Source: Neolewinella xylanilytica
GTDB lineage: Bacteria; Bacteroidota; Bacteroidia; Chitinophagales; Saprospiraceae
Direction: 5' to 3'
Assembly: GCF_002934605.1 (NCBI RefSeq)
Contig: NZ_PTJC01000005.1
Location: 620,001-684,000, forward strand
Length of the DNA: 64,000 nt
Part shown: positions 1 to 64,000 of the stretch, in pieces
How the letters are laid out: each line of letters opens with the position of its first letter
How positions within the stretch are numbered: position 1 is the first letter of the stretch
Notes under the pieces: model-generated
The model's input: only the letters and a program-made list of their open reading frames with translations
Told to the model about the DNA's origin: nothing
Databases searched by the model: none
Program-made: the position numbers and the translations under genes

Positions 1-1394
1 GTCCGGAAATTAAGGACACCATCCGGGCCCTCCAGTACGAAACGGAATCCTTTAGTATCGACTTTCGGCCGGATTCGACGGCTTTCCCCGTCACTGCCGG
101 GCAGGTAATCGGTGGGGTAGGGAACCGGGGGTTTAGCTTCGGCCCCCACCTGCACTTCGAGGTTTGGGATGCGGCCACCGAAACCCGGTTGAATCCCCTG
201 TCCCTCGGATTCACGGTTCCCGATACCCGGCGGCCGACGGTGAGTGCGGTCCGGGTTTACCAACTGTCGAATGACGGCAACGTCCTCGGTAGCAAAACGT
301 ATTCCGTAGTGAGTACGCCCCTGCCAGATACGCTCATTGTGGACGGGCCCCGGGTAGGCCTGGGCTTGCAAGCCATCGATCGGCAAAATTCACTGCCTAA
401 CCGGAACGGAATCTACCGGGCCCGGCTTCTCGCCGATTCGATGGAAGTGTTCGGCTTTACCTACGACCGGATTCCCTACGTGAAGTCGGAGTACGTCAAC
501 GCCCTGACCGATTACGCGGAATACCAGCGCACCGCCAATTGGTACTACCGGCTATACGCCCCGCTGCCGGAGGCCGCGTTCTGGGAGACATCCAGTAGCG
601 TCACCTCGCCGGGAACGATCGATCTGACGCGCCAGGGCGTGCGGGAGATAACCATTATCGCCGCCGACTACGCTGGTAACGAATCGGTCTTCCGTACCGT
701 ACTGAAATATGCTCCACCTGAGCCCGCCACCGATTCCAGGCCGGCTACGGCGGGCTACCAGTATTTTCTACCCCGCGGAGAAGAGAGCATCGTCGATACC
801 GCCGGCATGCGCCTCGAGCTGGCTGCCGACGCGCTCTACACCGATCTTCGGTTTAGCTACGTTCGGCTTCCGGAAAGCTCGGCGGGATACCTGAGTGACG
901 TACACCAACTCCAGGATCGGGAGACGCCACTGCACGGAAGCGCCACGCTCATCATCGCCCCCGATCGCGTGCTTACCAACCGACAGCGGCAGGCTGCCTA
1001 CGTCGGCCGCTGCAATAAGGACGGAAGCTACGGAAGCATGGGAGGAGAATGGACGGCGGACGGACGGATGATGGCGGAGATCGGCACCTTCGGCGATTAC
1101 ACCATTTTGATGGATACCGTACCCCCCCGCATCCGCATTCGCGATTTCCGTACCGATCTGCGTGGCCGGTCTTCGTTCAGCCTCTTGGTCGATGACGCGG
1201 TTGGGGGCACCCTCGATTACCGCGCAATGGTAGATGGGAAATGGGCGCTAATGGAGTACGACGCTAAATCGGGTACGCTCACCTATACGTTTGAAGACGA
1301 CCGGATTGCACCGGGAACAAGTCACGAATTCCAACTTAGGGTAACGGATGCACGGGGAAACAGCTCCGAATTCGAACGGACCTTCCGGCGATAA
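1..1394 (+). CDS. M23 family metallopeptidase, 5' end outside window
   Basis: The reading frame is open from the left edge (first full codon at base 3), so the N-terminus is missing. Residues encoded at 141-161 read GPHLHFE, the HxH zinc-ligand motif that ends M23 (lysostaphin/LytM) endopeptidase domains, preceded by a glycine-rich strand. About 400 residues follow the catalytic domain and look beta-rich (many short alternating hydrophobic strands, no membrane segment); this long tail is seen in Bacteroidota M23 proteins of unknown substrate. The family cuts peptidoglycan peptide bridges in the periplasm, or acts as a non-catalytic activator; the first zinc ligands lie outside the window, so activity cannot be judged. 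The next gene is on the opposite strand and faces it. Confidence 0.85.
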   Translation, partial: PEIKDTIRALQYETESFSIDFRPDSTAFPVTAGQVIGGVGNRGFSFGPHLHFEVWDAATETRLNPLSLGFTVPDTRRPTVSAVRVYQLSNDGNVLGSKTYSVVSTPLPDTLIVDGPRVGLGLQAIDRQNSLPNRNGIYRARLLADSMEVFGFTYDRIPYVKSEYVNALTDYAEYQRTANWYYRLYAPLPEAAFWETSSSVTSPGTIDLTRQGVREITIIAADYAGNESVFRTVLKYAPPEPATDSRPATAGYQYFLPRGEESIVDTAGMRLELAADALYTDLRFSYVRLPESSAGYLSDVHQLQDRETPLHGSATLIIAPDRVLTNRQRQAAYVGRCNKDGSYGSMGGEWTADGRMMAEIGTFGDYTILMDTVPPRIRIRDFRTDLRGRSSFSLLVDDAVGGTLDYRAMVDGKWALMEYDAKSGTLTYTFEDDRIAPGTSHEFQLRVTDARGNSSEFERTFRR

Positions 1395-1472
1395 CCAGGA
1401 AACTCCCTCCCGGATCGCTACATTCCGGACGTGAATTGCGAGCGATTCAATTTTAGGATAGCGGGCACGACG

Positions 1473-1808
1473 CTAAGCGGCCAACTTGGCTACCAGATCG
1501 TTAATTCGGTGGAGACGCTCCCGGTCGATATCGTAGTGAATGAACTTGCCTTTCCGTTCGCGAATCACGATTTCCGCCTTACGTAAAATGGCAAGGTGTT
1601 GGGAGACTACGGACTGCTCGACGCGCAAATTGACGAATATGTCAGTAACGTTCAGGCTGCCTTCGTCACAGAGCAGCTGAATGATCTGCTGTCGTAACTC
1701 GTGGTTGAGCGCGCGCAGGATCATGGCAGCTGTTTCGAGGGCATCAACATTGATAGGGTGTTTCCCATCGGAGCCATCGGCTCCAGGGTTTAGGGTGTGT
1801 TCTGACAT
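1473..1808 (-). CDS. ArsR-type winged-helix transcriptional regulator
   Basis: A protein of about 111 residues with a winged helix-turn-helix: the stretch LNVTDIFVNLRVEQSVVSQH is a typical ArsR recognition region, followed by the beta-wing (VIRERKGKFIHYDI). The usual metal-binding cysteine pair of ArsR/SmtB sensors in helix 3 is absent, so it is probably not a classical metal sensor. I place the start at the ATG at 1808 (MSEHTLNPG); the frame extends upstream but only through AT-rich promoter-like DNA. A sigma70-like promoter (TTGACT, 17 bp spacer, TATATT) ends about 22 bp before the start. The target is unknown; autoregulation would be usual for the family. Confidence 0.8.
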   Translation of the reverse strand: MSEHTLNPGADGSDGKHPINVDALETAAMILRALNHELRQQIIQLLCDEGSLNVTDIFVNLRVEQSVVSQHLAILRKAEIVIRERKGKFIHYDIDRERLHRINDLVAKLAA

Positions 1809-1830
1809 CTTTTGTTTAAATAACCAAAAC

Positions 1831-1859
1831 AATATAAGGCTATCGGCTCGGTAAGTCAA
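1831..1859 (-). promoter_or_regulatory. Candidate promoter of the ArsR gene
   Basis: On the minus strand TTGACT (1859-1854) and TATATT (1836-1831) are separated by exactly 17 bp, and the ATG lies 22 bp further on. The match is to the general sigma70 consensus rather than the Bacteroidota TTTG/TAnnTTTG form, so the assignment is tentative. Confidence 0.4.
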
Positions 1860-1899
1860 GCGGGATTAAGACAAAAGGACAAAGCCAGCGTGATAACAA

Positions 1900-1992
1900 T
1901 AAAAAAGCCTTTAACACTCGGTTAAAGGCTACATAACAAACACTATGAACAACACAAGATCTTTAGGGTAAAACAGATGTTTTATTCTCGGC
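1900..1992 (-). ncRNA. Candidate small RNA or attenuated leader upstream of arsR
   Basis: On the minus strand a perfect Bacteroidota -7 element TATCTTTG (2005-1998) is followed by about 90 nt without an open reading frame. This stretch contains a small hairpin (AAAAC/GTTTT around 1966-1979) and ends in a strong intrinsic terminator at 1901-1930. It could be an independent small RNA or a terminated leader of arsR. No known RNA family was recognised. Confidence 0.4.
1901..1930 (-). terminator. Intrinsic terminator with perfect 10-bp stem
   Basis: AGCCTTTAAC (1906-1915) and GTTAAAGGCT (1921-1930) pair perfectly around a 5-nt loop. Read on the minus strand the stem runs into a T tract of six. 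It points toward arsR, with no protein gene immediately upstream to terminate. Confidence 0.7.
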
Positions 1993-2135
1993 GCTTACAA
2001 AGATAGAATTAAAGCTGGAAAAGTTCTGTGCCTATCTAAGAAAAACGCGGGTTTTTCAAAAATTTTTGAAACCGTGGGCATCCATTATAGATTCCGGAGG
2101 TTTCCACCGACCTTCATGCCCGTTCATAAACGGAA

Positions 2136-2948
2136 ATGAGGCATTCAGTACTTCAGTATATCGAACAACCCGCTTTGCTGGCGGAGGTGTCGCTGGACGA
2201 GTTGCTCGCGCAGCTCGCATCGTACCCCTATTCAACGAATCTCCGGCTCCTGGTATTGTTGAAGGCGAAACAATCTAACCACCCCGATTTCGAGGCCCAT
2301 CTGAGTGCCTTTGCTTCTTCCACCTTCGATCGTAGCCAGCTCTATCATCTGCTGACCGCCCTGGAGCAGCGCGAGGAAAGCAGCAGCGACGTCCTGGAAC
2401 TCATCGAACTGGAGGAACTGGAGCTTTCCCCCCTGGAAAGTTCCTTCAACGAGGAAATCCCTTCCCGATTGAATGAATTACCGGAGCCGCAGACCGAAAC
2501 GAATCGGTTTCCCGTTACGGAAATCAAACCCATCTTTCTCGAACCCTTCGACGAGGAGCCCCTGTTTCCGGAGGTTTCCCCCGGCGTTGCCCGTACCGCC
2601 CGTTGGGTCCGCCTGGCGGAAGCCTACACCTCTCTATTCCCCTCCATGTTCAAATCGCCCCGCCCCGAAGATCCGGCCCACTTCCTTACCGAACTCCGTT
2701 ACCAGCCGCAGACTACCCTGAATGAACGCCTGCGGAAACTCCGCCACCTCACCGTCCATCGACCCGACTCCACCAAAGGCAATGGGCTGGAAGACGTTGC
2801 CGTGGTTAGCGAAACCCTGGCGGCCCTGCTTGTCCGCCAGGAGCAATACCAGAGTGCCATTCAAATGTATCGCCGCCTCACCTTGCTTTATCCGGAGAAA
2901 AAGCCGATCTTTGCCGGCCTCATTAAGGAATTGAAGGAAAAACTATAA
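2136..2948 (+). CDS. Conserved hypothetical protein with C-terminal TPR-like helices
   Basis: A 270-residue soluble protein with no signal peptide or membrane helix. The N-terminal third is helical and leucine-rich, the middle (about residues 85-130) is acidic and low in complexity, and the last ~45 residues (LLVRQEQYQSAIQMYRRL and onward) resemble one TPR helix pair. It ends 4 bp before secG and probably forms an operon with it. In many Bacteroidota a helical protein of unknown function precedes secG, so a link to envelope biogenesis is plausible but is inference from position only. The ATG at 2136 is the first start after the AT-rich promoter region. Confidence 0.75.
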   Translation: MRHSVLQYIEQPALLAEVSLDELLAQLASYPYSTNLRLLVLLKAKQSNHPDFEAHLSAFASSTFDRSQLYHLLTALEQREESSSDVLELIELEELELSPLESSFNEEIPSRLNELPEPQTETNRFPVTEIKPIFLEPFDEEPLFPEVSPGVARTARWVRLAEAYTSLFPSMFKSPRPEDPAHFLTELRYQPQTTLNERLRKLRHLTVHRPDSTKGNGLEDVAVVSETLAALLVRQEQYQSAIQMYRRLTLLYPEKKPIFAGLIKELKEKL

Positions 2949-2952
2949 CCCT

Positions 2953-3216
2953 ATGGTCAATCTGCTTACTATTCTGACCGGTGTAGTCTGTCTGCTGCTC
3001 ATGCTGGTAGTACTCATCCAGAACCCCAAAGGCGGGGGCATCGACTCTACCTTCGGCGGTGGGCAGGCAAACCAGATGCTGGGTGCTTCCCGTTCTACCG
3101 ACGTTATCGAAAAGGTGACCTGGGGGCTGGCCGTAGCCCTTTTTGCCCTTTGTATCCTCACCGCCCTGGCGGTCGGTTCCGTCGGCGACGGCGCCAATCT
3201 CGGTACCGGGCTTTAG
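2953..3216 (+). CDS. secG: Preprotein translocase subunit SecG
   Basis: An 87-residue protein with two hydrophobic segments (about 3-22 and 54-75) joined by a loop containing QNPKGGGIDSTFGGG, the conserved signature of SecG (IQ.p.kGgGl...fgGg). SecG is the small membrane subunit that assists SecYEG during protein export across the inner membrane. Length and topology fit the family. It starts 4 bp after the upstream hypothetical gene and is followed by a strong bidirectional terminator. Confidence 0.95.
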   Translation: MVNLLTILTGVVCLLLMLVVLIQNPKGGGIDSTFGGGQANQMLGASRSTDVIEKVTWGLAVALFALCILTALAVGSVGDGANLGTGL

Positions 3217-3250
3217 GATCACCTCCTACCGTATCCGACTTACCGGCTCT

Positions 3251-3294
3251 AACGAAAGCGCCCCGCACTGGACACAGTGCGGGGCGCTTTCGTT
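3251..3294. terminator. Bidirectional terminator, 20-bp perfect stem
   Basis: Bases 3251-3270 and 3275-3294 are perfect reverse complements around a GACA loop. The arms start with AACGAAAGCG, giving T-rich ends on both strands. It lies between convergent secG and the symporter gene and can serve both. Confidence 0.9.
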
Positions 3295-3314
3295 TTCGAA
3301 TGCCACGGGATCAC

Positions 3315-5246
3315 TTATCCCAGCCAGGTATAGAGGAAGGCCAGAATGAGGATAATCACGATCGCGGCAATGTTGAAGCCCATGCGCGTGCGAAAGAGGC
3401 TGGGGTGCAGGTCGATCGCTTTGTAGTCGTCCGCCGTCTTGTCGGTGTAAATCAGCGCAACCACCCCGATGGACAGTACAAGGAAAATGATCGACATCCA
3501 CAGCGGGATCCCGGGAACGGGTTGGAGCAACAGCCGCAGTCCGGTAGCTCCCCCAATTCCGATGACGGCCAGGCAAAGTCCGTTGCGGAGCTTTATGTCC
3601 TTGATCAGCTTTTCGTGGCTGTCGCGATTCGTGATCTGACCACCGGTTTTGTGGTTGGCGGATTCTTCTCCCGGAGCCAGCCGCTTGCGCCCCGTAAACT
3701 GGCTGACTACCACCATCAGGAGGGCGGAGATCACGAAGATGAAGGCCATTCGATCCAGGAACGGCAGGTCGGGCATGAGCTGCTGGAAAGCCCACGACAG
3801 CGGTACGGAAGACAATACCACGAGCAGCGCGGCCTTGGCCGTACCCCGGCGGTAGAAAAAGCCGAATACGAACACCACCAGTACGCCGGGGCTGATGAAT
3901 CCCGTGTACTCCTGGATTACCTGAAAGACCTGCCCCGCATTATCCAGCGCGGGAGCAACGGCCGCCCCGATGACCAAGGAAACGGCGGCGGATATCTGCC
4001 CGACGCGCACCTGCCGTCCTTCGGTAGCTTCCGGATTGATGAACTTGTTATAGATGTCCATCGTGAAGATGGTAGACGTTGAATTGACCATCGAACTCAC
4101 CGAAGACCCGATCGCGGCGACCAGCGCGGCAAACGTCAGGCCGGTGAAGCCCACGCCAACGTAATTGGCGAGCACCCAGGGAAACGCCTGGTCGGCCTTC
4201 GTGATCGGTAGGTTAGCGGGGTCCTGCTCGCGCAGCAAGTACCAGGCCGCGATACCCGGTAGTACGGCGAAGAAAGGAATGAATAGTTTCATAAAGGCCG
4301 CAAAGGCTACGCCCCGCTGTGCCTCCGCCAAATCCTTCGATGCCAGCGCTCGCTGAATGATGTACTGGTTGTTGCCCCAGTAATAGCCGTTGGTGATCCA
4401 CATACCCCCGAAAAGGAGGGCCATGCCGGGCAGCAATTGGAAACTGGATTTTACTTCCGCGCCGGACTCCAGGGCCGTAGGCTCGCCGTAAGGGGTTACG
4501 CCCGTGGAAAGCTCGTGGGCGCTCGCCACGTCCAGATAGGTATCTCCCGGCTCGAAGAGCATTTCGAAGTGCTCGGGCAACGCCTGGTACAGATTGGCGA
4601 TGCCGGTGAAGACGCTGCCGTCACCGACAACGCTCAGGATGCCGTAGGCCGCGATGGTGCCACCGAGCATGAGCACGACTACCTGCACCACGTCGGTCCA
4701 GACCACCGCTTTCAATCCCCCAAAAATGGAGAAAGAGGCGGAATACAGCACGAGCCCGATGATGCCGTAGATCAGGTCAATACCCAACAACGTCTCGATC
4801 GCCAGTGCTCCCAGATAGAGTACCGTTGCGATGTTGACGAATACGAAGAGCGCGATCCAGAATACCGACATGATGGTCCGCACCGTACCGTCGTAACGCT
4901 CCTCCAGGAACTGCGGCATCGTGTAAATCTCTTGTTTCAGGAAGACCGGTAGAAAGAACTTGGCTACCAGGATCAGCGTGATCGCGGCCATGAGTTCGTA
5001 AGCGGCAATGGCCAGGCCCAGCTCAAAGCCGGAACCATTCATGCCGATGATTTGCTCGGCCGAAATATTGGACGCGATTAACGAACCACCAACCGCCCAC
5101 CAGGGCAGGCTGCGACTTGCTAAAAAGTAATCGCTGGCCGTCGAGGTTTTCTCCCGGTTCGCGATCCAGACACCGAAGAGGATAACCCCCACAATGTACG
5201 CACCGAAGATGACCGTATCTATCGTACCTAAGTTTCCTAGCTCCAT
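3315..5246 (-). CDS. Sodium/solute symporter (SSS family, SGLT-like)
   Basis: A 643-residue inner-membrane protein with about 14 hydrophobic segments spread over its length. The N-terminal part (DYFLASRSLPWWAVGGSLIA then SNISAEQIIGMNG) is the characteristic first-helix signature of the sodium:solute symporter family and is closest to the SGLT sugar branch. It would couple sodium influx to uptake of a sugar or similar small molecule; the substrate cannot be told from sequence alone. The ATG at 5246 begins MELGNLGTIDT, just before the first helix. No catabolic gene is adjacent. It converges on secG and is followed by the shared terminator. Confidence 0.9.
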   Translation of the reverse strand: MELGNLGTIDTVIFGAYIVGVILFGVWIANREKTSTASDYFLASRSLPWWAVGGSLIASNISAEQIIGMNGSGFELGLAIAAYELMAAITLILVAKFFLPVFLKQEIYTMPQFLEERYDGTVRTIMSVFWIALFVFVNIATVLYLGALAIETLLGIDLIYGIIGLVLYSASFSIFGGLKAVVWTDVVQVVVLMLGGTIAAYGILSVVGDGSVFTGIANLYQALPEHFEMLFEPGDTYLDVASAHELSTGVTPYGEPTALESGAEVKSSFQLLPGMALLFGGMWITNGYYWGNNQYIIQRALASKDLAEAQRGVAFAAFMKLFIPFFAVLPGIAAWYLLREQDPANLPITKADQAFPWVLANYVGVGFTGLTFAALVAAIGSSVSSMVNSTSTIFTMDIYNKFINPEATEGRQVRVGQISAAVSLVIGAAVAPALDNAGQVFQVIQEYTGFISPGVLVVFVFGFFYRRGTAKAALLVVLSSVPLSWAFQQLMPDLPFLDRMAFIFVISALLMVVVSQFTGRKRLAPGEESANHKTGGQITNRDSHEKLIKDIKLRNGLCLAVIGIGGATGLRLLLQPVPGIPLWMSIIFLVLSIGVVALIYTDKTADDYKAIDLHPSLFRTRMGFNIAAIVIILILAFLYTWLG

Positions 5247-5316
5247 AATGACGTTGATGATTGACTTTTGCGGTTGAACCCGCGTCAGCGGAAAAGTGCG
5301 GCAATATAGGCCTTAT

Positions 5317-6792
5317 CTAGGCGGGCAGTAAAGCATCTACGCCGAAGTACCGAAATTCCCGTAGGTGAAAGATGGTGTCCCGCAGCGGACGGAGCCGTTG
5401 GGCAAAGATTTCGTGTGCCGCCTGCCCCTCACCGCGCAACAGGCCGCGCAACAGTTGAAGAACCAAGGTAGGGTATTCGCTCGCGTACCCGATTCGCCCC
5501 AGGTAACGGGCCAGATTGTTTATTCCGTAAGTGACGAATTCCAAATGGCCCAACCGATAATGGCAGACCAACTGCAGCAGCCGGGCGTATACGATCAGGT
5601 CGTGTCGCAGCGGTTTCCGTTCGTTCAGTACCGGATCGAGGTAGGTGAGCGCCCGGTTGAGGTGGCCGCTGAGTACGCAGATGACCGATAGCTTGTAATA
5701 CAGCACCAACTGCTTATGGCGGTCCACGCCGTTCACGCTTGCCGCACGTTCGCCGAGTTGTTCGATTTGCGCCGGAGCGCAGGAGCAAGGTTTTGTGAGC
5801 AAATGACGGTCCATTTCCACCCGCAATAGCAGGATGTCCGCCATGAATTGGCTGTTGCGCTGCTGCTGGGTAGACTGTATCCCGCTCAAAAAGGTCGCTA
5901 ATTCCGCCGATGCCGCAGCGTGTCCGGCCAGGTCGTCCCGAAAGAACGCAATCAACAACCGCCGGTCCATCCCCTTGATGTAGAAGTTGACGTCCCGTTC
6001 CCGCAGCTCGTTGCGGCCGCGGATCTGTTCGGTCCATAAGAAGGCGTGGTAACCGGCCCGCTCCAGTTGCAGTTGATTGTAGTGAAACCAGAAGCGGCAC
6101 TGATGCGCCAGTACCCGCTCCTGGTAGGTAGCGGAAGCCGGCACGGGGTCGCTGAAGTAATGGTGGAATAGCTGGTAAAATTGGCGGGCGGCAGCGGCAT
6201 TGCCGACGTGACCGTGCTGGATAAAGTAGCGCTGGAGCACCAGCTGAAGATTGGATTGGCGCACGGTGCTGTCCATTACGGCCTGTCGCTTGCGGCTCTC
6301 AGTAGTCAACTCCGCCATACGCCCCGGTGAGGAACGGGTGATGTGGCGGCTTTCGATGAGCTTTTCAAAGTCGATGATGAGCAGGTGGTGCAGGTCGAGG
6401 TGATAGGTGAACGCCTGCTCCTTGGCGCGTGCGAGTAGCTTCAGCGCGTGCAGGTACAACCCCCGGTCGTAGAGCAAATTGGCATAATCGATCTGCTCCC
6501 GTACCTGGATGCCCGCGTCCCGGCGGCGATGCTGGAGGCGAAGTGCGTCCAGGATCCTCCCGTACAGATGCCGTTGCAAGTTCACCAGCTGGGTCGGGCC
6601 GGTAATGCCCAGTAGGGCATCGAGTTTGGGATCTTCCAGGCTTCCCCCTTTGCTTAAATGCTGGAACAAGCGGTAAAACTTATCGTCCTCGCCGGCACCA
6701 CTTTGATTGGTGTAGCGGGTGAAGAAGCGTTTTTCCGAAGTGTCGAGGGTAGAAATCAATTCCGTTAACTGCTCTTTTTTCGCGATTGCCAT
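5317..6792 (-). CDS. Hypothetical helical protein, unknown function
   Basis: A protein of 491 residues from the ATG at 6792 (MAIAKKEQLTELISTLD); the frame runs on upstream for 35 codons through promoter-like DNA, so I reject the longer start. No signal peptide or membrane helix. The sequence is almost entirely helical, rich in Leu, Arg, His and Tyr, with repeated helix pairs resembling TPR-type solenoids between about residues 90 and 450. The opening motif (STLDTSEKRFFTRY) suggests a small N-terminal domain. I do not recognise the family. It is transcribed in the same direction as the symporter, 70 bp upstream of that gene's start, so they may be co-transcribed. Confidence 0.7.
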   Translation of the reverse strand: MAIAKKEQLTELISTLDTSEKRFFTRYTNQSGAGEDDKFYRLFQHLSKGGSLEDPKLDALLGITGPTQLVNLQRHLYGRILDALRLQHRRRDAGIQVREQIDYANLLYDRGLYLHALKLLARAKEQAFTYHLDLHHLLIIDFEKLIESRHITRSSPGRMAELTTESRKRQAVMDSTVRQSNLQLVLQRYFIQHGHVGNAAAARQFYQLFHHYFSDPVPASATYQERVLAHQCRFWFHYNQLQLERAGYHAFLWTEQIRGRNELRERDVNFYIKGMDRRLLIAFFRDDLAGHAAASAELATFLSGIQSTQQQRNSQFMADILLLRVEMDRHLLTKPCSCAPAQIEQLGERAASVNGVDRHKQLVLYYKLSVICVLSGHLNRALTYLDPVLNERKPLRHDLIVYARLLQLVCHYRLGHLEFVTYGINNLARYLGRIGYASEYPTLVLQLLRGLLRGEGQAAHEIFAQRLRPLRDTIFHLREFRYFGVDALLPA

Positions 6793-7065
6793 AACAAAAA
6801 TGGGGTTTTGTGTCCATCGGGATCGGCGGAAAGTAGGAAAATATACGCACCTAAATTCTTCGGATAGCAAATGAATATGCCGTAGTAAAGTGTACACGGC
6901 AGCTGCTCCGCGAATAATTGAAATCCAGTCGATGACAGAATTGGATTCTTTATGATTTGACCCTCAGGGTTTCCATTTGTGAACTTTGAATCAACAGTTC
7001 TACCGATCGGATCGCTGCTTTCTTTCTATTCCATACGTGCCTTACGGGGCAACATCCACTAGTCT
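6793..7065. other. Divergent promoter region before the SusC operon
   Basis: This 273-bp gap separates the unknown helical gene from susC. On the minus strand TATATTTT near 6837-6844 approaches the TAnnTTTG form. On the plus strand only imperfect candidates occur (TATGATTTG near 6951). No perfect palindrome or terminator was seen. Confidence 0.35.
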
Positions 7066-10000
7066 ATGAAACCAATTACAACTGCACTGGGCCTGCTCGT
7101 GCTGCTTTCCGGTAGTTTGTCCGCCCAGAGAACCTTATCCGGATCGGTTACTGACGATAGCGGTCCGCTGATCGGCGCGACCGTTATGGCGCAGGGCACG
7201 ACGATCGGCACGGTAACGGACCTGGACGGTTTGTTCGCGCTTTCCGTGCCCGAAGGCATCGAAAGCCTGCTGGTTACCTACACGGGCTACGAAGGCAGGA
7301 CGATTCCGATTACCGCCGCCTCCGAATACGAAATTTCCCTGGACGAGTCAGCCCTGGACCTCAGCGAGGTAGTAGTAACCGCCCTCGGGGTAAAGCGGGA
7401 AAAGAAATCGCTGGGCTACGCGGTCCAGGATCTGGACGGCGAGGCGATCGAACAGACGCGCAGTACCAACGTCATCAACGGCCTGTCCGGTAAAGTGGCC
7501 GGTCTCCAGGTTTCGGCCGGCAACGTACCCGGCGGCGGATCCCAGGTGGTGATCCGAGGCAACAGTTCGGTGCTCGGTAACAACCAGCCGCTGTATGTTA
7601 TCGACGGGGTTCCAATGGAGGGTGATTTTGCCGCTCCGATCGACGGAGCCACCGACAACAACGTCTACGGGGGCGGCATATCCGAGATCAGCCCGGATAA
7701 TATCGAGTCCATCACCGTCCTCAAAGGCGCGAACGCCGCGGCGCTCTACGGTAGCCGGGCCGCTAACGGCGTAATCCTGGTTACGACCAAGAGCGGTGCC
7801 AACGCGGAAGGGCTTACGATCAGCTACGCCGGCAGCTATTCCATCGAGAATCCCTTTGTCGTTCCCGAGTTTCAGAATATCTACGGTGGTGGCACCGGTG
7901 GGGTGACCTGGTATTCTGACGGGCGCAATGGCGGCATCACGGACCCCCTGGCCCTCGAGCAGTTCCGCAGCGTGTATCCGAACGCACCGCTGGTCGGGAC
8001 GGCCGGTGTCGACGAAAGCTGGGGTGCCCCCATGGACGGGCGCCTCGTACGGCACTGGTGGTCCGGAACGGAGGTGGCCCCCCTGGTGCCGGTCCCCGAC
8101 AGCTGGAGCAACTTTTGGGATACCGGCAACACCTCGAACAACACCCTCAGTATTTCCAACAACTACGGGACGGGCAATTTCCGCTTCAGTTTTGGTCGCA
8201 TGGATACCAAGGGCATCATGTACAACAACGATTACGAGCGGAACAACTTCCGTCTTAACATCGACCAGGAACTGGCTCCGAAACTGAAGGTGAGCGTGAG
8301 TTCGGAGTACATCAAATCCGGCTCCGATAACCGCCAGCAGCCCGGACTGTGGGAACTCGGCACCTGGCACCATCGCCACGACGACTGGGGGGTACTGCGT
8401 AACTACGCCGATTACATGGACGTGCACATCGTGCGGGAAGGAGATTGGTACCCCTACGCCAACTGGCAGCATTCCTTCGCTTCCAACCGCTTCTACGAGC
8501 AGGAAAACCTGACGAACGCGAACGAAAAAGATCGACTGCTCGGCAACGTCGCCTTCACTTACGAATTTTTGCCTTCCCTTAGCCTGATGGTGCGGGCCGG
8601 TACCGATATGTGGACCGACACCCGCAGATCCGTCAATCGGTACGCCAGTATCAAGAGTGGAAACGAACTGAACGAGTCGTTCAGCGAAGACGTACTCCGC
8701 CGCCAGGAAACCAACCTGGACTTTATCCTGACCTACAACAACTACTTCGGGGAAGACTTCAGCGTCAACGCCCAGTTCGGCGGCAACCACCGCAGCAACT
8801 ACTTTAAGCGCAACTACATCGGCGTCAACGACGCCACCATCAATGGCCTCTATAACGTATCCAACAACGCCAGCCAGAACACGAACGTAAGCCGGATCGA
8901 GGAAAAGGAAGTGAACAGCTTTTTCGGAGCGGCTAGTTTCGGTTACAAAAGCTTCCTGTATCTCGACGTGACCGCTCGCAACGATTGGTCGAGCACTTTA
9001 CCCGTTGAAAACAACAGCTATTTCTACCCCTCCGTCAGCCTGAGTGGCGTGATCACGGATGCCCTGAGCATCAGCAGCCCCATCCTCAGCTACGCCAAAG
9101 TGCGGGCCGGTTGGGCACAGGTCGGTTCCGACACGGACCCATACCGTTTGCGTCAGGTGTTCGCCCCGGCTACGCCCTGGAATGCCACCACACCGCTGTT
9201 TGCCGAACAGGCAACCATCGCCAACTCGGATTTGCGTCCCGAACGGACCACCGGTAAGGAAGCGGGCCTCGACCTGCGCTTTCTGGGCGGCCGTATCGCA
9301 CTGGACGTGACTGCGTACGAGCAAACCACCGAAGATCAGATCATCAATATCGCGGTGAGTCGGGCGACGGGCTACGGCAGTAAGTTGATCAACGCCGGTA
9401 AGGTGCGCAACCGGGGCGTCGAGGTTATCCTGTCCGGGGCAATCGTCGATCTGCCGAAGTTCGGTTGGGACGTGTCCCTGAACTACGCCAAGAACAACAA
9501 TACCGTCCTGGAGCTCTACACCGATGAGAGCGGCAACGAATTGGAAACGATCGTCCTGACCAGCCTGCGCGGACTCAGCCTGGAAGCCCGGGTAGGTCAA
9601 CCCTTCGGCACACTCTTCGGCTCCGGTTTTGCCCGGGTACCCGATGGAGAACTGGCCGGCGAGATCATCTTCGAGAACGGGATACCCGTGAAGGATCCGG
9701 ATTTGAAGGTGCTGGGCAACGTCAATCCCGACTGGATCGGCGGTATCCGCAACACCTTCCGCCTCGGAGCATTCAGCGCGAACGTGCTGGTCGATGCGCG
9801 GGTAGGGGGAGAGATTGCCGAGCAAAGTACGTCGTTGGGTATGCAAACCGGGGTTTATCCCATGACGGCCATTGGCCGGGAGGAGGGCGTAATCGGTAAC
9901 GGTGCCCGTAACATCGGTGACGGCGAAACCCCGATCTACGTAACCAACGACGTGGTCGCACCAACCCGCGACGTAGTCGGTGCCCTCAGTCCACGCTACG

Positions 10001-10272
10001 CCAACGAAGGGGCCATCTTCGACGCCAGTTTCGTCAAGCTGCGGGAGGCGGGCATCACCTATGCGCTGCCCCAGGCGCTGCTGAGCAACGTATCCTTCAT
10101 CCGGGCGGCCAGTATCAGCCTGATCGGTCGCAACCTGGCCATGCTGTACAGCAACCATAGCCAGATCGACCCGGAATTCAACGTATCCGGAGGAAACCTG
10201 CTGGGAGCACTGTCCTACACCACGATTCCCAGTACCCGCAGTTTCGGGGTGAACCTGAACGTGACCTTTTAA
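7066..10272 (+). CDS. SusC/RagA-family TonB-linked outer membrane transporter
   Basis: A 1068-residue outer-membrane protein. Residues 1-21 form a Sec signal peptide ending at SAQ. Residues 22-100 are the carboxypeptidase-regulatory-like beta-sandwich typical of SusC (LSGSVTDDSGPLIGATVMAQ), then the TonB-box and plug region (about 100-230; ALGVKREKKSLGYAVQDL, NVINGLSGKVAGLQV, ANAAALYGSRAANGVILV) and a long beta-barrel ending in aromatic NVTF. SusC proteins import large substrates such as oligosaccharides or peptides with a SusD lid, powered by TonB. It is first in an operon with a SusD-like lipoprotein, a small lipoprotein and a Tat-exported aminotransferase; no glycoside hydrolase is present, so the substrate may not be a glycan. 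Confidence 0.95.
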   Translation: MKPITTALGLLVLLSGSLSAQRTLSGSVTDDSGPLIGATVMAQGTTIGTVTDLDGLFALSVPEGIESLLVTYTGYEGRTIPITAASEYEISLDESALDLSEVVVTALGVKREKKSLGYAVQDLDGEAIEQTRSTNVINGLSGKVAGLQVSAGNVPGGGSQVVIRGNSSVLGNNQPLYVIDGVPMEGDFAAPIDGATDNNVYGGGISEISPDNIESITVLKGANAAALYGSRAANGVILVTTKSGANAEGLTISYAGSYSIENPFVVPEFQNIYGGGTGGVTWYSDGRNGGITDPLALEQFRSVYPNAPLVGTAGVDESWGAPMDGRLVRHWWSGTEVAPLVPVPDSWSNFWDTGNTSNNTLSISNNYGTGNFRFSFGRMDTKGIMYNNDYERNNFRLNIDQELAPKLKVSVSSEYIKSGSDNRQQPGLWELGTWHHRHDDWGVLRNYADYMDVHIVREGDWYPYANWQHSFASNRFYEQENLTNANEKDRLLGNVAFTYEFLPSLSLMVRAGTDMWTDTRRSVNRYASIKSGNELNESFSEDVLRRQETNLDFILTYNNYFGEDFSVNAQFGGNHRSNYFKRNYIGVNDATINGLYNVSNNASQNTNVSRIEEKEVNSFFGAASFGYKSFLYLDVTARNDWSSTLPVENNSYFYPSVSLSGVITDALSISSPILSYAKVRAGWAQVGSDTDPYRLRQVFAPATPWNATTPLFAEQATIANSDLRPERTTGKEAGLDLRFLGGRIALDVTAYEQTTEDQIINIAVSRATGYGSKLINAGKVRNRGVEVILSGAIVDLPKFGWDVSLNYAKNNNTVLELYTDESGNELETIVLTSLRGLSLEARVGQPFGTLFGSGFARVPDGELAGEIIFENGIPVKDPDLKVLGNVNPDWIGGIRNTFRLGAFSANVLVDARVGGEIAEQSTSLGMQTGVYPMTAIGREEGVIGNGARNIGDGETPIYVTNDVVAPTRDVVGALSPRYANEGAIFDASFVKLREAGITYALPQALLSNVSFIRAASISLIGRNLAMLYSNHSQIDPEFNVSGGNLLGALSYTTIPSTRSFGVNLNVTF

Positions 10273-10280
10273 GGCAGTCT

Positions 10281-10302
10281 TTTTTCCCGCGCCCCGGCGC
10301 CC
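10281..10302. repeat. Dispersed GCGCCGGNGCGC repeat, copy 1
   Basis: Read on the minus strand this intergenic stretch is GGGCGCCGGGGCGCGGGAAA. It belongs to a short imperfect palindrome family also found near 20950, 36564, 47068, 51655 and 53734. It lies between susC and susD. Confidence 0.5.
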
Positions 10303-10329
10303 TACCTCCCAACTCCAATTACGAATACG

Positions 10330-11826
10330 ATGAACGCTACATACTTATTTCTGCCTTTCCTGACCGTTCTGTTGCTGCTGAGTTCCTGCGACGAGGGATT
10401 CGAGGAGCTGAACGCAAACCCCAATGAACCGGAGCTCGTGCCCCCCTCCACGCTTTTCCCGCTGGCGATTCGCGAAGCAGCGCAGCGTATCCACGGTCAC
10501 AGTACCCGAAACGAGCGGCTGAACCTCGACGGCGGCATGCTCTGGATGCAGTATTTCGCCCGTAATCAGTACGTGAACGAGGGCGATACGTATAACCCTG
10601 CGGCCACCCTGCGTAGTGAAAACTGGGACGGCTTCTACACCGAAAGCCTGGTCAATCTTCAGACGGTGATCAACCTGACTAGCGACCCCGAGAGCGAGGA
10701 TTACAACCTGAATTACGCCGCCGCGGCTACGATCATGCGGGAATACGTCTTCTCCATCGTCACGGATACCTGGGGCGCTATACCCTACACCAATGCGCTG
10801 GACGGGGCCACCGAGGGCAATCTCGCACCGGCTTACGACAGCCAGGCCACCGTATACGCCAGTATGCTGGCTAACCTGAAGGCGGCCAGCGAACAACTGG
10901 ATCCGGCCGGTGCGCCGATTGAAAAAGACATTCTCTTCGGCAGCGATATGATGATGTGGAAAAAGTTTGCCAACAGCCTGCGGTTGCGGCTGGCGAACCG
11001 ACAAGCAAAACAGGAACCGGCGGCCAGTGCCGAGGTCTTCCGGGAAATCATGGGTGACCCGGCTACCTATCCCATCGTCACCCCCGATGAGGATGGACTT
11101 TACTTTCAACCGACCGTCCGCCAGAGCGGCGAAAACAACAACAGCTGGAACGAAACGATGGTCTACGGCGGCCGGGAGGACTGGTCGATCAGTACGACAC
11201 TTATCGCTGCCATGGCCGATAATGCCGGGGAGGTAGTGGATCCGCGCCTGGAGATTTACGCCGAACCGGCCCTGGCCGGCGACTACGCCGGTAAGTATGC
11301 CGGGGCGCCCAATGGATTACCGGAAGGCGACGCCGTGGCCTACTATACGACGGCAAGCCGACCGGGCGCCTACTTCATGGGAGAGACCTCGGCAATTCCA
11401 CTAATCACCCGGTCGGAAATCGATTTTATCCTGGCCGAAGCTAGCCTGGACGGGGACTTCACCGGCGGGTCCGCTCCTTCGGAATACCTGCAGGCCGGCG
11501 TCGAAGCCAGCTTCAAGCGGTACGGACTTACCGTGCCGGACGGTTACCTCGCCGGCCTGTCAACGGATATGGAAACCATTATCACCGAAAAATGGAAAGC
11601 ATTATTCCCGCAAGGCATCGAGGCCTGGACCGAATACCGCCGGACCGGGTATCCCGTGCTTCCGCAGCCCGACCCCCGCGCCGTCATGGAAAACGAAGGG
11701 AAGGTCCCCACCCGGTTGCGGTACCCGGAGTCGGAATACAGCCTGAACGCGGCGAACGTAACCGCCGCCGTGGGCATGAACGGGGGGCCGGACAACAAAC
11801 TGACCGCCCTTTGGTGGGCCGAATAA
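10330..11826 (+). CDS. SusD/RagB-like surface lipoprotein
   Basis: A 498-residue lipoprotein: a hydrophobic signal ends with the lipobox LLSSC, making Cys20 the lipidated residue. The mature part starts DEGFEELNANPNEP and resembles the SusD-like group 2 family, with helical TPR-type pairs in the middle and the C-terminal motif region around TEKWKALFPQGIEAWTEYRR, typical of this family. SusD proteins sit as a hinged lid on SusC at the cell surface and capture the substrate. It follows susC by 57 bp and certainly works with it. Confidence 0.93.
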   Translation: MNATYLFLPFLTVLLLLSSCDEGFEELNANPNEPELVPPSTLFPLAIREAAQRIHGHSTRNERLNLDGGMLWMQYFARNQYVNEGDTYNPAATLRSENWDGFYTESLVNLQTVINLTSDPESEDYNLNYAAAATIMREYVFSIVTDTWGAIPYTNALDGATEGNLAPAYDSQATVYASMLANLKAASEQLDPAGAPIEKDILFGSDMMMWKKFANSLRLRLANRQAKQEPAASAEVFREIMGDPATYPIVTPDEDGLYFQPTVRQSGENNNSWNETMVYGGREDWSISTTLIAAMADNAGEVVDPRLEIYAEPALAGDYAGKYAGAPNGLPEGDAVAYYTTASRPGAYFMGETSAIPLITRSEIDFILAEASLDGDFTGGSAPSEYLQAGVEASFKRYGLTVPDGYLAGLSTDMETIITEKWKALFPQGIEAWTEYRRTGYPVLPQPDPRAVMENEGKVPTRLRYPESEYSLNAANVTAAVGMNGGPDNKLTALWWAE

Positions 11827-11859
11827 ACCGCTACTTATCAGATGACAATCGCTAGTATC

Positions 11860-12255
11860 ATGAAATACCTATTCCTTTTTCTTCTACCCCTCAGTTTCCT
11901 AACCACTGCATGCCTGGAGGACGAAAACGCCTTCACCGTAGAAGCTTCGCCGGTAAAGGCGGATATTCTGATGGTGTCGGATCCGGCTGACGAAACCGTC
12001 GTTTACCAGGGCACTTTTACCGAATTAGATAAAGATGGTATCCTCGACGCCACCGTGGGTATCATCGCCACTCCGGTGGCCAACCTGGAGCTTTCGATTA
12101 CGGACCAGGAACAGAACCTGCTGGAAAGCATCGTGACCGATGCGGATGGCAGGGCCACGTTTTCGGTAGCCGCCGCTTCCCTTGCCGGCGTAACGAGGCT
12201 CGAATGGGCCGGTAGTTACAACGGTAAAGCCTTTCGTATCCTCAAAAACCTGTAG
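11860..12255 (+). CDS. Small periplasmic or surface lipoprotein of the SusCD operon
   Basis: A 132-residue protein from the ATG at 11860; an in-frame ATG at 11842 is rejected because the later start gives a clean lipoprotein signal (MKYLFLFLLPLSFLTTAC, Cys18). The mature part is short and beta-rich, with a strand pattern resembling an Ig-like or carboxypeptidase-regulatory sandwich (TVGIIATPVANLELSITDQE). No known family was recognised. It lies 34 bp after susD and 45 bp before the aminotransferase, so it is probably an accessory component of the uptake system. Confidence 0.7.
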   Translation: MKYLFLFLLPLSFLTTACLEDENAFTVEASPVKADILMVSDPADETVVYQGTFTELDKDGILDATVGIIATPVANLELSITDQEQNLLESIVTDADGRATFSVAAASLAGVTRLEWAGSYNGKAFRILKNL

Positions 12256-12299
12256 GTAAAACCTTCCCGTTTCCCATTATCACCCTTCAACAATTTCTT

Positions 12300-13481
12300 A
12301 TGCATTCGACTACTTCCACCAGCCGCCGCAGTTGGCTGCGCCGGGCTGCCCTGACGGGGGCCGGGCTAGCTGCTATTCCCTCTCTACAACTCGGGGCCGC
12401 GCCCCGGGTCGTCCGCAAAGCTTCCTTTCGGGAGTATCTACCGCAACTGGAATGGGAGCATTCCCTGGCCAAGCGACCGCCGCTCAAGGCCAGAATGCTG
12501 GCCAACGAGAATCCCTACGGTCCGTCACCAATGTGTATCGAAGCCGTAGCGAAGAGTGCTTCTGCCGGTAATCGGTACCAGCACGAGGCTGCCGCTGAGC
12601 TCCGCAAAATGATTGCCGACTTTGAAGGGGTGCCGGAGGATTACATTATGGTTACACCCGGCTCGAGCGATGTGCTGGAAAAGATGGCTATCGTTCACTT
12701 TCTGGGTGGCGGTAACGTCGTGGCGGCCGATCCGGCGTACATGTCATTGATCAAAGTCGTCATGGGCATGGGAGGTACCTGGAATAAGGTAAAGGTCACC
12801 GACGATTGGGCGCACGATCTGCCCGCCATGAAGAACGCGGTCAACGCGGATACGAAGATGGTGTACATCTGTAACCCGAACAATCCTACGGGAACGCTTA
12901 CGGATAACGCTGAGCTGCAGACATTCTGCAGGGAGGTTTCCGCTGACGTGCCGGTCTTTGTAGACGAGGCGTACCTGGAATTTTTGCCCGACTACAAGTC
13001 AAAAACTATGGTGCCGCTTATCCTAGAGGGGAAGAACGTCATCGTTGCCCGGACCTTCTCCAAGATTCACGGTATGGCCGGCCTGCGCGTCGGTTACGCG
13101 GTAGCGCTCCCCGAAACGCTGGAAAAAGTAGGGGAGATTAGCAGGGGAGCCATGGGGCTTTGTAAAACCTCCCTGGAAGGTGCGATGGCCAGCATGAAGG
13201 ATACGGATTTTCAGGAAGCCAGCCGGATGCAGACGACCGCATTCCGCGAACAGGTCTACGCCGGCCTGGAAGGAATGGGTTTGAAGTACGTCCCTTCCCA
13301 TACCAGTTTCGTACTCTTCCCGATCGAAATGGGCGGGGAAGTCTTTCTGGAGGGGATGTTCGATCGGGGCATCGGTGTCCGGTCCTTCGACATTCACGGC
13401 AAGAACTACTGCCGGGTTAGCGTAGGCAAACCCGAAGAGGTGGACATGTTCCTCTCTGCCCTCCAAGAAGTATTAGTGTGA
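12300..13481 (+). CDS. Tat-exported PLP-dependent aminotransferase (HisC-like)
   Basis: A 393-residue fold-type I aminotransferase related to histidinol-phosphate aminotransferases. The catalytic core shows the substrate/PLP motifs LANENPYGPSP, CNPNNPTGTLT, VDEAYLEF and the Schiff-base lysine, Lys255, in TFSKIHGMAGLRVGY. Unusually the protein begins with a twin-arginine signal: SRRSWLRRAALTGAGLAAIPSL, then an Ala-rich cleavage region. Tat export suits an enzyme that binds its cofactor in the cytoplasm before crossing the membrane. Its place after susC, susD and a lipoprotein suggests it modifies an amino compound imported by that system. The substrate is unknown, and biosynthetic histidine synthesis is unlikely for an exported enzyme. 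Confidence 0.88.
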   Translation: MHSTTSTSRRSWLRRAALTGAGLAAIPSLQLGAAPRVVRKASFREYLPQLEWEHSLAKRPPLKARMLANENPYGPSPMCIEAVAKSASAGNRYQHEAAAELRKMIADFEGVPEDYIMVTPGSSDVLEKMAIVHFLGGGNVVAADPAYMSLIKVVMGMGGTWNKVKVTDDWAHDLPAMKNAVNADTKMVYICNPNNPTGTLTDNAELQTFCREVSADVPVFVDEAYLEFLPDYKSKTMVPLILEGKNVIVARTFSKIHGMAGLRVGYAVALPETLEKVGEISRGAMGLCKTSLEGAMASMKDTDFQEASRMQTTAFREQVYAGLEGMGLKYVPSHTSFVLFPIEMGGEVFLEGMFDRGIGVRSFDIHGKNYCRVSVGKPEEVDMFLSALQEVLV

Positions 13482-13490
13482 ATTGATTGC

Positions 13491-13518
13491 CGCCGGCGTG
13501 CCATCGGGTACGCCGGCG
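13491..13518. other. GC-rich hairpin between aminotransferase and AEC genes
   Basis: CGCCGGCGTGCC (13491-13502) pairs with GGTACGCCGGCG (13507-13518) around a 4-nt loop. No T tract follows, so it is more likely an mRNA stability or attenuating hairpin than a full terminator. Confidence 0.5.
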
Positions 13519-13534
13519 CTACCAAACCGATAAA

Positions 13535-14635
13535 ATGAATCCAGCCCTACAAAAAACGCTTGCGTTTCTTCTCCTAATTATTGCCGGCTACCTTATACAA
13601 AGTAAAATACAGGCGAAGAACGAGCTAAAGGGCGTAAAAGTCCTGATTCTCAGCATTGTCCTTCCCGCTACGATCTTCGTGGCCTTGCTACGGGTGGAAG
13701 TCTCCCGGAGCATGCTGATTCTACCCCTCTTAGCGCTGGTGCTTAACGCAGCACTGTACTTCGCGTCTACCCTTGCGCTTCCTAAGCTGGGCTTTGAGAA
13801 GGAAAGTCCTCAGTTACGTACCATGTTGCTATTGGTCCCCTCTCTAGCGCCCGGTCTGAGTGCTTTCCCCTTCATTCTCGAATACCTCGGAGACGGAGAA
13901 TTGGCACTGGCCGCGCTGGCCGACGTGGGAAACAAGGTTTTCGTGCTGGTGATCCTTTACTTGGTGGCGATGAATTGGTACTACCGCCAGCGTGGGGAAG
14001 CGGCGGCCGTTCCCAACCGCAGCGGGAAACTAAAAGAGTTGGGGGTTGCCCTGCTGGCCGAGCCGGTTAACCTGGTTATCCTCGTTGCCATCTTTATGAT
14101 TTCTTTCGGTTTTGATCTCGAAAGTCTGCCCTTCTTTTTAAGCGACACCGTAGCCCGCCTGGCAAGCCTAATGACACCGATCGTGCTGCTCTTCATCGGC
14201 ATGGCCGTGAACTTTCAAAAACGCGAGATGGCGCTCATTTTGCGCGTGCTCTGCTACCGATCCGGGCTTGCATTTGGTTTAAGCGGTCTATTGATCCTGG
14301 CCATGGGCCTTACCGGCCCGCTAGCACTTCTGGCCGTAGTATTCGCTCAGTGTGCCGTCAGTTTCTGGCCGTTCGCCCATATGTCCGCGGTGGAGGTTCT
14401 GCGGCAGGAGGCTACTCCCCAGGTCTTTGACCTCGATCTCGGATTGAACGTACTGGCTTTTTCCCTTCCGTTCTCGACGGTAGTGATCCTGTCGGTGCTG
14501 AGCTTCGAGGATTGGTTTGCCTCCCCTACGGTATTGTTTCCTTCCGCCCTGATCATGGTGGTTTACCCGGCCATCTACCTGTTGCGCCCGTATTTCCAGG
14601 AGGTCAGAGCGGATACGGAGAATGCCCGAGCGTAG
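13535..14635 (+). CDS. AEC-family (auxin efflux carrier type) permease
   Basis: A 366-residue membrane protein starting at the ATG at 13535; the open frame begins earlier but would overlap the hairpin region. About ten hydrophobic segments are arranged as two groups of five, as in AEC/BART transporters. The central motif (MLLLVPSLAPGLSAFPFI) and the second-half start (TPIVLLFIGMAVNFQ) match the crossover region of the family. AEC proteins move organic anions or small acids. It follows the aminotransferase by 53 bp and might export a keto-acid product, which is inference from position. It ends 11 bp before the convergent gene. Confidence 0.8.
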   Translation: MNPALQKTLAFLLLIIAGYLIQSKIQAKNELKGVKVLILSIVLPATIFVALLRVEVSRSMLILPLLALVLNAALYFASTLALPKLGFEKESPQLRTMLLLVPSLAPGLSAFPFILEYLGDGELALAALADVGNKVFVLVILYLVAMNWYYRQRGEAAAVPNRSGKLKELGVALLAEPVNLVILVAIFMISFGFDLESLPFFLSDTVARLASLMTPIVLLFIGMAVNFQKREMALILRVLCYRSGLAFGLSGLLILAMGLTGPLALLAVVFAQCAVSFWPFAHMSAVEVLRQEATPQVFDLDLGLNVLAFSLPFSTVVILSVLSFEDWFASPTVLFPSALIMVVYPAIYLLRPYFQEVRADTENARA

Positions 14636-14646
14636 AGCGAGGGGAG

Positions 14647-15030
14647 TCAGTCGTTGTCGCTACGGTGACCTGCGGCTGCGGAATTGATGATCACCAAGCG
14701 GTTAAATTCAGCCAGGTCCTTTACTTCCGAATCATCGTATTGCTGCGGCAGATCCAAAAAAAAACTGTGCTCGTCGTTACCTAGCTTCCCACTGAAATTC
14801 AGTACCTCATCCTCGTCGTCGAAGTAGAAGTAGCTGTGATGGACCGCGTAGTAGTCTTCGATGGCAGGCTCGCCTTTTTCTTCGGCGGCAAGCGGGCAAA
14901 GGATGAAGTAGGTGATTTTTCCCGTGTCTTTATTACAGATCACGTCATATACTACGGCGATCGGGTTTCCTTTGCCAATGAATACTTCCGATCCCAACGT
15001 GGCGGAAAGAGAGACGATCAGCGTGGTCAT
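14647..15030 (-). CDS. Hypothetical protein, envelope cluster gene 4
   Basis: A 127-residue protein not recognised by family. The N-terminus is mildly hydrophobic and could pass for a weak signal, but no clear cleavage site is seen. The middle is acidic and tyrosine-rich (DYYAVHHSYFYFDDEDE), suggesting a small beta domain. It is the last gene of a same-strand set with the YtxH-like and holin-like genes, separated from the previous gene by 20 bp, so it probably belongs to the same transcript. Confidence 0.6.
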   Translation of the reverse strand: MTTLIVSLSATLGSEVFIGKGNPIAVVYDVICNKDTGKITYFILCPLAAEEKGEPAIEDYYAVHHSYFYFDDEDEVLNFSGKLGNDEHSFFLDLPQQYDDSEVKDLAEFNRLVIINSAAAGHRSDND

Positions 15031-15050
15031 TACGTAAGGCCCGTTATGCC

Positions 15051-15497
15051 TTAGGACCGACGGGCGCTGGCGTTAGCACGCTGTGCAGCCTCCTTGGCTT
15101 TGTGCGTCTGGAAGGCTCCGATCACGGCTTGAAGGACGGGGATTACCACGCGCAAGGATCCAACCAAGCCGGTGAACGTCTTCAGGCGACTTCGCTTGCT
15201 GCGAGATCTACCCTCCTTATACGGAGTACCGTCAGGGTATTCGTGGATAACTTTTGTTTCCTTGATGACTTGTTGCTTCTTGTTGGAAGATGACAGGATG
15301 CTGTTTAAGAGCATGAGCCCTACTACGGCACCACCGGCCGGTGCGGCTACCTTCTTCACGAGAAAGTTGGTAGCGTTTCCACGCGTGGTGCCGATCGAGT
15401 GTGCAAATTCCCTTTTGGCCAGCTCGGTTTCCATCCGGACTTGTTTCTTCCGGCGTTGCAGCTCACCGAGGGTCTTTATTTTGGATTCGCGTATCAT
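15051..15497 (-). CDS. Hypothetical membrane-associated protein, envelope cluster gene 3
   Basis: A 148-residue protein from the ATG at 15497, one base past the stop of the holin-like gene, which implies translational coupling; a longer in-frame start would be TTG within that gene. It has a basic, helical N-terminus (KTLGELQRRKKQVRMETELA), a hydrophobic segment (about 60-75) and a second one (about 110-130), with a basic SRSKRSRLK stretch between. No known family. Such paired proteins often accompany YtxH and holin-like genes in Bacteroidota stress clusters. Confidence 0.65.
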   Translation of the reverse strand: MIRESKIKTLGELQRRKKQVRMETELAKREFAHSIGTTRGNATNFLVKKVAAPAGGAVVGLMLLNSILSSSNKKQQVIKETKVIHEYPDGTPYKEGRSRSKRSRLKTFTGLVGSLRVVIPVLQAVIGAFQTHKAKEAAQRANASARRS

Positions 15498-15498
15498 A

Positions 15499-15867
15499 TC
15501 AGACTTCTTTACCGTCGTGTTCAAAAAACTTAGATATTACCTTACTCACTACCGGGTTCGTGATCAGGGTGTCCTTGAGCACGAGAACGAGTAATAAAAC
15601 GACCAGTAATAACAGGGCAACCGCGCCGAACCCGTAAACAAAGCTTTCGAAGGCCAGGGTCAGGGCAAACCCCAGGGTGATGAGTAGAAAGATCAGCGTT
15701 ATAAGCCCAACGACCGCCAGCACAACCCCGGTTACGATGCCGGAAATAGTAGTAGCTGAAGTTTCGGCGAGGTTCAGCTTAAAATACTCAATTTTTTTTT
15801 CGACCAGTCGGTTGATGTAGCCGTAGCTTTCACCTAACTGTTCGAGAAGTTCTTCTTTTGCCTGCAT
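15499..15867 (-). CDS. Holin-like (Phage_holin_3_6 type) membrane protein
   Basis: A 122-residue protein: an amphipathic N-terminal helix (ELLEQLGESYGYINRLVEKKIEYFKL), then two strong hydrophobic segments (about 40-63 and 73-98), then a short basic tail. This layout matches the putative holin-X/phage holin 3_6 family, which despite its name is widespread on chromosomes and is usually linked to envelope stress clusters rather than lysis. No lysin or phage gene is nearby. Gene order (YtxH-like, this gene, coupled hypothetical) supports a membrane-homeostasis role. Confidence 0.75.
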   Translation of the reverse strand: MQAKEELLEQLGESYGYINRLVEKKIEYFKLNLAETSATTISGIVTGVVLAVVGLITLIFLLITLGFALTLAFESFVYGFGAVALLLLVVLLLVLVLKDTLITNPVVSKVISKFFEHDGKEV

Positions 15868-15887
15868 GGGTGTGGGTTTATATAGAA

Positions 15888-15922
15888 ACGGCCATGCAGT
15901 TGTGGTGACATTGCATGGCCGT
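15888..15922. other. Intercistronic hairpin before the holin-like gene
   Basis: ACGGCCATGCA (15888-15898) and TGCATGGCCGT (15912-15922) form a perfect 11-bp stem. On the minus strand it is followed by TTTCTATATAA, a weak T tract. It may partly terminate the YtxH-like message or protect its 3' end. Confidence 0.55.
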
Positions 15923-15957
15923 AATGTAGAAAGGCTTTCGCGAAGCCGGATGAACGC

Positions 15958-16434
15958 CTAGCTCTCGGTAGTACGATCGATCTTTTCGCGATTCTCGTCC
16001 ATTTTCCGTTCCGCTTTATTTACTCCACGGTTGAAGCTGCTCTCCGCGGTATTGACTGCAGACTGGGCATTTTGGTTCGCCTTTGTAGTTTGCTTGTCGA
16101 TGGTGGACCGCGCCGATTCGGCTTGGTGGGATGCCCACTCCTTACCTTCGTCGAGTTTCACCTTTGCCTGATTAGTCAGTTCGTTGGTTTTCGTTTTGGC
16201 CTGGTTGAGGTACTCCTGGCCTTTCACCTTTGCGTCTTCGACGAGCTGGTTGGCTTTAGTAGTGACCTCTTGGCTGTACTGGTTGATTTGGTTGCCGTAC
16301 TCATCAAACTGAGCGCGGGCCTTGCGTTGCATGGAGCGTCCTTCATTGGAGTTGAGATAATATCCTACGGCGATGCCAGCGATAAGTCCAAATCCGAGGG
16401 CCCATCCTTTTCCTGAGCTGTTATTGTCGTTCAT
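15958..16434 (-). CDS. YtxH-like / apolipoprotein-like stress protein
   Basis: A 158-residue protein. Residues 8-28 form a glycine-rich membrane segment (GWALGFGLIAGIAVGYYL), the YtxH signature, followed by a long polar amphipathic coiled helix with repeated 11-residue-like units (ANQLVEDAKVKGQEYLNQAK), rich in Lys, Ala, Gln and Glu. YtxH proteins are general-stress proteins in several phyla, and the long helix resembles late-embryogenesis-abundant proteins. It is the first gene of the envelope cluster and faces away from the XRE regulator, which may control it. Confidence 0.8.
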   Translation of the reverse strand: MNDNNSSGKGWALGFGLIAGIAVGYYLNSNEGRSMQRKARAQFDEYGNQINQYSQEVTTKANQLVEDAKVKGQEYLNQAKTKTNELTNQAKVKLDEGKEWASHQAESARSTIDKQTTKANQNAQSAVNTAESSFNRGVNKAERKMDENREKIDRTTES

Positions 16435-16643
16435 TATGAGGAAATTTTAAGTTAACGAGCATCGATAATGACGCACATAATTATATCGTACGCTGGTCCC
16501 GGATGTTCATTGTCGACCGCCACAACCTCAACATTTTGGTGGGATCCGGTGCGTTTGAGGCTCCGGTCGGGAGTAAATCCAGGTTTAGAGTTTCATTTTA
16601 GCAATTATCGTGTAATGTGAACCAAAGATTCAGCGTTTAAACC

Positions 16644-16651
16644 TTATCTTT
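16644..16651 (+). promoter_or_regulatory. Candidate -7 element for the XRE gene
   Basis: TATCTTTA differs from TAnnTTTG only at the last base and lies about 33 bp before the start codon of the XRE gene. Confidence 0.35.
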
Positions 16652-16684
16652 AAACCATTCTCATAAAACTTTCAACCCCGGAAA

Positions 16685-17227
16685 TTGAATTTCTTATCAA
16701 GTAACATCAAGTTTCTGCGCAAGCAGCGGAAGCTATCCCAGCAGCAGTTGGCCGATGACCTTGGGGTCAAGCGCAGTAATATTGCTGCCTATGAGACCAA
16801 GAACGTAGAACCACGCCTTGCCCTCATCAATGAGATGGCCTTGTACTTTTCGGTACCCTTAGAAGATCTGGTGACAACCGATCTGAAAACCACTTTTACG
16901 AATCGCGACGCGCTGGGCATGCGCGGAGATAAAGGGCTTCCTCCCACTTCCGTGGATGAGATAGCCCAGCTTTCCGGTAAGATTCACCGCATGCTGGACG
17001 GCTTCAAAGTTTTCTATGAGTTCAAGAAGAAAATGAATGAAGTCAGCGCCGAAACGCCGGTAGGAGACATCGACAACTTCCTCACCTTCATCAATCATAT
17101 GCTGGAGTACAACCGGTTGATCGAAAATATCGTGAAAACGAACGATCGCTCAGGCGCGCCGTCCGCCGCCAACCCGGATATGTCTCCGATCAGGCCGGTC
17201 GCGGCGGAAGTCGTGACCGCGTCCTAA
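16685..17227 (+). CDS. XRE-family HTH regulator
   Basis: A 180-residue protein with an N-terminal XRE/Cro helix-turn-helix (IKFLRKQRKLSQQQLADDLG, then VKRSNIAAYETKNVEP), residues 5-60. The rest is helical with no recognised sensory domain; residues 80-150 may dimerise. The only sensible start is a TTG at 16685, with GGAA just upstream; no ATG precedes the HTH. It is divergent from the YtxH/holin cluster across a 250-bp gap, which makes control of that cluster plausible though unproved. Confidence 0.8.
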   Translation: MNFLSSNIKFLRKQRKLSQQQLADDLGVKRSNIAAYETKNVEPRLALINEMALYFSVPLEDLVTTDLKTTFTNRDALGMRGDKGLPPTSVDEIAQLSGKIHRMLDGFKVFYEFKKKMNEVSAETPVGDIDNFLTFINHMLEYNRLIENIVKTNDRSGAPSAANPDMSPIRPVAAEVVTAS

Positions 17228-17377
17228 GTCGTTTGGATGACCTGTGCCCGGGTCGGCTCCATGTTCACGGGTAAGTTGCAGGTACGAGCGGTTAGTGGCA
17301 CTTTATGACTCTATCCGGAAGCTCGTGTTCTGGCTTCGCTTCATTTGCGCGGATAGCCGGTGCGGGAAAACGGCAGC

Positions 17378-17911
17378 TCACCCCATGTTGTCGGCTACTT
17401 CTTGTAAGCTAAGGGCGAGCTCGTCGCTGCCTGGAAAATTAGCTTGCCGCAATTGAGCGATGCTTTTCCGAAGTTTGATCTGATTGCTACGCCGCCGCTC
17501 CCACTCGATTTCCCGTTGGGCCATGGCCTGCTCGTTTTGCTTTACAACGGTTGAAAGCAATTCGGGGAGGTTGCGAAGATTTTCCTTGAGCAGGTAACCG
17601 GAAGCACCGGTAAGGACAGCCTCTGCTACTTTCTCTTCGTCGTTAAGTATGCCGGTAATAAAAACGAACGGAGTGCTATCCAGGTGCTCCCGCACGTAGA
17701 GAAGCGCCTCCAACCCGTTCATGTCGGGCAGGTTGTAATCCGACAGCACGATGTCCGGCTGGAACATGACCACCTTCTCCTGAAATTCGGCCCGGTGTTT
17801 CGCCACGGCGAATAGGACATTCGGGTTGAACTTACGGACCTGGCGCTTGACCAGTTCCAGGTCAACCGGCATGTCTTCCAGGATAAAAACCTTAAAAATA
17901 TCCTCGCTCAC
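17378..17911 (-). CDS. Single-domain response regulator with helical tail
   Basis: A 177-residue protein beginning with a GTG at 17911. Residues 5-125 are a receiver domain: acidic pair Glu12/Asp13, phosphoacceptor Asp58 in DIVLSDYNLPDMNG, Thr in FITG and a conserved Lys in GYLLKENL. The C-terminal ~50 residues are a charged coiled helix with no DNA-binding domain, so output is probably by protein contact. It follows the thioredoxin-fold gene by 17 bp and is probably co-transcribed with it. No partner kinase is adjacent. Confidence 0.88.
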   Translation of the reverse strand: MSEDIFKVFILEDMPVDLELVKRQVRKFNPNVLFAVAKHRAEFQEKVVMFQPDIVLSDYNLPDMNGLEALLYVREHLDSTPFVFITGILNDEEKVAEAVLTGASGYLLKENLRNLPELLSTVVKQNEQAMAQREIEWERRRSNQIKLRKSIAQLRQANFPGSDELALSLQEVADNMG

Positions 17912-17928
17912 TGGTTCCGTTATTTATC

Positions 17929-18252
17929 TTAAGAGTTGCGTTCGATCATTTCAACGATGCTGCTGCCGCCCACGGCTCCGGTAGTGCGTTCGATGAGTTC
18001 ACCATCTTTAACGAGTAGAAGCCCGGGCGGATTAGTGACATTGAAAACTTTGCAGATCCGCGGGGAGGCCTCTACGTCAGCTACACCAAAGAATACCTTC
18101 GTGTAGCGATTGGAAAGACCCTCGAGTAAGGTACGCATAATAATCCCGTGCCCGTCCCAGGTGGACGTAATCAGAAGCACCGATAATCCGGTGTGGGCCA
18201 AGACTTCGTTGACCTTGTCATCATTGATGTGGGTAAGGTTTTGCCCTTGCAT
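17929..18252 (-). CDS. Thioredoxin-fold protein lacking both active-site cysteines
   Basis: A 107-residue protein that aligns by eye along the whole thioredoxin fold: a central strand SVLLITSTW, the helix after it, FFGVADVEASPRICKVFNVTNPPGLLLVKDGE (cis-Pro loop NPP and the LLVKDGE strand), and a terminal helix. The WCGPC active site is replaced by WDGHG, so disulfide exchange at that site is impossible. The only cysteine is a single one in PRICKVF. It probably acts as a binding or scaffold protein. It lies directly upstream of the response regulator. Confidence 0.8.
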   Translation of the reverse strand: MQGQNLTHINDDKVNEVLAHTGLSVLLITSTWDGHGIIMRTLLEGLSNRYTKVFFGVADVEASPRICKVFNVTNPPGLLLVKDGELIERTTGAVGGSSIVEMIERNS

Positions 18253-18600
18253 GGATCTGATTCCGGATTTGCGTAAGCGATCGAGTCAGGCTTGAGACGA
18301 ACTGAACATCTATTCAAGAGGGAGCAGGATGGAAAGCTTTGGTCGGGTTAACGAGGGCGTGGGAATCATGTTCGCACACTGGCCGTAAACTTCCGAAAAG
18401 TAGTAGGGGATTGGCAGCAGCCAAGGCAGGCACACCGATCGCTGGTTATTGTATATAGTCAATTGCTTATATTAAGCTAGCATTAATACAATGTTCAGGC
18501 GGCTAAGCGACTAAACATCAGCAAAATAGATTGTTGGCACGGCTTTTGCACGACTATCGGAGAGTGCATTTGAGATTTTTCATACATTTTAAGCTTTAGC
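18253..18600. other. 348-bp regulatory region before the ECF sigma gene
   Basis: Between the divergent thioredoxin-fold and sigma-factor genes. The middle (about 18440-18500) is strongly AT-rich, suited to bending or activator binding. A consensus sigma-54 promoter lies at 18534-18550. No protein gene is supported. Confidence 0.6.
18534..18550 (+). promoter_or_regulatory. Sigma-54 (RpoN) type -24/-12 promoter
   Basis: TTGGCACG, four bases, then TTGCA gives the exact YTGGCACG-N4-TTGCW consensus, with GG and GC separated by 10 bp. Transcription would start near 18561, about 40 nt before the ATG of the ECF sigma gene. Confidence 0.75.
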
Positions 18601-19113
18601 ATGACCAACCAGCAGTTTATGTCCGAAATGGACCGCCTCGAGAACATCCTCTTCTCGTTTGCACTTCGCCTCACCAGAAACTATGAAGACGCACAGGACC
18701 TGATGCAAGAAACGATTTTCCGAGCTTACAAGCACCGGGATAAGTTTGCGATGGGAACTAATTTCAAGAGTTGGTCATCCACGATTATGCGTAACACCTA
18801 CATCAACCGCTACCGGAAGATGAAGAGTCGCAAGCACGTCAATGAACCCGTGGAGAGTTTCCTCTTCGCCGTCGAGAACAAAAGCGCGATCGCCAACGGA
18901 GGTGAGATGAATATGCGGATGGAGGAGCTGGAAGACAAGCTTCGTCAGATCAGTGAGATCTACAGCGTTCCCTTCCTCATGTTTTACCGGGGTTACGAGT
19001 ACAAAGAAATTGCCAGCTACCTGAACATTCCCATTGGTACGGTCAAGAGCCGCATCTTCCTTGCACGGAAGAAACTGAAGGCTTTGATTGGGGAGCGTCC
19101 GGCTGCCTTATAG
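18601..19113 (+). CDS. ECF-type RNA polymerase sigma factor
   Basis: A 170-residue sigma factor. Region 2 (residues 10-75) contains LENILFSFALRLTRNYEDAQ and DLMQETIFRAYKHRDKF; region 4 (about 115-165) contains the HTH YEYKEIASYLNIPIGTVKSR. No region 3 and no extra domain, so a minimal ECF factor. No anti-sigma gene follows; the next gene is a peptidase. The sigma-54 type promoter upstream suggests that expression depends on RpoN and an enhancer-binding protein, forming a sigma cascade. Target genes are not evident. Confidence 0.9.
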   Translation: MTNQQFMSEMDRLENILFSFALRLTRNYEDAQDLMQETIFRAYKHRDKFAMGTNFKSWSSTIMRNTYINRYRKMKSRKHVNEPVESFLFAVENKSAIANGGEMNMRMEELEDKLRQISEIYSVPFLMFYRGYEYKEIASYLNIPIGTVKSRIFLARKKLKALIGERPAAL

Positions 19114-19147
19114 ATCTACTTAACGTCAACATTTCGAAAAGTTAATG

Positions 19148-19180
19148 GAGGGGAAGGGTCCGAAAGGATGCCTTCCCCTC
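19148..19180 (+). terminator. Terminator-like hairpin after the ECF sigma gene
   Basis: GAGGGGAAGG (19148-19157) pairs with CCTTCCCCTC (19171-19180) around a 13-nt loop, followed by TGCTTT. The T tract is short. Confidence 0.6.
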
Positions 19181-19371
19181 TGCTTTGGCGGAACTTGGCT
19201 CGCACAACTTTTGCTCGGAGAAGTTGTAGCTGTCTACCGAATAACCTTACATTCGGTTTAAGGGATGACCGGGCCGGACCGGTATCCCGCCGCCGCCACC
19301 AGCAATTAAGGCGTACTAAACCAACAAGCGGTACGTTCTGGAACGGTGATCTATGTTTTAAGCCTTCGTCA

Positions 19372-20355
19372 ATGAGACGTGAAAAATTTATTTTCAATCA
19401 GCGTACTTTACAGTACGACAGAGTAGTAGAGCCTCTAAGCCTCACCGTCTTACGCTTCTTCAGCTTCTTCTGTGCCGCCGTTCTCGCCGGCCTGCTATTT
19501 ACCGCCCTGGTACACCGGTACTTTCCCAGTCCGAGTGAGCGCATGCTTATGCAGGAGCTGGATATCGCCAAAACCGAGAACGAAAACCTGAGTACGCAGT
19601 ACGAGGACCTGGCCGGTATCGTAGCGCACCTGCACGAGCGCAGCAATAACACGGTCCGTCTCGCGCTCCGTATGGAGCCGATCGACAACGACGTATTTCA
19701 GGGTGGTCGTGGCGGACACGACGCCTACGAAAGCCTGAAGAGCCTGCCCCACGTAGGCGACCAAATGGCCGGGCTGCGGGAGCGGGTCGATCGCCTGCGC
19801 TACCAGGTAGATCTGCACAGTCGTTCGCTGGACGAGGTAGCCGATATGGCCATGCGCAAGGAGGACATGCTGGCTTCCATTCCCAGTATCAAACCCATCC
19901 GCGGCGATCAGTTTAGCCGGAAAATGGAGAATCTTTCCGGTTACGGCTACCGCATCCATCCGATTCTAGGCGTAAAGAAGATGCACTATGGCATCGACTT
20001 CAACTGCCGGAAAGGCACGGAAATCCAGGCTTCCGGCAAGGGGGTTATCGAGTTTGCCGGCCGCAGTGCTTCCTATGGCAACGTCGTCATCATAAACCAC
20101 GGATACGGATTCAAGTCACGCTACGCCCACATGAGCGCGATTAAAGTCAAGAAGGGGCAGGAAGTAGACCGCGGCCATCTTATCGGATTGGTAGGCAGCA
20201 CCGGTCGCAGCACCGGCGATCACCTTCACTACGAGATCGAGAAGGACGGCGTAAAGGTCGATCCCATTCAATTCTGCTACGATGGCTTGAGTACCGAAGA
20301 GTACCAGGAACTGGTAGAGGCTTCCCGCCAGATGAATATGTCCTTCGACCAGTAA
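19372..20355 (+). CDS. Membrane-anchored M23 peptidase (LytM-type)
   Basis: A 327-residue protein from the ATG at 19372; the longer frame upstream runs through the sigma-gene terminator and is rejected. Cytoplasmic N-terminus, a transmembrane helix at about residues 24-47, a coiled coil (about 60-95) and a C-terminal M23 domain (about 180-300). Zinc-ligand motifs are present: HxxxD in MHYGIDF, and HxH in TGDHLHYEIE, preceded by GYRIHPILG, so it is probably an active endopeptidase cutting peptidoglycan cross-links. This design (helix, coiled coil, LytM) is common in cell-division or elongation hydrolases. A strong terminator follows. Confidence 0.9.
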   Translation: MRREKFIFNQRTLQYDRVVEPLSLTVLRFFSFFCAAVLAGLLFTALVHRYFPSPSERMLMQELDIAKTENENLSTQYEDLAGIVAHLHERSNNTVRLALRMEPIDNDVFQGGRGGHDAYESLKSLPHVGDQMAGLRERVDRLRYQVDLHSRSLDEVADMAMRKEDMLASIPSIKPIRGDQFSRKMENLSGYGYRIHPILGVKKMHYGIDFNCRKGTEIQASGKGVIEFAGRSASYGNVVIINHGYGFKSRYAHMSAIKVKKGQEVDRGHLIGLVGSTGRSTGDHLHYEIEKDGVKVDPIQFCYDGLSTEEYQELVEASRQMNMSFDQ

Positions 20356-20378
20356 CGCAGCAGCCAACCGTACCAATT

Positions 20379-20412
20379 AAATAGGGTAACTCCGTCGGGG
20401 TTACCCTATTTT
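20379..20412 (+). terminator. Terminator of the M23 gene
   Basis: AAATAGGGTAAC (20379-20390) pairs with GTTACCCTATTT (20400-20411), a 12-bp perfect stem ending in a T run. The next gene starts within 10 bp downstream. Confidence 0.85.
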
Positions 20413-20415
20413 CAT

Positions 20416-20943
20416 TTGGTGAAGGTGCAAAACTGGTTAGCCGAGGGGAATTACCGCGCGGATGCGGATCGCGTACTGCAACGCGTGCTGGACGCACCGG
20501 AGCACGTAGGCGAGCTAATGCAAATCGTATTGGAAGGGAGCGACGCCGCGCAGGTAAACCGTGCATCCATGGTGGTAGGCAATCTCGGTCGCATTCAACC
20601 CGGTTGGTTGACCCCCTATTTGGATGCGATGTTGGAAGCCTTGGATCAGCCCCGGTTTCCATCCGTCGGGCGAAACCTCCTGCGGTACCTGAGTGAACTG
20701 CCGTCCGACGCCATACCGGAACGGCTGCACGGAAAACTCGTCGACTTGGCATTGCGAATAACGGATGATCCGGAGGCGGCCGTCGCCAATCGGGTCTTCG
20801 CCATGCAGGTTGTTGCCAATTTTTGTGACCTGTACCCGGATTTGGCCGGCGAATTACGGGCGTGCCTGACGCACCATATTCCAAACGGCAGCCCCGGATT
20901 TAGGAGCAGGGGGAGGAAAATTCTGTCCAGTTTGCCCGAATAG
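20416..20943 (+). CDS. Hypothetical HEAT-like helical protein
   Basis: About 175 residues. The start is uncertain: TTG at 20416 or GTG at 20419, directly after the terminator hairpin; no ATG fits. The sequence consists of paired amphipathic helices (HVGELMQIVLEGSDAAQVNR, SMVVGNLGRIQPGWL, LDALDQPRF type units), suggesting a HEAT or armadillo-like repeat. No signal peptide or membrane segment. No function recognised. Its own promoter would have to overlap the upstream hairpin, or it is read from incomplete termination. Confidence 0.65.
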   Translation: MVKVQNWLAEGNYRADADRVLQRVLDAPEHVGELMQIVLEGSDAAQVNRASMVVGNLGRIQPGWLTPYLDAMLEALDQPRFPSVGRNLLRYLSELPSDAIPERLHGKLVDLALRITDDPEAAVANRVFAMQVVANFCDLYPDLAGELRACLTHHIPNGSPGFRSRGRKILSSLPE

Positions 20944-20949
20944 TTTGAT

Positions 20950-20964
20950 CCTGCGCTCCGGCGC
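20950..20964. repeat. Dispersed GCGCCGGAGCGC repeat, copy 2
   Basis: CCTGCGCTCCGGCGC, which on the minus strand reads GCGCCGGAGCGCAGG. It lies just after the stop of the HEAT-like gene and before the rpsF promoter. Confidence 0.5.
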
Positions 20965-20998
20965 AATGAATTTCATTAGGTGCGTAAGAAAAAAAGTG

Positions 20999-21006
20999 TA
21001 TCTTTG
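20999..21006 (+). promoter_or_regulatory. -7 element of the S6-S18-L9 promoter
   Basis: TATCTTTG is a perfect match to the Bacteroidota TAnnTTTG consensus, 75 bp before rpsF. The leader of about 70 nt could hold autoregulatory structure, since S6:S18 represses its own mRNA in other bacteria; I did not identify the structure here. Confidence 0.7.
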
Positions 21007-21081
21007 CACCCGCTTTGGACCCACCCACGGTCGTGAAGCATGCGAAACCATTGTTTTTAACCAATCAGTACACCTGATCCG

Positions 21082-21552
21082 ATGAGAAATTACGAGACTA
21101 CATTCATCGTAGACCCAACGCTGTCGGGGGATGAGATCAAAGCGACAGCTCAGGCGTACGTAGACAACCTCCAAAAGGAGGGCTGTGAGATTGTATTTGT
21201 GGATGAGATGGGCCTGCGCACGCTGGCTTATGACATTAACAACCGCAACAACGGTGTCTACTACTGTGTGGAGTATACCGCTCCAAACGGCGCCTTTCTG
21301 AAAAATTTCGAGCTTGGCATGCGCCGGGACGAACGCATTTTGCGCTTCCTCACCGTTGCCCTAGACAAGTACGGAGTTCAGTACAACGCCGATAAGCGTG
21401 CCGGTAAGATCGGCAAGGCCAAGCGGCACAAGCAGGAGAAGCCCGCCAAGACCGAGCCCGCCGCCCACGGCATCAGCCGCAAGAAGGCAGACTCTCCCCA
21501 CCTCAGCGGTGTCCCCTCGGGCGACGCCGAATCCTTCAAGGAAGAGGAATAA
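21082..21552 (+). CDS. rpsF: 30S ribosomal protein S6
   Basis: A 156-residue protein beginning MRNYETTFIVDPTLS, the standard bS6 start; the core (residues 1-100) contains EMGLRTLAYDINNRNNGVYY and the helix/strand pattern of the S6 fold. Residues 108-156 form a charged Lys/Glu/Pro-rich tail, longer than in most phyla but usual in Bacteroidota. bS6 binds 16S rRNA with bS18 in the platform of the small subunit. First gene of the rpsF-rpsR-rplI operon, with a clear promoter upstream. Confidence 0.97.
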   Translation: MRNYETTFIVDPTLSGDEIKATAQAYVDNLQKEGCEIVFVDEMGLRTLAYDINNRNNGVYYCVEYTAPNGAFLKNFELGMRRDERILRFLTVALDKYGVQYNADKRAGKIGKAKRHKQEKPAKTEPAAHGISRKKADSPHLSGVPSGDAESFKEEE

Positions 21553-21582
21553 CCACCGTAGTAACCACAAAAACAATTCATC

Positions 21583-21849
21583 ATGGCCAGTCGCGATGAT
21601 ATCAAGTTCCTCTCGAATCCCAAGATCGGAGGACGCCGCCGGAAGTACTGCCGGTTCCGCCGTTACGGCATCAAGTACATCGATTACAAGGATCCCGACT
21701 TCCTCCTCACCTTCGTGAACGAGCAAGGGAAGATCCTTCCCCGCCGCATCACCGGCAACTCCCTGAAGTACCAGCGCAAGGTGGCTTCCGCGATTAAGCG
21801 GGCGCGTCACCTGGCCATGCTGCCGTACGTCACGGACCTTCTTAAGTAG
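21583..21849 (+). CDS. rpsR: 30S ribosomal protein S18
   Basis: An 88-residue basic protein with the S18 core [20 protein letters not shown], then [29 protein letters not shown], matching bS18. It binds S6 and the central domain of 16S rRNA. Starts 30 bp after rpsF. Confidence 0.97.
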
Positions 21850-21853
21850 TACG

Positions 21854-21897
21854 GTTGTCGGTTGTCGGTTATGTCACAAAACCCGACAACCGACAAC
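21854..21897. repeat. Tandem GTTGTCG stem-loop between rpsR and rplI
   Basis: GTTGTCGGTTGTCGG (21854-21868) and CCGACAACCGACAAC (21883-21897) form a perfect 15-bp stem with a 14-nt loop. Each arm is itself a tandem duplication of GTTGTCG. No T run follows, so it is a processing, stability or mobile-repeat signal rather than a terminator. Confidence 0.7.
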
Positions 21898-21969
21898 TCA
21901 AGATTTATTCACCCTAACCGGCATATGTAGCGGGTAAAGCCCCATAAAGCCGGGACAACATAATTCAAT

Positions 21970-22416
21970 ATGAAAGTAATTATGCTGCAAGACGTCGAAA
22001 AAGTCGGCGATAAGCACGAAGTCGTCGAGGTAAAGGACGGTTTCGGCCGGAACTACCTGTTGCCGCGCGGACTCGCTATTATTGGTAACAAATCCAATAT
22101 GGGCCGGCTGAACGAAATGGTGCGTCGCGAGAACGCTCAGGAGCAGAAAAAACTGGACGTCTACCGTGAGGTCGCCAAGAAACTACAGGGTAAGACCCTC
22201 CGGGTTGGTGCCAAGTCGGGCACCAGTGGCCGCATCTTCGGATCGATCACCCAGCTACAGATCCGTAACCTGCTCCAGGAGCAATTCGGCGTCGACGTAG
22301 AGCGTCGCAAGATCGTACTGCCGGAGGAGGCCAAGGAGCTCGGTACGTACCAATTCACCATGCGCCTGCACCCGGACGTGGTTCAGGAAATGGATATGGA
22401 GATCGTGCAGGAGTAG
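21970..22416 (+). CDS. rplI: 50S ribosomal protein L9
   Basis: A 148-residue protein of normal L9 length. The N-terminal domain (MKVIMLQDVEKVGDKHEVV then VKDGFGRNYLLPRGLAI) carries the bL9 signature; a long central helix and the C-terminal domain (SGRIFGSITQLQIRNLL) follow. L9 binds 23S rRNA at the base of the L1 stalk. It is 120 bp after rpsR, with the GTTGTCG hairpin in the gap. Confidence 0.97.
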   Translation: MKVIMLQDVEKVGDKHEVVEVKDGFGRNYLLPRGLAIIGNKSNMGRLNEMVRRENAQEQKKLDVYREVAKKLQGKTLRVGAKSGTSGRIFGSITQLQIRNLLQEQFGVDVERRKIVLPEEAKELGTYQFTMRLHPDVVQEMDMEIVQE

Positions 22417-22441
22417 GTTCGACCCTACTAATACATACGGG

Positions 22442-22476
22442 CGTGGGGATGTACGGCAACGACCGGCATCCCCACG
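22442..22476. terminator. Terminator between convergent rplI and kdsD
   Basis: CGTGGGGATG (22442-22451) pairs with CATCCCCACG (22467-22476); ACTTGTTTTAT follows on the plus strand. Confidence 0.75.
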
Positions 22477-22483
22477 ACTTGTT

Positions 22484-23497
22484 TTATACGAGCCCTTCCC
22501 GCATGAAATCGTGGAGGTGTACAAAGCCCAGGTAGCTATCCTGCTCATCGACTACGATGAGTTGGCTGATACTGAAGGTCTCGAGGATGCCCACCGCGCG
22601 CACGGCCAGGGTCGAAGCGCGGACCGTTCGGGGGGTGGGCGACATCAGGTCGGCGGCGGTGATTCCGGTGAGGTCCTGGCGGCGGTTCAATAGCCGGCGG
22701 AGGTCGCCATCCGTAACAATGCCGCACAGCTGTCCGGAGGCTCGGTCCACCACGGCTGTAGCTCCCAAACATTTGTTGGTCATTTCGAGCAAGGTTTCGG
22801 GCAGGGAAGTGTCGGGGTACACCTGGGGCTTCTGATTCTGGGGGTATAGGTCTTTTACCCGTAGATAGAGTTGTTTTCCCAGCGATCCGCCGGGGTGAAA
22901 GCGGGCAAAGTCAGCCGGTGTAAAGCCCCGTAGCGCCAACAGGGAAGTGGCGAGGGCATCGCCCATGGCCATCTGCAGGGTGGTGCTGGTGGTGGGGGCC
23001 AGCTCGTTCGGATCGGCTTCCCGTTCGAAGGGGGTGTACAGGAGATAATCGGCCTGGCGGGCGAGGGAAGAGTCCCGGCGGCTGGTCATCGCGATTAGGG
23101 GATTGCCCATGTTGTGCACCAGCAGCGCTAACACCTTGATCTCGGCGGTTTCCCCGGAACGGCTAATCATCAGGACGAAGTCATCCGGCTGGATCATGCC
23201 GATGTCACCGTGGATTGCGTCGCCGGCGTGTAAAAAGAAAGCTGGGGAACCGGTTGAATTTAGCGTGGCCACAATCTTTTGGGCTACAATTGCTGTTTTA
23301 CCAATTCCCGTCACGATGATCCTGCCACTACTTTCATGGATCACCTCGACACAACGGGCAAACTCCGTACCAATGCTTTCCGCCAGTTTTTCCAGCGCAC
23401 GGGCTTCTATCTCCAGCGTTTTTCGGGCGGTTTGGGTTACCAGGTGGGTGGGGTTCAAAGTGGAGGACGGTTTTTTGCGATGGGGAGAGAGCGGCAA
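22484..23497 (-). CDS. kdsD: D-arabinose-5-phosphate isomerase (KpsF/GutQ family)
   Basis: A 337-residue enzyme: an N-terminal SIS domain (about 45-190) with TGIGKTAIVAQKIVATLNSTG, HGDIGMI and SRSGET, followed by two CBS domains (about 215-335). The linker motif ADFARFHPGGSLGKQL is diagnostic for KdsD. The enzyme turns ribulose-5-phosphate into arabinose-5-phosphate, the first step of Kdo synthesis for lipopolysaccharide. The start is unclear: the best upstream codon is TTG at 23497, after an in-frame stop; no ATG is available before the SIS domain. It converges on rplI and is divergent from recQ. Confidence 0.92.
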   Translation of the reverse strand: MPLSPHRKKPSSTLNPTHLVTQTARKTLEIEARALEKLAESIGTEFARCVEVIHESSGRIIVTGIGKTAIVAQKIVATLNSTGSPAFFLHAGDAIHGDIGMIQPDDFVLMISRSGETAEIKVLALLVHNMGNPLIAMTSRRDSSLARQADYLLYTPFEREADPNELAPTTSTTLQMAMGDALATSLLALRGFTPADFARFHPGGSLGKQLYLRVKDLYPQNQKPQVYPDTSLPETLLEMTNKCLGATAVVDRASGQLCGIVTDGDLRRLLNRRQDLTGITAADLMSPTPRTVRASTLAVRAVGILETFSISQLIVVDEQDSYLGFVHLHDFMREGLV

Positions 23498-23659
23498 AGT
23501 AGGGGTTGACTTTTACAACTCCCTTACGTCTAAGCATTGCTCGCCGATAAATAAGTATTCCCCGATGCCTGACCCAATTTCTAACATCATTTCATATCAC
23601 ACGGCGGTAGAAATCCGTTAACGGCTCCTTAGCCATTATTCGGGCACAAGTTGTTACTT

Positions 23660-23667
23660 TAGATTTG
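23660..23667 (+). promoter_or_regulatory. Candidate -7 element for recQ
   Basis: TAGATTTG fits TAnnTTTG and lies 44 bp before the recQ ATG. Confidence 0.55.
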
Positions 23668-23710
23668 CATTAAGTAACGAACAACGGTTCGGCCGAAACA
23701 AACAAAAAGA

Positions 23711-25927
23711 ATGACAGCCAAAGCGTCAGTAAGTTTTTTAGAAGAAGCATTAGCCGAAAATTTCGGATTCGACACATTCAAGGGGAGCCAGGAAGCTATC
23801 ATCCAGTCTCTTTTCGACGGAAAGGACACCTTTGTAATCATGCCCACCGGCGGCGGTAAAAGCCTTTGCTACCAGTTGCCGGGCATCATGATGGAAGGCT
23901 GTGCTTTGGTGATTTCACCGCTCATCGCCCTGATGAAGAACCAGGTTGATTCGATCCGTTCCCATGGCGAATCGGACGAGATCGCGCACTTCCTCAATTC
24001 TTCATTATCCAAGACGCAGATGCGTCAGGTTAAGGAAGACATCACTTCCGGAAAGACCAAGCTGCTTTTTGTCGCCCCCGAAACGTTGACAAAGGAGGAG
24101 AACATTGAGTTCTTCCGGGAAGCTCGTATTTCCTTCGTAGCCATCGATGAGGCGCACTGTATTTCGGAATGGGGGCACGACTTTCGCCCGGAGTACCGCC
24201 GGATCCGGGAGATGCTGGACCTGATCGGCCACAATATTCCGATCATCGCGCTTACCGCCACCGCCACGCCGAAGGTGCAATCGGATATTGTCAAGAACCT
24301 CCGGATGGGGGAAGATCATAACACCTTTGTATCTTCCTTCAACCGCGATAACCTCTACTACGAGGTACGCCCGAAGGGAAAGAAAGAGTACACCTTCCGC
24401 CAGATCATCAAGATCGTGAAGGAAATGCCGGACCAGTCGGGCATTATTTACGTCCAAAGCCGGAAATCTGCCGAAGAGATTGCCCAGGCACTGGTGGTGA
24501 ACGGAGTAAAGGCCGCTCCCTACCACGCCGGGCTGGATCCCAAGACCCGCTCGCGCACCCAAGATCAGTTTTTGATGGAGGACGTCGACGTCATTTGTGC
24601 CACGATCGCTTTCGGGATGGGCATTGACAAGCCGGACGTTCGCTTCGTGATGCACTACGACATCCCAAAGTCCATCGAGAACTACTACCAGGAAACGGGC
24701 CGTGCCGGCCGCGACGGCCTCGGGGGCCGGTGTATCGCCTTCTACGCCTATAAGGATATCCTGAAACTGGAGAAATTCCTTCGAGATAAGCCGCTGATGG
24801 AGCGGGAAATGGGTGCTCAGCTGATGCAGGAAGTGATGGCCTACTCGGAGACCACCGCGTGTCGCCGCCGGTTCCTGCTCCACTACTTCGGAGAGGAGTA
24901 CGACGAAGTGAACTGCAACAAAATGTGTGACAACTGCCGCCACCCCCGCGAGCGGGTGGAGGTTACGCAATCGGTAGTGGAAGCTTTGCAGGCCGTCAAA
25001 ACCCTCGATGAGAACTATCCGCTTAAGACCCTGACCGAGTTCGTCCTCGGTAAGGAAACCAAGCAGATGAAGGATTACGGATTCACGGACCTACCGGGCT
25101 TCGGCAGTGGTAAGGACAAGGAAGATGTTTTCTGGAGTTCCGTATTCCGCCAAGCGCTACTAAATAACTTGGTGCGTAAGGACATCGAGTCTTACGGTAC
25201 ACTCAAGCTAACTAAGGAAGGCGAAGCGTTTCTTAAAAAGCCCTATACCTTCGAGATTCCCATCGACCACGACTTCGAGAAGGAGCTGGCCGACGATATG
25301 CGCGGGGAAGCGGACGACGCAAAGGCCGTGGTGCTGGACGAGACCTTGCTCCTGGCGCTGAAGGATCTTCGTAAAAAAGAGGCTAAACGACTGGGCATTC
25401 CACCTTTCGTCATCTTCCAGGATCCCTCCCTGGTCGACATGGCTACCCGCTATCCGATCGACTTCGAGGAGATGAAGAACATCCATGGCGTCAGTATCGG
25501 CAAGGCGAAGCGGTACGCTACTCCGTTCCTGAACCTGATTGAGCGGTACTGCGAGGAGAATCAGATCGACCGTCCTTCTGATTTCGTAGTCAAGCAAGTC
25601 GCTAATAAGTCCAAAACCAAGGTCAATATCATTCAGGGAGTGGACCGCAAGCTCTCCCTCGAAGACATTGCCTCCAGCAACCAGCTCAGCATGGACGAGT
25701 TGCTCAGTGAGATGGTGGTCATCGTATCCTCCGGTACCAAGCTAAATATCGACTACTACGTCGAGGAGGAAGTTGATGAGTACAGTCTGGAGGAAGCCTA
25801 CGAGTACTTCATGGGCGCCGAAACCGATGATCCTGATGTCGCCTACCAGCAATTGAAAGAAGAAGACGTGACCCTGGACGAGATCAAGCTCGTTCGGATC
25901 AAGTTCCTTAGTGAAATGGCTAACTAG
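23711..25927 (+). CDS. recQ: ATP-dependent DNA helicase RecQ
   Basis: A 738-residue superfamily 2 helicase. Walker A MPTGGGKSLCYQLPG near residue 50, DEAHCISEWGHDFRPEY (DEAH box and aromatic-rich loop) near 147, and the second RecA-like domain with HAGLDPKTRSRTQ and QETGRAGRDG. The RecQ zinc site is complete (ACRRRFLLHYFGE then CNKMCDNC), followed by the RQC winged helix and an HRDC domain (about 530-605). A C-terminal tail of ~100 residues follows, as in Bacteroidota RecQ. It unwinds 3'-5' in recombination and replication-fork repair. Followed by a strong terminator. Confidence 0.96.
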   Translation: MTAKASVSFLEEALAENFGFDTFKGSQEAIIQSLFDGKDTFVIMPTGGGKSLCYQLPGIMMEGCALVISPLIALMKNQVDSIRSHGESDEIAHFLNSSLSKTQMRQVKEDITSGKTKLLFVAPETLTKEENIEFFREARISFVAIDEAHCISEWGHDFRPEYRRIREMLDLIGHNIPIIALTATATPKVQSDIVKNLRMGEDHNTFVSSFNRDNLYYEVRPKGKKEYTFRQIIKIVKEMPDQSGIIYVQSRKSAEEIAQALVVNGVKAAPYHAGLDPKTRSRTQDQFLMEDVDVICATIAFGMGIDKPDVRFVMHYDIPKSIENYYQETGRAGRDGLGGRCIAFYAYKDILKLEKFLRDKPLMEREMGAQLMQEVMAYSETTACRRRFLLHYFGEEYDEVNCNKMCDNCRHPRERVEVTQSVVEALQAVKTLDENYPLKTLTEFVLGKETKQMKDYGFTDLPGFGSGKDKEDVFWSSVFRQALLNNLVRKDIESYGTLKLTKEGEAFLKKPYTFEIPIDHDFEKELADDMRGEADDAKAVVLDETLLLALKDLRKKEAKRLGIPPFVIFQDPSLVDMATRYPIDFEEMKNIHGVSIGKAKRYATPFLNLIERYCEENQIDRPSDFVVKQVANKSKTKVNIIQGVDRKLSLEDIASSNQLSMDELLSEMVVIVSSGTKLNIDYYVEEEVDEYSLEEAYEYFMGAETDDPDVAYQQLKEEDVTLDEIKLVRIKFLSEMAN

Positions 25928-26548
25928 CTTTCGCCCCGATTGCTATCGGGGAGCGCAGGTAATAAGATCGAACCGATGGCCCGTTCCACCCGCTGGAACG
26001 GGCCATTTTTTGTTCGCCACCTACGTGCTTTACGGGCAGACCACGGCGAACTGTGCTAACTATATCCCGAAGAGTCGCACTAATGCGCCAAGACTGCCTG
26101 TAACTTGTCCAACCCCTACCCGCGAATGGATGGGGTTCGCCTCCCCTAACCGGCTACCGGGTCGTATGGATGCGCATTTCCGATTGGATGAAAGCATCAC
26201 ACCCCCGCAGCCAACACCCGATCGAGCTAGCCGAGCGGCATAGCGGAACCTACCGGAGCGAAAATTCAGCGAAAAACGTTGGATCGGGCAGTTAAGGTCC
26301 TCATCCACCGCGCGGTAGGTCCGTCAGATTATGCGCCTACGCTATTCCGGAAGGGGACGTCCATTTCTTATCCCGGTCACCGAATTTAACGTGTGAGGGT
26401 ACTAGTTGGTCCAGGTAGGAGCGTTGTAACGCATACTTGGATAATGTATGGCAATCACTCAGCCTCTTAAAAGGAAGATTATTTGGCTTTTAAGGGACTG
26501 CCCGTATTTCTCAACACCTTTACCTAACTACTTACATCGCTATTGCTT
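25928..26548. other. 621-bp intergenic region, mostly unexplained
   Basis: After the recQ terminator there are about 530 bp without a credible gene: the short open frames have no start signals and are poor in typical codons. An AT-rich inverted repeat CTTAAAAG/CTTTTAAG sits at 26465-26494, near where a promoter for the next gene would be expected. Nothing else was recognised; it may be a decayed gene or a long regulatory leader. Confidence 0.4.
25976..26014 (+). terminator. Terminator of recQ
   Basis: ATGGCCCGTTCCA (25976-25988) pairs with TGGAACGGGCCAT (25994-26006) around CCCGC, followed by TTTTTTGTT. A further small stem CCCCGAT/ATCGGGG lies at 25934-25951. Confidence 0.9.
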
Positions 26549-29515
26549 ATGGCTAACCTTTACCCAAAAAAGATCTTTTCCTGCTCGCTACATTTGATCC
26601 TGGCCCTATTCAGCATAATAGGCTTTGGAACATTGCACGCTCAGCTACAGGGCTCGTACACCATTGGTGGCAGCAGTCCGGACTATAGTTCCATCAACGC
26701 TGCGGTTGCCGACCTCAAGGCCGAGGGCGTATCCGGGCCGGTGACCTTTCATCTCCGATCCGGAAATTATTTCGAGCAGGTGAAACTTACCGCGATCAAC
26801 GGTGCTTCCCCGGTCAATACAATCACCTTCCGAGCGGAAAGCGGTCACGCCGATGATGTAACGATCAGATATTCGGGGCGCAGCCTTTTGAATAATTATG
26901 TCCTTCAGCTTAACGGGGCGGAACACGTACGCATAGAAGCGCTTACCGTGCTGGCGACCGGGGGCGCCTACGCCAGGGCATTGACCGTATTCGGTGATGT
27001 TAGTGATCTGGTCATAAGCGGTACCAAGGTGATAGCCCCTACAACGACCCTGTTGACTACCGACCAAGTTGCCGTGTACATGGATTTAGATACGGCCAGC
27101 GATATCCGTATCCGCAACAATGTAATTACCGGCGGCAGTACGGGCATCTACTTCACGGGAACCGCGCGTGCCAAGGCCACCGGCACGGAGGTTACCGACA
27201 ATGTATTGCAGGATTTCTCCTATTTCGGGGTCTTTCTTCAGTATCTGAATGGCGGCGTGTTGACCGGTAACCGGATTATCGGCAAACAGCGTGGGTATAG
27301 CCGTTACGGGCTGTACGCTAACGACTGTGACGGCACGCTATCAACCCCGGTCCTCGTGGCTAACAACATTGTCTCCCTGCCAGACGACGGTCTCCATGCG
27401 GTGTACCTGGTCAATTCTGAAAACCTGAATTTTTACTACAACAGCTTGTTTCAGACTAACACCGGTACACCCTTTACTACGGTGAGCATCGGGAACCTGA
27501 CGGTGCGGAATAACATTTTAAGAGCGGGTGCGGGTAGCGCAGTAAGCGTGCTTTACGCCACCTCCGTGGACATGCAATACAATAACCTGTTTTCCACCGG
27601 CCCTTATCTGGTCCAGTGGGAAAAGAAGAACGTGCCGAATCTGGAAGCATGGTACAGCGCGGTGGGGCAGGGTCTTTATTCCCTAAGTGAGGATCCACAG
27701 TTCGTATCCCCTACGGATTTGCATGCGAATAATCCGGCCCTGGCGCGCGCCGGTCTAACCGTTGCCGAAGTCAATACGGATATCGATGGAGAGGACAGGA
27801 GCGATCCTCCCAGCATCGGCGCCGATCAATTCAGTGTCCCGGACGATGATGTGGACGCCGACGGTATAGGTAGCGATCAGGACAATTGTCCCACAACCTA
27901 CAATCCGGACCAATCGGACAGTGACGGTGACGGCGTGGGCGATGCCTGCGACTCATCGGAAGCCAACACGATGACCAGTTTTTGGCTGGAAGCGGAATGC
28001 GCTACGGTAGGTAGCAACTGGGAAATCATTCCCGACGATAAAGCCTCCAATCAGGCGTACGTCTCCGCTCCTGGCCGACGTTCCACTACCATTCCGCCGG
28101 CCGATCTGCCCGAAAACCGCCTCCGTTTCACCCTGGAGCGGGTAGCTGCCGGTGGCTTCTTTTTGCAGCTACGGGCCTTTACTCCCGACCGCGAATCTGA
28201 CTCCTTCTGGGTGCGGGCCAACGAGGGAAGCTGGATTCGGTGGAACAATATCGACTGCACCGACAAGTTCACCTGGGATATTCTTCCCGATACGCTGGAA
28301 CTCGCCGCCGGTAGCAATACGATTGATATTGCCTTCCGCGAGGGTAGTGCCCTGCTGGATAAGGTATTCCTCTCCCAGCAATCCAGTCCACCCACCGGCT
28401 TCGGCGAGTTGGCCGCCAACTGTTCGCAACTCAACAACCAGCCGCCCGCGGCCATTGCTTCCGCCTCGGTCACCCAGGGGGTAGCTCCCCTAACGGTTCA
28501 ACTGGACGGCAGTACGAGCTACGATATCGACGGACAAATCGTGCAATACGATTGGACCTGGTCCGGCGGGAGCGCCAGTGGTGCCACGCCGACGATAAGC
28601 CTGAGCGCCGGCATCTACGATGTCGAATTGACGGTAACCGACGACACGGGCAAGACCGGCACCGCAACCATCACCGTACAGGTTGCTTCGCCCGACAACC
28701 CACCGAGCGCCGCGTTCTTCTCGTTTGAAGCGGAGTGTACGATCCGCGATACCGAATGGCGATTAAGCGAAGATCCTGCAGCGAGCGGTAACCAGTTCGT
28801 CAGTTATACCGGCTGTCGTTGTGAAGGGCAGCCATCAATGCAGCACCCAGACCAGTACCTCAACTATAGCTTCGTAACCGCCGAGGAGCATTCCTATCAC
28901 CTCTTTTTCCGGCTCGATGCCCCCGATGTCGGCCGGAATTCCTTCTGGGTCAGAATGGACGGTGGCGAATGGATCAAAATGTGGCGGGAAGAAAGCGGGG
29001 CAGCATTGTTGACCGCGGGCTTCGAATGGCGTCGTTTAAACGATGACTCCCGGCCGGTTACCTTCCTGCTCGCGCCGGGCGAACACACCATTACGGTAGC
29101 ATCCCGCGAGCCGGGTACGAAATTGGACAAACTCATCCTCTCTCCGTCTGATGTTCTTCCCTCGGGCACCGGGGAACCCGCCCAGAATTGCGCGCCGTAC
29201 CAAGCTAATCTGGTAAAGGGGGACGCCAAGGAACTCGTTCTGGCTTACGAAACGGCGCAGGTTACCGAGGCTGGCCTTACCGTTTACCCTAACCCCGTCA
29301 CGGAACGTATTTCCCTCGAGCTCACCGACGATTATACGGGAGATGTTGGCGTTACCCTTTTGGACGGACTAGGACGCCGGGTTCGCGACTTTCGCTACGA
29401 GAAAGCAGATCGAATCTTCCGGACCGACCTGTCCGTCGCGGACCTGTCACCTGGTATCTACTATCTACAATTGCAGGGCAAGTGCAAGATGATCGAGCGC
29501 TTCGTGAAGCAATAA
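26549..29515 (+). CDS. Secreted multidomain beta-helix/PKD protein with T9SS signal
   Basis: A 988-residue exported protein from the ATG at 26549. Signal peptide about 1-31 (ending HAQ). Residues 32-400 form a right-handed parallel beta-helix (SSINAAVADLKAEGVSGPVT; many NNI and GN turns). At 430-470 there is a calcium-binding thrombospondin type 3 repeat (DADGIGSDQDNCPTTYNPDQ; DSDGDGVGDACD). Two similar modules starting FWLEAEC (about 476) and FSFEAEC (about 723) flank a PKD domain (630-715). The last ~80 residues (TVYPNPVTERISLEL, then SPGIYYLQL) are a type A T9SS sorting domain. It is probably surface-attached or released and binds carbohydrate; catalysis is unproved. Confidence 0.9.
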   Translation: MANLYPKKIFSCSLHLILALFSIIGFGTLHAQLQGSYTIGGSSPDYSSINAAVADLKAEGVSGPVTFHLRSGNYFEQVKLTAINGASPVNTITFRAESGHADDVTIRYSGRSLLNNYVLQLNGAEHVRIEALTVLATGGAYARALTVFGDVSDLVISGTKVIAPTTTLLTTDQVAVYMDLDTASDIRIRNNVITGGSTGIYFTGTARAKATGTEVTDNVLQDFSYFGVFLQYLNGGVLTGNRIIGKQRGYSRYGLYANDCDGTLSTPVLVANNIVSLPDDGLHAVYLVNSENLNFYYNSLFQTNTGTPFTTVSIGNLTVRNNILRAGAGSAVSVLYATSVDMQYNNLFSTGPYLVQWEKKNVPNLEAWYSAVGQGLYSLSEDPQFVSPTDLHANNPALARAGLTVAEVNTDIDGEDRSDPPSIGADQFSVPDDDVDADGIGSDQDNCPTTYNPDQSDSDGDGVGDACDSSEANTMTSFWLEAECATVGSNWEIIPDDKASNQAYVSAPGRRSTTIPPADLPENRLRFTLERVAAGGFFLQLRAFTPDRESDSFWVRANEGSWIRWNNIDCTDKFTWDILPDTLELAAGSNTIDIAFREGSALLDKVFLSQQSSPPTGFGELAANCSQLNNQPPAAIASASVTQGVAPLTVQLDGSTSYDIDGQIVQYDWTWSGGSASGATPTISLSAGIYDVELTVTDDTGKTGTATITVQVASPDNPPSAAFFSFEAECTIRDTEWRLSEDPAASGNQFVSYTGCRCEGQPSMQHPDQYLNYSFVTAEEHSYHLFFRLDAPDVGRNSFWVRMDGGEWIKMWREESGAALLTAGFEWRRLNDDSRPVTFLLAPGEHTITVASREPGTKLDKLILSPSDVLPSGTGEPAQNCAPYQANLVKGDAKELVLAYETAQVTEAGLTVYPNPVTERISLELTDDYTGDVGVTLLDGLGRRVRDFRYEKADRIFRTDLSVADLSPGIYYLQLQGKCKMIERFVKQ

Positions 29516-29536
29516 TGGCCGAAACCACGTGAAACC

Positions 29537-29570
29537 GGGGTCGGCACCTTTGGGTGTCGGCCCTTTTTAT
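29537..29570 (+). terminator. Terminator of the beta-helix gene
   Basis: GGGTCGGCACC and GGTGTCGGCCC pair with two G-U-type changes around TTTG and run into TTTTTATT. Confidence 0.75.
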
Positions 29571-29641
29571 TAGGGATATGTATTGCTTGAAGTAAGTAAG
29601 AGAAAACGAGGATTGCTACGTACCCCCTCCTGGGACTGCAA

Positions 29642-29760
29642 AAGCCTGTAGCCCGCCCTTCGGGCTGTAACAGTAAGCCCCACCTCCTTACCAAAGCGGA
29701 GCTTTGTACGGACGTGGGGCTTATTGTTTCGATCACCTGCGGTGATCGGGCCACAGGCTT
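29642..29760 (-). ncRNA. Three-arm structured element abutting tRNA-Ser
   Basis: The outer arms AAGCCTGT (29642-29649) and ACAGGCTT (29753-29760) close a junction with three helices: AGCCCG/CGGGCT (29650-29666), a 13-bp stem with one G-U (29671-29683 with 29714-29726) carrying an inner stem CAAAGC/GCTTTG (29692-29706), and GATCACC/GGTGATC (29731-29747). It begins three bases after the tRNA 3' end on the minus strand and ends in a short T tract (TTTTGC), so it may act as tRNA trailer or terminator. No known family was recognised. Confidence 0.55.
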
Positions 29761-29763
29761 ATG

Positions 29764-29850
29764 CGGAGGATGAGGGATTCGAACCCCCGGTACCCGTGAA
29801 GGTACACCTGATTTCGAATCAGGCACGTTCAACCACTCCGCCAATCCTCC
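29764..29850 (-). tRNA. tRNA-Ser (anticodon CGA)
   Basis: An 87-nt class II tRNA. Acceptor arms GGAGGAT and ATCCTCC, D-arm, anticodon stem CCTGA/TCAGG with loop TTCGAAA (anticodon CGA, codon UCG), a long variable arm (GTACC/GGTAC) typical of serine tRNAs, and T-arm GGGGGTTCGAATCCCTC. Discriminator G, as expected for Ser. CCA is not encoded; CAT follows. Confidence 0.95.
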
Positions 29851-29862
29851 CGAAGTGAGGCG

Positions 29863-29870
29863 CAAATTTA
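29863..29870 (-). promoter_or_regulatory. -7 element of the tRNA-Ser promoter
   Basis: On the minus strand TAAATTTG is a perfect TAnnTTTG element 13 bp before the tRNA 5' end. Confidence 0.65.
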
Positions 29871-30018
29871 CTACTTACGGGAGAAAAACCTATGGATAAA
29901 TAGACAACATTTTGTTTTAATTCGTATCTTCGGTCTGTCGCGCCATCTTTACCCTTACTCGGTTCCCATGCTTTTCTACTCCTTCGCGGCACCTCTTTGA
30001 TCCTTTAGTTTTTTATAT

Positions 30019-31146
30019 ATGTATACGGAGGAGTTTGCCGCCGTAGCGCTGAGTCGCGTGTCCGGTATAGGTCCCGTTGTGTACCGTCAGTTGCTGCGGC
30101 ATTTTGGTAGCGCGGAAGGAGCGTTGACGGCGGTGGCCCGGGAATTGTCGGTAGTTCCCGGCGTTTCCCGGGAGCTGGCGTCGCGCATCGGTGCCGCTGC
30201 TCCAAAGCGGGAAGCCGAGGCGATACTCGAATTTTCTGTAAGGCATGGGGTACACATTCTTCGGGCGGGGAGTGAGCGGTATCCGGCGACACTACGGAAT
30301 TTCGAGCGGGCCCCGGCTATCCTTTACCACCGGGGTAACACCGACCTGAGCCGCCGCCGCACCCTGGCCGTAGTAGGAACGCGGCGCGTAAGCCGGACAG
30401 CCGGTCAGCAGATAGAGCGGCTGTTGGATCCGCTGGCTGAATACGATCCCCTTATCGTCAGCGGACTGGCATACGGAATCGATACGGCAGCTCACCGCAG
30501 GGCGCTGGCACGGGGCCTCCCGACGTTGGCGGTTCTGGGAAGCGGGCTACAGTACGTGTATCCCTACGCCAACCGTAAGCTGGCCGAGGACATCTGCCGG
30601 CAGGGTGGGGGAGTACTAACCGAATACCCCCCCTGGGTAAAGCCGGAGCGGGAGCATTTTCCTGCCCGCAACCGGATTGTAGCCATGATGGGGGAGATGA
30701 CGCTTGTCGTAGAATCGGATGTAAGTGGCGGGTCCATCATCACGGCAAACATGGCGCACGAGCTGGGGCGAAAGGTAGGTGCGTGCCCGGGTCGCGGAGG
30801 AGACCGTAGCACGGCCGGTTGCAATGCCCTGATCAAACAGGGGAAGGCATTCCTGATTGACGGTCCGGAAGACATCGTCCGCCTGTTGGCCTGGAAGCCG
30901 GCGGCCGAAGGGCGGAAGCAGTTGCAGCTCTTTCTGTCGCTCCTTCCGGAAGAACGCCAGGTAGTCGATCTACTGCAGGAAGAAGCAAGCGGAAGCCGGA
31001 TTGACGAGCTGAGTACCAAGTTGCAGTGGCCACCCGCCAAATTGGCGAGTCGCTTGCTAAGCCTGGAAATGCAGGGTATCATTTCCGCATTACCCGGACA
31101 ACGGTACCGGCTATCGGCTTCCGGTTCTTTCCCGGGCCTACCATAA
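30019..31146 (+). CDS. dprA: DNA-processing protein DprA
   Basis: A 375-residue protein. An N-terminal SAM/HhH-like region (1-75: ALSRVSGIGPVVYRQLLRHF), then the Rossmann-like DprA core (about 90-295) with VVGTRRVSRTAG, SGLAYGIDTAAHRRAL and the ESDVSGGSIITANMAHELGR stretch, then a C-terminal winged helix (about 310-370). DprA loads RecA on incoming single-stranded DNA during natural transformation and is also found in organisms not known to be competent. No other competence gene is adjacent. Confidence 0.95.
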   Translation: MYTEEFAAVALSRVSGIGPVVYRQLLRHFGSAEGALTAVARELSVVPGVSRELASRIGAAAPKREAEAILEFSVRHGVHILRAGSERYPATLRNFERAPAILYHRGNTDLSRRRTLAVVGTRRVSRTAGQQIERLLDPLAEYDPLIVSGLAYGIDTAAHRRALARGLPTLAVLGSGLQYVYPYANRKLAEDICRQGGGVLTEYPPWVKPEREHFPARNRIVAMMGEMTLVVESDVSGGSIITANMAHELGRKVGACPGRGGDRSTAGCNALIKQGKAFLIDGPEDIVRLLAWKPAAEGRKQLQLFLSLLPEERQVVDLLQEEASGSRIDELSTKLQWPPAKLASRLLSLEMQGIISALPGQRYRLSASGSFPGLP

Positions 31147-31177
31147 CCTAGTCTCGGCCGCACTCGATGGGGTGGTA

Positions 31178-31185
31178 TATCTTTG
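31178..31185 (+). promoter_or_regulatory. -7 element very close to the alkaline phosphatase start
   Basis: TATCTTTG is a perfect TAnnTTTG match ending only 5 bp before the ATG at 31190, so a transcript from it would be nearly leaderless. Confidence 0.45.
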
Positions 31186-31189
31186 TAGC

Positions 31190-32422
31190 ATGATGGATCG
31201 ATATTTTCTTCTCCCCTTCCTGATTCTACTGGTGGTTACCGCCTGCGGACCCGCCCCACAGTCCACCGTCCAAGCGCCCACCGTACCGCCGCCTACACCA
31301 ACGGCAGCTCCGTCCGCACTTGCGACGCCGGCCCCCCGTCCGATCGAGGCGGAGCCGCTGGCCGAATACGTCCGGTCCGAGCGAGGACCGAAGAATATTA
31401 TCCTCATGATCGGAGACGGAATGGGTATCACGCAAATCTCGGCCGGCCTTTACAGCAACAACAACCGCCTCAATCTGGAGCGTTTCAGCGTCATCGGCCT
31501 GCACAAAAGCTACAGCGCCGACAACCTCATCACCGATTCCGCGGCGGGTGCTACAGCCTTTGCGTCGGGAGTAAAGAGCTATAATGGTGCCATAGGGGTA
31601 GACGCCGATACCCTTGCCGCTCCCACCATTCTCGAGATGGCCGAAGCCGCCGGCATGCCTACCGGCCTCGTAGCTACCTCATCCATCGTGCACGCTACTC
31701 CGGCGGCTTTCTACGCCCACGCCCGCTACCGGCAAAATTACGAGGAGATCGCCGCCGACCTCCTCAACACGGACATCGACCTGTTCATCGGCGGCGGAGC
31801 GAAATTCTTCGAGCGCAGGGAAACCGACGAGCGAAATTTAAGCGATGAACTCCGTGAGCGTGGGAACGATCTCCAGTCGTTTGTCGATACGGACATCAAA
31901 GACCTCATCGTCGACCGTGCCAAAAATATCGGGTACTACACCGCCGACGGAGAGCCCCTCCCGTACAGCCAGGGCCGCCGTTATTTGGTAGACGCCAGCG
32001 AGCTGGCAGTGGATTACCTCGATGAACGGGATACGGAAAACCAGGGCTTTTTCCTGATGGTCGAAGGCTCACAGATCGACTGGGGCGGCCATTCCAACGA
32101 TAGCGACTACATCATCTCCGAAATGATCGAGTTCGATCAGGCCATCGGTGCCATGCTAAACTTCGCCCAGCAGGACGGCGAAACCCTGGTTATCGTCACC
32201 GCCGACCACGAAACGGGAGGCTATGCCATCAACAACGGTTCTTCCATGGGACAGATCGACGGCGCTTTCACCTCGGATTACCACACGGCAGACCTGATAC
32301 CGGTCTTCGCTTTCGGCCCGGGAGCAGAGCGCTTCAGCGGGATCTACGAGAACACGGCGATCTTTGACAAAATGGTCCAGTTATACGGACTTCAACCCGC
32401 CGGTGAAAGCAACGAGCGGTAA
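31190..32422 (+). CDS. Alkaline phosphatase (PhoA-type) lipoprotein
   Basis: A 410-residue exported enzyme; I use the ATG at 31190, since the upstream frame start (GTG at 31172) lies in the promoter. The signal ends in a lipobox (LVVTACGP), followed by a Pro/Ala/Thr-rich linker of ~35 residues. The catalytic domain shows the metal-binding IILMIGDGMG, the phosphoserine region ITDSAAGATAFASG, and the zinc ligands in EGSQIDWGGHSND and TADHETGGY. It hydrolyses phosphate monoesters outside the inner membrane. It is shorter than E. coli PhoA, as many environmental forms are. No Pho box was recognised. Confidence 0.93.
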   Translation: MMDRYFLLPFLILLVVTACGPAPQSTVQAPTVPPPTPTAAPSALATPAPRPIEAEPLAEYVRSERGPKNIILMIGDGMGITQISAGLYSNNNRLNLERFSVIGLHKSYSADNLITDSAAGATAFASGVKSYNGAIGVDADTLAAPTILEMAEAAGMPTGLVATSSIVHATPAAFYAHARYRQNYEEIAADLLNTDIDLFIGGGAKFFERRETDERNLSDELRERGNDLQSFVDTDIKDLIVDRAKNIGYYTADGEPLPYSQGRRYLVDASELAVDYLDERDTENQGFFLMVEGSQIDWGGHSNDSDYIISEMIEFDQAIGAMLNFAQQDGETLVIVTADHETGGYAINNGSSMGQIDGAFTSDYHTADLIPVFAFGPGAERFSGIYENTAIFDKMVQLYGLQPAGESNER

Positions 32423-32680
32423 GTTAGGACCGCGCTCGGGTTCAAAATCATCGGGGGTTTTGACTAAACTATAACGTCCCGCGTTTAACACTTATCCCCC
32501 GTGACCGTTATGGATATTGTAATCTCGACTATAAGTAGGGGCAAACGTGTATATTTCGGCGCTTTTTGGACCTATACCCGGGTTATCTACCCTTCGGTGC
32601 CCTTCGCGGAAGCCGAATGTGCGGAGATTCCCGAATCGTAATTCCTTAAGCCCCGAGGGTACATCATTAAAATTTACCAA

Positions 32681-33733
32681 GTGCAAGTACAAATTCAGAA
32701 CACCGTAGAAGATATCCACGCGTCGCTCAAGAACTGGAAAACCATCATTTCTCAGTACCAGCAGGCTAATACCTGGCGAGCGATCGGCCAACTCTTCAGC
32801 AGTTTCGGTCCTTTTCTCGCGTTGTGGATAGCTATGTACTTCAGTGTAGGTTATTCCATTTGGTTGACCCTGCTCCTCGGCATGGTAAATGCCTTCTTTC
32901 TGGTCCGCATCTTTATCATCCAACACGACTGCGGCCATTACTCCTTCTTTCGGAAACGGAAGGTAAACGACGCGATCGGATTTGTTTGTTCCTTCTTCAG
33001 CTCGATCCCGTATACCTACTGGGCTCGGGTGCATAGCTTCCATCACGGGCATACCGGTCAGCTGGAGCATCGTGATATCGGGGATATCGACTTTCTGACG
33101 GTAGGTGAGTACCGGGAGCTCAACCGGTGGGGCCGGTTCAAGTACCGACTGTTCCGTAATCCGGTGGTGCTTTTCGTCGTGCTGCCAATGGTTTACCTCG
33201 GGGTGGTTATGCGCATGCCGCGCATCAAGTTTCCCGGCTGGTCTCCCATCCACCGCAAGCAACATATCAACAACTTACTGATCCTGGCAGCCTATGTAGG
33301 ACTGGGTTTCCTGGTAGGCTGGAAGGCGTTCCTCATCATTCAAGGGAGCATTATTTTCTTCTTCGGCATCATCGCGTTCTGGTTCTTCTACGTGCAGCAC
33401 CAGCACGATCAGACGTACATGCAGTGGTCGAAAAACTGGGATTACCTCACCGCGGCGATCAAGGGAGCGACCTTCTACAAGCTTCCCCGTATCATGCACT
33501 TCCTTACCGGTAATATCGGTTACCACCACATCCATCACCTCAGCAGCCGGATCCCGAATTATAACCTCCGCCGCTGTGCCAAGGAGAACCCCGTGCTGCA
33601 GCGCCACGTGACCAAGATCACCTTCCTGCAGAGCCTTCCGCTTATGTTCAATAAGCTGTGGGACGAGGAATCCCAGCGGATGATCTCTTTCCGGGAATTC
33701 CACCGCGGAGAGCAACGGAAAATGGCCGCATAG
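32681..33733 (+). CDS. Membrane fatty acid desaturase
   Basis: A 350-residue membrane-bound di-iron desaturase starting with GTG. Three histidine boxes are present: HDCGH (about residue 82), HSFHHGH (about 118) and HHIHH (about 282), the first and last in the arrangement typical of acyl-lipid omega-6/delta-12 desaturases (DesA group). Four or more transmembrane helices lie between them. It inserts double bonds in membrane lipid acyl chains, probably to adjust fluidity. The 258-bp region upstream contains only a weak promoter candidate (TATATTTC). It converges on the LolE-type gene with 5 bp between stops. Confidence 0.9.
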   Translation: MQVQIQNTVEDIHASLKNWKTIISQYQQANTWRAIGQLFSSFGPFLALWIAMYFSVGYSIWLTLLLGMVNAFFLVRIFIIQHDCGHYSFFRKRKVNDAIGFVCSFFSSIPYTYWARVHSFHHGHTGQLEHRDIGDIDFLTVGEYRELNRWGRFKYRLFRNPVVLFVVLPMVYLGVVMRMPRIKFPGWSPIHRKQHINNLLILAAYVGLGFLVGWKAFLIIQGSIIFFFGIIAFWFFYVQHQHDQTYMQWSKNWDYLTAAIKGATFYKLPRIMHFLTGNIGYHHIHHLSSRIPNYNLRRCAKENPVLQRHVTKITFLQSLPLMFNKLWDEESQRMISFREFHRGEQRKMAA

Positions 33734-33738
33734 GGCCG

Positions 33739-34983
33739 TTATTCCGCGGTTACCGAATGGGTGGACACCCGCTCCGCCCGCCTGGCGGGCAATATCGAGG
33801 CCAGCAGCCCGATCACCAATACCGTCAGGGTCACCACCAGGAAGTCTACCGCACGCAATGACATGGGGTAGGCTTCCGCAAGGGTGCCCGGCAGGCCGAC
33901 GATTCCATAGTGCGTCTGGATAAGGTAGATCAGGGTAGCCAGGGCGAATCCGGTTCCCAGTCCGATGGCGCTGATGAGTAGTCCGACGCGCAGGAATACG
34001 TTGCGGATCTCCGAACCGACCATTCCCAGGCTTTGCAGAATAACGATATCCTGCCGTTTCTCCAGGACGATCATCCACAGGGCACCGACCAGGTTAAAAC
34101 TGATCAGGATGACCATCAGGGTGACAATAGCGTAGGCTACGTATTTTTCGACTCGCATCAACTTCAGGATGCTATTTTCCTGCTCGAAGCGATTGCGAAC
34201 TAGGTAATCGTCTCCAAGCAGCCGCTCCAGGGCGCGGAACGTTCTCGGATTGTCGAAACCCGGGCCCAGTTTTATTTCCAGGGAAGATACCGTAGGCGCG
34301 TCCACGCCCAGCAGCTCCCGGGCCACGGATAAATCTACCAGTACCGCCTGATTTTCGAAGGCCTCCTGGCTGCGCACGATTCCCATCGGCAGCACCTCCC
34401 GAACCCGGTAGGGTAGCCGACCGCTGGCCAGGATCGAGCTACCGCCGCGGGTTCGTGGGCGGGGCACGTAAATGGACAGCGGGTTGACGCGGTTTTCCGG
34501 GTCGATCAATAGCTCTCGGGCCAGATTCTGCCCCACTATCGATCCCATCGTTTCCACCTGGGGTACCAGCAAATCGTACTGGCCGTCCTTTATCATGGTG
34601 TCGATCCCGTTGATGCGGGCGTATTCGCGGTCTACTCCCTTGAGCGGGCCGAATGCCTGGTGGCCGAGGTATTGGAAACGGGCGGTTTCTTCCAGGGTGT
34701 GGGAGATTACGCTTACGCCCTCCACCGACCGGATCTCGGTAAGGAGGCTATCGGTCGCCTCGAACGTCTTTCCCTTTGCCGCCGTGATGCGCACGTCCGG
34801 GTTGAGGTTGTTGAACATCCCCACGAAAATGTCTTCAAAGCCGTTGAAGACACTCAGCGCGATAATTAGCGACGCCGTTCCGATGGCCACCCCGAAGGCA
34901 GCTACGAAGGTGATGATGTTGATGGCATTGGTCGATTTAGGCGCGAACAGGTAGCGCCAAGCCATCCGCGCGGATAGATTCAT
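33739..34983 (-). CDS. LolC/LolE-type ABC transporter permease (FtsX family)
   Basis: A 414-residue inner-membrane protein: one helix near the N-terminus (about 20-45; INIITFVAAFGVAIGTASLI), a periplasmic MacB-like domain (about 50-270), then three helices (about 275-300, 325-350, 370-400) in an FtsX domain. The start MNLSARMAWRYLFAPKSTN is typical of lipoprotein-releasing permeases, which extract lipoproteins from the inner membrane and pass them to LolA. A LolA-like gene lies 0.9 kb away on the other strand, fitting this role. The ATPase LolD is not in the window. Confidence 0.88.
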   Translation of the reverse strand: MNLSARMAWRYLFAPKSTNAINIITFVAAFGVAIGTASLIIALSVFNGFEDIFVGMFNNLNPDVRITAAKGKTFEATDSLLTEIRSVEGVSVISHTLEETARFQYLGHQAFGPLKGVDREYARINGIDTMIKDGQYDLLVPQVETMGSIVGQNLARELLIDPENRVNPLSIYVPRPRTRGGSSILASGRLPYRVREVLPMGIVRSQEAFENQAVLVDLSVARELLGVDAPTVSSLEIKLGPGFDNPRTFRALERLLGDDYLVRNRFEQENSILKLMRVEKYVAYAIVTLMVILISFNLVGALWMIVLEKRQDIVILQSLGMVGSEIRNVFLRVGLLISAIGLGTGFALATLIYLIQTHYGIVGLPGTLAEAYPMSLRAVDFLVVTLTVLVIGLLASILPARRAERVSTHSVTAE

Positions 34984-35138
34984 CGTGCAAAGTTAGCCCT
35001 TCGGAAAGTAAGCTACCCGGAAGGCATCCGCTCGCCGGCGATATCTTATGGCCCCTGGTGTACAATAACCGAGGAAATCTACCCGACGGCCGCGCTGGAC
35101 CGTATCTGCCCGAACTGTTCCGGCTTTCATGGCCGCTT

Positions 35139-35597
35139 TTACGCGTCTTTCAGGCGCTCCAACAGGTCGTTGAGATGCTCTACGTCACCTTCGGATAAAC
35201 GTTCACTAATGACGGAATCAAGCTGCTCGCGGTCGCGGTTGATCACTTCGAGCAACTGTCGACCGCCGTTAGTAATCCGGGCGCGGTTACTGCGACGGTC
35301 CTGATCGGAGGGGAACTTGTCAATCAGCTCTTTCTTCTCCAGCCGGTCGACGAGACGGCTGGCATCGGACATTTTATCCGCCAGCATCTCCCGTACTTCC
35401 TGGATCGAAAGGGATTCCGGGTAGCGTTCATTGAGAATGCGGAGAATATTATACTGCTTGGGCGTAATATTGTGCGGCTGTAGGAACTTCCGCAGGTTGT
35501 CGTTTATCCAGCTACAGGATTGCAATAAATTGAAACGAAGCGCTCGGAACTGGTCGTCGGACACAAGCGCCTGCTCGGCGTTACTATTGGCTTTCAT
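35139..35597 (-). CDS. MarR-family transcriptional regulator
   Basis: A 152-residue winged-helix protein: KQYNILRILNERYPESLSIQ, then the recognition helix and wing (DASRLVDRLEKKELIDKFPS, DQDRRSNRARITNGG), ending in a dimerisation helix. The DxRSNR wing motif is diagnostic of MarR. Ligand and targets are unknown. It lies 155 bp upstream of the LolE-type gene on the same strand and is divergent from lolA. Confidence 0.9.
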   Translation of the reverse strand: MKANSNAEQALVSDDQFRALRFNLLQSCSWINDNLRKFLQPHNITPKQYNILRILNERYPESLSIQEVREMLADKMSDASRLVDRLEKKELIDKFPSDQDRRSNRARITNGGRQLLEVINRDREQLDSVISERLSEGDVEHLNDLLERLKDA

Positions 35598-35857
35598 GCC
35601 GGTTGGTGGGTTAGGGTGTTACTAATGCGAGCCTGGAAGACTGTTTGGGCCCACAAGGTAAGAAAACAAACAGAGATTCTCATATTTCAGCAAAGCGTTT
35701 GGTGTCATAACCTCTTTGCTTGGCCCCGGGTTTGTTGGCCAGCCTCACCTTTTGGCCTTCGCCGCACCTGCGCTCGCCGCCCTTTAACGACTCCTTAATA
35801 TCCGTCGAACGTCCGAAAGTCGCTTTCCGGCGTTAAGGGAGTAGTCAAGTATGCTAC

Positions 35858-36544
35858 ATGAAAACCTTCTTTTTCCTTCCCATCCTTCTTTTGCTGACGG
35901 GCATGCTCTCCGCCCAGGATAATAAGCAGTACACCCAGGCTGCCGATAGTGATCCCGAAGCGAAGCAAATCCTGGAGAACATCCGCAAGAAATACGACGG
36001 CTATACGACCATGGCCGCGGATTTCAGGCTCGAGCTCGCCTTTCCGGGCCAGCCGGTGGAAGTGCAACGGGGAAGCGTGACCCGCCGGGGCGACCTGGTC
36101 CGGTTCAAACTCGGCAACCAGGAGGGAATCATCAACGACGATGCCGCTTACATCATTCTGCACGGCAGTAAGGAGGTGCAGATCAACGACTTGCCGGAGC
36201 CCGGGGAGACCACCGGCGTGCTCACCCCTCAGAACCTGTTTAATTTTTACGAGGGCGACGATTATGTGCTGGCCATGCAGGGCGAGGAAACGCAGGACGG
36301 GCGCACCCTCCAGGTGATCGAGCTGAAACCGCTCGATCGCAACGAAAGCGATTTTACCAAGCTTCGGCTCCTCGTCGACGGCCAGCGCCGGGAAATCGTT
36401 TCCGTCAAGGCCTTCAGCCGCGACGGCAGCAGCTACACCTTCCTTCTGGACGCTACCCGGGGCAACACCCAACTAGCGGATAACAATTTTACCTTCGACC
36501 GGGCCGAATTTCCGGGCTACCACGTGGAGGATCTGCGGTTCTGA
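35858..36544 (+). CDS. LolA-like outer membrane lipoprotein carrier
   Basis: A 228-residue periplasmic protein with a signal peptide (1-19, ending LSAQ). The mature part has an opening helix (AKQILENIRKKYDGYTTMAAD) and antiparallel strands (FRLELAFPG, RGSVTRRGDLVRFKL, LTPQNLFNFYEGDDY), the LolA half-barrel pattern. LolA ferries lipoproteins across the periplasm to the outer membrane, consistent with the nearby LolE-type permease and the many lipoproteins in this window. No LolB is evident, as is usual outside Proteobacteria. Confidence 0.85.
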   Translation: MKTFFFLPILLLLTGMLSAQDNKQYTQAADSDPEAKQILENIRKKYDGYTTMAADFRLELAFPGQPVEVQRGSVTRRGDLVRFKLGNQEGIINDDAAYIILHGSKEVQINDLPEPGETTGVLTPQNLFNFYEGDDYVLAMQGEETQDGRTLQVIELKPLDRNESDFTKLRLLVDGQRREIVSVKAFSRDGSSYTFLLDATRGNTQLADNNFTFDRAEFPGYHVEDLRF

Positions 36545-36563
36545 GCAGATAAAGCTCCCGATT

Positions 36564-36578
36564 GCGCCGGAGCGCAGG
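36564..36578. repeat. Dispersed GCGCCGGAGCGC repeat, copy 3
   Basis: GCGCCGGAGCGCAGG in the gap after lolA. The preceding CCCGATTGC and the following GTGA resemble the sequence at 25934-25961, which looks like a diverged relative. Confidence 0.5.
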
Positions 36579-36618
36579 TGAACGGCTAACCAATTGGCCC
36601 AAAGGCGGTTGGTAGGAT

Positions 36619-37998
36619 ATGAAAAGGCCTATCCTCGTTATTGCCGGTGCTACCGGATTTCTCGGCCGCTGGTTCATCGAGCGCTACCACCGCGACTACC
36701 ACATCATCGCACTCAGCCGCAGCGCCATGCGGCCAGACCCTACTTACGACAAAGCCGAGTGGCGGCAGGTCGAACTATACTCCATCACCTCGACGGAGGC
36801 GGGGGTGCGGGGTGCCGACTTCGCGCTTTACCTGGTGCACTCCATGTCTCCGTCGGCCCGCCTGTCTCAGGGCAGCTTCGAGGATACCGACCTATTGCTC
36901 GCGGATAATTTTGCCATCGCCGCGCGCAATCAGGGGATAGAACAGATCGTCTTCGTAGGCGGCTTGCTGCCCGACGACGAGCCCCCCGAAAATTACAGCC
37001 GTCACCTGGCCAGCCGGCGGGAGGTGGAAGTGACCCTGGGTTCCACCGGCGTCCCGGTTACCAGCCTCCGGGCCGGCATCATCGTGGGGGCGGGCGGCTC
37101 TTCCTTCCGGATGATCGACAAACTGGTTTCCCGGCTGCCGGTCCTGATCTGCCCCGCCTGGTGCCAGTCGGCGACCCACCCCATCGCCCTGGACGACACG
37201 CTGCGCATCGTGGATTACTGCCTGGGCCGAACCGACCTCTACGATCGGACGATCGATATCGGCGGATCGGAAAAGACCACCTACATGCAAATGCTGGCTA
37301 CCGTGGCGGAACTGCGGGGCAAGCGTAAGATCATTCGACCGGTAAAGTATTTTAGCCCGGGCTTGTCGATCTACTGGGTTAGCGTATTCACCGACTCTCC
37401 CCGGGATCTGGTAAAGCCGCTGGTAGAAAGCCTGCAGCACCGGATGGTGGCCGCGGACAACGAAATACTGCAAGCCTTTCCCAACCGAAAAAACTTCCGG
37501 GAAGCCGCTGAATTAGCCATCGCCGGTGAAGGAAGCCTGCCGGCCCTGCCGGGGCGCGTCCCCGCACCGGACGAGGAGAAGAATACGGTGCGCAGCGTAC
37601 AGCGGTTACCTAATCCCCACGGCCATACGGCAACGTACGTGGCCCGTCTCTACCAGCGGTGGTTGCCGATCTTTTTCCGTGCGCTCATCGGAGTTCGGAC
37701 GCGCGGTGACGATTCCACGTTCCAGTTTTTGGGCTTGCCCTTGCTCAAACTGACCTTCATCCCGAGCCGCAGCGATGACCACCGTCAGTTGTTCTACATC
37801 GTCGGCGGGCTCCTGGCGAAACGAATCGACAAGGGTTGGCTGGAGTTCCGCAGCGTACTCGACGACAGATACATCATTTCCGCCATTCACGAATTCGTTC
37901 CTGCGCTGCCCTGGTACATCTATGTAGTGACCCAGGCACGGGCCCATAGTTTGGTGATGGAGCGATTCGGCCGCTACCTGTCGACGATGGATTCCTAG
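36619..37998 (+). CDS. NAD(P)-binding SDR-like protein with DUF2867 domain
   Basis: A 459-residue protein. Residues 1-285 form an extended/atypical SDR (NmrA-like) Rossmann domain: VIAGATGFLGRWFIERY at the N-terminus is the GxxGxxG dinucleotide-binding loop, with VFVGGLLPDDEPP further on. Residues 300-459 match the DUF2867 region (FQFLGLPLLKLTFIPSRSDD, then FSV-type strands). Such two-domain proteins are common in Bacteroidota and Actinobacteria; the substrate is unknown. The family usually lacks the YxxxK catalytic pair, so it may be a redox sensor rather than an enzyme. It is followed 41 bp later by an aldo/keto reductase. Confidence 0.85.
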   Translation: MKRPILVIAGATGFLGRWFIERYHRDYHIIALSRSAMRPDPTYDKAEWRQVELYSITSTEAGVRGADFALYLVHSMSPSARLSQGSFEDTDLLLADNFAIAARNQGIEQIVFVGGLLPDDEPPENYSRHLASRREVEVTLGSTGVPVTSLRAGIIVGAGGSSFRMIDKLVSRLPVLICPAWCQSATHPIALDDTLRIVDYCLGRTDLYDRTIDIGGSEKTTYMQMLATVAELRGKRKIIRPVKYFSPGLSIYWVSVFTDSPRDLVKPLVESLQHRMVAADNEILQAFPNRKNFREAAELAIAGEGSLPALPGRVPAPDEEKNTVRSVQRLPNPHGHTATYVARLYQRWLPIFFRALIGVRTRGDDSTFQFLGLPLLKLTFIPSRSDDHRQLFYIVGGLLAKRIDKGWLEFRSVLDDRYIISAIHEFVPALPWYIYVVTQARAHSLVMERFGRYLSTMDS

Positions 37999-38039
37999 CA
38001 GCGGGCGGAACCTGTCCCGGAGCAAACCGTTAGAGGGGC

Positions 38040-38852
38040 ATGACAACTAGAAAGCTGAATAACGGACTCGATATGCCAACGCTCGGACTTGGCGTATGGC
38101 AGAGTGAAAACGGAAAAGAAACAATCGACGCCATCCACTGGGCGCTGGAAGCCGGCTACCGCCACATCGATACCGCCCGCATTTACGAAAACGAGGAGGC
38201 GGTAGGAAAAGCACTCCAATCGGCTTCGGTAGATCGGGACAAAGTTTGGCTCACCACGAAAATCTGGAACGACGACATCGAGGCGGGCCGAAATACCGAA
38301 GCGCTCGACGAAAGCCTGGGTCGGCTACAGGCCGACTACGTGGACCTGGTGCTTCTCCACTGGCCGGTAGCCGGCAGTGAGCAAGCCTGGAACGAGCTGG
38401 AGCGTGCCGTGGAGGCGGGGAAGGTCCGCAGCATCGGCTTGAGTAACTTCATGGAAGACAACATCGAGAAGATTCTTCGGGCCGGAAGTATCGTACCCGC
38501 AGTGAACCAGATCGAGTACCATCCCTACCTGGCGCAGCAGGATGCCATTACGGCCAGTGACGCCCACGACATTGCGGTTACGGCCTGGAGTCCGCTAATG
38601 CAGGGCAACTTCCTGAAGGAACCGGTCTTTGGAGAAATCGGCGAACGCTACGACAAAACGGCGGCCCAGGTCGTGCTCCGCTGGTGCCTCCAGAACGACG
38701 TCATCGTAATCCCCAAGAGTACGAACCGGGGGCGGATCCGCGAGAACGGCAACTTGTTTGACTTCGAACTTTCGGAGGAGGACATGCAACAAATCGATGC
38801 GCTGGAGCGGGGGAAACGCTTCGGTGCCGACCCCCACGATTACGGATTCTAA
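38040..38852 (+). CDS. Aldo/keto reductase
   Basis: A 270-residue NADPH-dependent reductase with the complete catalytic tetrad: Asp44 and Tyr49 (HIDTARIYENEE), Lys74 (WLTTKIW) and His107 (LLHWPV). The cofactor-binding end (IPKSTNRGRIRENGNLFDFE) is conserved. It belongs to the small 2,5-diketo-gluconate reductase-like group that reduces aldehydes and ketones. It follows the SDR-like gene and may share its transcript. Confidence 0.94.
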   Translation: MTTRKLNNGLDMPTLGLGVWQSENGKETIDAIHWALEAGYRHIDTARIYENEEAVGKALQSASVDRDKVWLTTKIWNDDIEAGRNTEALDESLGRLQADYVDLVLLHWPVAGSEQAWNELERAVEAGKVRSIGLSNFMEDNIEKILRAGSIVPAVNQIEYHPYLAQQDAITASDAHDIAVTAWSPLMQGNFLKEPVFGEIGERYDKTAAQVVLRWCLQNDVIVIPKSTNRGRIRENGNLFDFELSEEDMQQIDALERGKRFGADPHDYGF

Positions 38853-38918
38853 CAGTGAACATCGGTGGTGAGGCGGGGGTAGTGGTGACAACTGAACCAT
38901 TAACCTTCAGTAATCACT

Positions 38919-39536
38919 ATGCCGGCTTCGTCCTTCACCCCGATAAAATCGGCCTTAATCGGTGGTGTTTTATCCACTTTAGTCATTTTTTTCGGCACGT
39001 ACTTACTCGGTGGAATCACCGACCCCGAGGCCATAGATAATTTACAGGAGATCCGTCCGACCCTTCGCTTTACGGCTAGCGGGTCGATGACGGCGACCTC
39101 GACGATCCTGGCACTCATGCTGACCTTACTGTCGTTCACCCAGCAGACGGATCGCAAGCTCAAGGCTTACCACTACAACCGCATCTGGTGGATCGCACGA
39201 TTCGCCGCGATCGTATTCGTAGCCGCCCTCGTGCTGCTCATGATGCTTAACGTGCCGATCAGCAATGCCGAAGAAACCTTTCAAGGATTCTATAACGTGG
39301 TGTACTACACCTTACTGGTATATACGGCCTTGATCGGGGGGATGATGATCACCATCATTCTGTTGCTGTACCAGGCGGCTCGCGACATCATCCTGATCGC
39401 GCATCCCGGAAAGGTAGTTTCCAGCCTCTACGCGAACCCCGAGCCCGAAGAGGAGGGAAGCGACCGAATGACGAAGCGCGAGCGGGAAAAGATGGAGGTG
39501 CCAGCCCCGGAGGAAGGGGTAGGGTCCGAAAACTGA
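38919..39536 (+). CDS. Hypothetical four-helix membrane protein
   Basis: A 205-residue membrane protein with hydrophobic segments at about 9-31, 55-72, 90-112 and 130-155, followed by a charged cytoplasmic tail rich in Glu, Pro and Arg. No enzymatic motif or known family was recognised. It stands between an aldo/keto reductase and citrate synthase with gaps of 66 and 126 bp. Confidence 0.7.
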   Translation: MPASSFTPIKSALIGGVLSTLVIFFGTYLLGGITDPEAIDNLQEIRPTLRFTASGSMTATSTILALMLTLLSFTQQTDRKLKAYHYNRIWWIARFAAIVFVAALVLLMMLNVPISNAEETFQGFYNVVYYTLLVYTALIGGMMITIILLLYQAARDIILIAHPGKVVSSLYANPEPEEEGSDRMTKREREKMEVPAPEEGVGSEN

Positions 39537-39662
39537 TCGCGTTGCCCGCGAATTTTCGTTTATTGCCCTTCGGTCCGGCGATTGCCATTCAACCCATGCC
39601 GGGCGGTTACGTTAGCAATGCATCCGGTACAGACCACTAAACATTAATTCCCCACCCATTCG

Positions 39663-40973
39663 ATGGAAGCCCTCAAAAAGAAATTTGCCGATAAAGCCCT
39701 ACCGCTATACCAGGAACTTCGCAGCATAGCGAAAACGAACGGTGACTTGAAAGCCGACGAGGTAACCCTTAGCCAAGTACTCGGAGGCGCGCGCGGAATT
39801 AAGATGATGCTCTGGGAAACCAGCCAGCTCGATGCCCAGAAGGGGATCCGTTTCCGGGGATATTCCATTCCGGAGATCAAGGAGTCCTTACCCAGCGGTC
39901 CGCAGGGTGAGCCGAAGCCGGAAGGCCTATTTTGGCTGATGCTGACGGGGGAGATTCCCACCGCCGAGGAAGTGGACGCGCTAACCCAGGAATGGCACCG
40001 GCGGGCCGACGTCCCTGCACAGGTGTTCACTACGCTGGACAGCCTGCCCGCCGATACGCACCCGATGACTCAGTTCACCATTGGCGTGATGGCGATGCAG
40101 TCGGACAGCATATTCTCCCGCCGGTACGCGGAGGGGTTGCCGAAGAATGAATACTGGGATGCCGTTTACGAAGACAGCATGAACCTCATTGCCCGGCTGC
40201 CGCGGGTAGCGGCCTACGTCTACCGGCGGGCCTTCAAAAACGGAGAGCACATTGAGCCCGATACCAGCCTGGACTACAGCGCGAATTTCGCGCACATGCT
40301 CGGTAGCGACGACGAAGATTTCCGTAGCCTGATGCGCTTGTACCTCACCATTCACGCCGACCACGAAGGGGGAAACGCCTCGGCCCATACGGTAAACCTG
40401 GTCGGGTCTACGCTCAGCGATCCTTATCTGGCGTTCTCCGCCGGGATGAACGCCCTGGCCGGACCGCTGCACGGATTGGCGAACCAGGAAGTGATCAAGT
40501 GGATCTTCGAGATGATCGACAATCTCGGAACCAAGACGCCCACCAAGGAGCAAATTCAGGAATACGTTCAGCAGACACTGGACGAGGGCAAGGTGATCCC
40601 CGGTTACGGGCATGCCGTACTGCGTGAACCGGACCCCCGCTTCGTGGCCCAGCGCCGGTTTGCCGAGCAGTACATTCAGGACAGCGACCTGATCTCGACG
40701 GTGTGGAAAATTTTCGACGTCGTGCCGCCCATCCTGCAGTCTCTCGGTAAAGTCAAGAACCCCTGGCCGAACGTTGACGCCCACTCCGGTGCCCTGCTCG
40801 TACACTACGGTTTCGGTGAATTCAGCTACTACACCGTACTCTTCGGCGTGAGCCGTGCCCTCGGCGTACTTGCCGCCGGTATCTGGAGTCGTGCCCTGGG
40901 AATGCCGCTCGAGCGCCCGAAGTCGGTCACCAGCGACTGGGTAAGAAAACACGTCCTTCAAACCGCTAAATAA
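39663..40973 (+). CDS. Citrate (Si)-synthase, eukaryotic type
   Basis: A 436-residue enzyme resembling mitochondrial citrate synthases rather than GltA: KGIRFRGYSIPEIKESLP near residue 60 and EGLFWLMLTGEIPT near 100. Active-site histidines lie in AGPLHGLANQEV and VIPGYGHAVLREPDPR, and the catalytic Asp in NVDAHSGALLVHYG. It condenses oxaloacetate and acetyl-CoA at entry to the TCA cycle. This type is found across Bacteroidota. The following gcvH is 16 bp away, so the two may be co-transcribed. Confidence 0.95.
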   Translation: MEALKKKFADKALPLYQELRSIAKTNGDLKADEVTLSQVLGGARGIKMMLWETSQLDAQKGIRFRGYSIPEIKESLPSGPQGEPKPEGLFWLMLTGEIPTAEEVDALTQEWHRRADVPAQVFTTLDSLPADTHPMTQFTIGVMAMQSDSIFSRRYAEGLPKNEYWDAVYEDSMNLIARLPRVAAYVYRRAFKNGEHIEPDTSLDYSANFAHMLGSDDEDFRSLMRLYLTIHADHEGGNASAHTVNLVGSTLSDPYLAFSAGMNALAGPLHGLANQEVIKWIFEMIDNLGTKTPTKEQIQEYVQQTLDEGKVIPGYGHAVLREPDPRFVAQRRFAEQYIQDSDLISTVWKIFDVVPPILQSLGKVKNPWPNVDAHSGALLVHYGFGEFSYYTVLFGVSRALGVLAAGIWSRALGMPLERPKSVTSDWVRKHVLQTAK

Positions 40974-40989
40974 GCCAACCCGTAAACCA

Positions 40990-41379
40990 ATGAACGTACC
41001 TGATAATCTTTTCTACACCGAGGAGCACGAGTGGGTGCTTATCGACGGCAATACCGCGACGGTGGGCATTACCGACTTTGCGCAGGAGCAGTTGGACGAG
41101 CTCGTTTACGTAGAAGTGGATACGGTAGGGGAGACCCTGGACCGCAACGAGGTGTTCGGCACCGTGGAAGCGGTAAAGACAACCAGTGACCTATTCATGC
41201 CCCTGGCGGGCAAAGTGATCGCCTTTAATAGCGAACTGGACGAGAGCGACGGCGATAACCCCACCATGGTCAACGAAGACCCCTACGGCAAAGGCTGGAT
41301 CGTAAAGGTCGAATTATCCGACCCGGATGACCGGGCGGGATTGCTGGATGCCGCCGCCTACGCTGCATTAATTTCTTAA
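40990..41379 (+). CDS. gcvH: Glycine cleavage system H protein
   Basis: A 129-residue lipoyl carrier: YTEEHEWVLIDGNTATVGIT, then the lipoylation site Lys63 in FGTVEAVKTTSDLFMP, then PYGKGWIVKVEL. It shuttles the aminomethyl group between the P, T and L proteins of glycine cleavage. Length and motif spacing are standard. It precedes the VanZ-like gene by 3 bp. Confidence 0.96.
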   Translation: MNVPDNLFYTEEHEWVLIDGNTATVGITDFAQEQLDELVYVEVDTVGETLDRNEVFGTVEAVKTTSDLFMPLAGKVIAFNSELDESDGDNPTMVNEDPYGKGWIVKVELSDPDDRAGLLDAAAYAALIS

Positions 41380-41382
41380 AAG

Positions 41383-41820
41383 TTGGCGGATCACCCACCA
41401 AAGCCCACTTCACCCGCATCTACTCCCCGAAGACAAACGGGAATCCGGCTGATTACCGTGTTCTATGCGCTGTTACTAGGCTACGTCAGTCTGGTTCCAG
41501 GGCAGCGGATACCGGGAATTTTTGACTGGTCGGAGCTATTTTCCCCGGATAAGATTGCACATTTTGGTGCTTACGCCTTTTTTGCAGTATTATTGTCTTT
41601 CTCAATCGGCAGTGCTTCCACCGGGAAGCGGGCGGCAACGGCCGCCTTGGCCGCCGCCCTGTTCGGAGCACTAATGGAAGTGTTACAGGGCATCGCCGGG
41701 ACCGGCAGAGAATACGATCCCGTCGATATGGTAGCCAACCTGATCGGCGCACTGCTGGGAGGAGCACTCTACGTGCTCTTGCAACGAATTGTATATAAGT
41801 ACCTCGCTCCGGCGGGGTAG
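41383..41820 (+). CDS. VanZ-family membrane protein
   Basis: About 145 residues with hydrophobic segments at 22-40, 58-78, 84-104 and 117-140. The motif DKIAHFGAYAFFAVLLSF and the later GREYDPVDMVANLIGALLG are the VanZ-like signature. The apparent start is a TTG 3 bp after the gcvH stop; a GTG at about 41459 is an alternative. The family is widespread and of uncertain role; VanZ itself gives low-level teicoplanin resistance. In Bacteroidota it often follows gcvH, so the linkage is conserved but not explained. Confidence 0.8.
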   Translation: MADHPPKPTSPASTPRRQTGIRLITVFYALLLGYVSLVPGQRIPGIFDWSELFSPDKIAHFGAYAFFAVLLSFSIGSASTGKRAATAALAAALFGALMEVLQGIAGTGREYDPVDMVANLIGALLGGALYVLLQRIVYKYLAPAG

Positions 41821-41848
41821 TAGCTCTAATTATTTATAAACTTAAGCC

Positions 41849-42784
41849 ATGGGAGATTTATCTATAACAGGTGCTACCCTGGCGATAACCTTCGGAGCCA
41901 TTCTGCTCGCATTGATCGGCCTGATCTATCTGATGCGGAATGTCTATCAGTCGCGGACCGAGAAGGGAATTGCCGGTGAGTACACCGAAGACGCCGACAA
42001 GGACGGTTCTTACATCGAGAACCGGGCGAAGTACGAGCGGGTAGATGTCTTCGGGCTGAGTTCCACCTTCTTCAACTTCGGTTTGGCCCTCGCCGTCGGC
42101 CTGTCGCTCCTGGCCTTCGCCTGGACGCAGTACGAAGCCGAGATCATCATTCCGGAAGGCGCGCTTGAGCTGGAAGAGGAGATCGAGATGGAACCGCCCC
42201 GGACGGCCGAACCCCCCCCCCCTCCGCCCCCACCGCCACCCCCCGTCATCGAGGAAGTTCCGGAAGAGGAACTGATCGAGGAAGATCCGCCGGAATTCGA
42301 GGATACTTCCATCGACGAGGAAAGTGTCATGAACGAGCCACCGCCGGAGGTTAAGGAAGATAAAGCACCGCCCCCGCCGCCGCCCCCGCCACCACCACCC
42401 CCGAAGCCCGATGTAGAGGAGATCTTCAAAGTGGTAGAGAACATGCCCATGTTCCCCGGCTGTGAAGATCTGGGTAGCTATGCCGAACAGAAGCAGTGTG
42501 CCGATAAAAAGATGCTCGAATTCATCTACGGCAACATCAAGTACCCCGCTATCGCCCGTGAGAACGGTGTTGAAGGTATGGCCGTTGTTTCTTTCGTAGT
42601 AGAGCAAGACGGTACCGTAACCGACGCCACCGTCGTTCGGAACCCGGGAGCCAAAACCGGCGAGGAGGCCCTCCGCGTCGTACAGCTTATGAACGAGAAA
42701 GGCATCAAGTGGGTGCCCGGTCAACAGGGTGGACGCGCCGTACGCGTTCAGTTCAACTTGCCCGTCAAGTTCCAGCTCGAGTAA
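41849..42784 (+). CDS. TonB-family energy transducer
   Basis: A 311-residue protein with membrane segments at about 9-31 and 70-92, then a periplasmic proline-rich spacer with two polyproline blocks (about 120-133 and 172-184) separated by acidic sequence, and a C-terminal TonB domain (about 215-311: YGNIKYPAIARENGVEGMAV, VSFVVEQDGTVTDATVVRNP, VQFNLPVKF). TonB passes proton-motive force to outer-membrane receptors such as the SusC protein here. The first polyproline block is encoded partly by an 11-base C tract (42212-42222). The two N-terminal helices differ from the single anchor of classical TonB. Confidence 0.9.
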   Translation: MGDLSITGATLAITFGAILLALIGLIYLMRNVYQSRTEKGIAGEYTEDADKDGSYIENRAKYERVDVFGLSSTFFNFGLALAVGLSLLAFAWTQYEAEIIIPEGALELEEEIEMEPPRTAEPPPPPPPPPPPVIEEVPEEELIEEDPPEFEDTSIDEESVMNEPPPEVKEDKAPPPPPPPPPPPPKPDVEEIFKVVENMPMFPGCEDLGSYAEQKQCADKKMLEFIYGNIKYPAIARENGVEGMAVVSFVVEQDGTVTDATVVRNPGAKTGEEALRVVQLMNEKGIKWVPGQQGGRAVRVQFNLPVKFQLE

Positions 42785-42807
42785 ACAATCGTTACTCCGA
42801 TCCTGAT

Positions 42808-42841
42808 AAAGGCCGGGAGCTCGCCAGAGCTACCGGCCTTT
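42808..42841 (+). terminator. Terminator between tonB and clpP
   Basis: AAAGGCCGGGAGCTC and GAGCTACCGGCCTTT pair with one bulged base and run into TCTTATT. It can serve both convergent genes. Confidence 0.8.
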
Positions 42842-42859
42842 CTTATTGAACCCGGTACC

Positions 42860-43522
42860 CTACCCGTGCTTCGCGCCGGTCATCACCTCGTCGATAAACC
42901 CGTACTCTAGCGCAAATTCGGCGGTCATCCAGTGGTCCCGATCCGCATCGCGCCGGATTTCCTCTTTCGTCCGATGGGTATGCTCGCTCATGATGGTATA
43001 TAGTTCGTCCTGTAGCTCCAGCATCAGCCGGTAGTTGATCTCCATATCCGACACTTTCCCCTGCATCCCTCCACTCGGCTGGTGGATCATCACCCGGGAG
43101 TGAGGAAGGGCGGTTCGCTTGCCGGGAGCTCCGGCGCAGAGTAACACCGATGCCATACTAGCCGCGAGAGAAGTGCAGGTGGTATTCACCGAGCAGGGTA
43201 CGTGCCGCATGGTATCGTAAATGCCCAGGCCGGCCGTTACCGACCCGCCCGGCGAGTTGATGTAAAGCGTAATGTCGCGCCCGGGGTCGCTACTGGCTAG
43301 AAATAGAAGTTGGGCCTGGATTACATTGGCGACGTAATCGTTGATCTCGGTTCCCAGAAAGATGATCCGGTCCATCATCAGGCGACTGAAAACATCCAGC
43401 TGGGCGACGTTGAGCTGGCGTTCCTCAATGATGGTCGGATTGATCGATGCCAGCAGACTACGGTAGGTGCCGGCGGGATCCAGTCCGTGATCGAGGGCCG
43501 CATAGCGAAGAAAATCGTGCAT
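42860..43522 (-). CDS. clpP: ATP-dependent Clp protease proteolytic subunit
   Basis: A 220-residue serine protease with the full triad: Ser122 in TSLAASMASVLL, His147 in SRVMIHQPSGG, and Asp196 in DADRDHWMTA. The GRDITLYINSPGGSV stretch forms the substrate-binding strand. ClpP forms a double heptamer that degrades proteins fed by ClpX or ClpA. Neither clpX nor tig is next to it, so it may be a second paralogue rather than the main clpP. Confidence 0.94.
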   Translation of the reverse strand: MHDFLRYAALDHGLDPAGTYRSLLASINPTIIEERQLNVAQLDVFSRLMMDRIIFLGTEINDYVANVIQAQLLFLASSDPGRDITLYINSPGGSVTAGLGIYDTMRHVPCSVNTTCTSLAASMASVLLCAGAPGKRTALPHSRVMIHQPSGGMQGKVSDMEINYRLMLELQDELYTIMSEHTHRTKEEIRRDADRDHWMTAEFALEYGFIDEVMTGAKHG

Positions 43523-43596
43523 AACAGTTGGGTTGGGGCAGGGGCGGGCCTATCCGGCCCGTGCCGGTTCAAAAAATTGCTTGAAGTATAGAGAGG

Positions 43597-43758
43597 TTAG
43601 TTACCGTTCCAGCGCCAGACACGGGTCAGCCAAACCAGGACGTGGAATCGACGCCGAGGACGCCCCCGACTGATCCAATCCTTCACCTGCCCGAGCGGAA
43701 TTGATTGCGGCAAGGTTTCCGGTAATTGCCGAAGCAGGCGGTCGGTATTCTTGCTCAT
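43597..43758 (-). CDS. 53-residue protein coupled to the ECF sigma factor
   Basis: A short frame starting at the ATG at 43758, which overlaps the stop of the sigma gene in ATGA, so translation is probably coupled. It encodes MSKNTDRLLRQLPETLPQSI, then PLGQVKDWISRGRPRRRF and a tryptophan-rich end (HVLVWLTRVWRWNGN). The C-terminal half is basic and amphipathic. It is too short for a normal anti-sigma factor. I do not recognise it; it could modulate the sigma factor or be a remnant. Confidence 0.6.
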   Translation of the reverse strand: MSKNTDRLLRQLPETLPQSIPLGQVKDWISRGRPRRRFHVLVWLTRVWRWNGN

Positions 43759-44309
43759 AGCAGCAGGGACGCATAAATAGTTAGCCGCTCGCTAATACGG
43801 AGCGGCTTGCCGTCCTCGGCAAATTTTTCCCGCAGCTCCTTGCGGGCCCGGCTGATGCGGGTTTTCACCGCCCCCGGCGTGGATTGCTGGATATCCGCGA
43901 CTTCGCGAATCGACCAGCCACTTACCGCCGTGAGCAGGAGGGCCTCTTTGCTTTGCTCGGGAAGTAGGTCAATGGCCCGCAGCAGATAGTGTAAATCCAG
44001 CGCCAGCTCCGGTTGGGCGGGCAGGCGGTCGCTTAAGTGCCGCCGCCGCTCCTGCAGGTAACGTTGCTGTACGCGCGCCGAGCGGAGTTGATTCCTTACC
44101 CGGTGGTTTACGATCCCGATCATATAAGCGAGCAGCCGGTCTTTATCCTCCAGGCGATTCCATTGCTCCAGGGCACTCAGGACAGCATCCTGTGCAATGT
44201 CTTCGGCGGAGGCCAGGCCAAAGGTCTGGCTGGCGCAGTATTTCATAAAGCGGTCGTGGAATGGCGCGTACCAGTCCATGAATTCGGCGGAGGGCGATGC
44301 AGCGGTCAT
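43755..44309 (-). CDS. ECF-type RNA polymerase sigma factor
   Basis: A 184-residue sigma factor from the ATG at 44309 (MTAASPSAEFMDWYAPFH); a longer frame starting with TTG is rejected. Region 2: FASAEDIAQDAVLSALEQW-like core (GLASAEDIAQDAVLSALEQ) and GIVNHRVRNQLRSARVQQR; region 4: AVSGWSIREVADIQQSTPGA and the recognition helix VKTRISRARKELREKF. TATATTGG at 44328-44321 resembles a -7 element and would give a very short leader. It overlaps a 53-residue gene by four bases. No anti-sigma factor of normal size is next to it. Confidence 0.9.
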   Translation of the reverse strand: MTAASPSAEFMDWYAPFHDRFMKYCASQTFGLASAEDIAQDAVLSALEQWNRLEDKDRLLAYMIGIVNHRVRNQLRSARVQQRYLQERRRHLSDRLPAQPELALDLHYLLRAIDLLPEQSKEALLLTAVSGWSIREVADIQQSTPGAVKTRISRARKELREKFAEDGKPLRISERLTIYASLLL

Positions 44310-44483
44310 GGTCTCTGTTTCCAATATAGTAACGGAACGGAGCAAAAGGTTACACGTCTCCGGCAAGCGAAAGGAAATAGTATAGGATAAAAGGTAGCCA
44401 GCCTACCTTTTCAGGGCCTGCACGTTAGTACAGACAAGCTACTCCGGATTGGGGGAGAATTGTCATCCAGGATTACGGATACC

Positions 44484-46637
44484 ATGCCAAAGATTCCGCT
44501 GTTCGAGCAACTAGGAAAACGCTCCACCGCGCTGCTGAAGGACCACGCCTTCGGGCGGGGCATCCTGATGGTCCTGGCCATCGTGGTGGCTATTGTGGTG
44601 GTTTCCCACTTCTTCCCGCTGTCGACTGCGGTTAGCACCGCACTGGGAATCTTTCTGGTGTCGATCTGTGACCTCCCTGGAAACAGAGCCGCGCACGTTG
44701 CCAATCAGGTTGTCGGTTTGCTCCTGGCCGTCACCAACGTCGTCCTGATTCAGTTCACGCTGGATATTCCCTATTTAAATTTGCTGGTGCTGCCCGCACT
44801 CGCTTTTGCATCCGCGTACCTATCCGTACTCGGAAAACGGGCCAGCCTGGTTAGTTTCAGCGGATTGCTGGCGCTCGTTCTGGCGTATGCTTTCCCCCAA
44901 ACGGGTTGGCAAATCTTACGCACGGCTTTGGCGATTGCGGCCGGCGGCGTATGGTTCATCCTGCTCAACCTCCTCTTTCATCCCCTTCGCTACCGGCAGT
45001 ACCGGATCGGGCTATTGAATGATTTACTTCGGCTGACCGCTAATTATCTGGCTCTGAAAGGGGCGCAACTCCGTTCCGATACCACGGATGAGCAGTGGCC
45101 GCCTCTTATCCGGGTGCACAACCAGATCAGTGAGAATCGAAAGGAACTGGCGGATTATTTCTACGCCACGAATCCCGATAGCGTAGCGCGCAGAGGGGAA
45201 AGCCACGAGGGGGTGCTCTTTATCGAGTTGGTCGAGCTGATCGAGCTGGCCGCGGCGGTTCCCCTACGCAGGGCGGTGGGGCGACGTTCGGCGGCGGTGC
45301 TATCCGTGGCAGACATCCTGGACGAGGTGAAAGATGCCCTCATCTGCGTAGCCGATAAGTCAAGTAACTTCCGTACCGCGCAGCCGGAGCAGCTTCGCCG
45401 GCGCTTGCTTTCGCTCGTCCCGGAAGCGGACGAGGAACCCACGGACGACCGGAATGAATTTCATCACTACCTCGGGATCCTGATCGCCAACATCGACAGG
45501 CAGCTCGATAAGTTGGAAAATATACAAGCCCTAGGAGAACGTGAAATGCAAGCGGATGCCCTGGTTTTCGAACCGGACGCTTACGAGCGGCTACGCCCGA
45601 AAATCAACTGGCGCGGCTTGCAGGATAGCTTTACCACCGAAGATGCCGTGTTTCGCCATTCGCTCCGTCTGGCCGCTGTCGTAACGCTGGGGTACCTGGT
45701 GGGGCAGGTTCTTGGGGTACAGAACGCTTACTGGATCATGCTCACGGTCGTGGTTATTCTACGTCCCAGTTACGTTCAGAGTAAGGATCGGTCGCTGGAA
45801 CGTACCATCGGTACGCTTATCGGCGCTGCATTGGCCGCTTCCGTGGTATTTCTGACCGATAGCTACCTGGTCTACGGGATCATCGCCGCGGTGGCGCTTC
45901 CGTTTATGTTCGTCTACCTGAATAAGGATTACCGGATTGCCGCCCTCTTCGTGACCCTGAACCTGGTATTCGTGTATGCCATGCTCCACCCGAGTGCCTA
46001 TACCGTTATCGCCTACCGGATCGTCGATACGGTCATCGGGGCCGTGCTGGCCTGGTTGGCCAGTCGGTTTCTTTGGCCCGCCTGGGAACGCGGCGGGATC
46101 ACCGCCCTGCTCGGCAGTGCGTTGCTGAACATACGAGCATACCTGCAGCAGGAATCCGCACTCTTTCGTGCGGGGAAGTCGGACGGCCTCGAATACCGCC
46201 TTGCCCGGAGGGAGGCATTCGTCAGTCTGGGTGAGTTAGATGCGACCTACGAGCGGGTGCTGCGCGAGCCCGGGGGCGGGGCCCGGCAGAGCGATCGTAT
46301 GTCCGATATCGTCACCGACCTTCACCGGATCCTTTCCGTGGTCGCCCATATCGGGACCCTGCTTCGGTATACCGCACCCAGCCTCGACCAGGGGTATGTC
46401 AATACGCTGATCCAGGAGCTCACCACGGAGCTGACCCATTGCTATCGATTGGCGATCAACGAGAGCGCATACGTTGCCCCGCCGCCCGAAGCGCACGCCG
46501 ACGAACTGGCACAGTTCAGGGACGCGCGCCAGCGGGAAACCCACTTAACTTTGGTACTGGAATACGAATACCTGCGGCAACTAACCACGCGCTTACAAGC
46601 CCACCTGCAATCGGGAATGTCGGGGGCCGTTCCCTGA
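44484..46637 (+). CDS. FUSC/YccS-family membrane protein
   Basis: A 717-residue protein from the ATG at 44484; the frame is open earlier only with a TTG. Two blocks of hydrophobic helices (about 30-165 and 395-520) flank a large soluble domain (170-390), and a C-terminal soluble region follows. The second block (YWIMLTVVVILRPSYVQSKD, RTIGTLIGAALAASVVF) matches the fusaric acid resistance/YccS family (FUSC). Members are proposed efflux or aromatic-acid transporters; the substrate here is unknown. It is divergent from the ECF sigma factor. Confidence 0.87.
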   Translation: MPKIPLFEQLGKRSTALLKDHAFGRGILMVLAIVVAIVVVSHFFPLSTAVSTALGIFLVSICDLPGNRAAHVANQVVGLLLAVTNVVLIQFTLDIPYLNLLVLPALAFASAYLSVLGKRASLVSFSGLLALVLAYAFPQTGWQILRTALAIAAGGVWFILLNLLFHPLRYRQYRIGLLNDLLRLTANYLALKGAQLRSDTTDEQWPPLIRVHNQISENRKELADYFYATNPDSVARRGESHEGVLFIELVELIELAAAVPLRRAVGRRSAAVLSVADILDEVKDALICVADKSSNFRTAQPEQLRRRLLSLVPEADEEPTDDRNEFHHYLGILIANIDRQLDKLENIQALGEREMQADALVFEPDAYERLRPKINWRGLQDSFTTEDAVFRHSLRLAAVVTLGYLVGQVLGVQNAYWIMLTVVVILRPSYVQSKDRSLERTIGTLIGAALAASVVFLTDSYLVYGIIAAVALPFMFVYLNKDYRIAALFVTLNLVFVYAMLHPSAYTVIAYRIVDTVIGAVLAWLASRFLWPAWERGGITALLGSALLNIRAYLQQESALFRAGKSDGLEYRLARREAFVSLGELDATYERVLREPGGGARQSDRMSDIVTDLHRILSVVAHIGTLLRYTAPSLDQGYVNTLIQELTTELTHCYRLAINESAYVAPPPEAHADELAQFRDARQRETHLTLVLEYEYLRQLTTRLQAHLQSGMSGAVP

Positions 46638-46688
46638 CCGAAATAAATCGCTCGGAATGCGCTTTCCGCGCTGGATTCCCCGCAATGA

Positions 46689-46722
46689 TTTGGGTAGAAA
46701 TGCAAGCCATCCCCTATCTTTG
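46689..46722 (+). promoter_or_regulatory. Promoter of tRNA-Pro
   Basis: TTTG at 46689-46692 and TATCTTTG at 46715-46722 are close to the Bacteroidota -33/-7 consensus with a 22-bp spacer. The tRNA begins 13 bp later, the same distance as for tRNA-Ser. Confidence 0.7.
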
Positions 46723-46735
46723 CCGCCCTCAAGCG

Positions 46736-46812
46736 CGGGATGTAGCGCAGCCCGGTAGCGCGCGTCGTTCGGGACGACGAGGCCGCTGGTTCGAATCCAG
46801 TCATCCCGACCA
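46736..46812 (+). tRNA. tRNA-Pro (anticodon CGG)
   Basis: A 77-nt tRNA: acceptor CGGGATG/CATCCCG, D-arm GCGCAGCCCGGTAGCGC, anticodon stem CGTCG/CGACG with loop TTCGGGA (anticodon CGG, codon CCG), T-arm CTGGTTCGAATCCAG, discriminator A, and an encoded CCA end (46810-46812). Confidence 0.96.
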
Positions 46813-46953
46813 AAGACGATGGAGCCAGTACGCGTAGCGTGCTGGCTCTTGTCGTAGGGAGGAGCGGGGAAGACGAAGCGCAGCGCAGTTTACCCCCTCC
46901 CCCTACGACAAGCGCCCCGCCCGGAAGGGCGGGTAGGCGCGATGGTCTTTGGT
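46809..46953 (+). ncRNA. Three-arm structured element abutting tRNA-Pro
   Basis: ACCAAAGAC (46809-46817), which includes the tRNA's own ACCA end, pairs with GTCTTTGGT (46945-46953). Inside lie three arms: GAGCCAGTACGC/GCGTGCTGGCTC (46822-46848), a long arm TTGTCGTAGGG/CCCTACGACAA (46849-46911) extended inward by GGAG/CTCC and GGGG/CCCC, and GCGC plus CCCGCCC/GGGCGGG with a GGAA loop (46912-46940). The architecture parallels the element after tRNA-Ser. Function unknown. Confidence 0.55.
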
Positions 46954-47067
46954 GCCCCACCCGGACCTAAGCGTCCGGAATCGGGTCATGCTTTCCGCGG
47001 CCACTACCGCTATCCTGGGACCGAATGGACCATAAGAACCGACTTGCACGCCGTTCATTGGACCTCA

Positions 47068-47087
47068 TTTCTCCCGCGCCCCGCCGC
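47068..47087. repeat. Dispersed GCGGCGGGGCGC repeat, copy 4
   Basis: On the minus strand GCGGCGGGGCGCGGGAGAAA, ending next to the stop of the SLC13 gene. Confidence 0.5.
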
Positions 47088-47088
47088 C

Positions 47089-48888
47089 CTAAACCAATCC
47101 GAAAAGAAAAGGAACCGCCAGGGTAGTCACCACCCAGAAGATGAGGCTCAGCGGCGCGCCAATGCGGGTAAAGTCGAGGAAGCGATAGCGGCCGGCACTG
47201 TACACCATGGCGTTCGTCTGGTAGCCGACGGGGGTCATGAAGCTGGCGGAAGCCCCCACGGCCACCGTCACCAGCAGGGGCAACGGATCGATGCCCACCT
47301 GTTCGGCCGCCGCAATGGCCACCGGTGCCAGCAACGCGGCGGTGGCGTTGTTGCTCATCACCTCGGTCAGGAGGTTGGTGGCCAGGTACAGGGCCGCGAC
47401 CAGGGCAAAGGGGCCCCACTGGTAGATATTGCCGGTAAGCAGGGACGCAATCGCGTCGTCCAATCCGCTGTTACTCATGGCCCGGCCCAGGCTCAGGGCT
47501 CCGGCCAGCAGGAAGACGATTTTCCAGTCGATCGACTCGTACGCCTCGTTCATGTTCACCGCTTTACCGAGGACGAGGACGCAGACCCCCATCAGGGCGG
47601 CGATGCTAATCGGTAGCAGCCCGGTGGTCGCCAGCGCGATAACGGCCAGGATCAGCGCGCTTACGAAGTAGAACCGGCCGCGGTTGAAATCCGTGATGGC
47701 ATCGCTCGACAGGAGGATGAAGGGGCTGTCCTGCTGCTGTTCGATGTGCTGCAACTCCGAGAGATAGTGGCTCTTCACCTCCGCGAGGATCACGTCGCCC
47801 GGGGTGAGGGGCAGGCGGTACAAATGTTCGTGGAGGGTTTCCTCCCGCTGCCGGATCGCCAGTGGTACCGCCCGGAAGCTGCGACGGAAGTCCACCTCCC
47901 GCAGGTTTTTGCCGACAAATTCGGAGTTGGGGGTCACCACCATTTCCACCAGGCTGCTGTTGTCGCGCTCCAGCCCCGTGCCCATTACCTGCACGCTGCC
48001 GGTGTTATCGACCAGTCGGACCCAGTCTTTCAGGTTCAGGATTTTCTTCCGGTCGCAGCGCACCTTCAGGGTGTCGCCCTTCACGAGGCTGAAGTCGCCG
48101 GGCGGGAGCAGGAAGCTCTGTTCGCCCCGGCGCACCTCCATGATGTCCATTTCGAGCTCCCGTACCAACGGGGAATCCATAATGCGTTTGCCGGCCAGAT
48201 CGGGATGGTCGAGGATGACGATCTCCGCGAGGTAATCGTGGAGGGCGAATTTTTCTTCCAGGCTGTCATCACCCGAGCGATTGGGCAGCAGCCGGGGACC
48301 GAGGTAAGTCAGGTAAATCGCCCCGATGCCCAGCAGCACCAGCCCGATGGGCGTAATGGTGAACATATCGAAGCCCTCGAGCCCGTGGGTGATCGCCACG
48401 CCGCTCACGAGGATATTCGTGGAGGTACCGATCAGCGTACAGATGCCCCCGAAAATGCTCGCAAAGGAAAGGGGAATAAGCAGCTTGGACGCCTTAATCT
48501 TCGCCGTGGCGGCGATCCGGGTCACCACGGGAATGAATACCGCCACCACCGGGGTATTATTAATAAAGGCTGACGCGAAGGCTACCGTCAGGATGAGCAG
48601 GAACATCGCCTTCTTCGGCCTCCGCCGGAACCGGGCCGACATGGAGCCCGCCACCTGTTGCAATGCCCCGGTCTTCAGTAGGGCGGCCGACAGCACGAAC
48701 ATGAAGGCCACCGTGAGGGTAGCGTCGTTGCTGAAGCCGGCCAAACCTTCCTGGGGGGTGATGACCCCGCCGACCACCAGCGCCACCACGATGAGCATGG
48801 CGATGAGGTCTACGGACAGCCACTCGGTAACGAACAGGATGACCGCCCCTAGGGCTACCAGTAATGTGACAACGGCCGGCGTGAGCAT
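47089..48888 (-). CDS. SLC13/DASS-family permease with RCK_C domains
   Basis: A 599-residue inner-membrane protein. N-terminal helices (1-200) and C-terminal helices (400-599) form the two halves of a DASS/SLC13 transporter; motifs include FVLSAALLKTGALQQV, AFINNTPVVAVFIPV and TSTNILVSG in the first half and LTEVMSNNATAALLAPVA plus ASASFMTPVGYQTNAMVY in the second. Residues 210-375 carry two TrkA-C (RCK_C) regulatory domains in the cytoplasm. Such proteins move sulfate, dicarboxylates or related anions with sodium. The substrate is unresolved. Confidence 0.92.
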   Translation of the reverse strand: MLTPAVVTLLVALGAVILFVTEWLSVDLIAMLIVVALVVGGVITPQEGLAGFSNDATLTVAFMFVLSAALLKTGALQQVAGSMSARFRRRPKKAMFLLILTVAFASAFINNTPVVAVFIPVVTRIAATAKIKASKLLIPLSFASIFGGICTLIGTSTNILVSGVAITHGLEGFDMFTITPIGLVLLGIGAIYLTYLGPRLLPNRSGDDSLEEKFALHDYLAEIVILDHPDLAGKRIMDSPLVRELEMDIMEVRRGEQSFLLPPGDFSLVKGDTLKVRCDRKKILNLKDWVRLVDNTGSVQVMGTGLERDNSSLVEMVVTPNSEFVGKNLREVDFRRSFRAVPLAIRQREETLHEHLYRLPLTPGDVILAEVKSHYLSELQHIEQQQDSPFILLSSDAITDFNRGRFYFVSALILAVIALATTGLLPISIAALMGVCVLVLGKAVNMNEAYESIDWKIVFLLAGALSLGRAMSNSGLDDAIASLLTGNIYQWGPFALVAALYLATNLLTEVMSNNATAALLAPVAIAAAEQVGIDPLPLLVTVAVGASASFMTPVGYQTNAMVYSAGRYRFLDFTRIGAPLSLIFWVVTTLAVPFLFGLV

Positions 48889-48923
48889 ACGAAGCCGCTA
48901 AGATAGGCGAAGTCGGCGCTTGC

Positions 48924-51599
48924 TTAGAACTGCTGGTAAATGTTCTTCAGGTCGGCGTTCGTCTCGGCGGCTTTAATGGCCTCCAGACTGGTGCCCATTT
49001 CCATGATCAGCTTGTTCAGATCACCGGTGTCGCCCAGTTCTTCCACTCCCTCCGATAGCGTATTGCGCAGGTCGCTGATGGCCTTGGTGGCGGCCAGGCG
49101 GCGCCAGGGGCTTTGCGACTGATTCAGCGCAATCTCCTTCAGGCGGGCCACTCCGGCGGTCTGTTCGGCCGCCTGCCCTTTCGCCAGCAGGGTCTGGTAG
49201 GCCGTGTACAGGTCGATGGCCTGGTAGTTGTCGGAGGTTTCCAGGCGGCTCTCGATGTAGGGCAGCTTGCTCAGGTCGCCAGACTCGCTGTAAATCCCGG
49301 CCAGCGCGGCACTGATGTCCTGGTTGTCGATCTCCTCAAGTGCCCCCGCTGCTTCCGAGGCCCCTTCGGGATCCGCGGCGACCAGCGCCTGCAAGCCGGC
49401 GGCTACTACGGAGTATGCTTCCGCTTCCAGCGCCTCGGTTGCGATTGGGGCTAGTTCGCCGTCCTCTATCTGGGTGAGCAGGCCGAGTGCCGTAGCCCGT
49501 ACCTGACTGCGGTCGTCGTTACGGGCAATTTCCCTTACGATCGCCAGCTGGGCTTCCGAAGGTTCCTCGAGGCTTTGCAGTGCAACTCCCCGGATGGCGT
49601 AAAAGGAATCCTGGAGCGCGGCGGTCAGAATTTCGTCCTTTAGCTCCGGCTCGCTACTCATTCCGGCTAGCTGACCGACGGCCACGTAGCGGTCCAGGAG
49701 GGCGGGAGCATACCGGTACTGGGCGGCCAGTTCTTCCGGCGTTTTCTGGAAGTCCGTTTCCGCCAGCAACTGGTGTTGGGGGTCGAAGACGACCACCTCC
49801 GGTTCCAAACCGGCCGGTAGGGTAAAGGTCTGGTCGCGCATGTCGATCAGGATGCGGTGGCGTTCGGCCGTTCCGTTGGTGTAGACATCCACGTCCACGG
49901 GGATGCGGAAGACGGCCGGTACGTTATTGTCGGTATCCTGGAGCTGCTCGACGCGTAGGGAGACGTTCCCGTCGGCGTAGTCGGAGGTGATGCGCAGTTG
50001 CGGGTGTCCGGCGCTGAGGTACCACTGGTCGAAAAACCAGCTCAGGTCCTCGCCGGTGGTGTCTTCGAAGGCCATGCGCAGCTCATCTACTTCCACGGCG
50101 GAGTATTCGTGGCGGTTCAAGTAGTACTGCAGGCTGGCGAAGAAGGCCTCGTCGCCGACGTAATGGCGCAGCATGTGCAGCACCGCGCCGCCCTTGTTGT
50201 AGCTGTGGGCGTCAAACATCTGCTCTTTGTCGTCGTAATCGTACCAGATCAGTTCGTGGGGCGGGCTGTTCTGCACCGAGCCGAAATATCCCTGCCATTC
50301 CTCCATCTGGTGGTAGTCGGCGGCGTCCTTACCGTGCTTTTTCTCCATCCAGAGGTACTCGCTGTAGTTGGCGAAGCCCTCGTTGAGCGTGAGGTTCGAC
50401 CAACTTTCGCAGGTAACCAGGTCGCCGAACCAGTGGTGGAACATCTCGTGGGCCACGATCTTTTCGTTCACGTCCACGTCGATGAGGTCGCGGTCGGTGC
50501 CGTTCATGAACTCACCGAAGATCACCGCCGTAGTGTTTTCCATGGCGCCGCTGACGTAGTCGCGCACGGCCACCTGGCTGTACTTCGGCCAGGGGTATTC
50601 CACGCCGGTGAGCTCGCTGAAGAAGGTGAGCATCTCGCGGGTGTAGGGGAAAATGGACGTCGCGTGATCGGCGAATTCCGGTTCCATATAGTAGTTGATG
50701 GGGATGCCGTTCCATTCCTCGTCTTCGACGATCTCGAAGTCACCCACCACCAGCGCAAAGAGGTAGGGGGCGTGGGGCAGGTCCATCTTCCAGTAGTCGG
50801 TGCGTTTGCCGTCGCCGGCGGGCTCGGAACTGACCAGGGTACCGTTAGAGAGGGTTTCATACTGGTCGTCGACGGTCACGTAGAGTTCCTGGGTGGTCCG
50901 CTCGTTCGGCTTATCGATGGTGGGGAACCAGCGGCTGTTGTTTTCCGTCTCGCCCTGGGTCCAGATCTGGCGGGGCTTGTCGCCCTCCTCGCCGCGGGGG
51001 TTGATGAAGAAGAGTCCCTTGTCGGAGGTAATGGCACCACCCGCGGTACCGGTTTCGGCCGGCGTGGCGGTGTAGTCGAATACGACGGTATACTCCTGGC
51101 CGCGGGTGTAGGCCTTGTCGAGGGTGATGGTAACGTGCTCGCGGGCGTCATCGTAGGTGTACTCCAGCTCGGTACCGTCTTCCATGGTGATGGCGTTGAA
51201 GTTCAGGTTCTTGGCATCCAGGGTGAGCTCGTTGCTCGGCCGGAAGATGGGCTTTAACCGCAGGGTGGCCTTACCGATCACCTGCTCTTCCTCCCAGTCG
51301 AAGCTGACCTCCAGCTTGGTGTGCAGCAGATCGTGTACCCGCTCAAAAGCGATGGCGCGCGGAGGCAAGGTGTTGGGGATCTCCTCCGCCGCCGTACCGG
51401 CCATTTCCTCCTCGGTGATCACGCCGTTAGTGGCGGGGCTGACCGTCATGGTGTCCAGGTTCCGCATCTCGGTTTCCACGATGGCGGTGTCCTCCGCGGG
51501 CGGCGGTGGGGGGGTGGTAGCGGCGGTCTGGCGGGTGGTGTTACAGCTAATGGCCAGTAGCAGGGTTGCCAACAGGCCGGTCAGGGTCAATCGTTGCAT
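48924..51599 (-). CDS. M1-family metallopeptidase (aminopeptidase N-like) lipoprotein
   Basis: An 891-residue exported zinc peptidase from the ATG at 51599. The signal ends in a lipobox (LLAISC), then a Pro/Thr-rich linker. The M1 N-terminal domain spans about 65-290; the catalytic domain has the exopeptidase motif GAMENTTAV and the zinc site HEMFHHWFGD with the downstream Glu in LNEGFANYSEYLW (about 383-410). The C-terminal third (about 640-891) is a HEAT-like helical array. It removes N-terminal residues from peptides outside the inner membrane. It follows the SLC13 gene upstream on the same strand, but with no clear functional link. Confidence 0.94.
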   Translation of the reverse strand: MQRLTLTGLLATLLLAISCNTTRQTAATTPPPPPAEDTAIVETEMRNLDTMTVSPATNGVITEEEMAGTAAEEIPNTLPPRAIAFERVHDLLHTKLEVSFDWEEEQVIGKATLRLKPIFRPSNELTLDAKNLNFNAITMEDGTELEYTYDDAREHVTITLDKAYTRGQEYTVVFDYTATPAETGTAGGAITSDKGLFFINPRGEEGDKPRQIWTQGETENNSRWFPTIDKPNERTTQELYVTVDDQYETLSNGTLVSSEPAGDGKRTDYWKMDLPHAPYLFALVVGDFEIVEDEEWNGIPINYYMEPEFADHATSIFPYTREMLTFFSELTGVEYPWPKYSQVAVRDYVSGAMENTTAVIFGEFMNGTDRDLIDVDVNEKIVAHEMFHHWFGDLVTCESWSNLTLNEGFANYSEYLWMEKKHGKDAADYHQMEEWQGYFGSVQNSPPHELIWYDYDDKEQMFDAHSYNKGGAVLHMLRHYVGDEAFFASLQYYLNRHEYSAVEVDELRMAFEDTTGEDLSWFFDQWYLSAGHPQLRITSDYADGNVSLRVEQLQDTDNNVPAVFRIPVDVDVYTNGTAERHRILIDMRDQTFTLPAGLEPEVVVFDPQHQLLAETDFQKTPEELAAQYRYAPALLDRYVAVGQLAGMSSEPELKDEILTAALQDSFYAIRGVALQSLEEPSEAQLAIVREIARNDDRSQVRATALGLLTQIEDGELAPIATEALEAEAYSVVAAGLQALVAADPEGASEAAGALEEIDNQDISAALAGIYSESGDLSKLPYIESRLETSDNYQAIDLYTAYQTLLAKGQAAEQTAGVARLKEIALNQSQSPWRRLAATKAISDLRNTLSEGVEELGDTGDLNKLIMEMGTSLEAIKAAETNADLKNIYQQF

Positions 51600-51654
51600 C
51601 AACGGGCGTGGTTTAGCACACTAGGACAAGCAATTGCGGCAAAAGGTTGCTTTT

Positions 51655-51673
51655 GCGCCGGAGCGCGGGAGAA
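51655..51673. repeat. Dispersed GCGCCGGAGCGC repeat, copy 5
   Basis: GCGCCGGAGCGCGGGAGAA lies between the M1 peptidase start and the Spy-like terminator. Confidence 0.5.
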
Positions 51674-51697
51674 GAGAAAAGTCGCGGGACAAAAGAA

Positions 51698-51729
51698 ACC
51701 GCCGGACCGAATTGCTGCGGACCGGCGGT
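51698..51729 (-). terminator. Terminator of the Spy-like gene
   Basis: ACCGCCGG (51698-51705) and CCGGCGGT (51722-51729) pair; on the minus strand the stem is followed by TTCTTTTG. Confidence 0.75.
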
Positions 51730-51749
51730 CATACCAACAATGCTCAATC

Positions 51750-52160
51750 TTAGTTCCGGCCCCGGCGACCCTGGCCGCGACCGTCCCGCTCGCCGCGGCG
51801 CTCCTGCATCCGCTCCTTACGCTCGGCCTGCAGGGCCTCGAGTTTGGCGAACTGCTCGTCGGTGAGGACGGCCTTCATTTCGGTCAGGCGCTGGTCGTTG
51901 GCCGTTTTGAGGCTCGCGCGCATGGCTTCCCGCTCGGAGCGGAGTTCCTCGCGGGCTGTTTTCACTTCGGCGGCGAAGGATTCGTTGATGGCCCGGACGC
52001 GCTCGGTCTGCTCGGGGGTGAGTTCCAGGACGGTAGCCAGGCGCTCGGTCTGTTTTTCGATGCGCTCGGCGGGATCGCGGTCTTCACCGCGCTGGGCGCT
52101 GAGGACGCCGGTGGCCAGCACGAACAGCAGGGAGAACAGGATCGCTTTCGTAGTTTTCAT
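51750..52160 (-). CDS. Spy/CpxP-like periplasmic protein
   Basis: A 136-residue exported protein: signal peptide 1-22 (ending LSAQ), then a charged all-helical domain with LTPEQTERVRAINESFA and VLTDEQFAKLEALQAERKER, the paired LTxxQ-type motifs of the Spy/CpxP family. The C-terminus is Arg/Gly-rich. Family members are periplasmic chaperones or envelope stress sensors. It is divergent from the LytS/LytTR operon, which raises the possibility that the two-component system controls it. Confidence 0.8.
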   Translation of the reverse strand: MKTTKAILFSLLFVLATGVLSAQRGEDRDPAERIEKQTERLATVLELTPEQTERVRAINESFAAEVKTAREELRSEREAMRASLKTANDQRLTEMKAVLTDEQFAKLEALQAERKERMQERRGERDGRGQGRRGRN

Positions 52161-52250
52161 TAGGATCTGGTTTTGGATGATGAATAAGGCAGTCGCTCTC
52201 GGATGACTGGGCTACAAAGGTGGGCCCTTCGCCGCCCCGTGTCAAGTATA

Positions 52251-52283
52251 ATCAACGAACGGCCCGGTTCCATCAATGAACGG
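52251..52283 (+). promoter_or_regulatory. Direct repeats spaced 21 bp, candidate LytTR operator
   Basis: ATCAACGAACGG (52251-52262) and ATCAATGAACGG (52272-52283) lie two helical turns apart. Their complements CCGTTCGTT and CCGTTCATT approximate the LytTR half-site with its GTT core. The region also forms an inverted repeat ACGGCCCG/CGGGCCGT (52259-52288). It is 50-80 bp before lytS. Confidence 0.45.
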
Positions 52284-52331
52284 GCCGTCGCGCACTTTCA
52301 TCCCTGCCGCCGGTGGCCGACCTTTGTCTCC

Positions 52332-53363
52332 ATGCAACGACCCGACCTCCCCCGCATCGCGCTCCAGGCCCTCGCCTGGGTAGGGCTGTGGGCGGTGGTC
52401 TTCCTCATCGTGGGGGGCGGTTTCGACGCGCCCTTCCGCTACTTCCGGCGGCTGTTCCCGTTACTGATTGCGATCGGGGCGGTCGTATTCGTCAACGGGG
52501 CGGTGCTGGTCCCGAGCCTCTACTTCCGGGGGCGCCGCGGCTGGTACGTGGTGGCGGCCGTGGCCCTGGTGGTGGCTACGACGCTCGTCTTGCAGAACAT
52601 CGACTTCAGTGGCCGCCGCTTCCCCGTGCTCTACGAGCGCTTGTCGCGCAACCGAAACCTGGGGCAGGGGACGTTGCGCTACCTGCTGCCGCTGGCCACC
52701 TCCGTGATCGGATCGGTGTTGGTGGACGTGATGCGCTACGCCGGTCAGCAGGAAAAGCGAATCGTGCAGGCCCAGCGGGAGCAGCTGGCCACGGAACTGA
52801 AGTTCCTGAAGTCACAGGTCAACCCCCACTTCCTGTTCAATACGCTGAATAACATCTATACCCTGACGCTGCTCCGCGACGATAAGGCCCCCGAAAGCCT
52901 GCTGAAGCTGTCGGCCATGCTGCGCTACATGCTGTATGACGCCGAGATCGAGGTGGTGCCCCTGGGCCGGGAGATCGATTACCTACGCAACTACGTGGCC
53001 CTCCGCGGCCTCAAGGACAGCCGCGGCCTCAACGTCACCGTCGAGCTGGACGACAGCCGGCCCGAACTGCCCGTGGCGCCGCTGCTCTTGATCCCCTTCG
53101 TGGAAAACGCCTACAAACACAGCCGCGTGGAGGACCGGGAGGCGGGATACATCACCGTGGCGCTCACGACGGGCCCGACGACCATCGACTTCCGGGTCAC
53201 GAACAGCGTTCCGCCCATCCCTTCGCCGGTGGACGGGGTGGGCGGTATCGGCCTGGACAACGTGCGCAAGCGCCTCGAACTGCTGTACCCCGATCGCCAC
53301 CAACTCACGGTCGACGCGGCTCCTGAGCGCTTTTCCATCCACTTGCAACTCCGGGTAGCATGA
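52332..53363 (+). CDS. LytS/YehU-type sensor histidine kinase
   Basis: A 343-residue membrane kinase from the ATG at 52332; the longer frame upstream would cover the operator region. Four hydrophobic segments (about 10-30, 38-58, 72-90, 115-135) are followed by a His_kinase domain with the phosphorylated His in FLKSQVNPHFLFNTLNNIYT (about 165-180), and an ATPase domain with LLIPFVENAYKHS and the glycine loop GVGGIGLDNVRKRLELLYP. It overlaps the regulator by four bases (ATGA). The signal it senses is unknown; there is no large periplasmic domain. Confidence 0.92.
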   Translation: MQRPDLPRIALQALAWVGLWAVVFLIVGGGFDAPFRYFRRLFPLLIAIGAVVFVNGAVLVPSLYFRGRRGWYVVAAVALVVATTLVLQNIDFSGRRFPVLYERLSRNRNLGQGTLRYLLPLATSVIGSVLVDVMRYAGQQEKRIVQAQREQLATELKFLKSQVNPHFLFNTLNNIYTLTLLRDDKAPESLLKLSAMLRYMLYDAEIEVVPLGREIDYLRNYVALRGLKDSRGLNVTVELDDSRPELPVAPLLLIPFVENAYKHSRVEDREAGYITVALTTGPTTIDFRVTNSVPPIPSPVDGVGGIGLDNVRKRLELLYPDRHQLTVDAAPERFSIHLQLRVA

Positions 53364-54073
53364 AGCCGCTAAACTGCCTGATCGTCGACGACGAGGAACT
53401 GGCCCGCCGGCTCGTCCGCACCTACTGCGAGCGGCTGCCCGACCAGCTGCGGGTAGTCGGAGAAGCCGCCCACCCCGTGGCCGCCATGGAGCTGTTGCGT
53501 GCGGAACCGGTCGACCTGCTCTTCCTCGACATCCAGATGCCCGGCATGACGGGGCTGGACTTCCTCCGCACCCTGCGCCGTCCGCCCGCCGTGGTCCTTA
53601 CCACCGCCTATGCCGAATACGCCCTGGAGGGCTTCGAGCTGGACGTGGTGGATTACCTCGTGAAGCCCTTCGCCTTCGAGCGCTTCGTGGTGGCGGTCGG
53701 GAAGGTGCGGGATTACCGGTTTCCGGAAACGCCTTTCTCCCGCGCTCCGACGCCAAAAACTAGTGCTGGTTACCAGCTCGTCCGGTCAGACCGCAAGACC
53801 CTTCGCATCCCCCACGCCGACATCCGCTACATCGAAAGCATGCGGGAGTACGTGGCCTATCACACCGCGCAGGGCCGCACCCTCACGCTGGGCTCCCTGA
53901 AGCAACTGGAGGAAGAACTGCCGGACAATTTCCTGCGCGTGCATAAATCCTTCATCGTGGCCACCGAGCGGGTCGAGGCCCTGGAGGGGAACCAGCTGCG
54001 CATAGGGGAAACCCTTATCCCGATTGGCGGCAGCTACCGGGAGTCGGTCAAATCGCGGCTCTTCGGAGGCTGA
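53360..54073 (+). CDS. LytTR-family response regulator
   Basis: A 237-residue regulator. The receiver domain (1-120) has acidic DDEE at 10-13, the phosphoacceptor Asp in LLFLDIQMPGMTGLD, Thr in LTTAYAEYALEG and Lys in VDYLVKPF. After a linker (about 120-137; FPETPFSRAPTPKTS), the LytTR DNA-binding domain (138-235) contains LRIPHADIRYIESMREYVAY and DNFLRVHKSFIVA. The linker DNA carries a copy of a dispersed intergenic repeat. It pairs with the kinase upstream and may bind the direct repeats before the operon. Confidence 0.93.
   Translation: MKPLNCLIVDDEELARRLVRTYCERLPDQLRVVGEAAHPVAAMELLRAEPVDLLFLDIQMPGMTGLDFLRTLRRPPAVVLTTAYAEYALEGFELDVVDYLVKPFAFERFVVAVGKVRDYRFPETPFSRAPTPKTSAGYQLVRSDRKTLRIPHADIRYIESMREYVAYHTAQGRTLTLGSLKQLEEELPDNFLRVHKSFIVATERVEALEGNQLRIGETLIPIGGSYRESVKSRLFGG
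53734..53753. repeat. Dispersed repeat copy 6, inside the LytTR regulator linker
   Basis: On the minus strand GCGTCGGAGCGCGGGAGAAA, within coding DNA for the flexible linker between receiver and LytTR domains. Other copies are intergenic. Confidence 0.5.
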
Positions 54074-54115
54074 ACTTTCGGCTTTTTGGCGGTATTTATG
54101 GTGGTTCGGCCGAGA

Positions 54116-54157
54116 CATCGGATGACCCCTCCGCGACGCTGGGGGAGACATCCGATG
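54116..54157. repeat. ACATCGGATG inverted repeat, copy A
   Basis: CATCGGATG (54116-54124) and CATCCGATG (54149-54157) are reverse complements with an extended GC stem beyond. Its right end matches copy C at 57641-57670 almost base for base. It precedes yciI. Confidence 0.6.
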
Positions 54158-54219
54158 ACCGGCCAAACCCAGCAACCAGCAACCAGAAATCCCAGCACCC
54201 AGTAACCCCACCCCCCCCC

Positions 54220-54492
54220 ATGAACCACTACATCCTCTTCTACGAAACCGTAGACGGCTACGTCGAGAAGCGCCAACCCTACCGCGACCAGCACCTCCGC
54301 CTGGCCAACGAGTTCCGCGAGCGGGGCGAATTGGTGATGGCCGGCGCCTACGACCCCGCCGACGGAGCGGCCTTGGTCTTTAAGGGCGAATCGGAGGACG
54401 TGGCGGAAAATTTCGCGCGGAAGGACCCTTACGTGATGAAGGGGCTGGTGAACCGGTGGTGGGTTCGGAAGTGGAGCGTGGTGGTTGGTTAG
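54220..54492 (+). CDS. YciI-family protein
   Basis: A 90-residue protein: MNHYILFYETVDGYVEKRQP, then HLRLANEFRERGELVMAGAYDP, the dimeric ferredoxin-like YciI fold with the conserved His and Asp that face the presumed active site. Function is not well known; related domains act as dehalogenase-like or small-molecule enzymes. The ATG follows a run of nine C residues with no Shine-Dalgarno. Confidence 0.85.
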   Translation: MNHYILFYETVDGYVEKRQPYRDQHLRLANEFRERGELVMAGAYDPADGAALVFKGESEDVAENFARKDPYVMKGLVNRWWVRKWSVVVG

Positions 54493-54570
54493 TAGTTGAC
54501 TTCGTCAACTGTTAGTCTGTTAGTCGTCGGCTTCGCCGCCGGTTAGTAGTTGACTTCGTCAGCTGTTGGT
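54487..54570. repeat. Direct repeat pair with GTTGACTTCGTCAAC hairpins
   Basis: GGTTAGTAGTTGACTTCGTC recurs at 54487 and 54541 (period 54), each containing an AGTTGAC/GTCAACT-type hairpin. A similar GGCTTCGCC hairpin lies between them. They fill the gap between the convergent yciI and pentapeptide genes. Confidence 0.65.
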
Positions 54571-54574
54571 TCGT

Positions 54575-55135
54575 CTAGTTGATCTTGACGCCGAAGGTTT
54601 GTAGTAGGCCTACGGCCTCGGGCAGGGAGAAGCGGGCGCCGCGGACCCGGTTTTGCGTGGGGTCGATGCGGTAGTGGCGGGAGTCGCGGAGATCGGCTTT
54701 GCGGAGATCGGTGTTATCGAAGGTGGCGCGGGCCAGGTCGCAGTCGACGAGGGTGATGCCCGTTAGATCGGCCTGGGTGAAGTCGGCTTCGGTGAGGTCA
54801 CAGCCGGTGAAACCGCAGCGGGTCAGCTTCAGCTTGTGGAAGGAGGCGTGTTGCAGGCGGCGGTCGGTGAAGGTGACGGCGAAGGCCAGCGGGTCGCCCG
54901 CGTCGAAGCTCAGACCCAGTAGCTTGCAGCTTGCGAAGCGTACGTTCTGGAAGGAGGTACCGGTTAGCGTGGCGTTGCTCAGGTCGCAGTCCTGGAAAGT
55001 GCAGTCGAGGAAGCGGATACCGGAGAGGTCCGCCCCGGCCAGACGGCAGGCGGTGAAGGAGCAGCCGTCGTACTCGGTGGCCGTAGGGGTAAAGTCCTGG
55101 TTACGGAAGCTTTCGTCGGCGAGGTAAGTAGCCAT
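54575..55135 (-). CDS. Pentapeptide repeat protein
   Basis: A 186-residue protein from the ATG at 55135; a longer TTG start would lie inside a terminator. It has two stretches of A(D/N)LxX-like repeats: CRLAGADLSGIRFLDCTFQD, CDLSNATLTG, GCDLTEADFTQADLTG, CDLARATFDNTDLRKADLRD. These form a right-handed quadrilateral beta-helix. Some family members mimic DNA and protect gyrase (Qnr), but the family is broad and nothing here marks such activity. Confidence 0.85.
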   Translation of the reverse strand: MATYLADESFRNQDFTPTATEYDGCSFTACRLAGADLSGIRFLDCTFQDCDLSNATLTGTSFQNVRFASCKLLGLSFDAGDPLAFAVTFTDRRLQHASFHKLKLTRCGFTGCDLTEADFTQADLTGITLVDCDLARATFDNTDLRKADLRDSRHYRIDPTQNRVRGARFSLPEAVGLLQTFGVKIN

Positions 55136-55193
55136 GGGGGTAAAGTACTGCGGCGGAGCGGATGGTCGGTCCGATCGGGGGCGGTACAATGAC

Positions 55194-55225
55194 AAAGGTC
55201 CCGCTTTGGGGAAAGCGGGACCTTT
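55194..55225. terminator. Terminator after the SDR gene
   Basis: AAAGGTCCCGCTTT (55194-55207) and AAAGCGGGACCTTT (55212-55225) form a perfect 14-bp stem with a GGGG loop. It follows the SDR stop and lies before the pentapeptide gene. Confidence 0.8.
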
Positions 55226-55246
55226 GTAAAAGCTTCCGGAAACGGT

Positions 55247-56011
55247 CTATAAGTGGATGCCGCCCGAGACCTCGATGCGCTGGCCGTTGACCCAGCGGGC
55301 ATCGTCGGTACAGAGGAAGGCCACGACGCCGCCGATGTCTTCCGCTTCGCCGACGCGCCCGAGGGCGGTCTGTTGGCTGATCGTTCGGTTGATCTGTTCG
55401 TCGTCCCGGACGCGACCGCCGCCAAAATCGGTGGCGATGGCTCCCGGGGCTACGATGTTGGCGCGGATCTTGCGTTCGCCCAGTTCCCGGGCCAGGTAAC
55501 GGGTGAAGACTTCGGTAGCTCCCTTCGCTGCCGCGTAGGCCGACGATCCGGGATAAGAAAAGCGGGCCAGTCCGGAGGAGACGTTCACGATGCCGCCGCC
55601 GTCGTTGAGCAGCGGGAGGGCTTTCTGCGTGAGGAAGTACACCCCTTTGAAATGGATGTCAACGATGCGGTCGAAATCCTCCTCGGTGGTTTGTTGGACC
55701 GGGGCGTACAGACCGGTACCGGCGTTGTTGACCAGGAAGTCAAATTTGTCGCGACCGGTGGTTTCTTGTAGCCGGCTCGTAAAGTCCGCGAAGAAGGCGT
55801 CGAAGGTGTCGACCCGCGAGGTGTCGAGTTGGAGGGCGGCGGCCTTGCGGCCCTTTGCTTCGATCAGCCCGACGACCTCCTCCGCCTGGTCGGCGTGGCT
55901 GTGGTAGGTCAGGATGACGTCGAGCCCCTTATCGGCGAGGCGGAGGGCCATATCGCGACCGAGGCCGCGGCTGCCACCGGTGACGAGGGCGGTTTTGTTT
56001 TGCGTAGACAT
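55247..56011 (-). CDS. Short-chain dehydrogenase/reductase (classical SDR)
   Basis: A 254-residue NAD(P)-dependent oxidoreductase: ALVTGGSRGLGRDMALRLAD (cofactor loop), LVNNAGTG, the catalytic Ser in GGIVNVSSGLARFS and the YAAAK tyrosine-lysine pair, then VAPGAIATDF and the C-terminal ARWVNGQRIEVSGG typical of FabG-like SDRs. The substrate is unknown. The AraC regulator lies directly upstream on the same strand and may regulate it. Confidence 0.93.
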   Translation of the reverse strand: MSTQNKTALVTGGSRGLGRDMALRLADKGLDVILTYHSHADQAEEVVGLIEAKGRKAAALQLDTSRVDTFDAFFADFTSRLQETTGRDKFDFLVNNAGTGLYAPVQQTTEEDFDRIVDIHFKGVYFLTQKALPLLNDGGGIVNVSSGLARFSYPGSSAYAAAKGATEVFTRYLARELGERKIRANIVAPGAIATDFGGGRVRDDEQINRTISQQTALGRVGEAEDIGGVVAFLCTDDARWVNGQRIEVSGGIHL

Positions 56012-56111
56012 AGTAGTTCAGTTTAGAAGTAAATGATGACCACAAAGGTCAGTCCCGCGGGGTGGGGTAGCCTTGCGGAAATCAAAGGCATGCTTACAGC
56101 GATCAAAGGAC

Positions 56112-57044
56112 TTAGCCCCGGAAGGATCCCGGCGAGTGATCGGTGTAGCGCTTGAAGTAATTCGAGAAGTGGGCCGGCTCCTCGAAGCCCAGCGCATAGG
56201 CGATCTCCGATACGGACCACCGGCTATGGCGCAACAGCACCTTCGCCTCCTGTACGATGCGTTCGCCGATCAGCTGGGAGGTGGTCTTTCCGGTTTCGGC
56301 TTTGAGCGTTTGGTTGAGGTAGTTGACGTGCAGCGACAGGCGCTCGGCGATCTCGCCGGGGGTACGCAGGCGCAGCGGGTTAGTCGGGGAGAGGGGGGTG
56401 AATTCCCGTTCGAGCAACTCCCGGAATAGGGCGGTGATTCGCGTCGCGGCGGTTGGCGGATCGGCGACCGTGGGGGCCGGCTGCAGTTTCTGGCCGAGAT
56501 GGATCAGCTCCAGGAGGTAGGTCCGCAACAGATCCGAGCGATAGGCATAGTCGGAACCGGCCTCCGCGATCATCTTCCGGAAAATGGCGCGCGCCACTTC
56601 GGCGTCCCGTTCGGTTACTTCAAAGAGCGGGGTCTGGCCGGGTCGAAAGATGGGCAGCGCGTCCAGACGGGTGCCGAGGGGATTGGCGGCCAGGAAGTCG
56701 CGGGTGAACACGCAGAAATACCCGCGTGGCTGGGAATCCAGCGGAAGCCAGTGGTAAGGGATATTGGGAGTGGCGAACAGCAGCGCTTCCCCCCCGACCT
56801 CGATCACCTTGTCGGCGTATTCCGCGCGGTTGCGACCGCTGATCAGGCTGATCTTGTAATAGGTACGGCGGTTGTAGGGCATTTCCCGCGGCGGACCGTC
56901 GCGGTGTAGGGCTTGCAGATCGAATACCCCGAAGTGGCCGATATCGCCGGAGGGCTTTGCTACGGAGGGGGCCGTCTGTTGCCCACGCTTGGCGGCAATT
57001 TCGCGGTAAAAGTCGTCGAGGGTGGTGGGCGGTTGATCGGCCAT
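56112..57044 (-). CDS. AraC-family transcriptional regulator
   Basis: A 310-residue regulator with an N-terminal cupin-like sensor region (about 50-180) and a C-terminal AraC double HTH (about 205-305): LSLHVNYLNQTLKAETGKTT, VLLRHSRWSVSEIAYALGF and EEPAHFSNYFKRYTDHSPG, the AraC signature. The neighbouring SDR gene is its most likely target, following the common AraC-SDR pairing. The inducer is not known. Confidence 0.93.
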   Translation of the reverse strand: MADQPPTTLDDFYREIAAKRGQQTAPSVAKPSGDIGHFGVFDLQALHRDGPPREMPYNRRTYYKISLISGRNRAEYADKVIEVGGEALLFATPNIPYHWLPLDSQPRGYFCVFTRDFLAANPLGTRLDALPIFRPGQTPLFEVTERDAEVARAIFRKMIAEAGSDYAYRSDLLRTYLLELIHLGQKLQPAPTVADPPTAATRITALFRELLEREFTPLSPTNPLRLRTPGEIAERLSLHVNYLNQTLKAETGKTTSQLIGERIVQEAKVLLRHSRWSVSEIAYALGFEEPAHFSNYFKRYTDHSPGSFRG

Positions 57045-57119
57045 GGTGCGGGGGTGTATATCCCTAACCCCCGGTCCTTCCTCCGGGTTGATGTCGGCTG
57101 TGCTCGCCAGGCCCTGCCG

Positions 57120-57485
57120 TTACGATGCGGGTGTCAGGGCTTCGTCCTGCTTCCGCACCCGGTCGATGATCACCCGGCTTTCCGGGATAGCCGGAATGCG
57201 ACGGAGCTTGATCGACAGGTCCTGCTGCGGGAGGTAATACTCCATCCGCTCGACCAGGTTGCGGAGGGCGGCTTCGGTCAGGTCGATGGTGATCCACTCG
57301 CCGGCGCAGCGGTGGTTGTGGTCTTCGCCAGCAGCAGGCGGGTTTCGAATACCTTGGTGTTCCGCTTGCGAAATTCGCGAAGGGAAATGGGGTAACCGGT
57401 AAGGAACACTCCGAGCGTCTGATCCACGAATGGGGTTTGCCCGGGGAACTCGGTAGGCGGACCGGTAGTTTAGGCGGATCGGCAT
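57120..57485 (-). pseudogene. Decayed CYP152-type cytochrome P450 (fatty acid peroxygenase)
   Basis: The end of this region reads DHNHRCAGEWITIDLTEAAL then LVERMEYYLPQQDLSIKLRR and IPAIPESRVIIDRVRK: the heme-ligand Cys region and C-terminus of a CYP152 peroxygenase. In another frame just upstream (about 57440-57330) the sequence PFVDQTLGVFLTGYPISLRE, then FRKRNTKVFETRLL, resembles the N-terminus of the same family. So start and end are present while about 330 middle residues are missing, with two frameshifts. The join lies at GCGAAGACCAC, which fits both sides. Dead gene; assignment from memory of the family. Confidence 0.65.
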
Positions 57486-57515
57486 AGCGGGCACCTAACG
57501 ATTTGCTTACTGGCA

Positions 57516-57623
57516 ATTCGTCCCAGTTTGGCGGCCGAGACATCGGACAGCGAGCCGCCAGGGTAAGACCTCGTAACCTGATTACCCGAAATTCGTCCTA
57601 AGTTTGCCGGCGAAGACATCGGA
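57516..57623. repeat. Tandem partial copies of the ACATCGGATG repeat
   Basis: AATTCGTCCCAGTTTGGCGG (57516-) and AATTCGTCCTAAGTTTGCCG (57590-) begin two similar ~34-bp units, period about 74, each ending GACATCGGA. The first unit is copy B, which lacks the right arm of the palindrome. Confidence 0.55.
57599..57606 (+). promoter_or_regulatory. Candidate -7 element for hisA within a repeat
   Basis: TAAGTTTG fits TAnnTTTG and lies in the second repeat unit, 74 bp before the hisA ATG. Confidence 0.45.
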
Positions 57624-57659
57624 TGTCTCCGCCGCTACCGCTGCGGGAGACATCCGATG
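57617..57659. repeat. ACATCGGATG inverted repeat, copy C
   Basis: CATCGGATGTCTCC (57617-57630) and GGAGACATCCGATG (57646-57659) form a perfect 14-bp stem with a 15-nt loop. It would occupy most of the hisA leader. Confidence 0.7.
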
Positions 57660-57680
57660 ACCCGCCCAACCGACCCCCCC

Positions 57681-58394
57681 ATGCACATCATACCCGCCAT
57701 AGACCTCATCGACGGAAAATGCGTCCGCCTCACCCAGGGCGACTACGCCCAGAAAACCGTCTACAACGAAGACCCCCTCGCCGTGGCGAAGGAATTCGAA
57801 GCGGCCGGGCTGGAGCGTCTCCACGTGGTGGACCTCGACGGGGCCCGCGGCGGCGGCATCGTCAACCATAAGGTCCTGGAACGGATCGCCGGGGGCACGG
57901 ACCTCAAGATCGACTGGGGCGGCGGCATGAAGAGCGACGAAGACCTGCGCATCGCCTTCGAAGCCGGTGCCCACCAGGTGACCGGCGGTACGATCGCCGT
58001 GAAGCAGCCGGAGGTGTTCCTGGGTTGGCTGGAGCGGTTCGGACCCGAGCGCATCATCCTCGGGACCGACGTACGCGGCGACAAGATCGCCGTCAGCGGC
58101 TGGGAGGAAGCCAGTGACCGGGAACTCTTCGAATTCCTGGCCGACTACGTGAAGCGGGGCGTCCGCTATACCATATGTACCGACGTAAGCAAGGACGGAC
58201 TCTTACAGGGTACGGCCCGCGAGTTGTACGCCCGCATCCGGCGCGAGCAACCGGAGGTGAACCTCATCGCCAGCGGCGGTGTAGCGACGACGGAGGACCT
58301 GGATGCCCTGGTGCGGATCGACTGCTACGGCGTCATCGTGGGGAAAGCCATCTACGAGGGGCGCATCTCCCTGGAGGAACTCAGCACTTACTGA
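57681..58394 (+). CDS. hisA: Phosphoribosylformimino-AICAR ribotide isomerase HisA
   Basis: A 237-residue (beta-alpha)8 barrel enzyme from the ATG at 57681; an ATG at 57657 lies in the repeat and is rejected. Signature MHIIPAIDLIDGKCVRLTQG with catalytic Asp8, the second catalytic Asp near 129 in ILGTDVRGDKIAVSGW, and phosphate-binding loops DWGGGMKS and IASGGVATTEDL. It opens the ribose ring in the fourth step of histidine synthesis. Other his genes are not in the window, so hisA stands alone here. The start follows a seven-C tract. It ends 1 bp from the convergent SafE gene. Confidence 0.95.
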   Translation: MHIIPAIDLIDGKCVRLTQGDYAQKTVYNEDPLAVAKEFEAAGLERLHVVDLDGARGGGIVNHKVLERIAGGTDLKIDWGGGMKSDEDLRIAFEAGAHQVTGGTIAVKQPEVFLGWLERFGPERIILGTDVRGDKIAVSGWEEASDRELFEFLADYVKRGVRYTICTDVSKDGLLQGTARELYARIRREQPEVNLIASGGVATTEDLDALVRIDCYGVIVGKAIYEGRISLEELSTY

Positions 58395-58395
58395 A

Positions 58396-59070
58396 TCAGT
58401 GGCACATCGGCGGAAAGACCAGGTCCTGGAAGCGCTGGAAGTCCACCGGCAGGGCGGCGTGCCACCCGCGCCAGAGCAGCAGCGCACCGGCGAGGGCGAC
58501 GACTACCGGCGTGTACCGTAGCAGGAAGCCGTTGCCCAGCCGGACCAACCGTCGTCCGGTAAGCAGCAGTCCGAGCAGTAAGGGCAAGGTTCCCAGCCCG
58601 AAAGCAAGCATGAACAGCGCGCCGGCAACTATTCCACCCGCGTTCGCCGCCCCGATAACGGCGAGGTAGACGAGTCCGCAGGGCAGTAAGCCGTTGCAGC
58701 ACCCCAGTCCGAAGTGGGCCAGTCCGCCCCGGTTGAGCCAGCCACTTATCCGCCACCGCAGGGCGAGCTGCAGGCGCCCGTATCCCGGCCAGGCGGCTAC
58801 CCACCGTTCCGGCGAGAGGCGGGCGAAGGCAATCAGCAACAGGGCCGCCCCGGATACGATTGCCAGGGGCGCCTGTAGCTGGAGCAGGCGGGCACCCAGG
58901 CCCAGACTACCCAGCAGGGCTCCGAGCAGGGCGTAGGTCAGCAGGCGGCCGGTTTGGTACTGGGCTACCGCTTTCCCGTCGCCCCCCGCGGCCAGCATCA
59001 GGGGGCCGCACATACCTACGCAGTGAAGGCTGCCGAAGAGACCGAGGGTGAAGGCGGCGAAGAGTTCCAC
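58396..59070 (-). CDS. SafE/TauE-like membrane protein of the cbb3 cluster
   Basis: About 224 residues with six or more hydrophobic segments; the start is probably the GTG at 59070, 12 bp after the fixH stop. Cys-rich motifs LHCVGMCGPLML in the first helix and FGLGCCNGLLPCGLVYLAV in the middle match the DsbD/SafE-like proteins that accompany cbb3 oxidase genes, where they are thought to move copper or reductant for oxidase assembly. Position at the end of ccoNO-ccoP-ccoG-fixH supports that role. Confidence 0.82.
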   Translation of the reverse strand: MELFAAFTLGLFGSLHCVGMCGPLMLAAGGDGKAVAQYQTGRLLTYALLGALLGSLGLGARLLQLQAPLAIVSGAALLLIAFARLSPERWVAAWPGYGRLQLALRWRISGWLNRGGLAHFGLGCCNGLLPCGLVYLAVIGAANAGGIVAGALFMLAFGLGTLPLLLGLLLTGRRLVRLGNGFLLRYTPVVVALAGALLLWRGWHAALPVDFQRFQDLVFPPMCH

Positions 59071-59081
59071 GGTTACGGGCT

Positions 59082-59507
59082 TTACAGGTCGAGGTCCAGT
59101 TCGTCGTAGTACTTCCGGCCGGCCGCTTCCCACTCCACGATAGCTACGTAGCGGCCGCCGGGCAGCCCGGCCACCGGGAGGTCCATGCCGCCCTCGGCGT
59201 CCAGGTCGAGGCGCACCGTACGGTCATAGCGCTTACTGCTCGGGCGGTAGAGCAGCAGGGTGCCCGTGGCCTCCGGTGCGAGATAGTCGGGAAACTCCAG
59301 TCGGTGATGCTCCAGCCGCAGTGGCTCGGCCAGGGTGCGGCTGTTGCTCCGGCGTTCGTACTCCTGCTGGTAGTTGATATCGCGCTGGTAGTAGGCTTCG
59401 GTGACCAGGCTGTTGTCGAAGCCCATGCTTTTGATCACCACGACGACGAGGGTACAGACGAAAAAGGAGTAGAAAAGGGCGATACCGTGGCCCCAGTGGA
59501 TGGTCAT
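59082..59507 (-). CDS. FixH-family protein
   Basis: A 141-residue protein with one N-terminal membrane helix (about 5-28; GIALFYSFFVCTLVVVVIKS) and a periplasmic beta-sandwich (about 50-141) ending DELDL. The pattern MGFDNSLVTEAYYQRDINYQ is typical of Bacteroidota FixH. It helps cbb3 oxidase maturation. It starts 6 bp after ccoG. Confidence 0.88.
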   Translation of the reverse strand: MTIHWGHGIALFYSFFVCTLVVVVIKSMGFDNSLVTEAYYQRDINYQQEYERRSNSRTLAEPLRLEHHRLEFPDYLAPEATGTLLLYRPSSKRYDRTVRLDLDAEGGMDLPVAGLPGGRYVAIVEWEAAGRKYYDELDLDL

Positions 59508-59513
59508 GATCGG

Positions 59514-61016
59514 TTAATTGGAGGGGTGAAGGAAGGAGGTGGTGATCCGCTTGAGTTCTTCCCCGCCGGACCGGACGGATACGACGATCTCGTCGGGGTA
59601 GCCGTTTCCATCCGCCGGGACGACCAGGAAGAGCGCGCCCTCGACGATCTCTCCGGGCGGCACCGCGGGCGTCCCGCCTACGGTACGGACCTCGGCCCGC
59701 CCACCGTCAGCCACGAAGGTCAGCGGAAGTTCCAGCCCCGTCTTGTTGACGACCTGGTAGGTATACAGATTGGAAACGGCGGTGTCGGCCTCGGTGTGGT
59801 AGAGCGAGCCCGGGGCGCGGAGCAGGATCACGTCAACGCCGTCCCGGCTGCTCAGTAACCATACATTGAGGGCGACGAGGGCCAGCAACAGGGCGGAATA
59901 GGCCATGGCCCGGGGCGTCCAGATCCGGCGCTTGCCCTCCCTGACTCCGCGCTCGCTATCGTAGCGGATGAGCCCCCGCGGTCGGTCGACCTTGTCCATG
60001 ACCGCATCGCAGGCGTCGATGCAGGCCGTGCAGTTGATGCACTCCATTTGAATGCCGTTGCGGATATCGATGCCGGTGGGGCAAACCTGGACGCAGAGCC
60101 CGCAGTCGATGCAGTCGCCCTTGGGCGGCGGCGGGGCGATCCCGGTCAGGTTGTCTTCCATGCGCTGAAGGATCCGGTCGGTACAGGCACTGTTGTTTTC
60201 GCGGCAGGATGCACAGCTCGTGCAACTGGTACGCTTGGGCTGGCCGCGGTCGATTTTACCCCGGGGTTCGCCGCGCTCGTAGTCGTAGATCACGTTTACG
60301 CTGTCGTCGTCGAGCAGTACCCCCTGCAGGCGGCCGTAGGGGCATACGGCAATGCACACCTGTTCCCGCATGTAGGAAAAGACGGCGTAGAAAATTCCGA
60401 TGAAGGCGACGATGGCCAGAAAACCGCCGGGGGCTTCGAGGGGCGACTGCTGCACGATCTCCAGCAGGCCATCAGTCCCGATGATGTAGGCCAGGAAGGT
60501 GTGGGCGATGAGCGCGGAAACAAGTAGGAAGAGTCCGTGCTTCAGGGCTTTCTTCCGCACCTTATCGGGGGTCCACGGTGCTTTCGCCAGTCGCTTCTGG
60601 GCGTTGGCATCCCCTTCGATCCAGTATTCGATCTTCCGGAAGACCATCTCCATGAAGGTCGTCTGCGGGCAAACCCAGCCGCAGAACAGCCGGCCGAAGA
60701 CTACGGTAAACAGGACGATGAACACCATTGCCGTCACCATAAGGAGGGCGAAGAGGTGAAAATCCTGGGGCGTGAAGTGCAACCCGAACAGGATGAAGCG
60801 CCGCTCCAGCACGTTGAACAGAAAGACGGGCTCTCCCCCCACGCGGATCCAGGGCAGGCCGAACAGGATGGCCAGCAGGAGATAGCTCAGCAGGGTACGG
60901 CGCTGGTAGAAGCGCCCTTCGGGTTGCTTGGGGAAAACCCACAGCCGCTTCCCCGCTTCGTCTACCGTGGCGATGTGGTTGCGAAAATCGTCCTTGGGTG
61001 GTTGCGGGATACTCAT
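59514..61016 (-). CDS. ccoG: Cytochrome c oxidase accessory protein CcoG (FixG)
   Basis: A 500-residue membrane iron-sulfur protein. Early helices (about 35-55, 85-110, 160-185, 195-215) contain GRLFCGWVCPQTTFMEMVFR and CIAVCPYGRLQGVLLD; cysteine clusters follow in CTSCASCRENNSAC and as two 4Fe-4S motifs (CIDCGLCVQVCPTG and CINCTACIDACDAVM). A final helix and a periplasmic Ig-like domain (about 390-500) complete the family layout. CcoG reduces copper for cbb3 oxidase assembly. It overlaps ccoP by four bases. Confidence 0.95.
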   Translation of the reverse strand: MSIPQPPKDDFRNHIATVDEAGKRLWVFPKQPEGRFYQRRTLLSYLLLAILFGLPWIRVGGEPVFLFNVLERRFILFGLHFTPQDFHLFALLMVTAMVFIVLFTVVFGRLFCGWVCPQTTFMEMVFRKIEYWIEGDANAQKRLAKAPWTPDKVRKKALKHGLFLLVSALIAHTFLAYIIGTDGLLEIVQQSPLEAPGGFLAIVAFIGIFYAVFSYMREQVCIAVCPYGRLQGVLLDDDSVNVIYDYERGEPRGKIDRGQPKRTSCTSCASCRENNSACTDRILQRMEDNLTGIAPPPPKGDCIDCGLCVQVCPTGIDIRNGIQMECINCTACIDACDAVMDKVDRPRGLIRYDSERGVREGKRRIWTPRAMAYSALLLALVALNVWLLSSRDGVDVILLRAPGSLYHTEADTAVSNLYTYQVVNKTGLELPLTFVADGGRAEVRTVGGTPAVPPGEIVEGALFLVVPADGNGYPDEIVVSVRSGGEELKRITTSFLHPSN

Positions 61017-62032
61017 TTGCTGGTTGCCTCTGCGATGTAGCGTTCTCCTTCGGGTTCCTTCCCGTTGGCGGGGTTGGTGCTTTGCAGGCTCAGAATGTAG
61101 GAGGCCACCTCCTGAATATCCCGTGGCCGCAGCTCGTTCTTCCAGGGGATCATGCCTTTTTCCGGTACCCCGTTTTTAATGGTGCGAAAAACATCGTTGA
61201 CGGAACCCCCGTGAAGCCAGTATTCGTCCGTCAGGTTAGGCCCGATACCGCCCTCGGCTGCCTTGCCGTGGCAGGGGGAGCACTTGGCCGAAAAGATCAT
61301 CTGGCCGGCGTCGATGGCGTCCGCCTCTTCCAGCAGTACCACGTTGTTTTCGTCTACGCTATTCTCCTGCGTCTTCAGGTAAGCCTGCACCTTGGCTTCG
61401 GCGAGCGTCATCTCTACATCGTAGGCTTCGGCGGGGCTGAGGGCGAAGTCGGAGAAGTGGACGAAGTAAACGTAGACCGGCGCGATAGCGATGGTGACGT
61501 AAAAGAGGCCGGTCCACCAGGGGGGGAGGTTATTATCCAGTTCGCGTACGCCGTCGTATTCGTGGTTCAGCACGATGGCCGCTTCTTCCTCGATCGGTAC
61601 GGCATCGGTCATCCGTTCGTAGAGGCGTTGCCACCAAGCTTTAGTCGGTTCCAGTTGCTCCAGGCCGACCTCCTGCAATTGCTCGGGGTGATACTTCCGC
61701 AGTAGCCGCTCGCGCTGGAGCGCCATGAGCTTAAAGCTCAGGTCGAGCAGCGACCAGAGGCCGAGCAGGATCACCAGCACCATCACGAAGGCGGCGAAGA
61801 GTTCCAGTTCGGACATACTGGCCAGCGGACCGGGGTAGGGCGGCGAAGGCGCAGGAGCCAACAACAACAGTAAATAGCTGTCCTTGAGCGGCTGCTGGGC
61901 TACGTCGCGGTAGGAGTCCTTCCGGCGGGCGAAGACCATGATCAGGGCGAGCGTAAAAACAATTACGAAGGTCAGCAGGGCCAGTATCGCCAGCCAGTTG
62001 ATACCGGCATCCTGTAATAAGTACTTAGCCAT
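61013..62032 (-). CDS. ccoP: cbb3 oxidase subunit CcoP with fused CcoQ-like N-terminus
   Basis: A 339-residue protein. Residues 1-52 (LLQDAGINWLAILALLTFVI, then ARRKDSYRDVAQQPLKD) look like a complete CcoQ: one helix with a short polar tail. A low-complexity bridge (LLLLLAPAPSPPYPG) joins it to CcoP proper, which would begin at Met73 (MSELELFAAFVMV) with helices near 77-100 and 180-200, then one heme c motif CSPCHG. Only one CxxCH is present, against two in Proteobacteria, as usual in Bacteroidota. It passes electrons to the CcoN active site. Either a true fusion or a lost stop between two genes. Confidence 0.9.
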   Translation of the reverse strand: MAKYLLQDAGINWLAILALLTFVIVFTLALIMVFARRKDSYRDVAQQPLKDSYLLLLLAPAPSPPYPGPLASMSELELFAAFVMVLVILLGLWSLLDLSFKLMALQRERLLRKYHPEQLQEVGLEQLEPTKAWWQRLYERMTDAVPIEEEAAIVLNHEYDGVRELDNNLPPWWTGLFYVTIAIAPVYVYFVHFSDFALSPAEAYDVEMTLAEAKVQAYLKTQENSVDENNVVLLEEADAIDAGQMIFSAKCSPCHGKAAEGGIGPNLTDEYWLHGGSVNDVFRTIKNGVPEKGMIPWKNELRPRDIQEVASYILSLQSTNPANGKEPEGERYIAEATSK

Positions 62033-62039
62033 CGGGTCG

Positions 62040-64000
62040 TTACTTTTTAAGTTTTACCTGGGGTTTGGGCTTGATGTCGGTACCGAGCCGCTGGAGATAG
62101 GCGATGATGGCCACGATTTCCTTTTGCTCGAGTTCGGGGTCGTCGACGCCGTTTTCCCGGAGGTTGTTGGCAATGTCCTTCGCCTGGATACGCAGGTCGG
62201 CCACCGCGCGCTCGGCGTAGCCGGTGGGGTAGGGGGTGCCGAGCGTTTGCAGGGTGCGGATCTTGGCGGGCAGGTCGCTGATGTCGAGTTTGCGCTCCAG
62301 CAGCCATTCGTAGGGGGGCATGATGCTGCCCGGACTGGTGCTCTGGGGGTTCTGCATGTGCTGGTAGTGCCAGCTGTCGAGGTATTTGCCGCCCACCCGG
62401 TGGAGGTCGGGGCCGGTACGCTTACTGCCCCAGAGGTGGGGCCGGTCGTAGATGAACTCTCCCGACATGGAGTACTGTCCGTAACGGGCCGTCTCGGAGC
62501 GGAAGGGGCGGATCATCTGGCTGTGGCAATTGTTGCAGCCTTCGCGGATGTAGAGGTCCCTTCCCTCCAGTTCCAGCGGGCTGTAGGGGGTGACCGCCTC
62601 GATCTTGGGCACGTTGCTCTCCACCATCACCATGGGGAAGACTTCCGCCAGGCCGCCAATAAGGACCACGATCGTGGCGCCCACCAGGAGCTGTACGGGG
62701 CGGCGCTCGATCCACCGGTGCCAGTATTCGCCGCGGTGACCGGCGGGGCTGGCCTCCAGCGGCGGCGCGGCGGCGCCTTCGTTGGCGATCAGGCTGCCCT
62801 GGCGGACCGTCCGGATGAGGTTGTAGATCATCAGCACCACGCCGGCCACGTAGACCGCGCCGCCGAAGGCCCGCATGGCGTACATCGGCAGGATGGCATT
62901 GACCGTTTCGAGGAAATTGCCGTACTGTAGGATGCCTTCGGGCAGGAATTGCTTCCACATCGCGCTCTGCGTCCAACCCGCCCAGTACAGCGGCACGGCG
63001 TAGAACAGCACCCCGAGGGTGGCCATCCAAAAGTGGACGTTGGCCAGCTTCCGGCTGTAGAGTTGGGTGCCGAAGATGCGCGGCAGGATGTAATAGAGCA
63101 CTCCGAAGGTGAGCATGCCGTTCCAGCCGAGGGTGCCGACGTGTACGTGGCCGACCGTCCAGTCCGTATAGTGACTGATCGCGTTCACGCTTTTCAGGGA
63201 GAGCAGCGGCCCCTCGAGGGTAGCCATGCCGTAAGCGGTGACGGCGACTACCATCATTTTTAGTACCGGATCGATGCGCACTTTATCCCAGGCGCCCCGC
63301 AGGGTAAGCAGGCCGTTGAGCATCCCGCCCCAGCTGGGGGCTATCAGCATGATGCTGAAGACGGTACCCAGGCTCTGCGCCCAGGTGGGCAGGCTCGTAT
63401 AGAGTAAGTGGTGGGGCCCCGCCCAGATGTAAATGAAGATGAGCGCCCAGAAGTGAATGATCGACAGCCGGTAGCTAAACACCGGCCGGTTGGCCGCCTT
63501 CGGGAGGAAATAGTACATCAGCCCCAGGTAGGGGGTGGTGAGGAAGAAAGCCACTGCGTTGTGGCCGTACCACCACTGCACCAGCGCGTCCTGTACTCCG
63601 GCGAAGAGGGGGTAGCTCTTCCAGAGGCTGACGGGCAGTTCGAGGCTGTTGCCCACGTGGAGCACGGTGACCGTCACCCAGGTAGCGATGTAAAACCAGA
63701 TGGCTACGTAGAGGTGGCGTTCGCGGCGGCGGGCGATGGTGCCGAACATATTGATGCCGAAGATGATCCACACGAGGGCGATGCCGATGTCGATGGGCCA
63801 CTCCAGCTCGGCGTATTCCTTACTGGTAGTGATGCCCAGCGGCAGCGTCAGTGCCGCCGCCAGGATGATGAGTTGCCAGCCGTAAAAGTGGACGTAGCTC
63901 AGCTTGTCGGAGAACATCCGCGTCTTCAGCAGCCGTTGCAGGCTGTAGTAGACGCCCATGAAGATACCGTTACCGACAAAGGCGAAAATCGCGGCGTTCG
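62040..64000 (-). CDS. ccoN: Fused cbb3-type oxidase subunits I and II (CcoNO), 5' end outside window
   Basis: The frame is open to the right edge; the bases beyond the ATG at 63959 encode AAIFAFVGNGIF, conserved CcoN sequence, so that ATG is internal and about 70 residues are missing. The CcoN part (to about residue 410 of the visible protein) has ten or more helices and heme/copper histidines in WWYGHNAVAFFLTTPYLGL, IWAGPHHLLYTSLP and DWTVGHVHVGTLGWNG. The CcoO part follows a linker, with a membrane anchor and one heme c site EGCNNCHSQMIRPF. This high-affinity terminal oxidase reduces oxygen under low-oxygen conditions. Fusion of N and O is typical for Bacteroidota. Confidence 0.96.
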   Translation of the reverse strand, partial: NAAIFAFVGNGIFMGVYYSLQRLLKTRMFSDKLSYVHFYGWQLIILAAALTLPLGITTSKEYAELEWPIDIGIALVWIIFGINMFGTIARRRERHLYVAIWFYIATWVTVTVLHVGNSLELPVSLWKSYPLFAGVQDALVQWWYGHNAVAFFLTTPYLGLMYYFLPKAANRPVFSYRLSIIHFWALIFIYIWAGPHHLLYTSLPTWAQSLGTVFSIMLIAPSWGGMLNGLLTLRGAWDKVRIDPVLKMMVVAVTAYGMATLEGPLLSLKSVNAISHYTDWTVGHVHVGTLGWNGMLTFGVLYYILPRIFGTQLYSRKLANVHFWMATLGVLFYAVPLYWAGWTQSAMWKQFLPEGILQYGNFLETVNAILPMYAMRAFGGAVYVAGVVLMIYNLIRTVRQGSLIANEGAAAPPLEASPAGHRGEYWHRWIERRPVQLLVGATIVVLIGGLAEVFPMVMVESNVPKIEAVTPYSPLELEGRDLYIREGCNNCHSQMIRPFRSETARYGQYSMSGEFIYDRPHLWGSKRTGPDLHRVGGKYLDSWHYQHMQNPQSTSPGSIMPPYEWLLERKLDISDLPAKIRTLQTLGTPYPTGYAERAVADLRIQAKDIANNLRENGVDDPELEQKEIVAIIAYLQRLGTDIKPKPQVKLKK

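Follow-up and report, generated by a model that had tools for sequence, protein, structure and literature searches.

A conserved three-arm structure directly behind tRNA-Ser(CGA) of Neolewinella xylanilytica and arrays of copied tRNA 3' ends in related bacteria

The window analyzed here is a stretch of 64,000 nt from Neolewinella xylanilytica with two tRNA genes detected by ARAGORN, tRNA-Ser(CGA) on the minus and tRNA-Pro(CGG) on the plus strand, and it raises the question of what kind of element lies directly behind the first of them. The initial annotation had described a 119-nt element with three arms and a closing stem of 8 bp. The element is real and its arms are laid out as described, with a fold z-score of -9.1, but the closing stem had been drawn too short, as the predicted fold gives 13 pairs plus three outer pairs. 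The features of this locus are:

29763-29850 (ARAGORN) or 29764-29850 (Rfam tRNA), minus strand: tRNA-Ser(CGA), the upstream partner
29642..29760, minus strand: three-arm trailer element of 119 nt, directly 3' of tRNA-Ser(CGA), with homologues carrying compensatory changes
29760-29748 with 29654-29642, minus strand: closing stem of 13 pairs (predicted fold)
29764-29762 with 29638-29640, minus strand: three outer pairs that include the discriminator base of tRNA-Ser (predicted fold)
29731..29747, minus strand: arm 1, short, GATCACC-GCA-GGTGATC, a GATC stem with a C(GNA)G triloop (fold and alignment)
29669..29728, minus strand: arm 2, long, interrupted by an internal loop whose 5' side is GUA here (fold and alignment)
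29655..29665, minus strand: arm 3, GC-rich, GCCC-GAA-GGGC (fold and alignment)
29628..29637, minus strand: linker, C-rich in relatives (by eye)
29600..29627, minus strand: degenerate hairpin GGGGGT-ACGTAGC-AATCCTC, T-arm-like by eye, followed by a T-rich stretch; a terminator-like pattern and candidate transcript end

The 145 nt from 29764 to 29620 fold at -87.4 kcal/mol versus a mean of -50.25 (sd 4.09) for shuffled sequences, and 0 of 200 dinucleotide shuffles did as well. Concerning known families, the tRNA alone reaches the gathering thresholds of Rfam 15 in the window; the same holds for seven loci (L031 and L032 among them), where RtT was unlisted even at an E-value of 1. The sX4 model gave sub-threshold scores of 38.5 and 42.5 versus 70 bits over tRNA plus element. 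On the other side of the tRNA, the plus-strand ORF 30019-31146 adjoins tRNA-Ser(CGA); we take it for DprA by eye, and some relatives appear to have a similar neighbor (also by eye).

A DNA search with the element and its tRNA as query covered 40 genomes, including the own one (G000). Of the 21 genus genomes, nine gave a clear match to tRNA-Ser(CGA), the other 12 being without such a match in this search. A homologous three-arm element follows the tRNA in six of the nine (G000, G001, G004, G011, G016, and G020); it was not found behind the same tRNA-Ser(CGA) in G008, G012, and G017, where the site holds a plain terminator-like hairpin (G008, G012) or a different hairpin (G017). Alignment of the six sequences (A2) revealed changes on both sides in 27 of 55 consensus pairs, against 13.0 (sd 2.3) after shuffling, with 93.6% of cells paired versus 78.2% (sd 1.4) and a covariation score of 0.501 versus 0.190; on each of five measures, none of 500 shuffles was as high. 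When pairing partners were slid by 1-3 columns, 3-7 double-change pairs remained, a control that favors the unslid version because this alignment also supplied the consensus structure. Since homologues in relatives hold the fold through compensatory changes, the element goes beyond chance. It is followed by tandem partial copies in G001, G004, G016, and G020, as also in G109, and by one degenerate remnant (29608-29627) in the window; at Ser-CGA the copy of the tRNA 3' end amounts at most to a T-arm-like hairpin, as judged by eye.

A structure that acts as RNA tolerates G.U pairs on the transcribed strand, and such pairs become A.C mismatches on the opposite strand. In the shared helices of 12 elements, G.U pairs number 28 on the tRNA strand versus 4 on the opposite one (two-sided binomial p = 1.9e-5, an optimistic value because the elements are related), and the tRNA strand gives the better fold in 12/12, in a set collected and trimmed by hand of which six were chosen partly for folding on that strand. 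The six Ser-CGA elements, which were found by DNA similarity, give G.U versus A.C counts of 12 to 1 (summed per element). Additionally, the model R1, for which the six Ser-CGA trailers were the sole training set, scores higher on the tRNA strand in all seven elements outside its training set. From the bias of G.U over A.C, we take selection on the fold to act probably at the RNA level, inside the tRNA transcript. A cruciform acting at the DNA level was also considered and is disfavored by the wobble asymmetry. The arms are not equally plain at every locus: the predicted fold of the own Ser-TGA trailer is without a closing stem, although R1 still gives its arms, and in that of the G015 Pro-GGG element arms 1 and 3 pair together in place of the plain three-arm shape.

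Application of R1 led to elements behind other tRNAs. The window element, itself a training sequence, matches at E = 2e-22. Among 150 scored of 1,079 candidates in the own genome, matches below E = 0.01 were confined to the Ser-CGA element (on both strands) and a site just past tRNA-Ser(TGA), and with these two tRNA-Ser loci only, a dispersed genome-wide repeat was rejected. Three further matches had E-values from 0.3 to 4.7, of which C3:57861-57976 looks coding-like by eye. An unfiltered run was made on six loci, chosen because their trailers looked three-armed. The trailers outside the window are:

C2:1809378-1809508, own genome: tRNA-Ser(TGA) trailer, R1 E-value 7.2e-5
L078, own genome: the same tRNA-Ser(TGA) trailer, 37.3 bits on the tRNA strand (unfiltered)
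L109, G015: behind tRNA-Pro(GGG), 69 bits on the tRNA strand (unfiltered)
L058, G002: behind tRNA-Ser(TGA), 59.7 bits on the tRNA strand (unfiltered)
L098, G002: behind tRNA-Pro(GGG), 53.9 bits on the tRNA strand (unfiltered)
L116, G006: behind tRNA-Pro(GGG), 47.1 bits on the tRNA strand (unfiltered)

All six loci, including L087 of the window, score lower on the opposite strand. R1 scores reflect shape as much as letters, since the wrong strand of the training elements reaches 35-67 bits from its inverted-repeat shape alone. In another genus, G109 has a match behind tRNA-Arg(TCT) with 46.2 bits sense versus 42 antisense and the long arm first, and a weak partial match (E = 0.004), inspected by eye, lies behind tRNA-Arg(TCG) in G022. 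Whole-genome searches at E = 0.01 listed matches in 6/21, 2/120, and 2/20 genomes, and absence from them means little because they missed L109, L058, L098, and L116, which the unfiltered search finds. As MAFFT could not align Ser with Pro elements, claims across loci rest on R1 and on the internal loop of arm 2.

This loop is GU/UAA in several relatives, with the variants UUA in G004, GC in G020, and GUA in the window, and is missing from the Pro-GGG element of G006 and from the Pro-CGG element of the window. Although the stems change, the loop is largely kept in Ser-CGA, Ser-TGA, and two of the three Pro-GGG trailers. A strict scan for GU/UAA between paired stems, which misses the G004, G020, and window variants and others, found seven places in 671 kb of fetched DNA, six of which fall within three-arm elements or partial copies of these; each of twelve other loops had 0-3 places in the same scan. 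As the loop recurs, a protein or another RNA could conceivably bind there.

The initial annotation had assigned a trailer of the same type to the second tRNA gene of the window, whose features are:

46736..46812, plus strand: tRNA-Pro(CGG) (ARAGORN, Rfam)
46813..46951, plus strand: three-arm trailer of tRNA-Pro, a possible divergent relative, fold z -7.4
46952..46990, plus strand: C-rich linker, hairpin, and a possible remnant of the tRNA-Pro 3' end (AATCGGGTCATGC against AATCCAGTCATCC; by eye)

This trailer is indeed three-armed in its predicted fold. That it is of the same type as the Ser trailer is doubtful, as the arm-2 loop is absent and the R1 score lies near noise: L087, the window Pro-CGG element, gives 20.3 bits sense (E = 0.0024 when 17 kb of selected loci were searched) and 8.9 antisense, and in L088 a wrong-strand match overlapping a tRNA reaches 20.6 bits, which places scores of about 20 bits near noise. 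In the own-genome search at E = 10 it did not appear among the 150 scored of 1,079 candidates. Concerning the Pro-CGG trailers of relatives, the first arm of the window element is common only to G001 (L088), there without a closing stem. The three Pro-GGG elements (G002, G015, and G006) have as their first 40 nt a hairpin ending in U5, which resembles the terminator hairpins or trailers of relatives. In G012, one match of a search pattern falls in a coding-like region.

The contrary picture, in which other tRNAs are without the element and relatives have unrelated sequence, is only partly borne out. Of the 39 tRNA matches in the own genome, whose trailers were all read by eye, 36 are without a three-arm trailer; the three multi-arm ones are Ser-CGA, Pro-CGG, and Ser-TGA, the last without a clear closing stem and counted as having one. 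The rest bear terminator-like or other hairpins, or run into the next tRNA or gene. Yet a homologue is present in six of the nine genus genomes with a clear match to tRNA-Ser(CGA), the own one included. Both these 36 trailers and the absence from the same tRNA in G008, G012, and G017 indicate that the element is dispensable.

Among the other trailers of the own genome, L086 (G000:C2:592300-595400) comprises six tandem units of ~103 nt behind tRNA-Met(CAT), each with the tRNA-Met 3' half, a hairpin in place of the T-loop, and a terminator hairpin, an array which we take to be much like the rtT of Escherichia coli. A copied 3' end also follows one own tRNA-Gly(TCC). Several smaller observations belong to the same genome. 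A degenerate tRNA-like copy with an altered T-loop lies behind a tRNA called Gly(TCC), between real tRNA genes (L003, in the tRNA cluster of G000:C2 near 1053300). L006 and L021 have similar sequence with GCTTGTTTGGGTTT and AAAATRAGGCA, then a hairpin, near two tRNAs; in L006 the GCTTGTTTGGGTTT-type sequence is on the upstream side of the tRNA, and the pair looks like another repeat family. Short repeats resembling TAGTACGGTAG and TTTAGTC adjoin tRNA genes in L017, L079, L012, and L025.

Copying of tRNA 3' ends is clear in Pro, Met, Gly, Ser-GCT, and other arrays. At least one downstream copy of the last 18 nt of the tRNA (up to 3 mismatches) was present in 22 of 197 distinct 3' flanks, a sample biased toward Ser and Pro genes and high-scoring tRNAs of few genomes, some of these from other families. 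An intact T-loop is missing in 52/53 copied tails, the sole intact copy being a full tRNA-Glu gene, and in the copies inspected it is replaced by a longer insert that often forms a hairpin. One such form, TTCGAGCRCGNAGYACRCGAC, was searched in genomes of 84,980 species, a search that may leave out records of the own genome, and was found in 16 places. Six are in genomes of the Lewinella group or Phaeodactylibacter, all behind tRNA-Pro, with Neolewinella lacunae and Lewinella sp. W8 among the Lewinella-group matches; the other ten come from unrelated organisms, and the stretch examined there contains no tRNA. In L187 the tail after TTCGAGCRCGNAGYACRCGAC looks like tRNA-Ser by eye. Another hairpin, GGATCA..T[AC]ATCC, occurs behind three-arm elements. 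It has 12 places in 681 kb, and 11 lie within 1200 nt behind a tRNA, a count raised by the fetched DNA being centered on tRNA genes; four of the 11 are in the G109 array and two in that of G015. For each of eight control motifs, 0-5 places were counted. Because two inner pairs were demanded, the search picked up only one Ser-CGA place. Finally, the array behind tRNA-Pro(GGG) in G015 (L164 / L109, on C6) consists of three units that are alike, one three-arm unit of 357 nt after them, and then further unlike units with the same tRNA-Pro tail; G006 and G002 are similar. Regarding the tRNA-targeting repeat that had been proposed as one meaning of the element, the arrays bear out the copying of 3' ends in relatives, with mobility as no more than a conjecture.

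Regarding termination, the closing stem of the Ser-CGA element ends in 3-4 U in most species (CUUUUGC here) and has no U run in G011, which makes it a poor textbook terminator. A scan for GC-rich hairpins followed by at least 5 T in 8, with loops of 3-8 nt and hence blind to a three-arm apex, had no match inside the element; it placed a terminator-like site at 29627-29608 on the minus strand, 14 nt past the closing stem, one of two in the region (both strands) versus 0.8 expected. In the window element, the closing stem could act as a weak terminator at most, and arm 1 does not qualify as one.

Taken together, genome comparison indicates that the fold is conserved, has a strand bias suggestive of RNA, and is linked to tRNA genes, and that relatives carry partial copies in tandem. 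We give a probability of about 0.5 to the reading in which the element is a structured, co-transcribed tRNA trailer that helps to end the transcript, bounds the mature tRNA, and has grown by duplication. The Ser-CGA element would be the 3' trailer of the tRNA-Ser transcript, a four-way junction with three arms starting at the mature tRNA 3' end. Once transcribed, it would form a compact knot abutting the tRNA, help RNA polymerase to stop, and mark the 3' processing boundary; a processing enzyme would then cut the tRNA from the trailer, which would persist as a by-product or as a minor RNA in its own right. By inference, we favor a combined role as compound terminator and processing boundary, on account of the Pro-GGG hairpin with U5, past which the polymerase would have to read for the three-arm fold to form, and of the weak Ser-CGA stem with its T-arm-like hairpin and T-rich tail at 29627-29600. 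Within this bacterial family, such elements would make up a set of rtT-like trailer arrays that expanded as the tRNA 3' end and its terminator hairpin were duplicated in tandem and in inverted orientation.

The conserved arm-2 loop counts against a terminator, which needs no conserved internal loop, and its retention while the stems change is what speaks for a regulatory RNA, in which the released trailer would act in trans, as an RNA sponge or with a protein at this loop, at a level set by tRNA transcription. Most elements are also followed by a C-rich linker (by eye), and 3'ETS-LeuZ (PMC6191717) and the rrA/rrB/rrF RNAs (PMC8144298) offer precedents. Such a role is nevertheless rather unlikely, since some relatives are without the element and the loop itself varies and is absent in G006. 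Mobile cassettes added at tRNA 3' ends by integron-like, site-specific recombination, each unit ending in the host tRNA 3' tail with a hairpin ahead of it at the former T-loop position, would account for the unlike units sharing one tail in G015 (similarly in G006 and G002), for the near-universal loss of the T-loop in copied tails, and for the clustering of GGATCA..T[AC]ATCC behind tRNAs. We consider this improbable, as the fetched DNA was tRNA-centered, 6/11 motif places come from two arrays, near-identical neighboring units also fit unequal crossing-over, and the three-arm part has a G.U bias indicative of RNA. A broader version appears doubtful: an undescribed set of tRNA-linked RNA cassettes with three arms, a hairpin mimicking the T-arm, and the host tRNA 3' tail, expressed as trailers and spreading among Ser, Pro, and Arg tRNAs and among genera, with the T-loop replaced so that copies cannot act as tRNA. 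Finally, strand switching of replication at hairpins may make perfect inverted repeats, and thereby apparent co-variation, without selection. The very long and often perfect stems, the repeated terminator-like hairpins inside Pro-GGG elements, and the C(GNA)G loops, which are especially stable in DNA, would suit such neutral palindromes; they are quite improbable here, because neither the G.U excess nor an arm-2 loop common to several loci is expected of strand-symmetric repair.

The structured trailer remains our preferred reading, and it bears on how tRNA trailers are seen. Bacterial tRNA trailers are usually treated as plain terminators, and some in these related bacteria carry elaborate, apparently selected RNA structures and repeat arrays. 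No such arrays in Lewinella or Saprospiraceae were described in the titles and abstract openings, with few subscription papers, that our literature search covered. An undescribed class of tRNA-linked RNA, as initially suggested, agrees with a structured element at several tRNA genes in more than one genus for which Rfam recognizes only the tRNA, and is qualified by its likeness to a kind of trailer already known, that of rtT. Compared with intrinsic tRNA terminators, the element occupies the same place and its closing stem has A- and U-rich ends, like the plain hairpins of G008 and G012, but it differs in its three arms, recurring internal loop, and weak U-tract. In possible use, the nearest systems are 3'ETS-LeuZ and the rrA/rrB/rrF RNAs (PMC6191717, PMC8144298). 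The former is cut from the E. coli glyW-cysT-leuZ tRNA transcript as its 3' trailer and ends in a terminator (PMC6191717); here there is instead a large covarying four-way junction with no known RNA partner. The latter occur in E. coli rRNA operons between the dual terminators and are made by passing the first terminator of a stable-RNA operon (PMC8144298), which the Pro-GGG elements recall in starting with a terminator-like hairpin, although they belong to tRNA operons.

No test made here places the element inside the rtT, 3'ETS-LeuZ, or rrA/rrB/rrF group. In layout, rtT RNA is the nearest. It lies behind tyrT of E. coli, and the likeness consists in the position directly behind a tRNA gene and in tandem units that copy the tRNA 3' end, as in the arrays at Pro, Met (in the own genome too), Gly, and others. 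Unlike rtT, the elements described here stand at several tRNA species in several genomes; to our knowledge, neither the three-arm fold nor T-loop replacement is a known feature of rtT. The puzzle of rtT-like repeats is hereby opened to comparison, including the reasons for the copying of tRNA 3' ends and for the loss of the T-loop, and whether the trailer RNA has any role.
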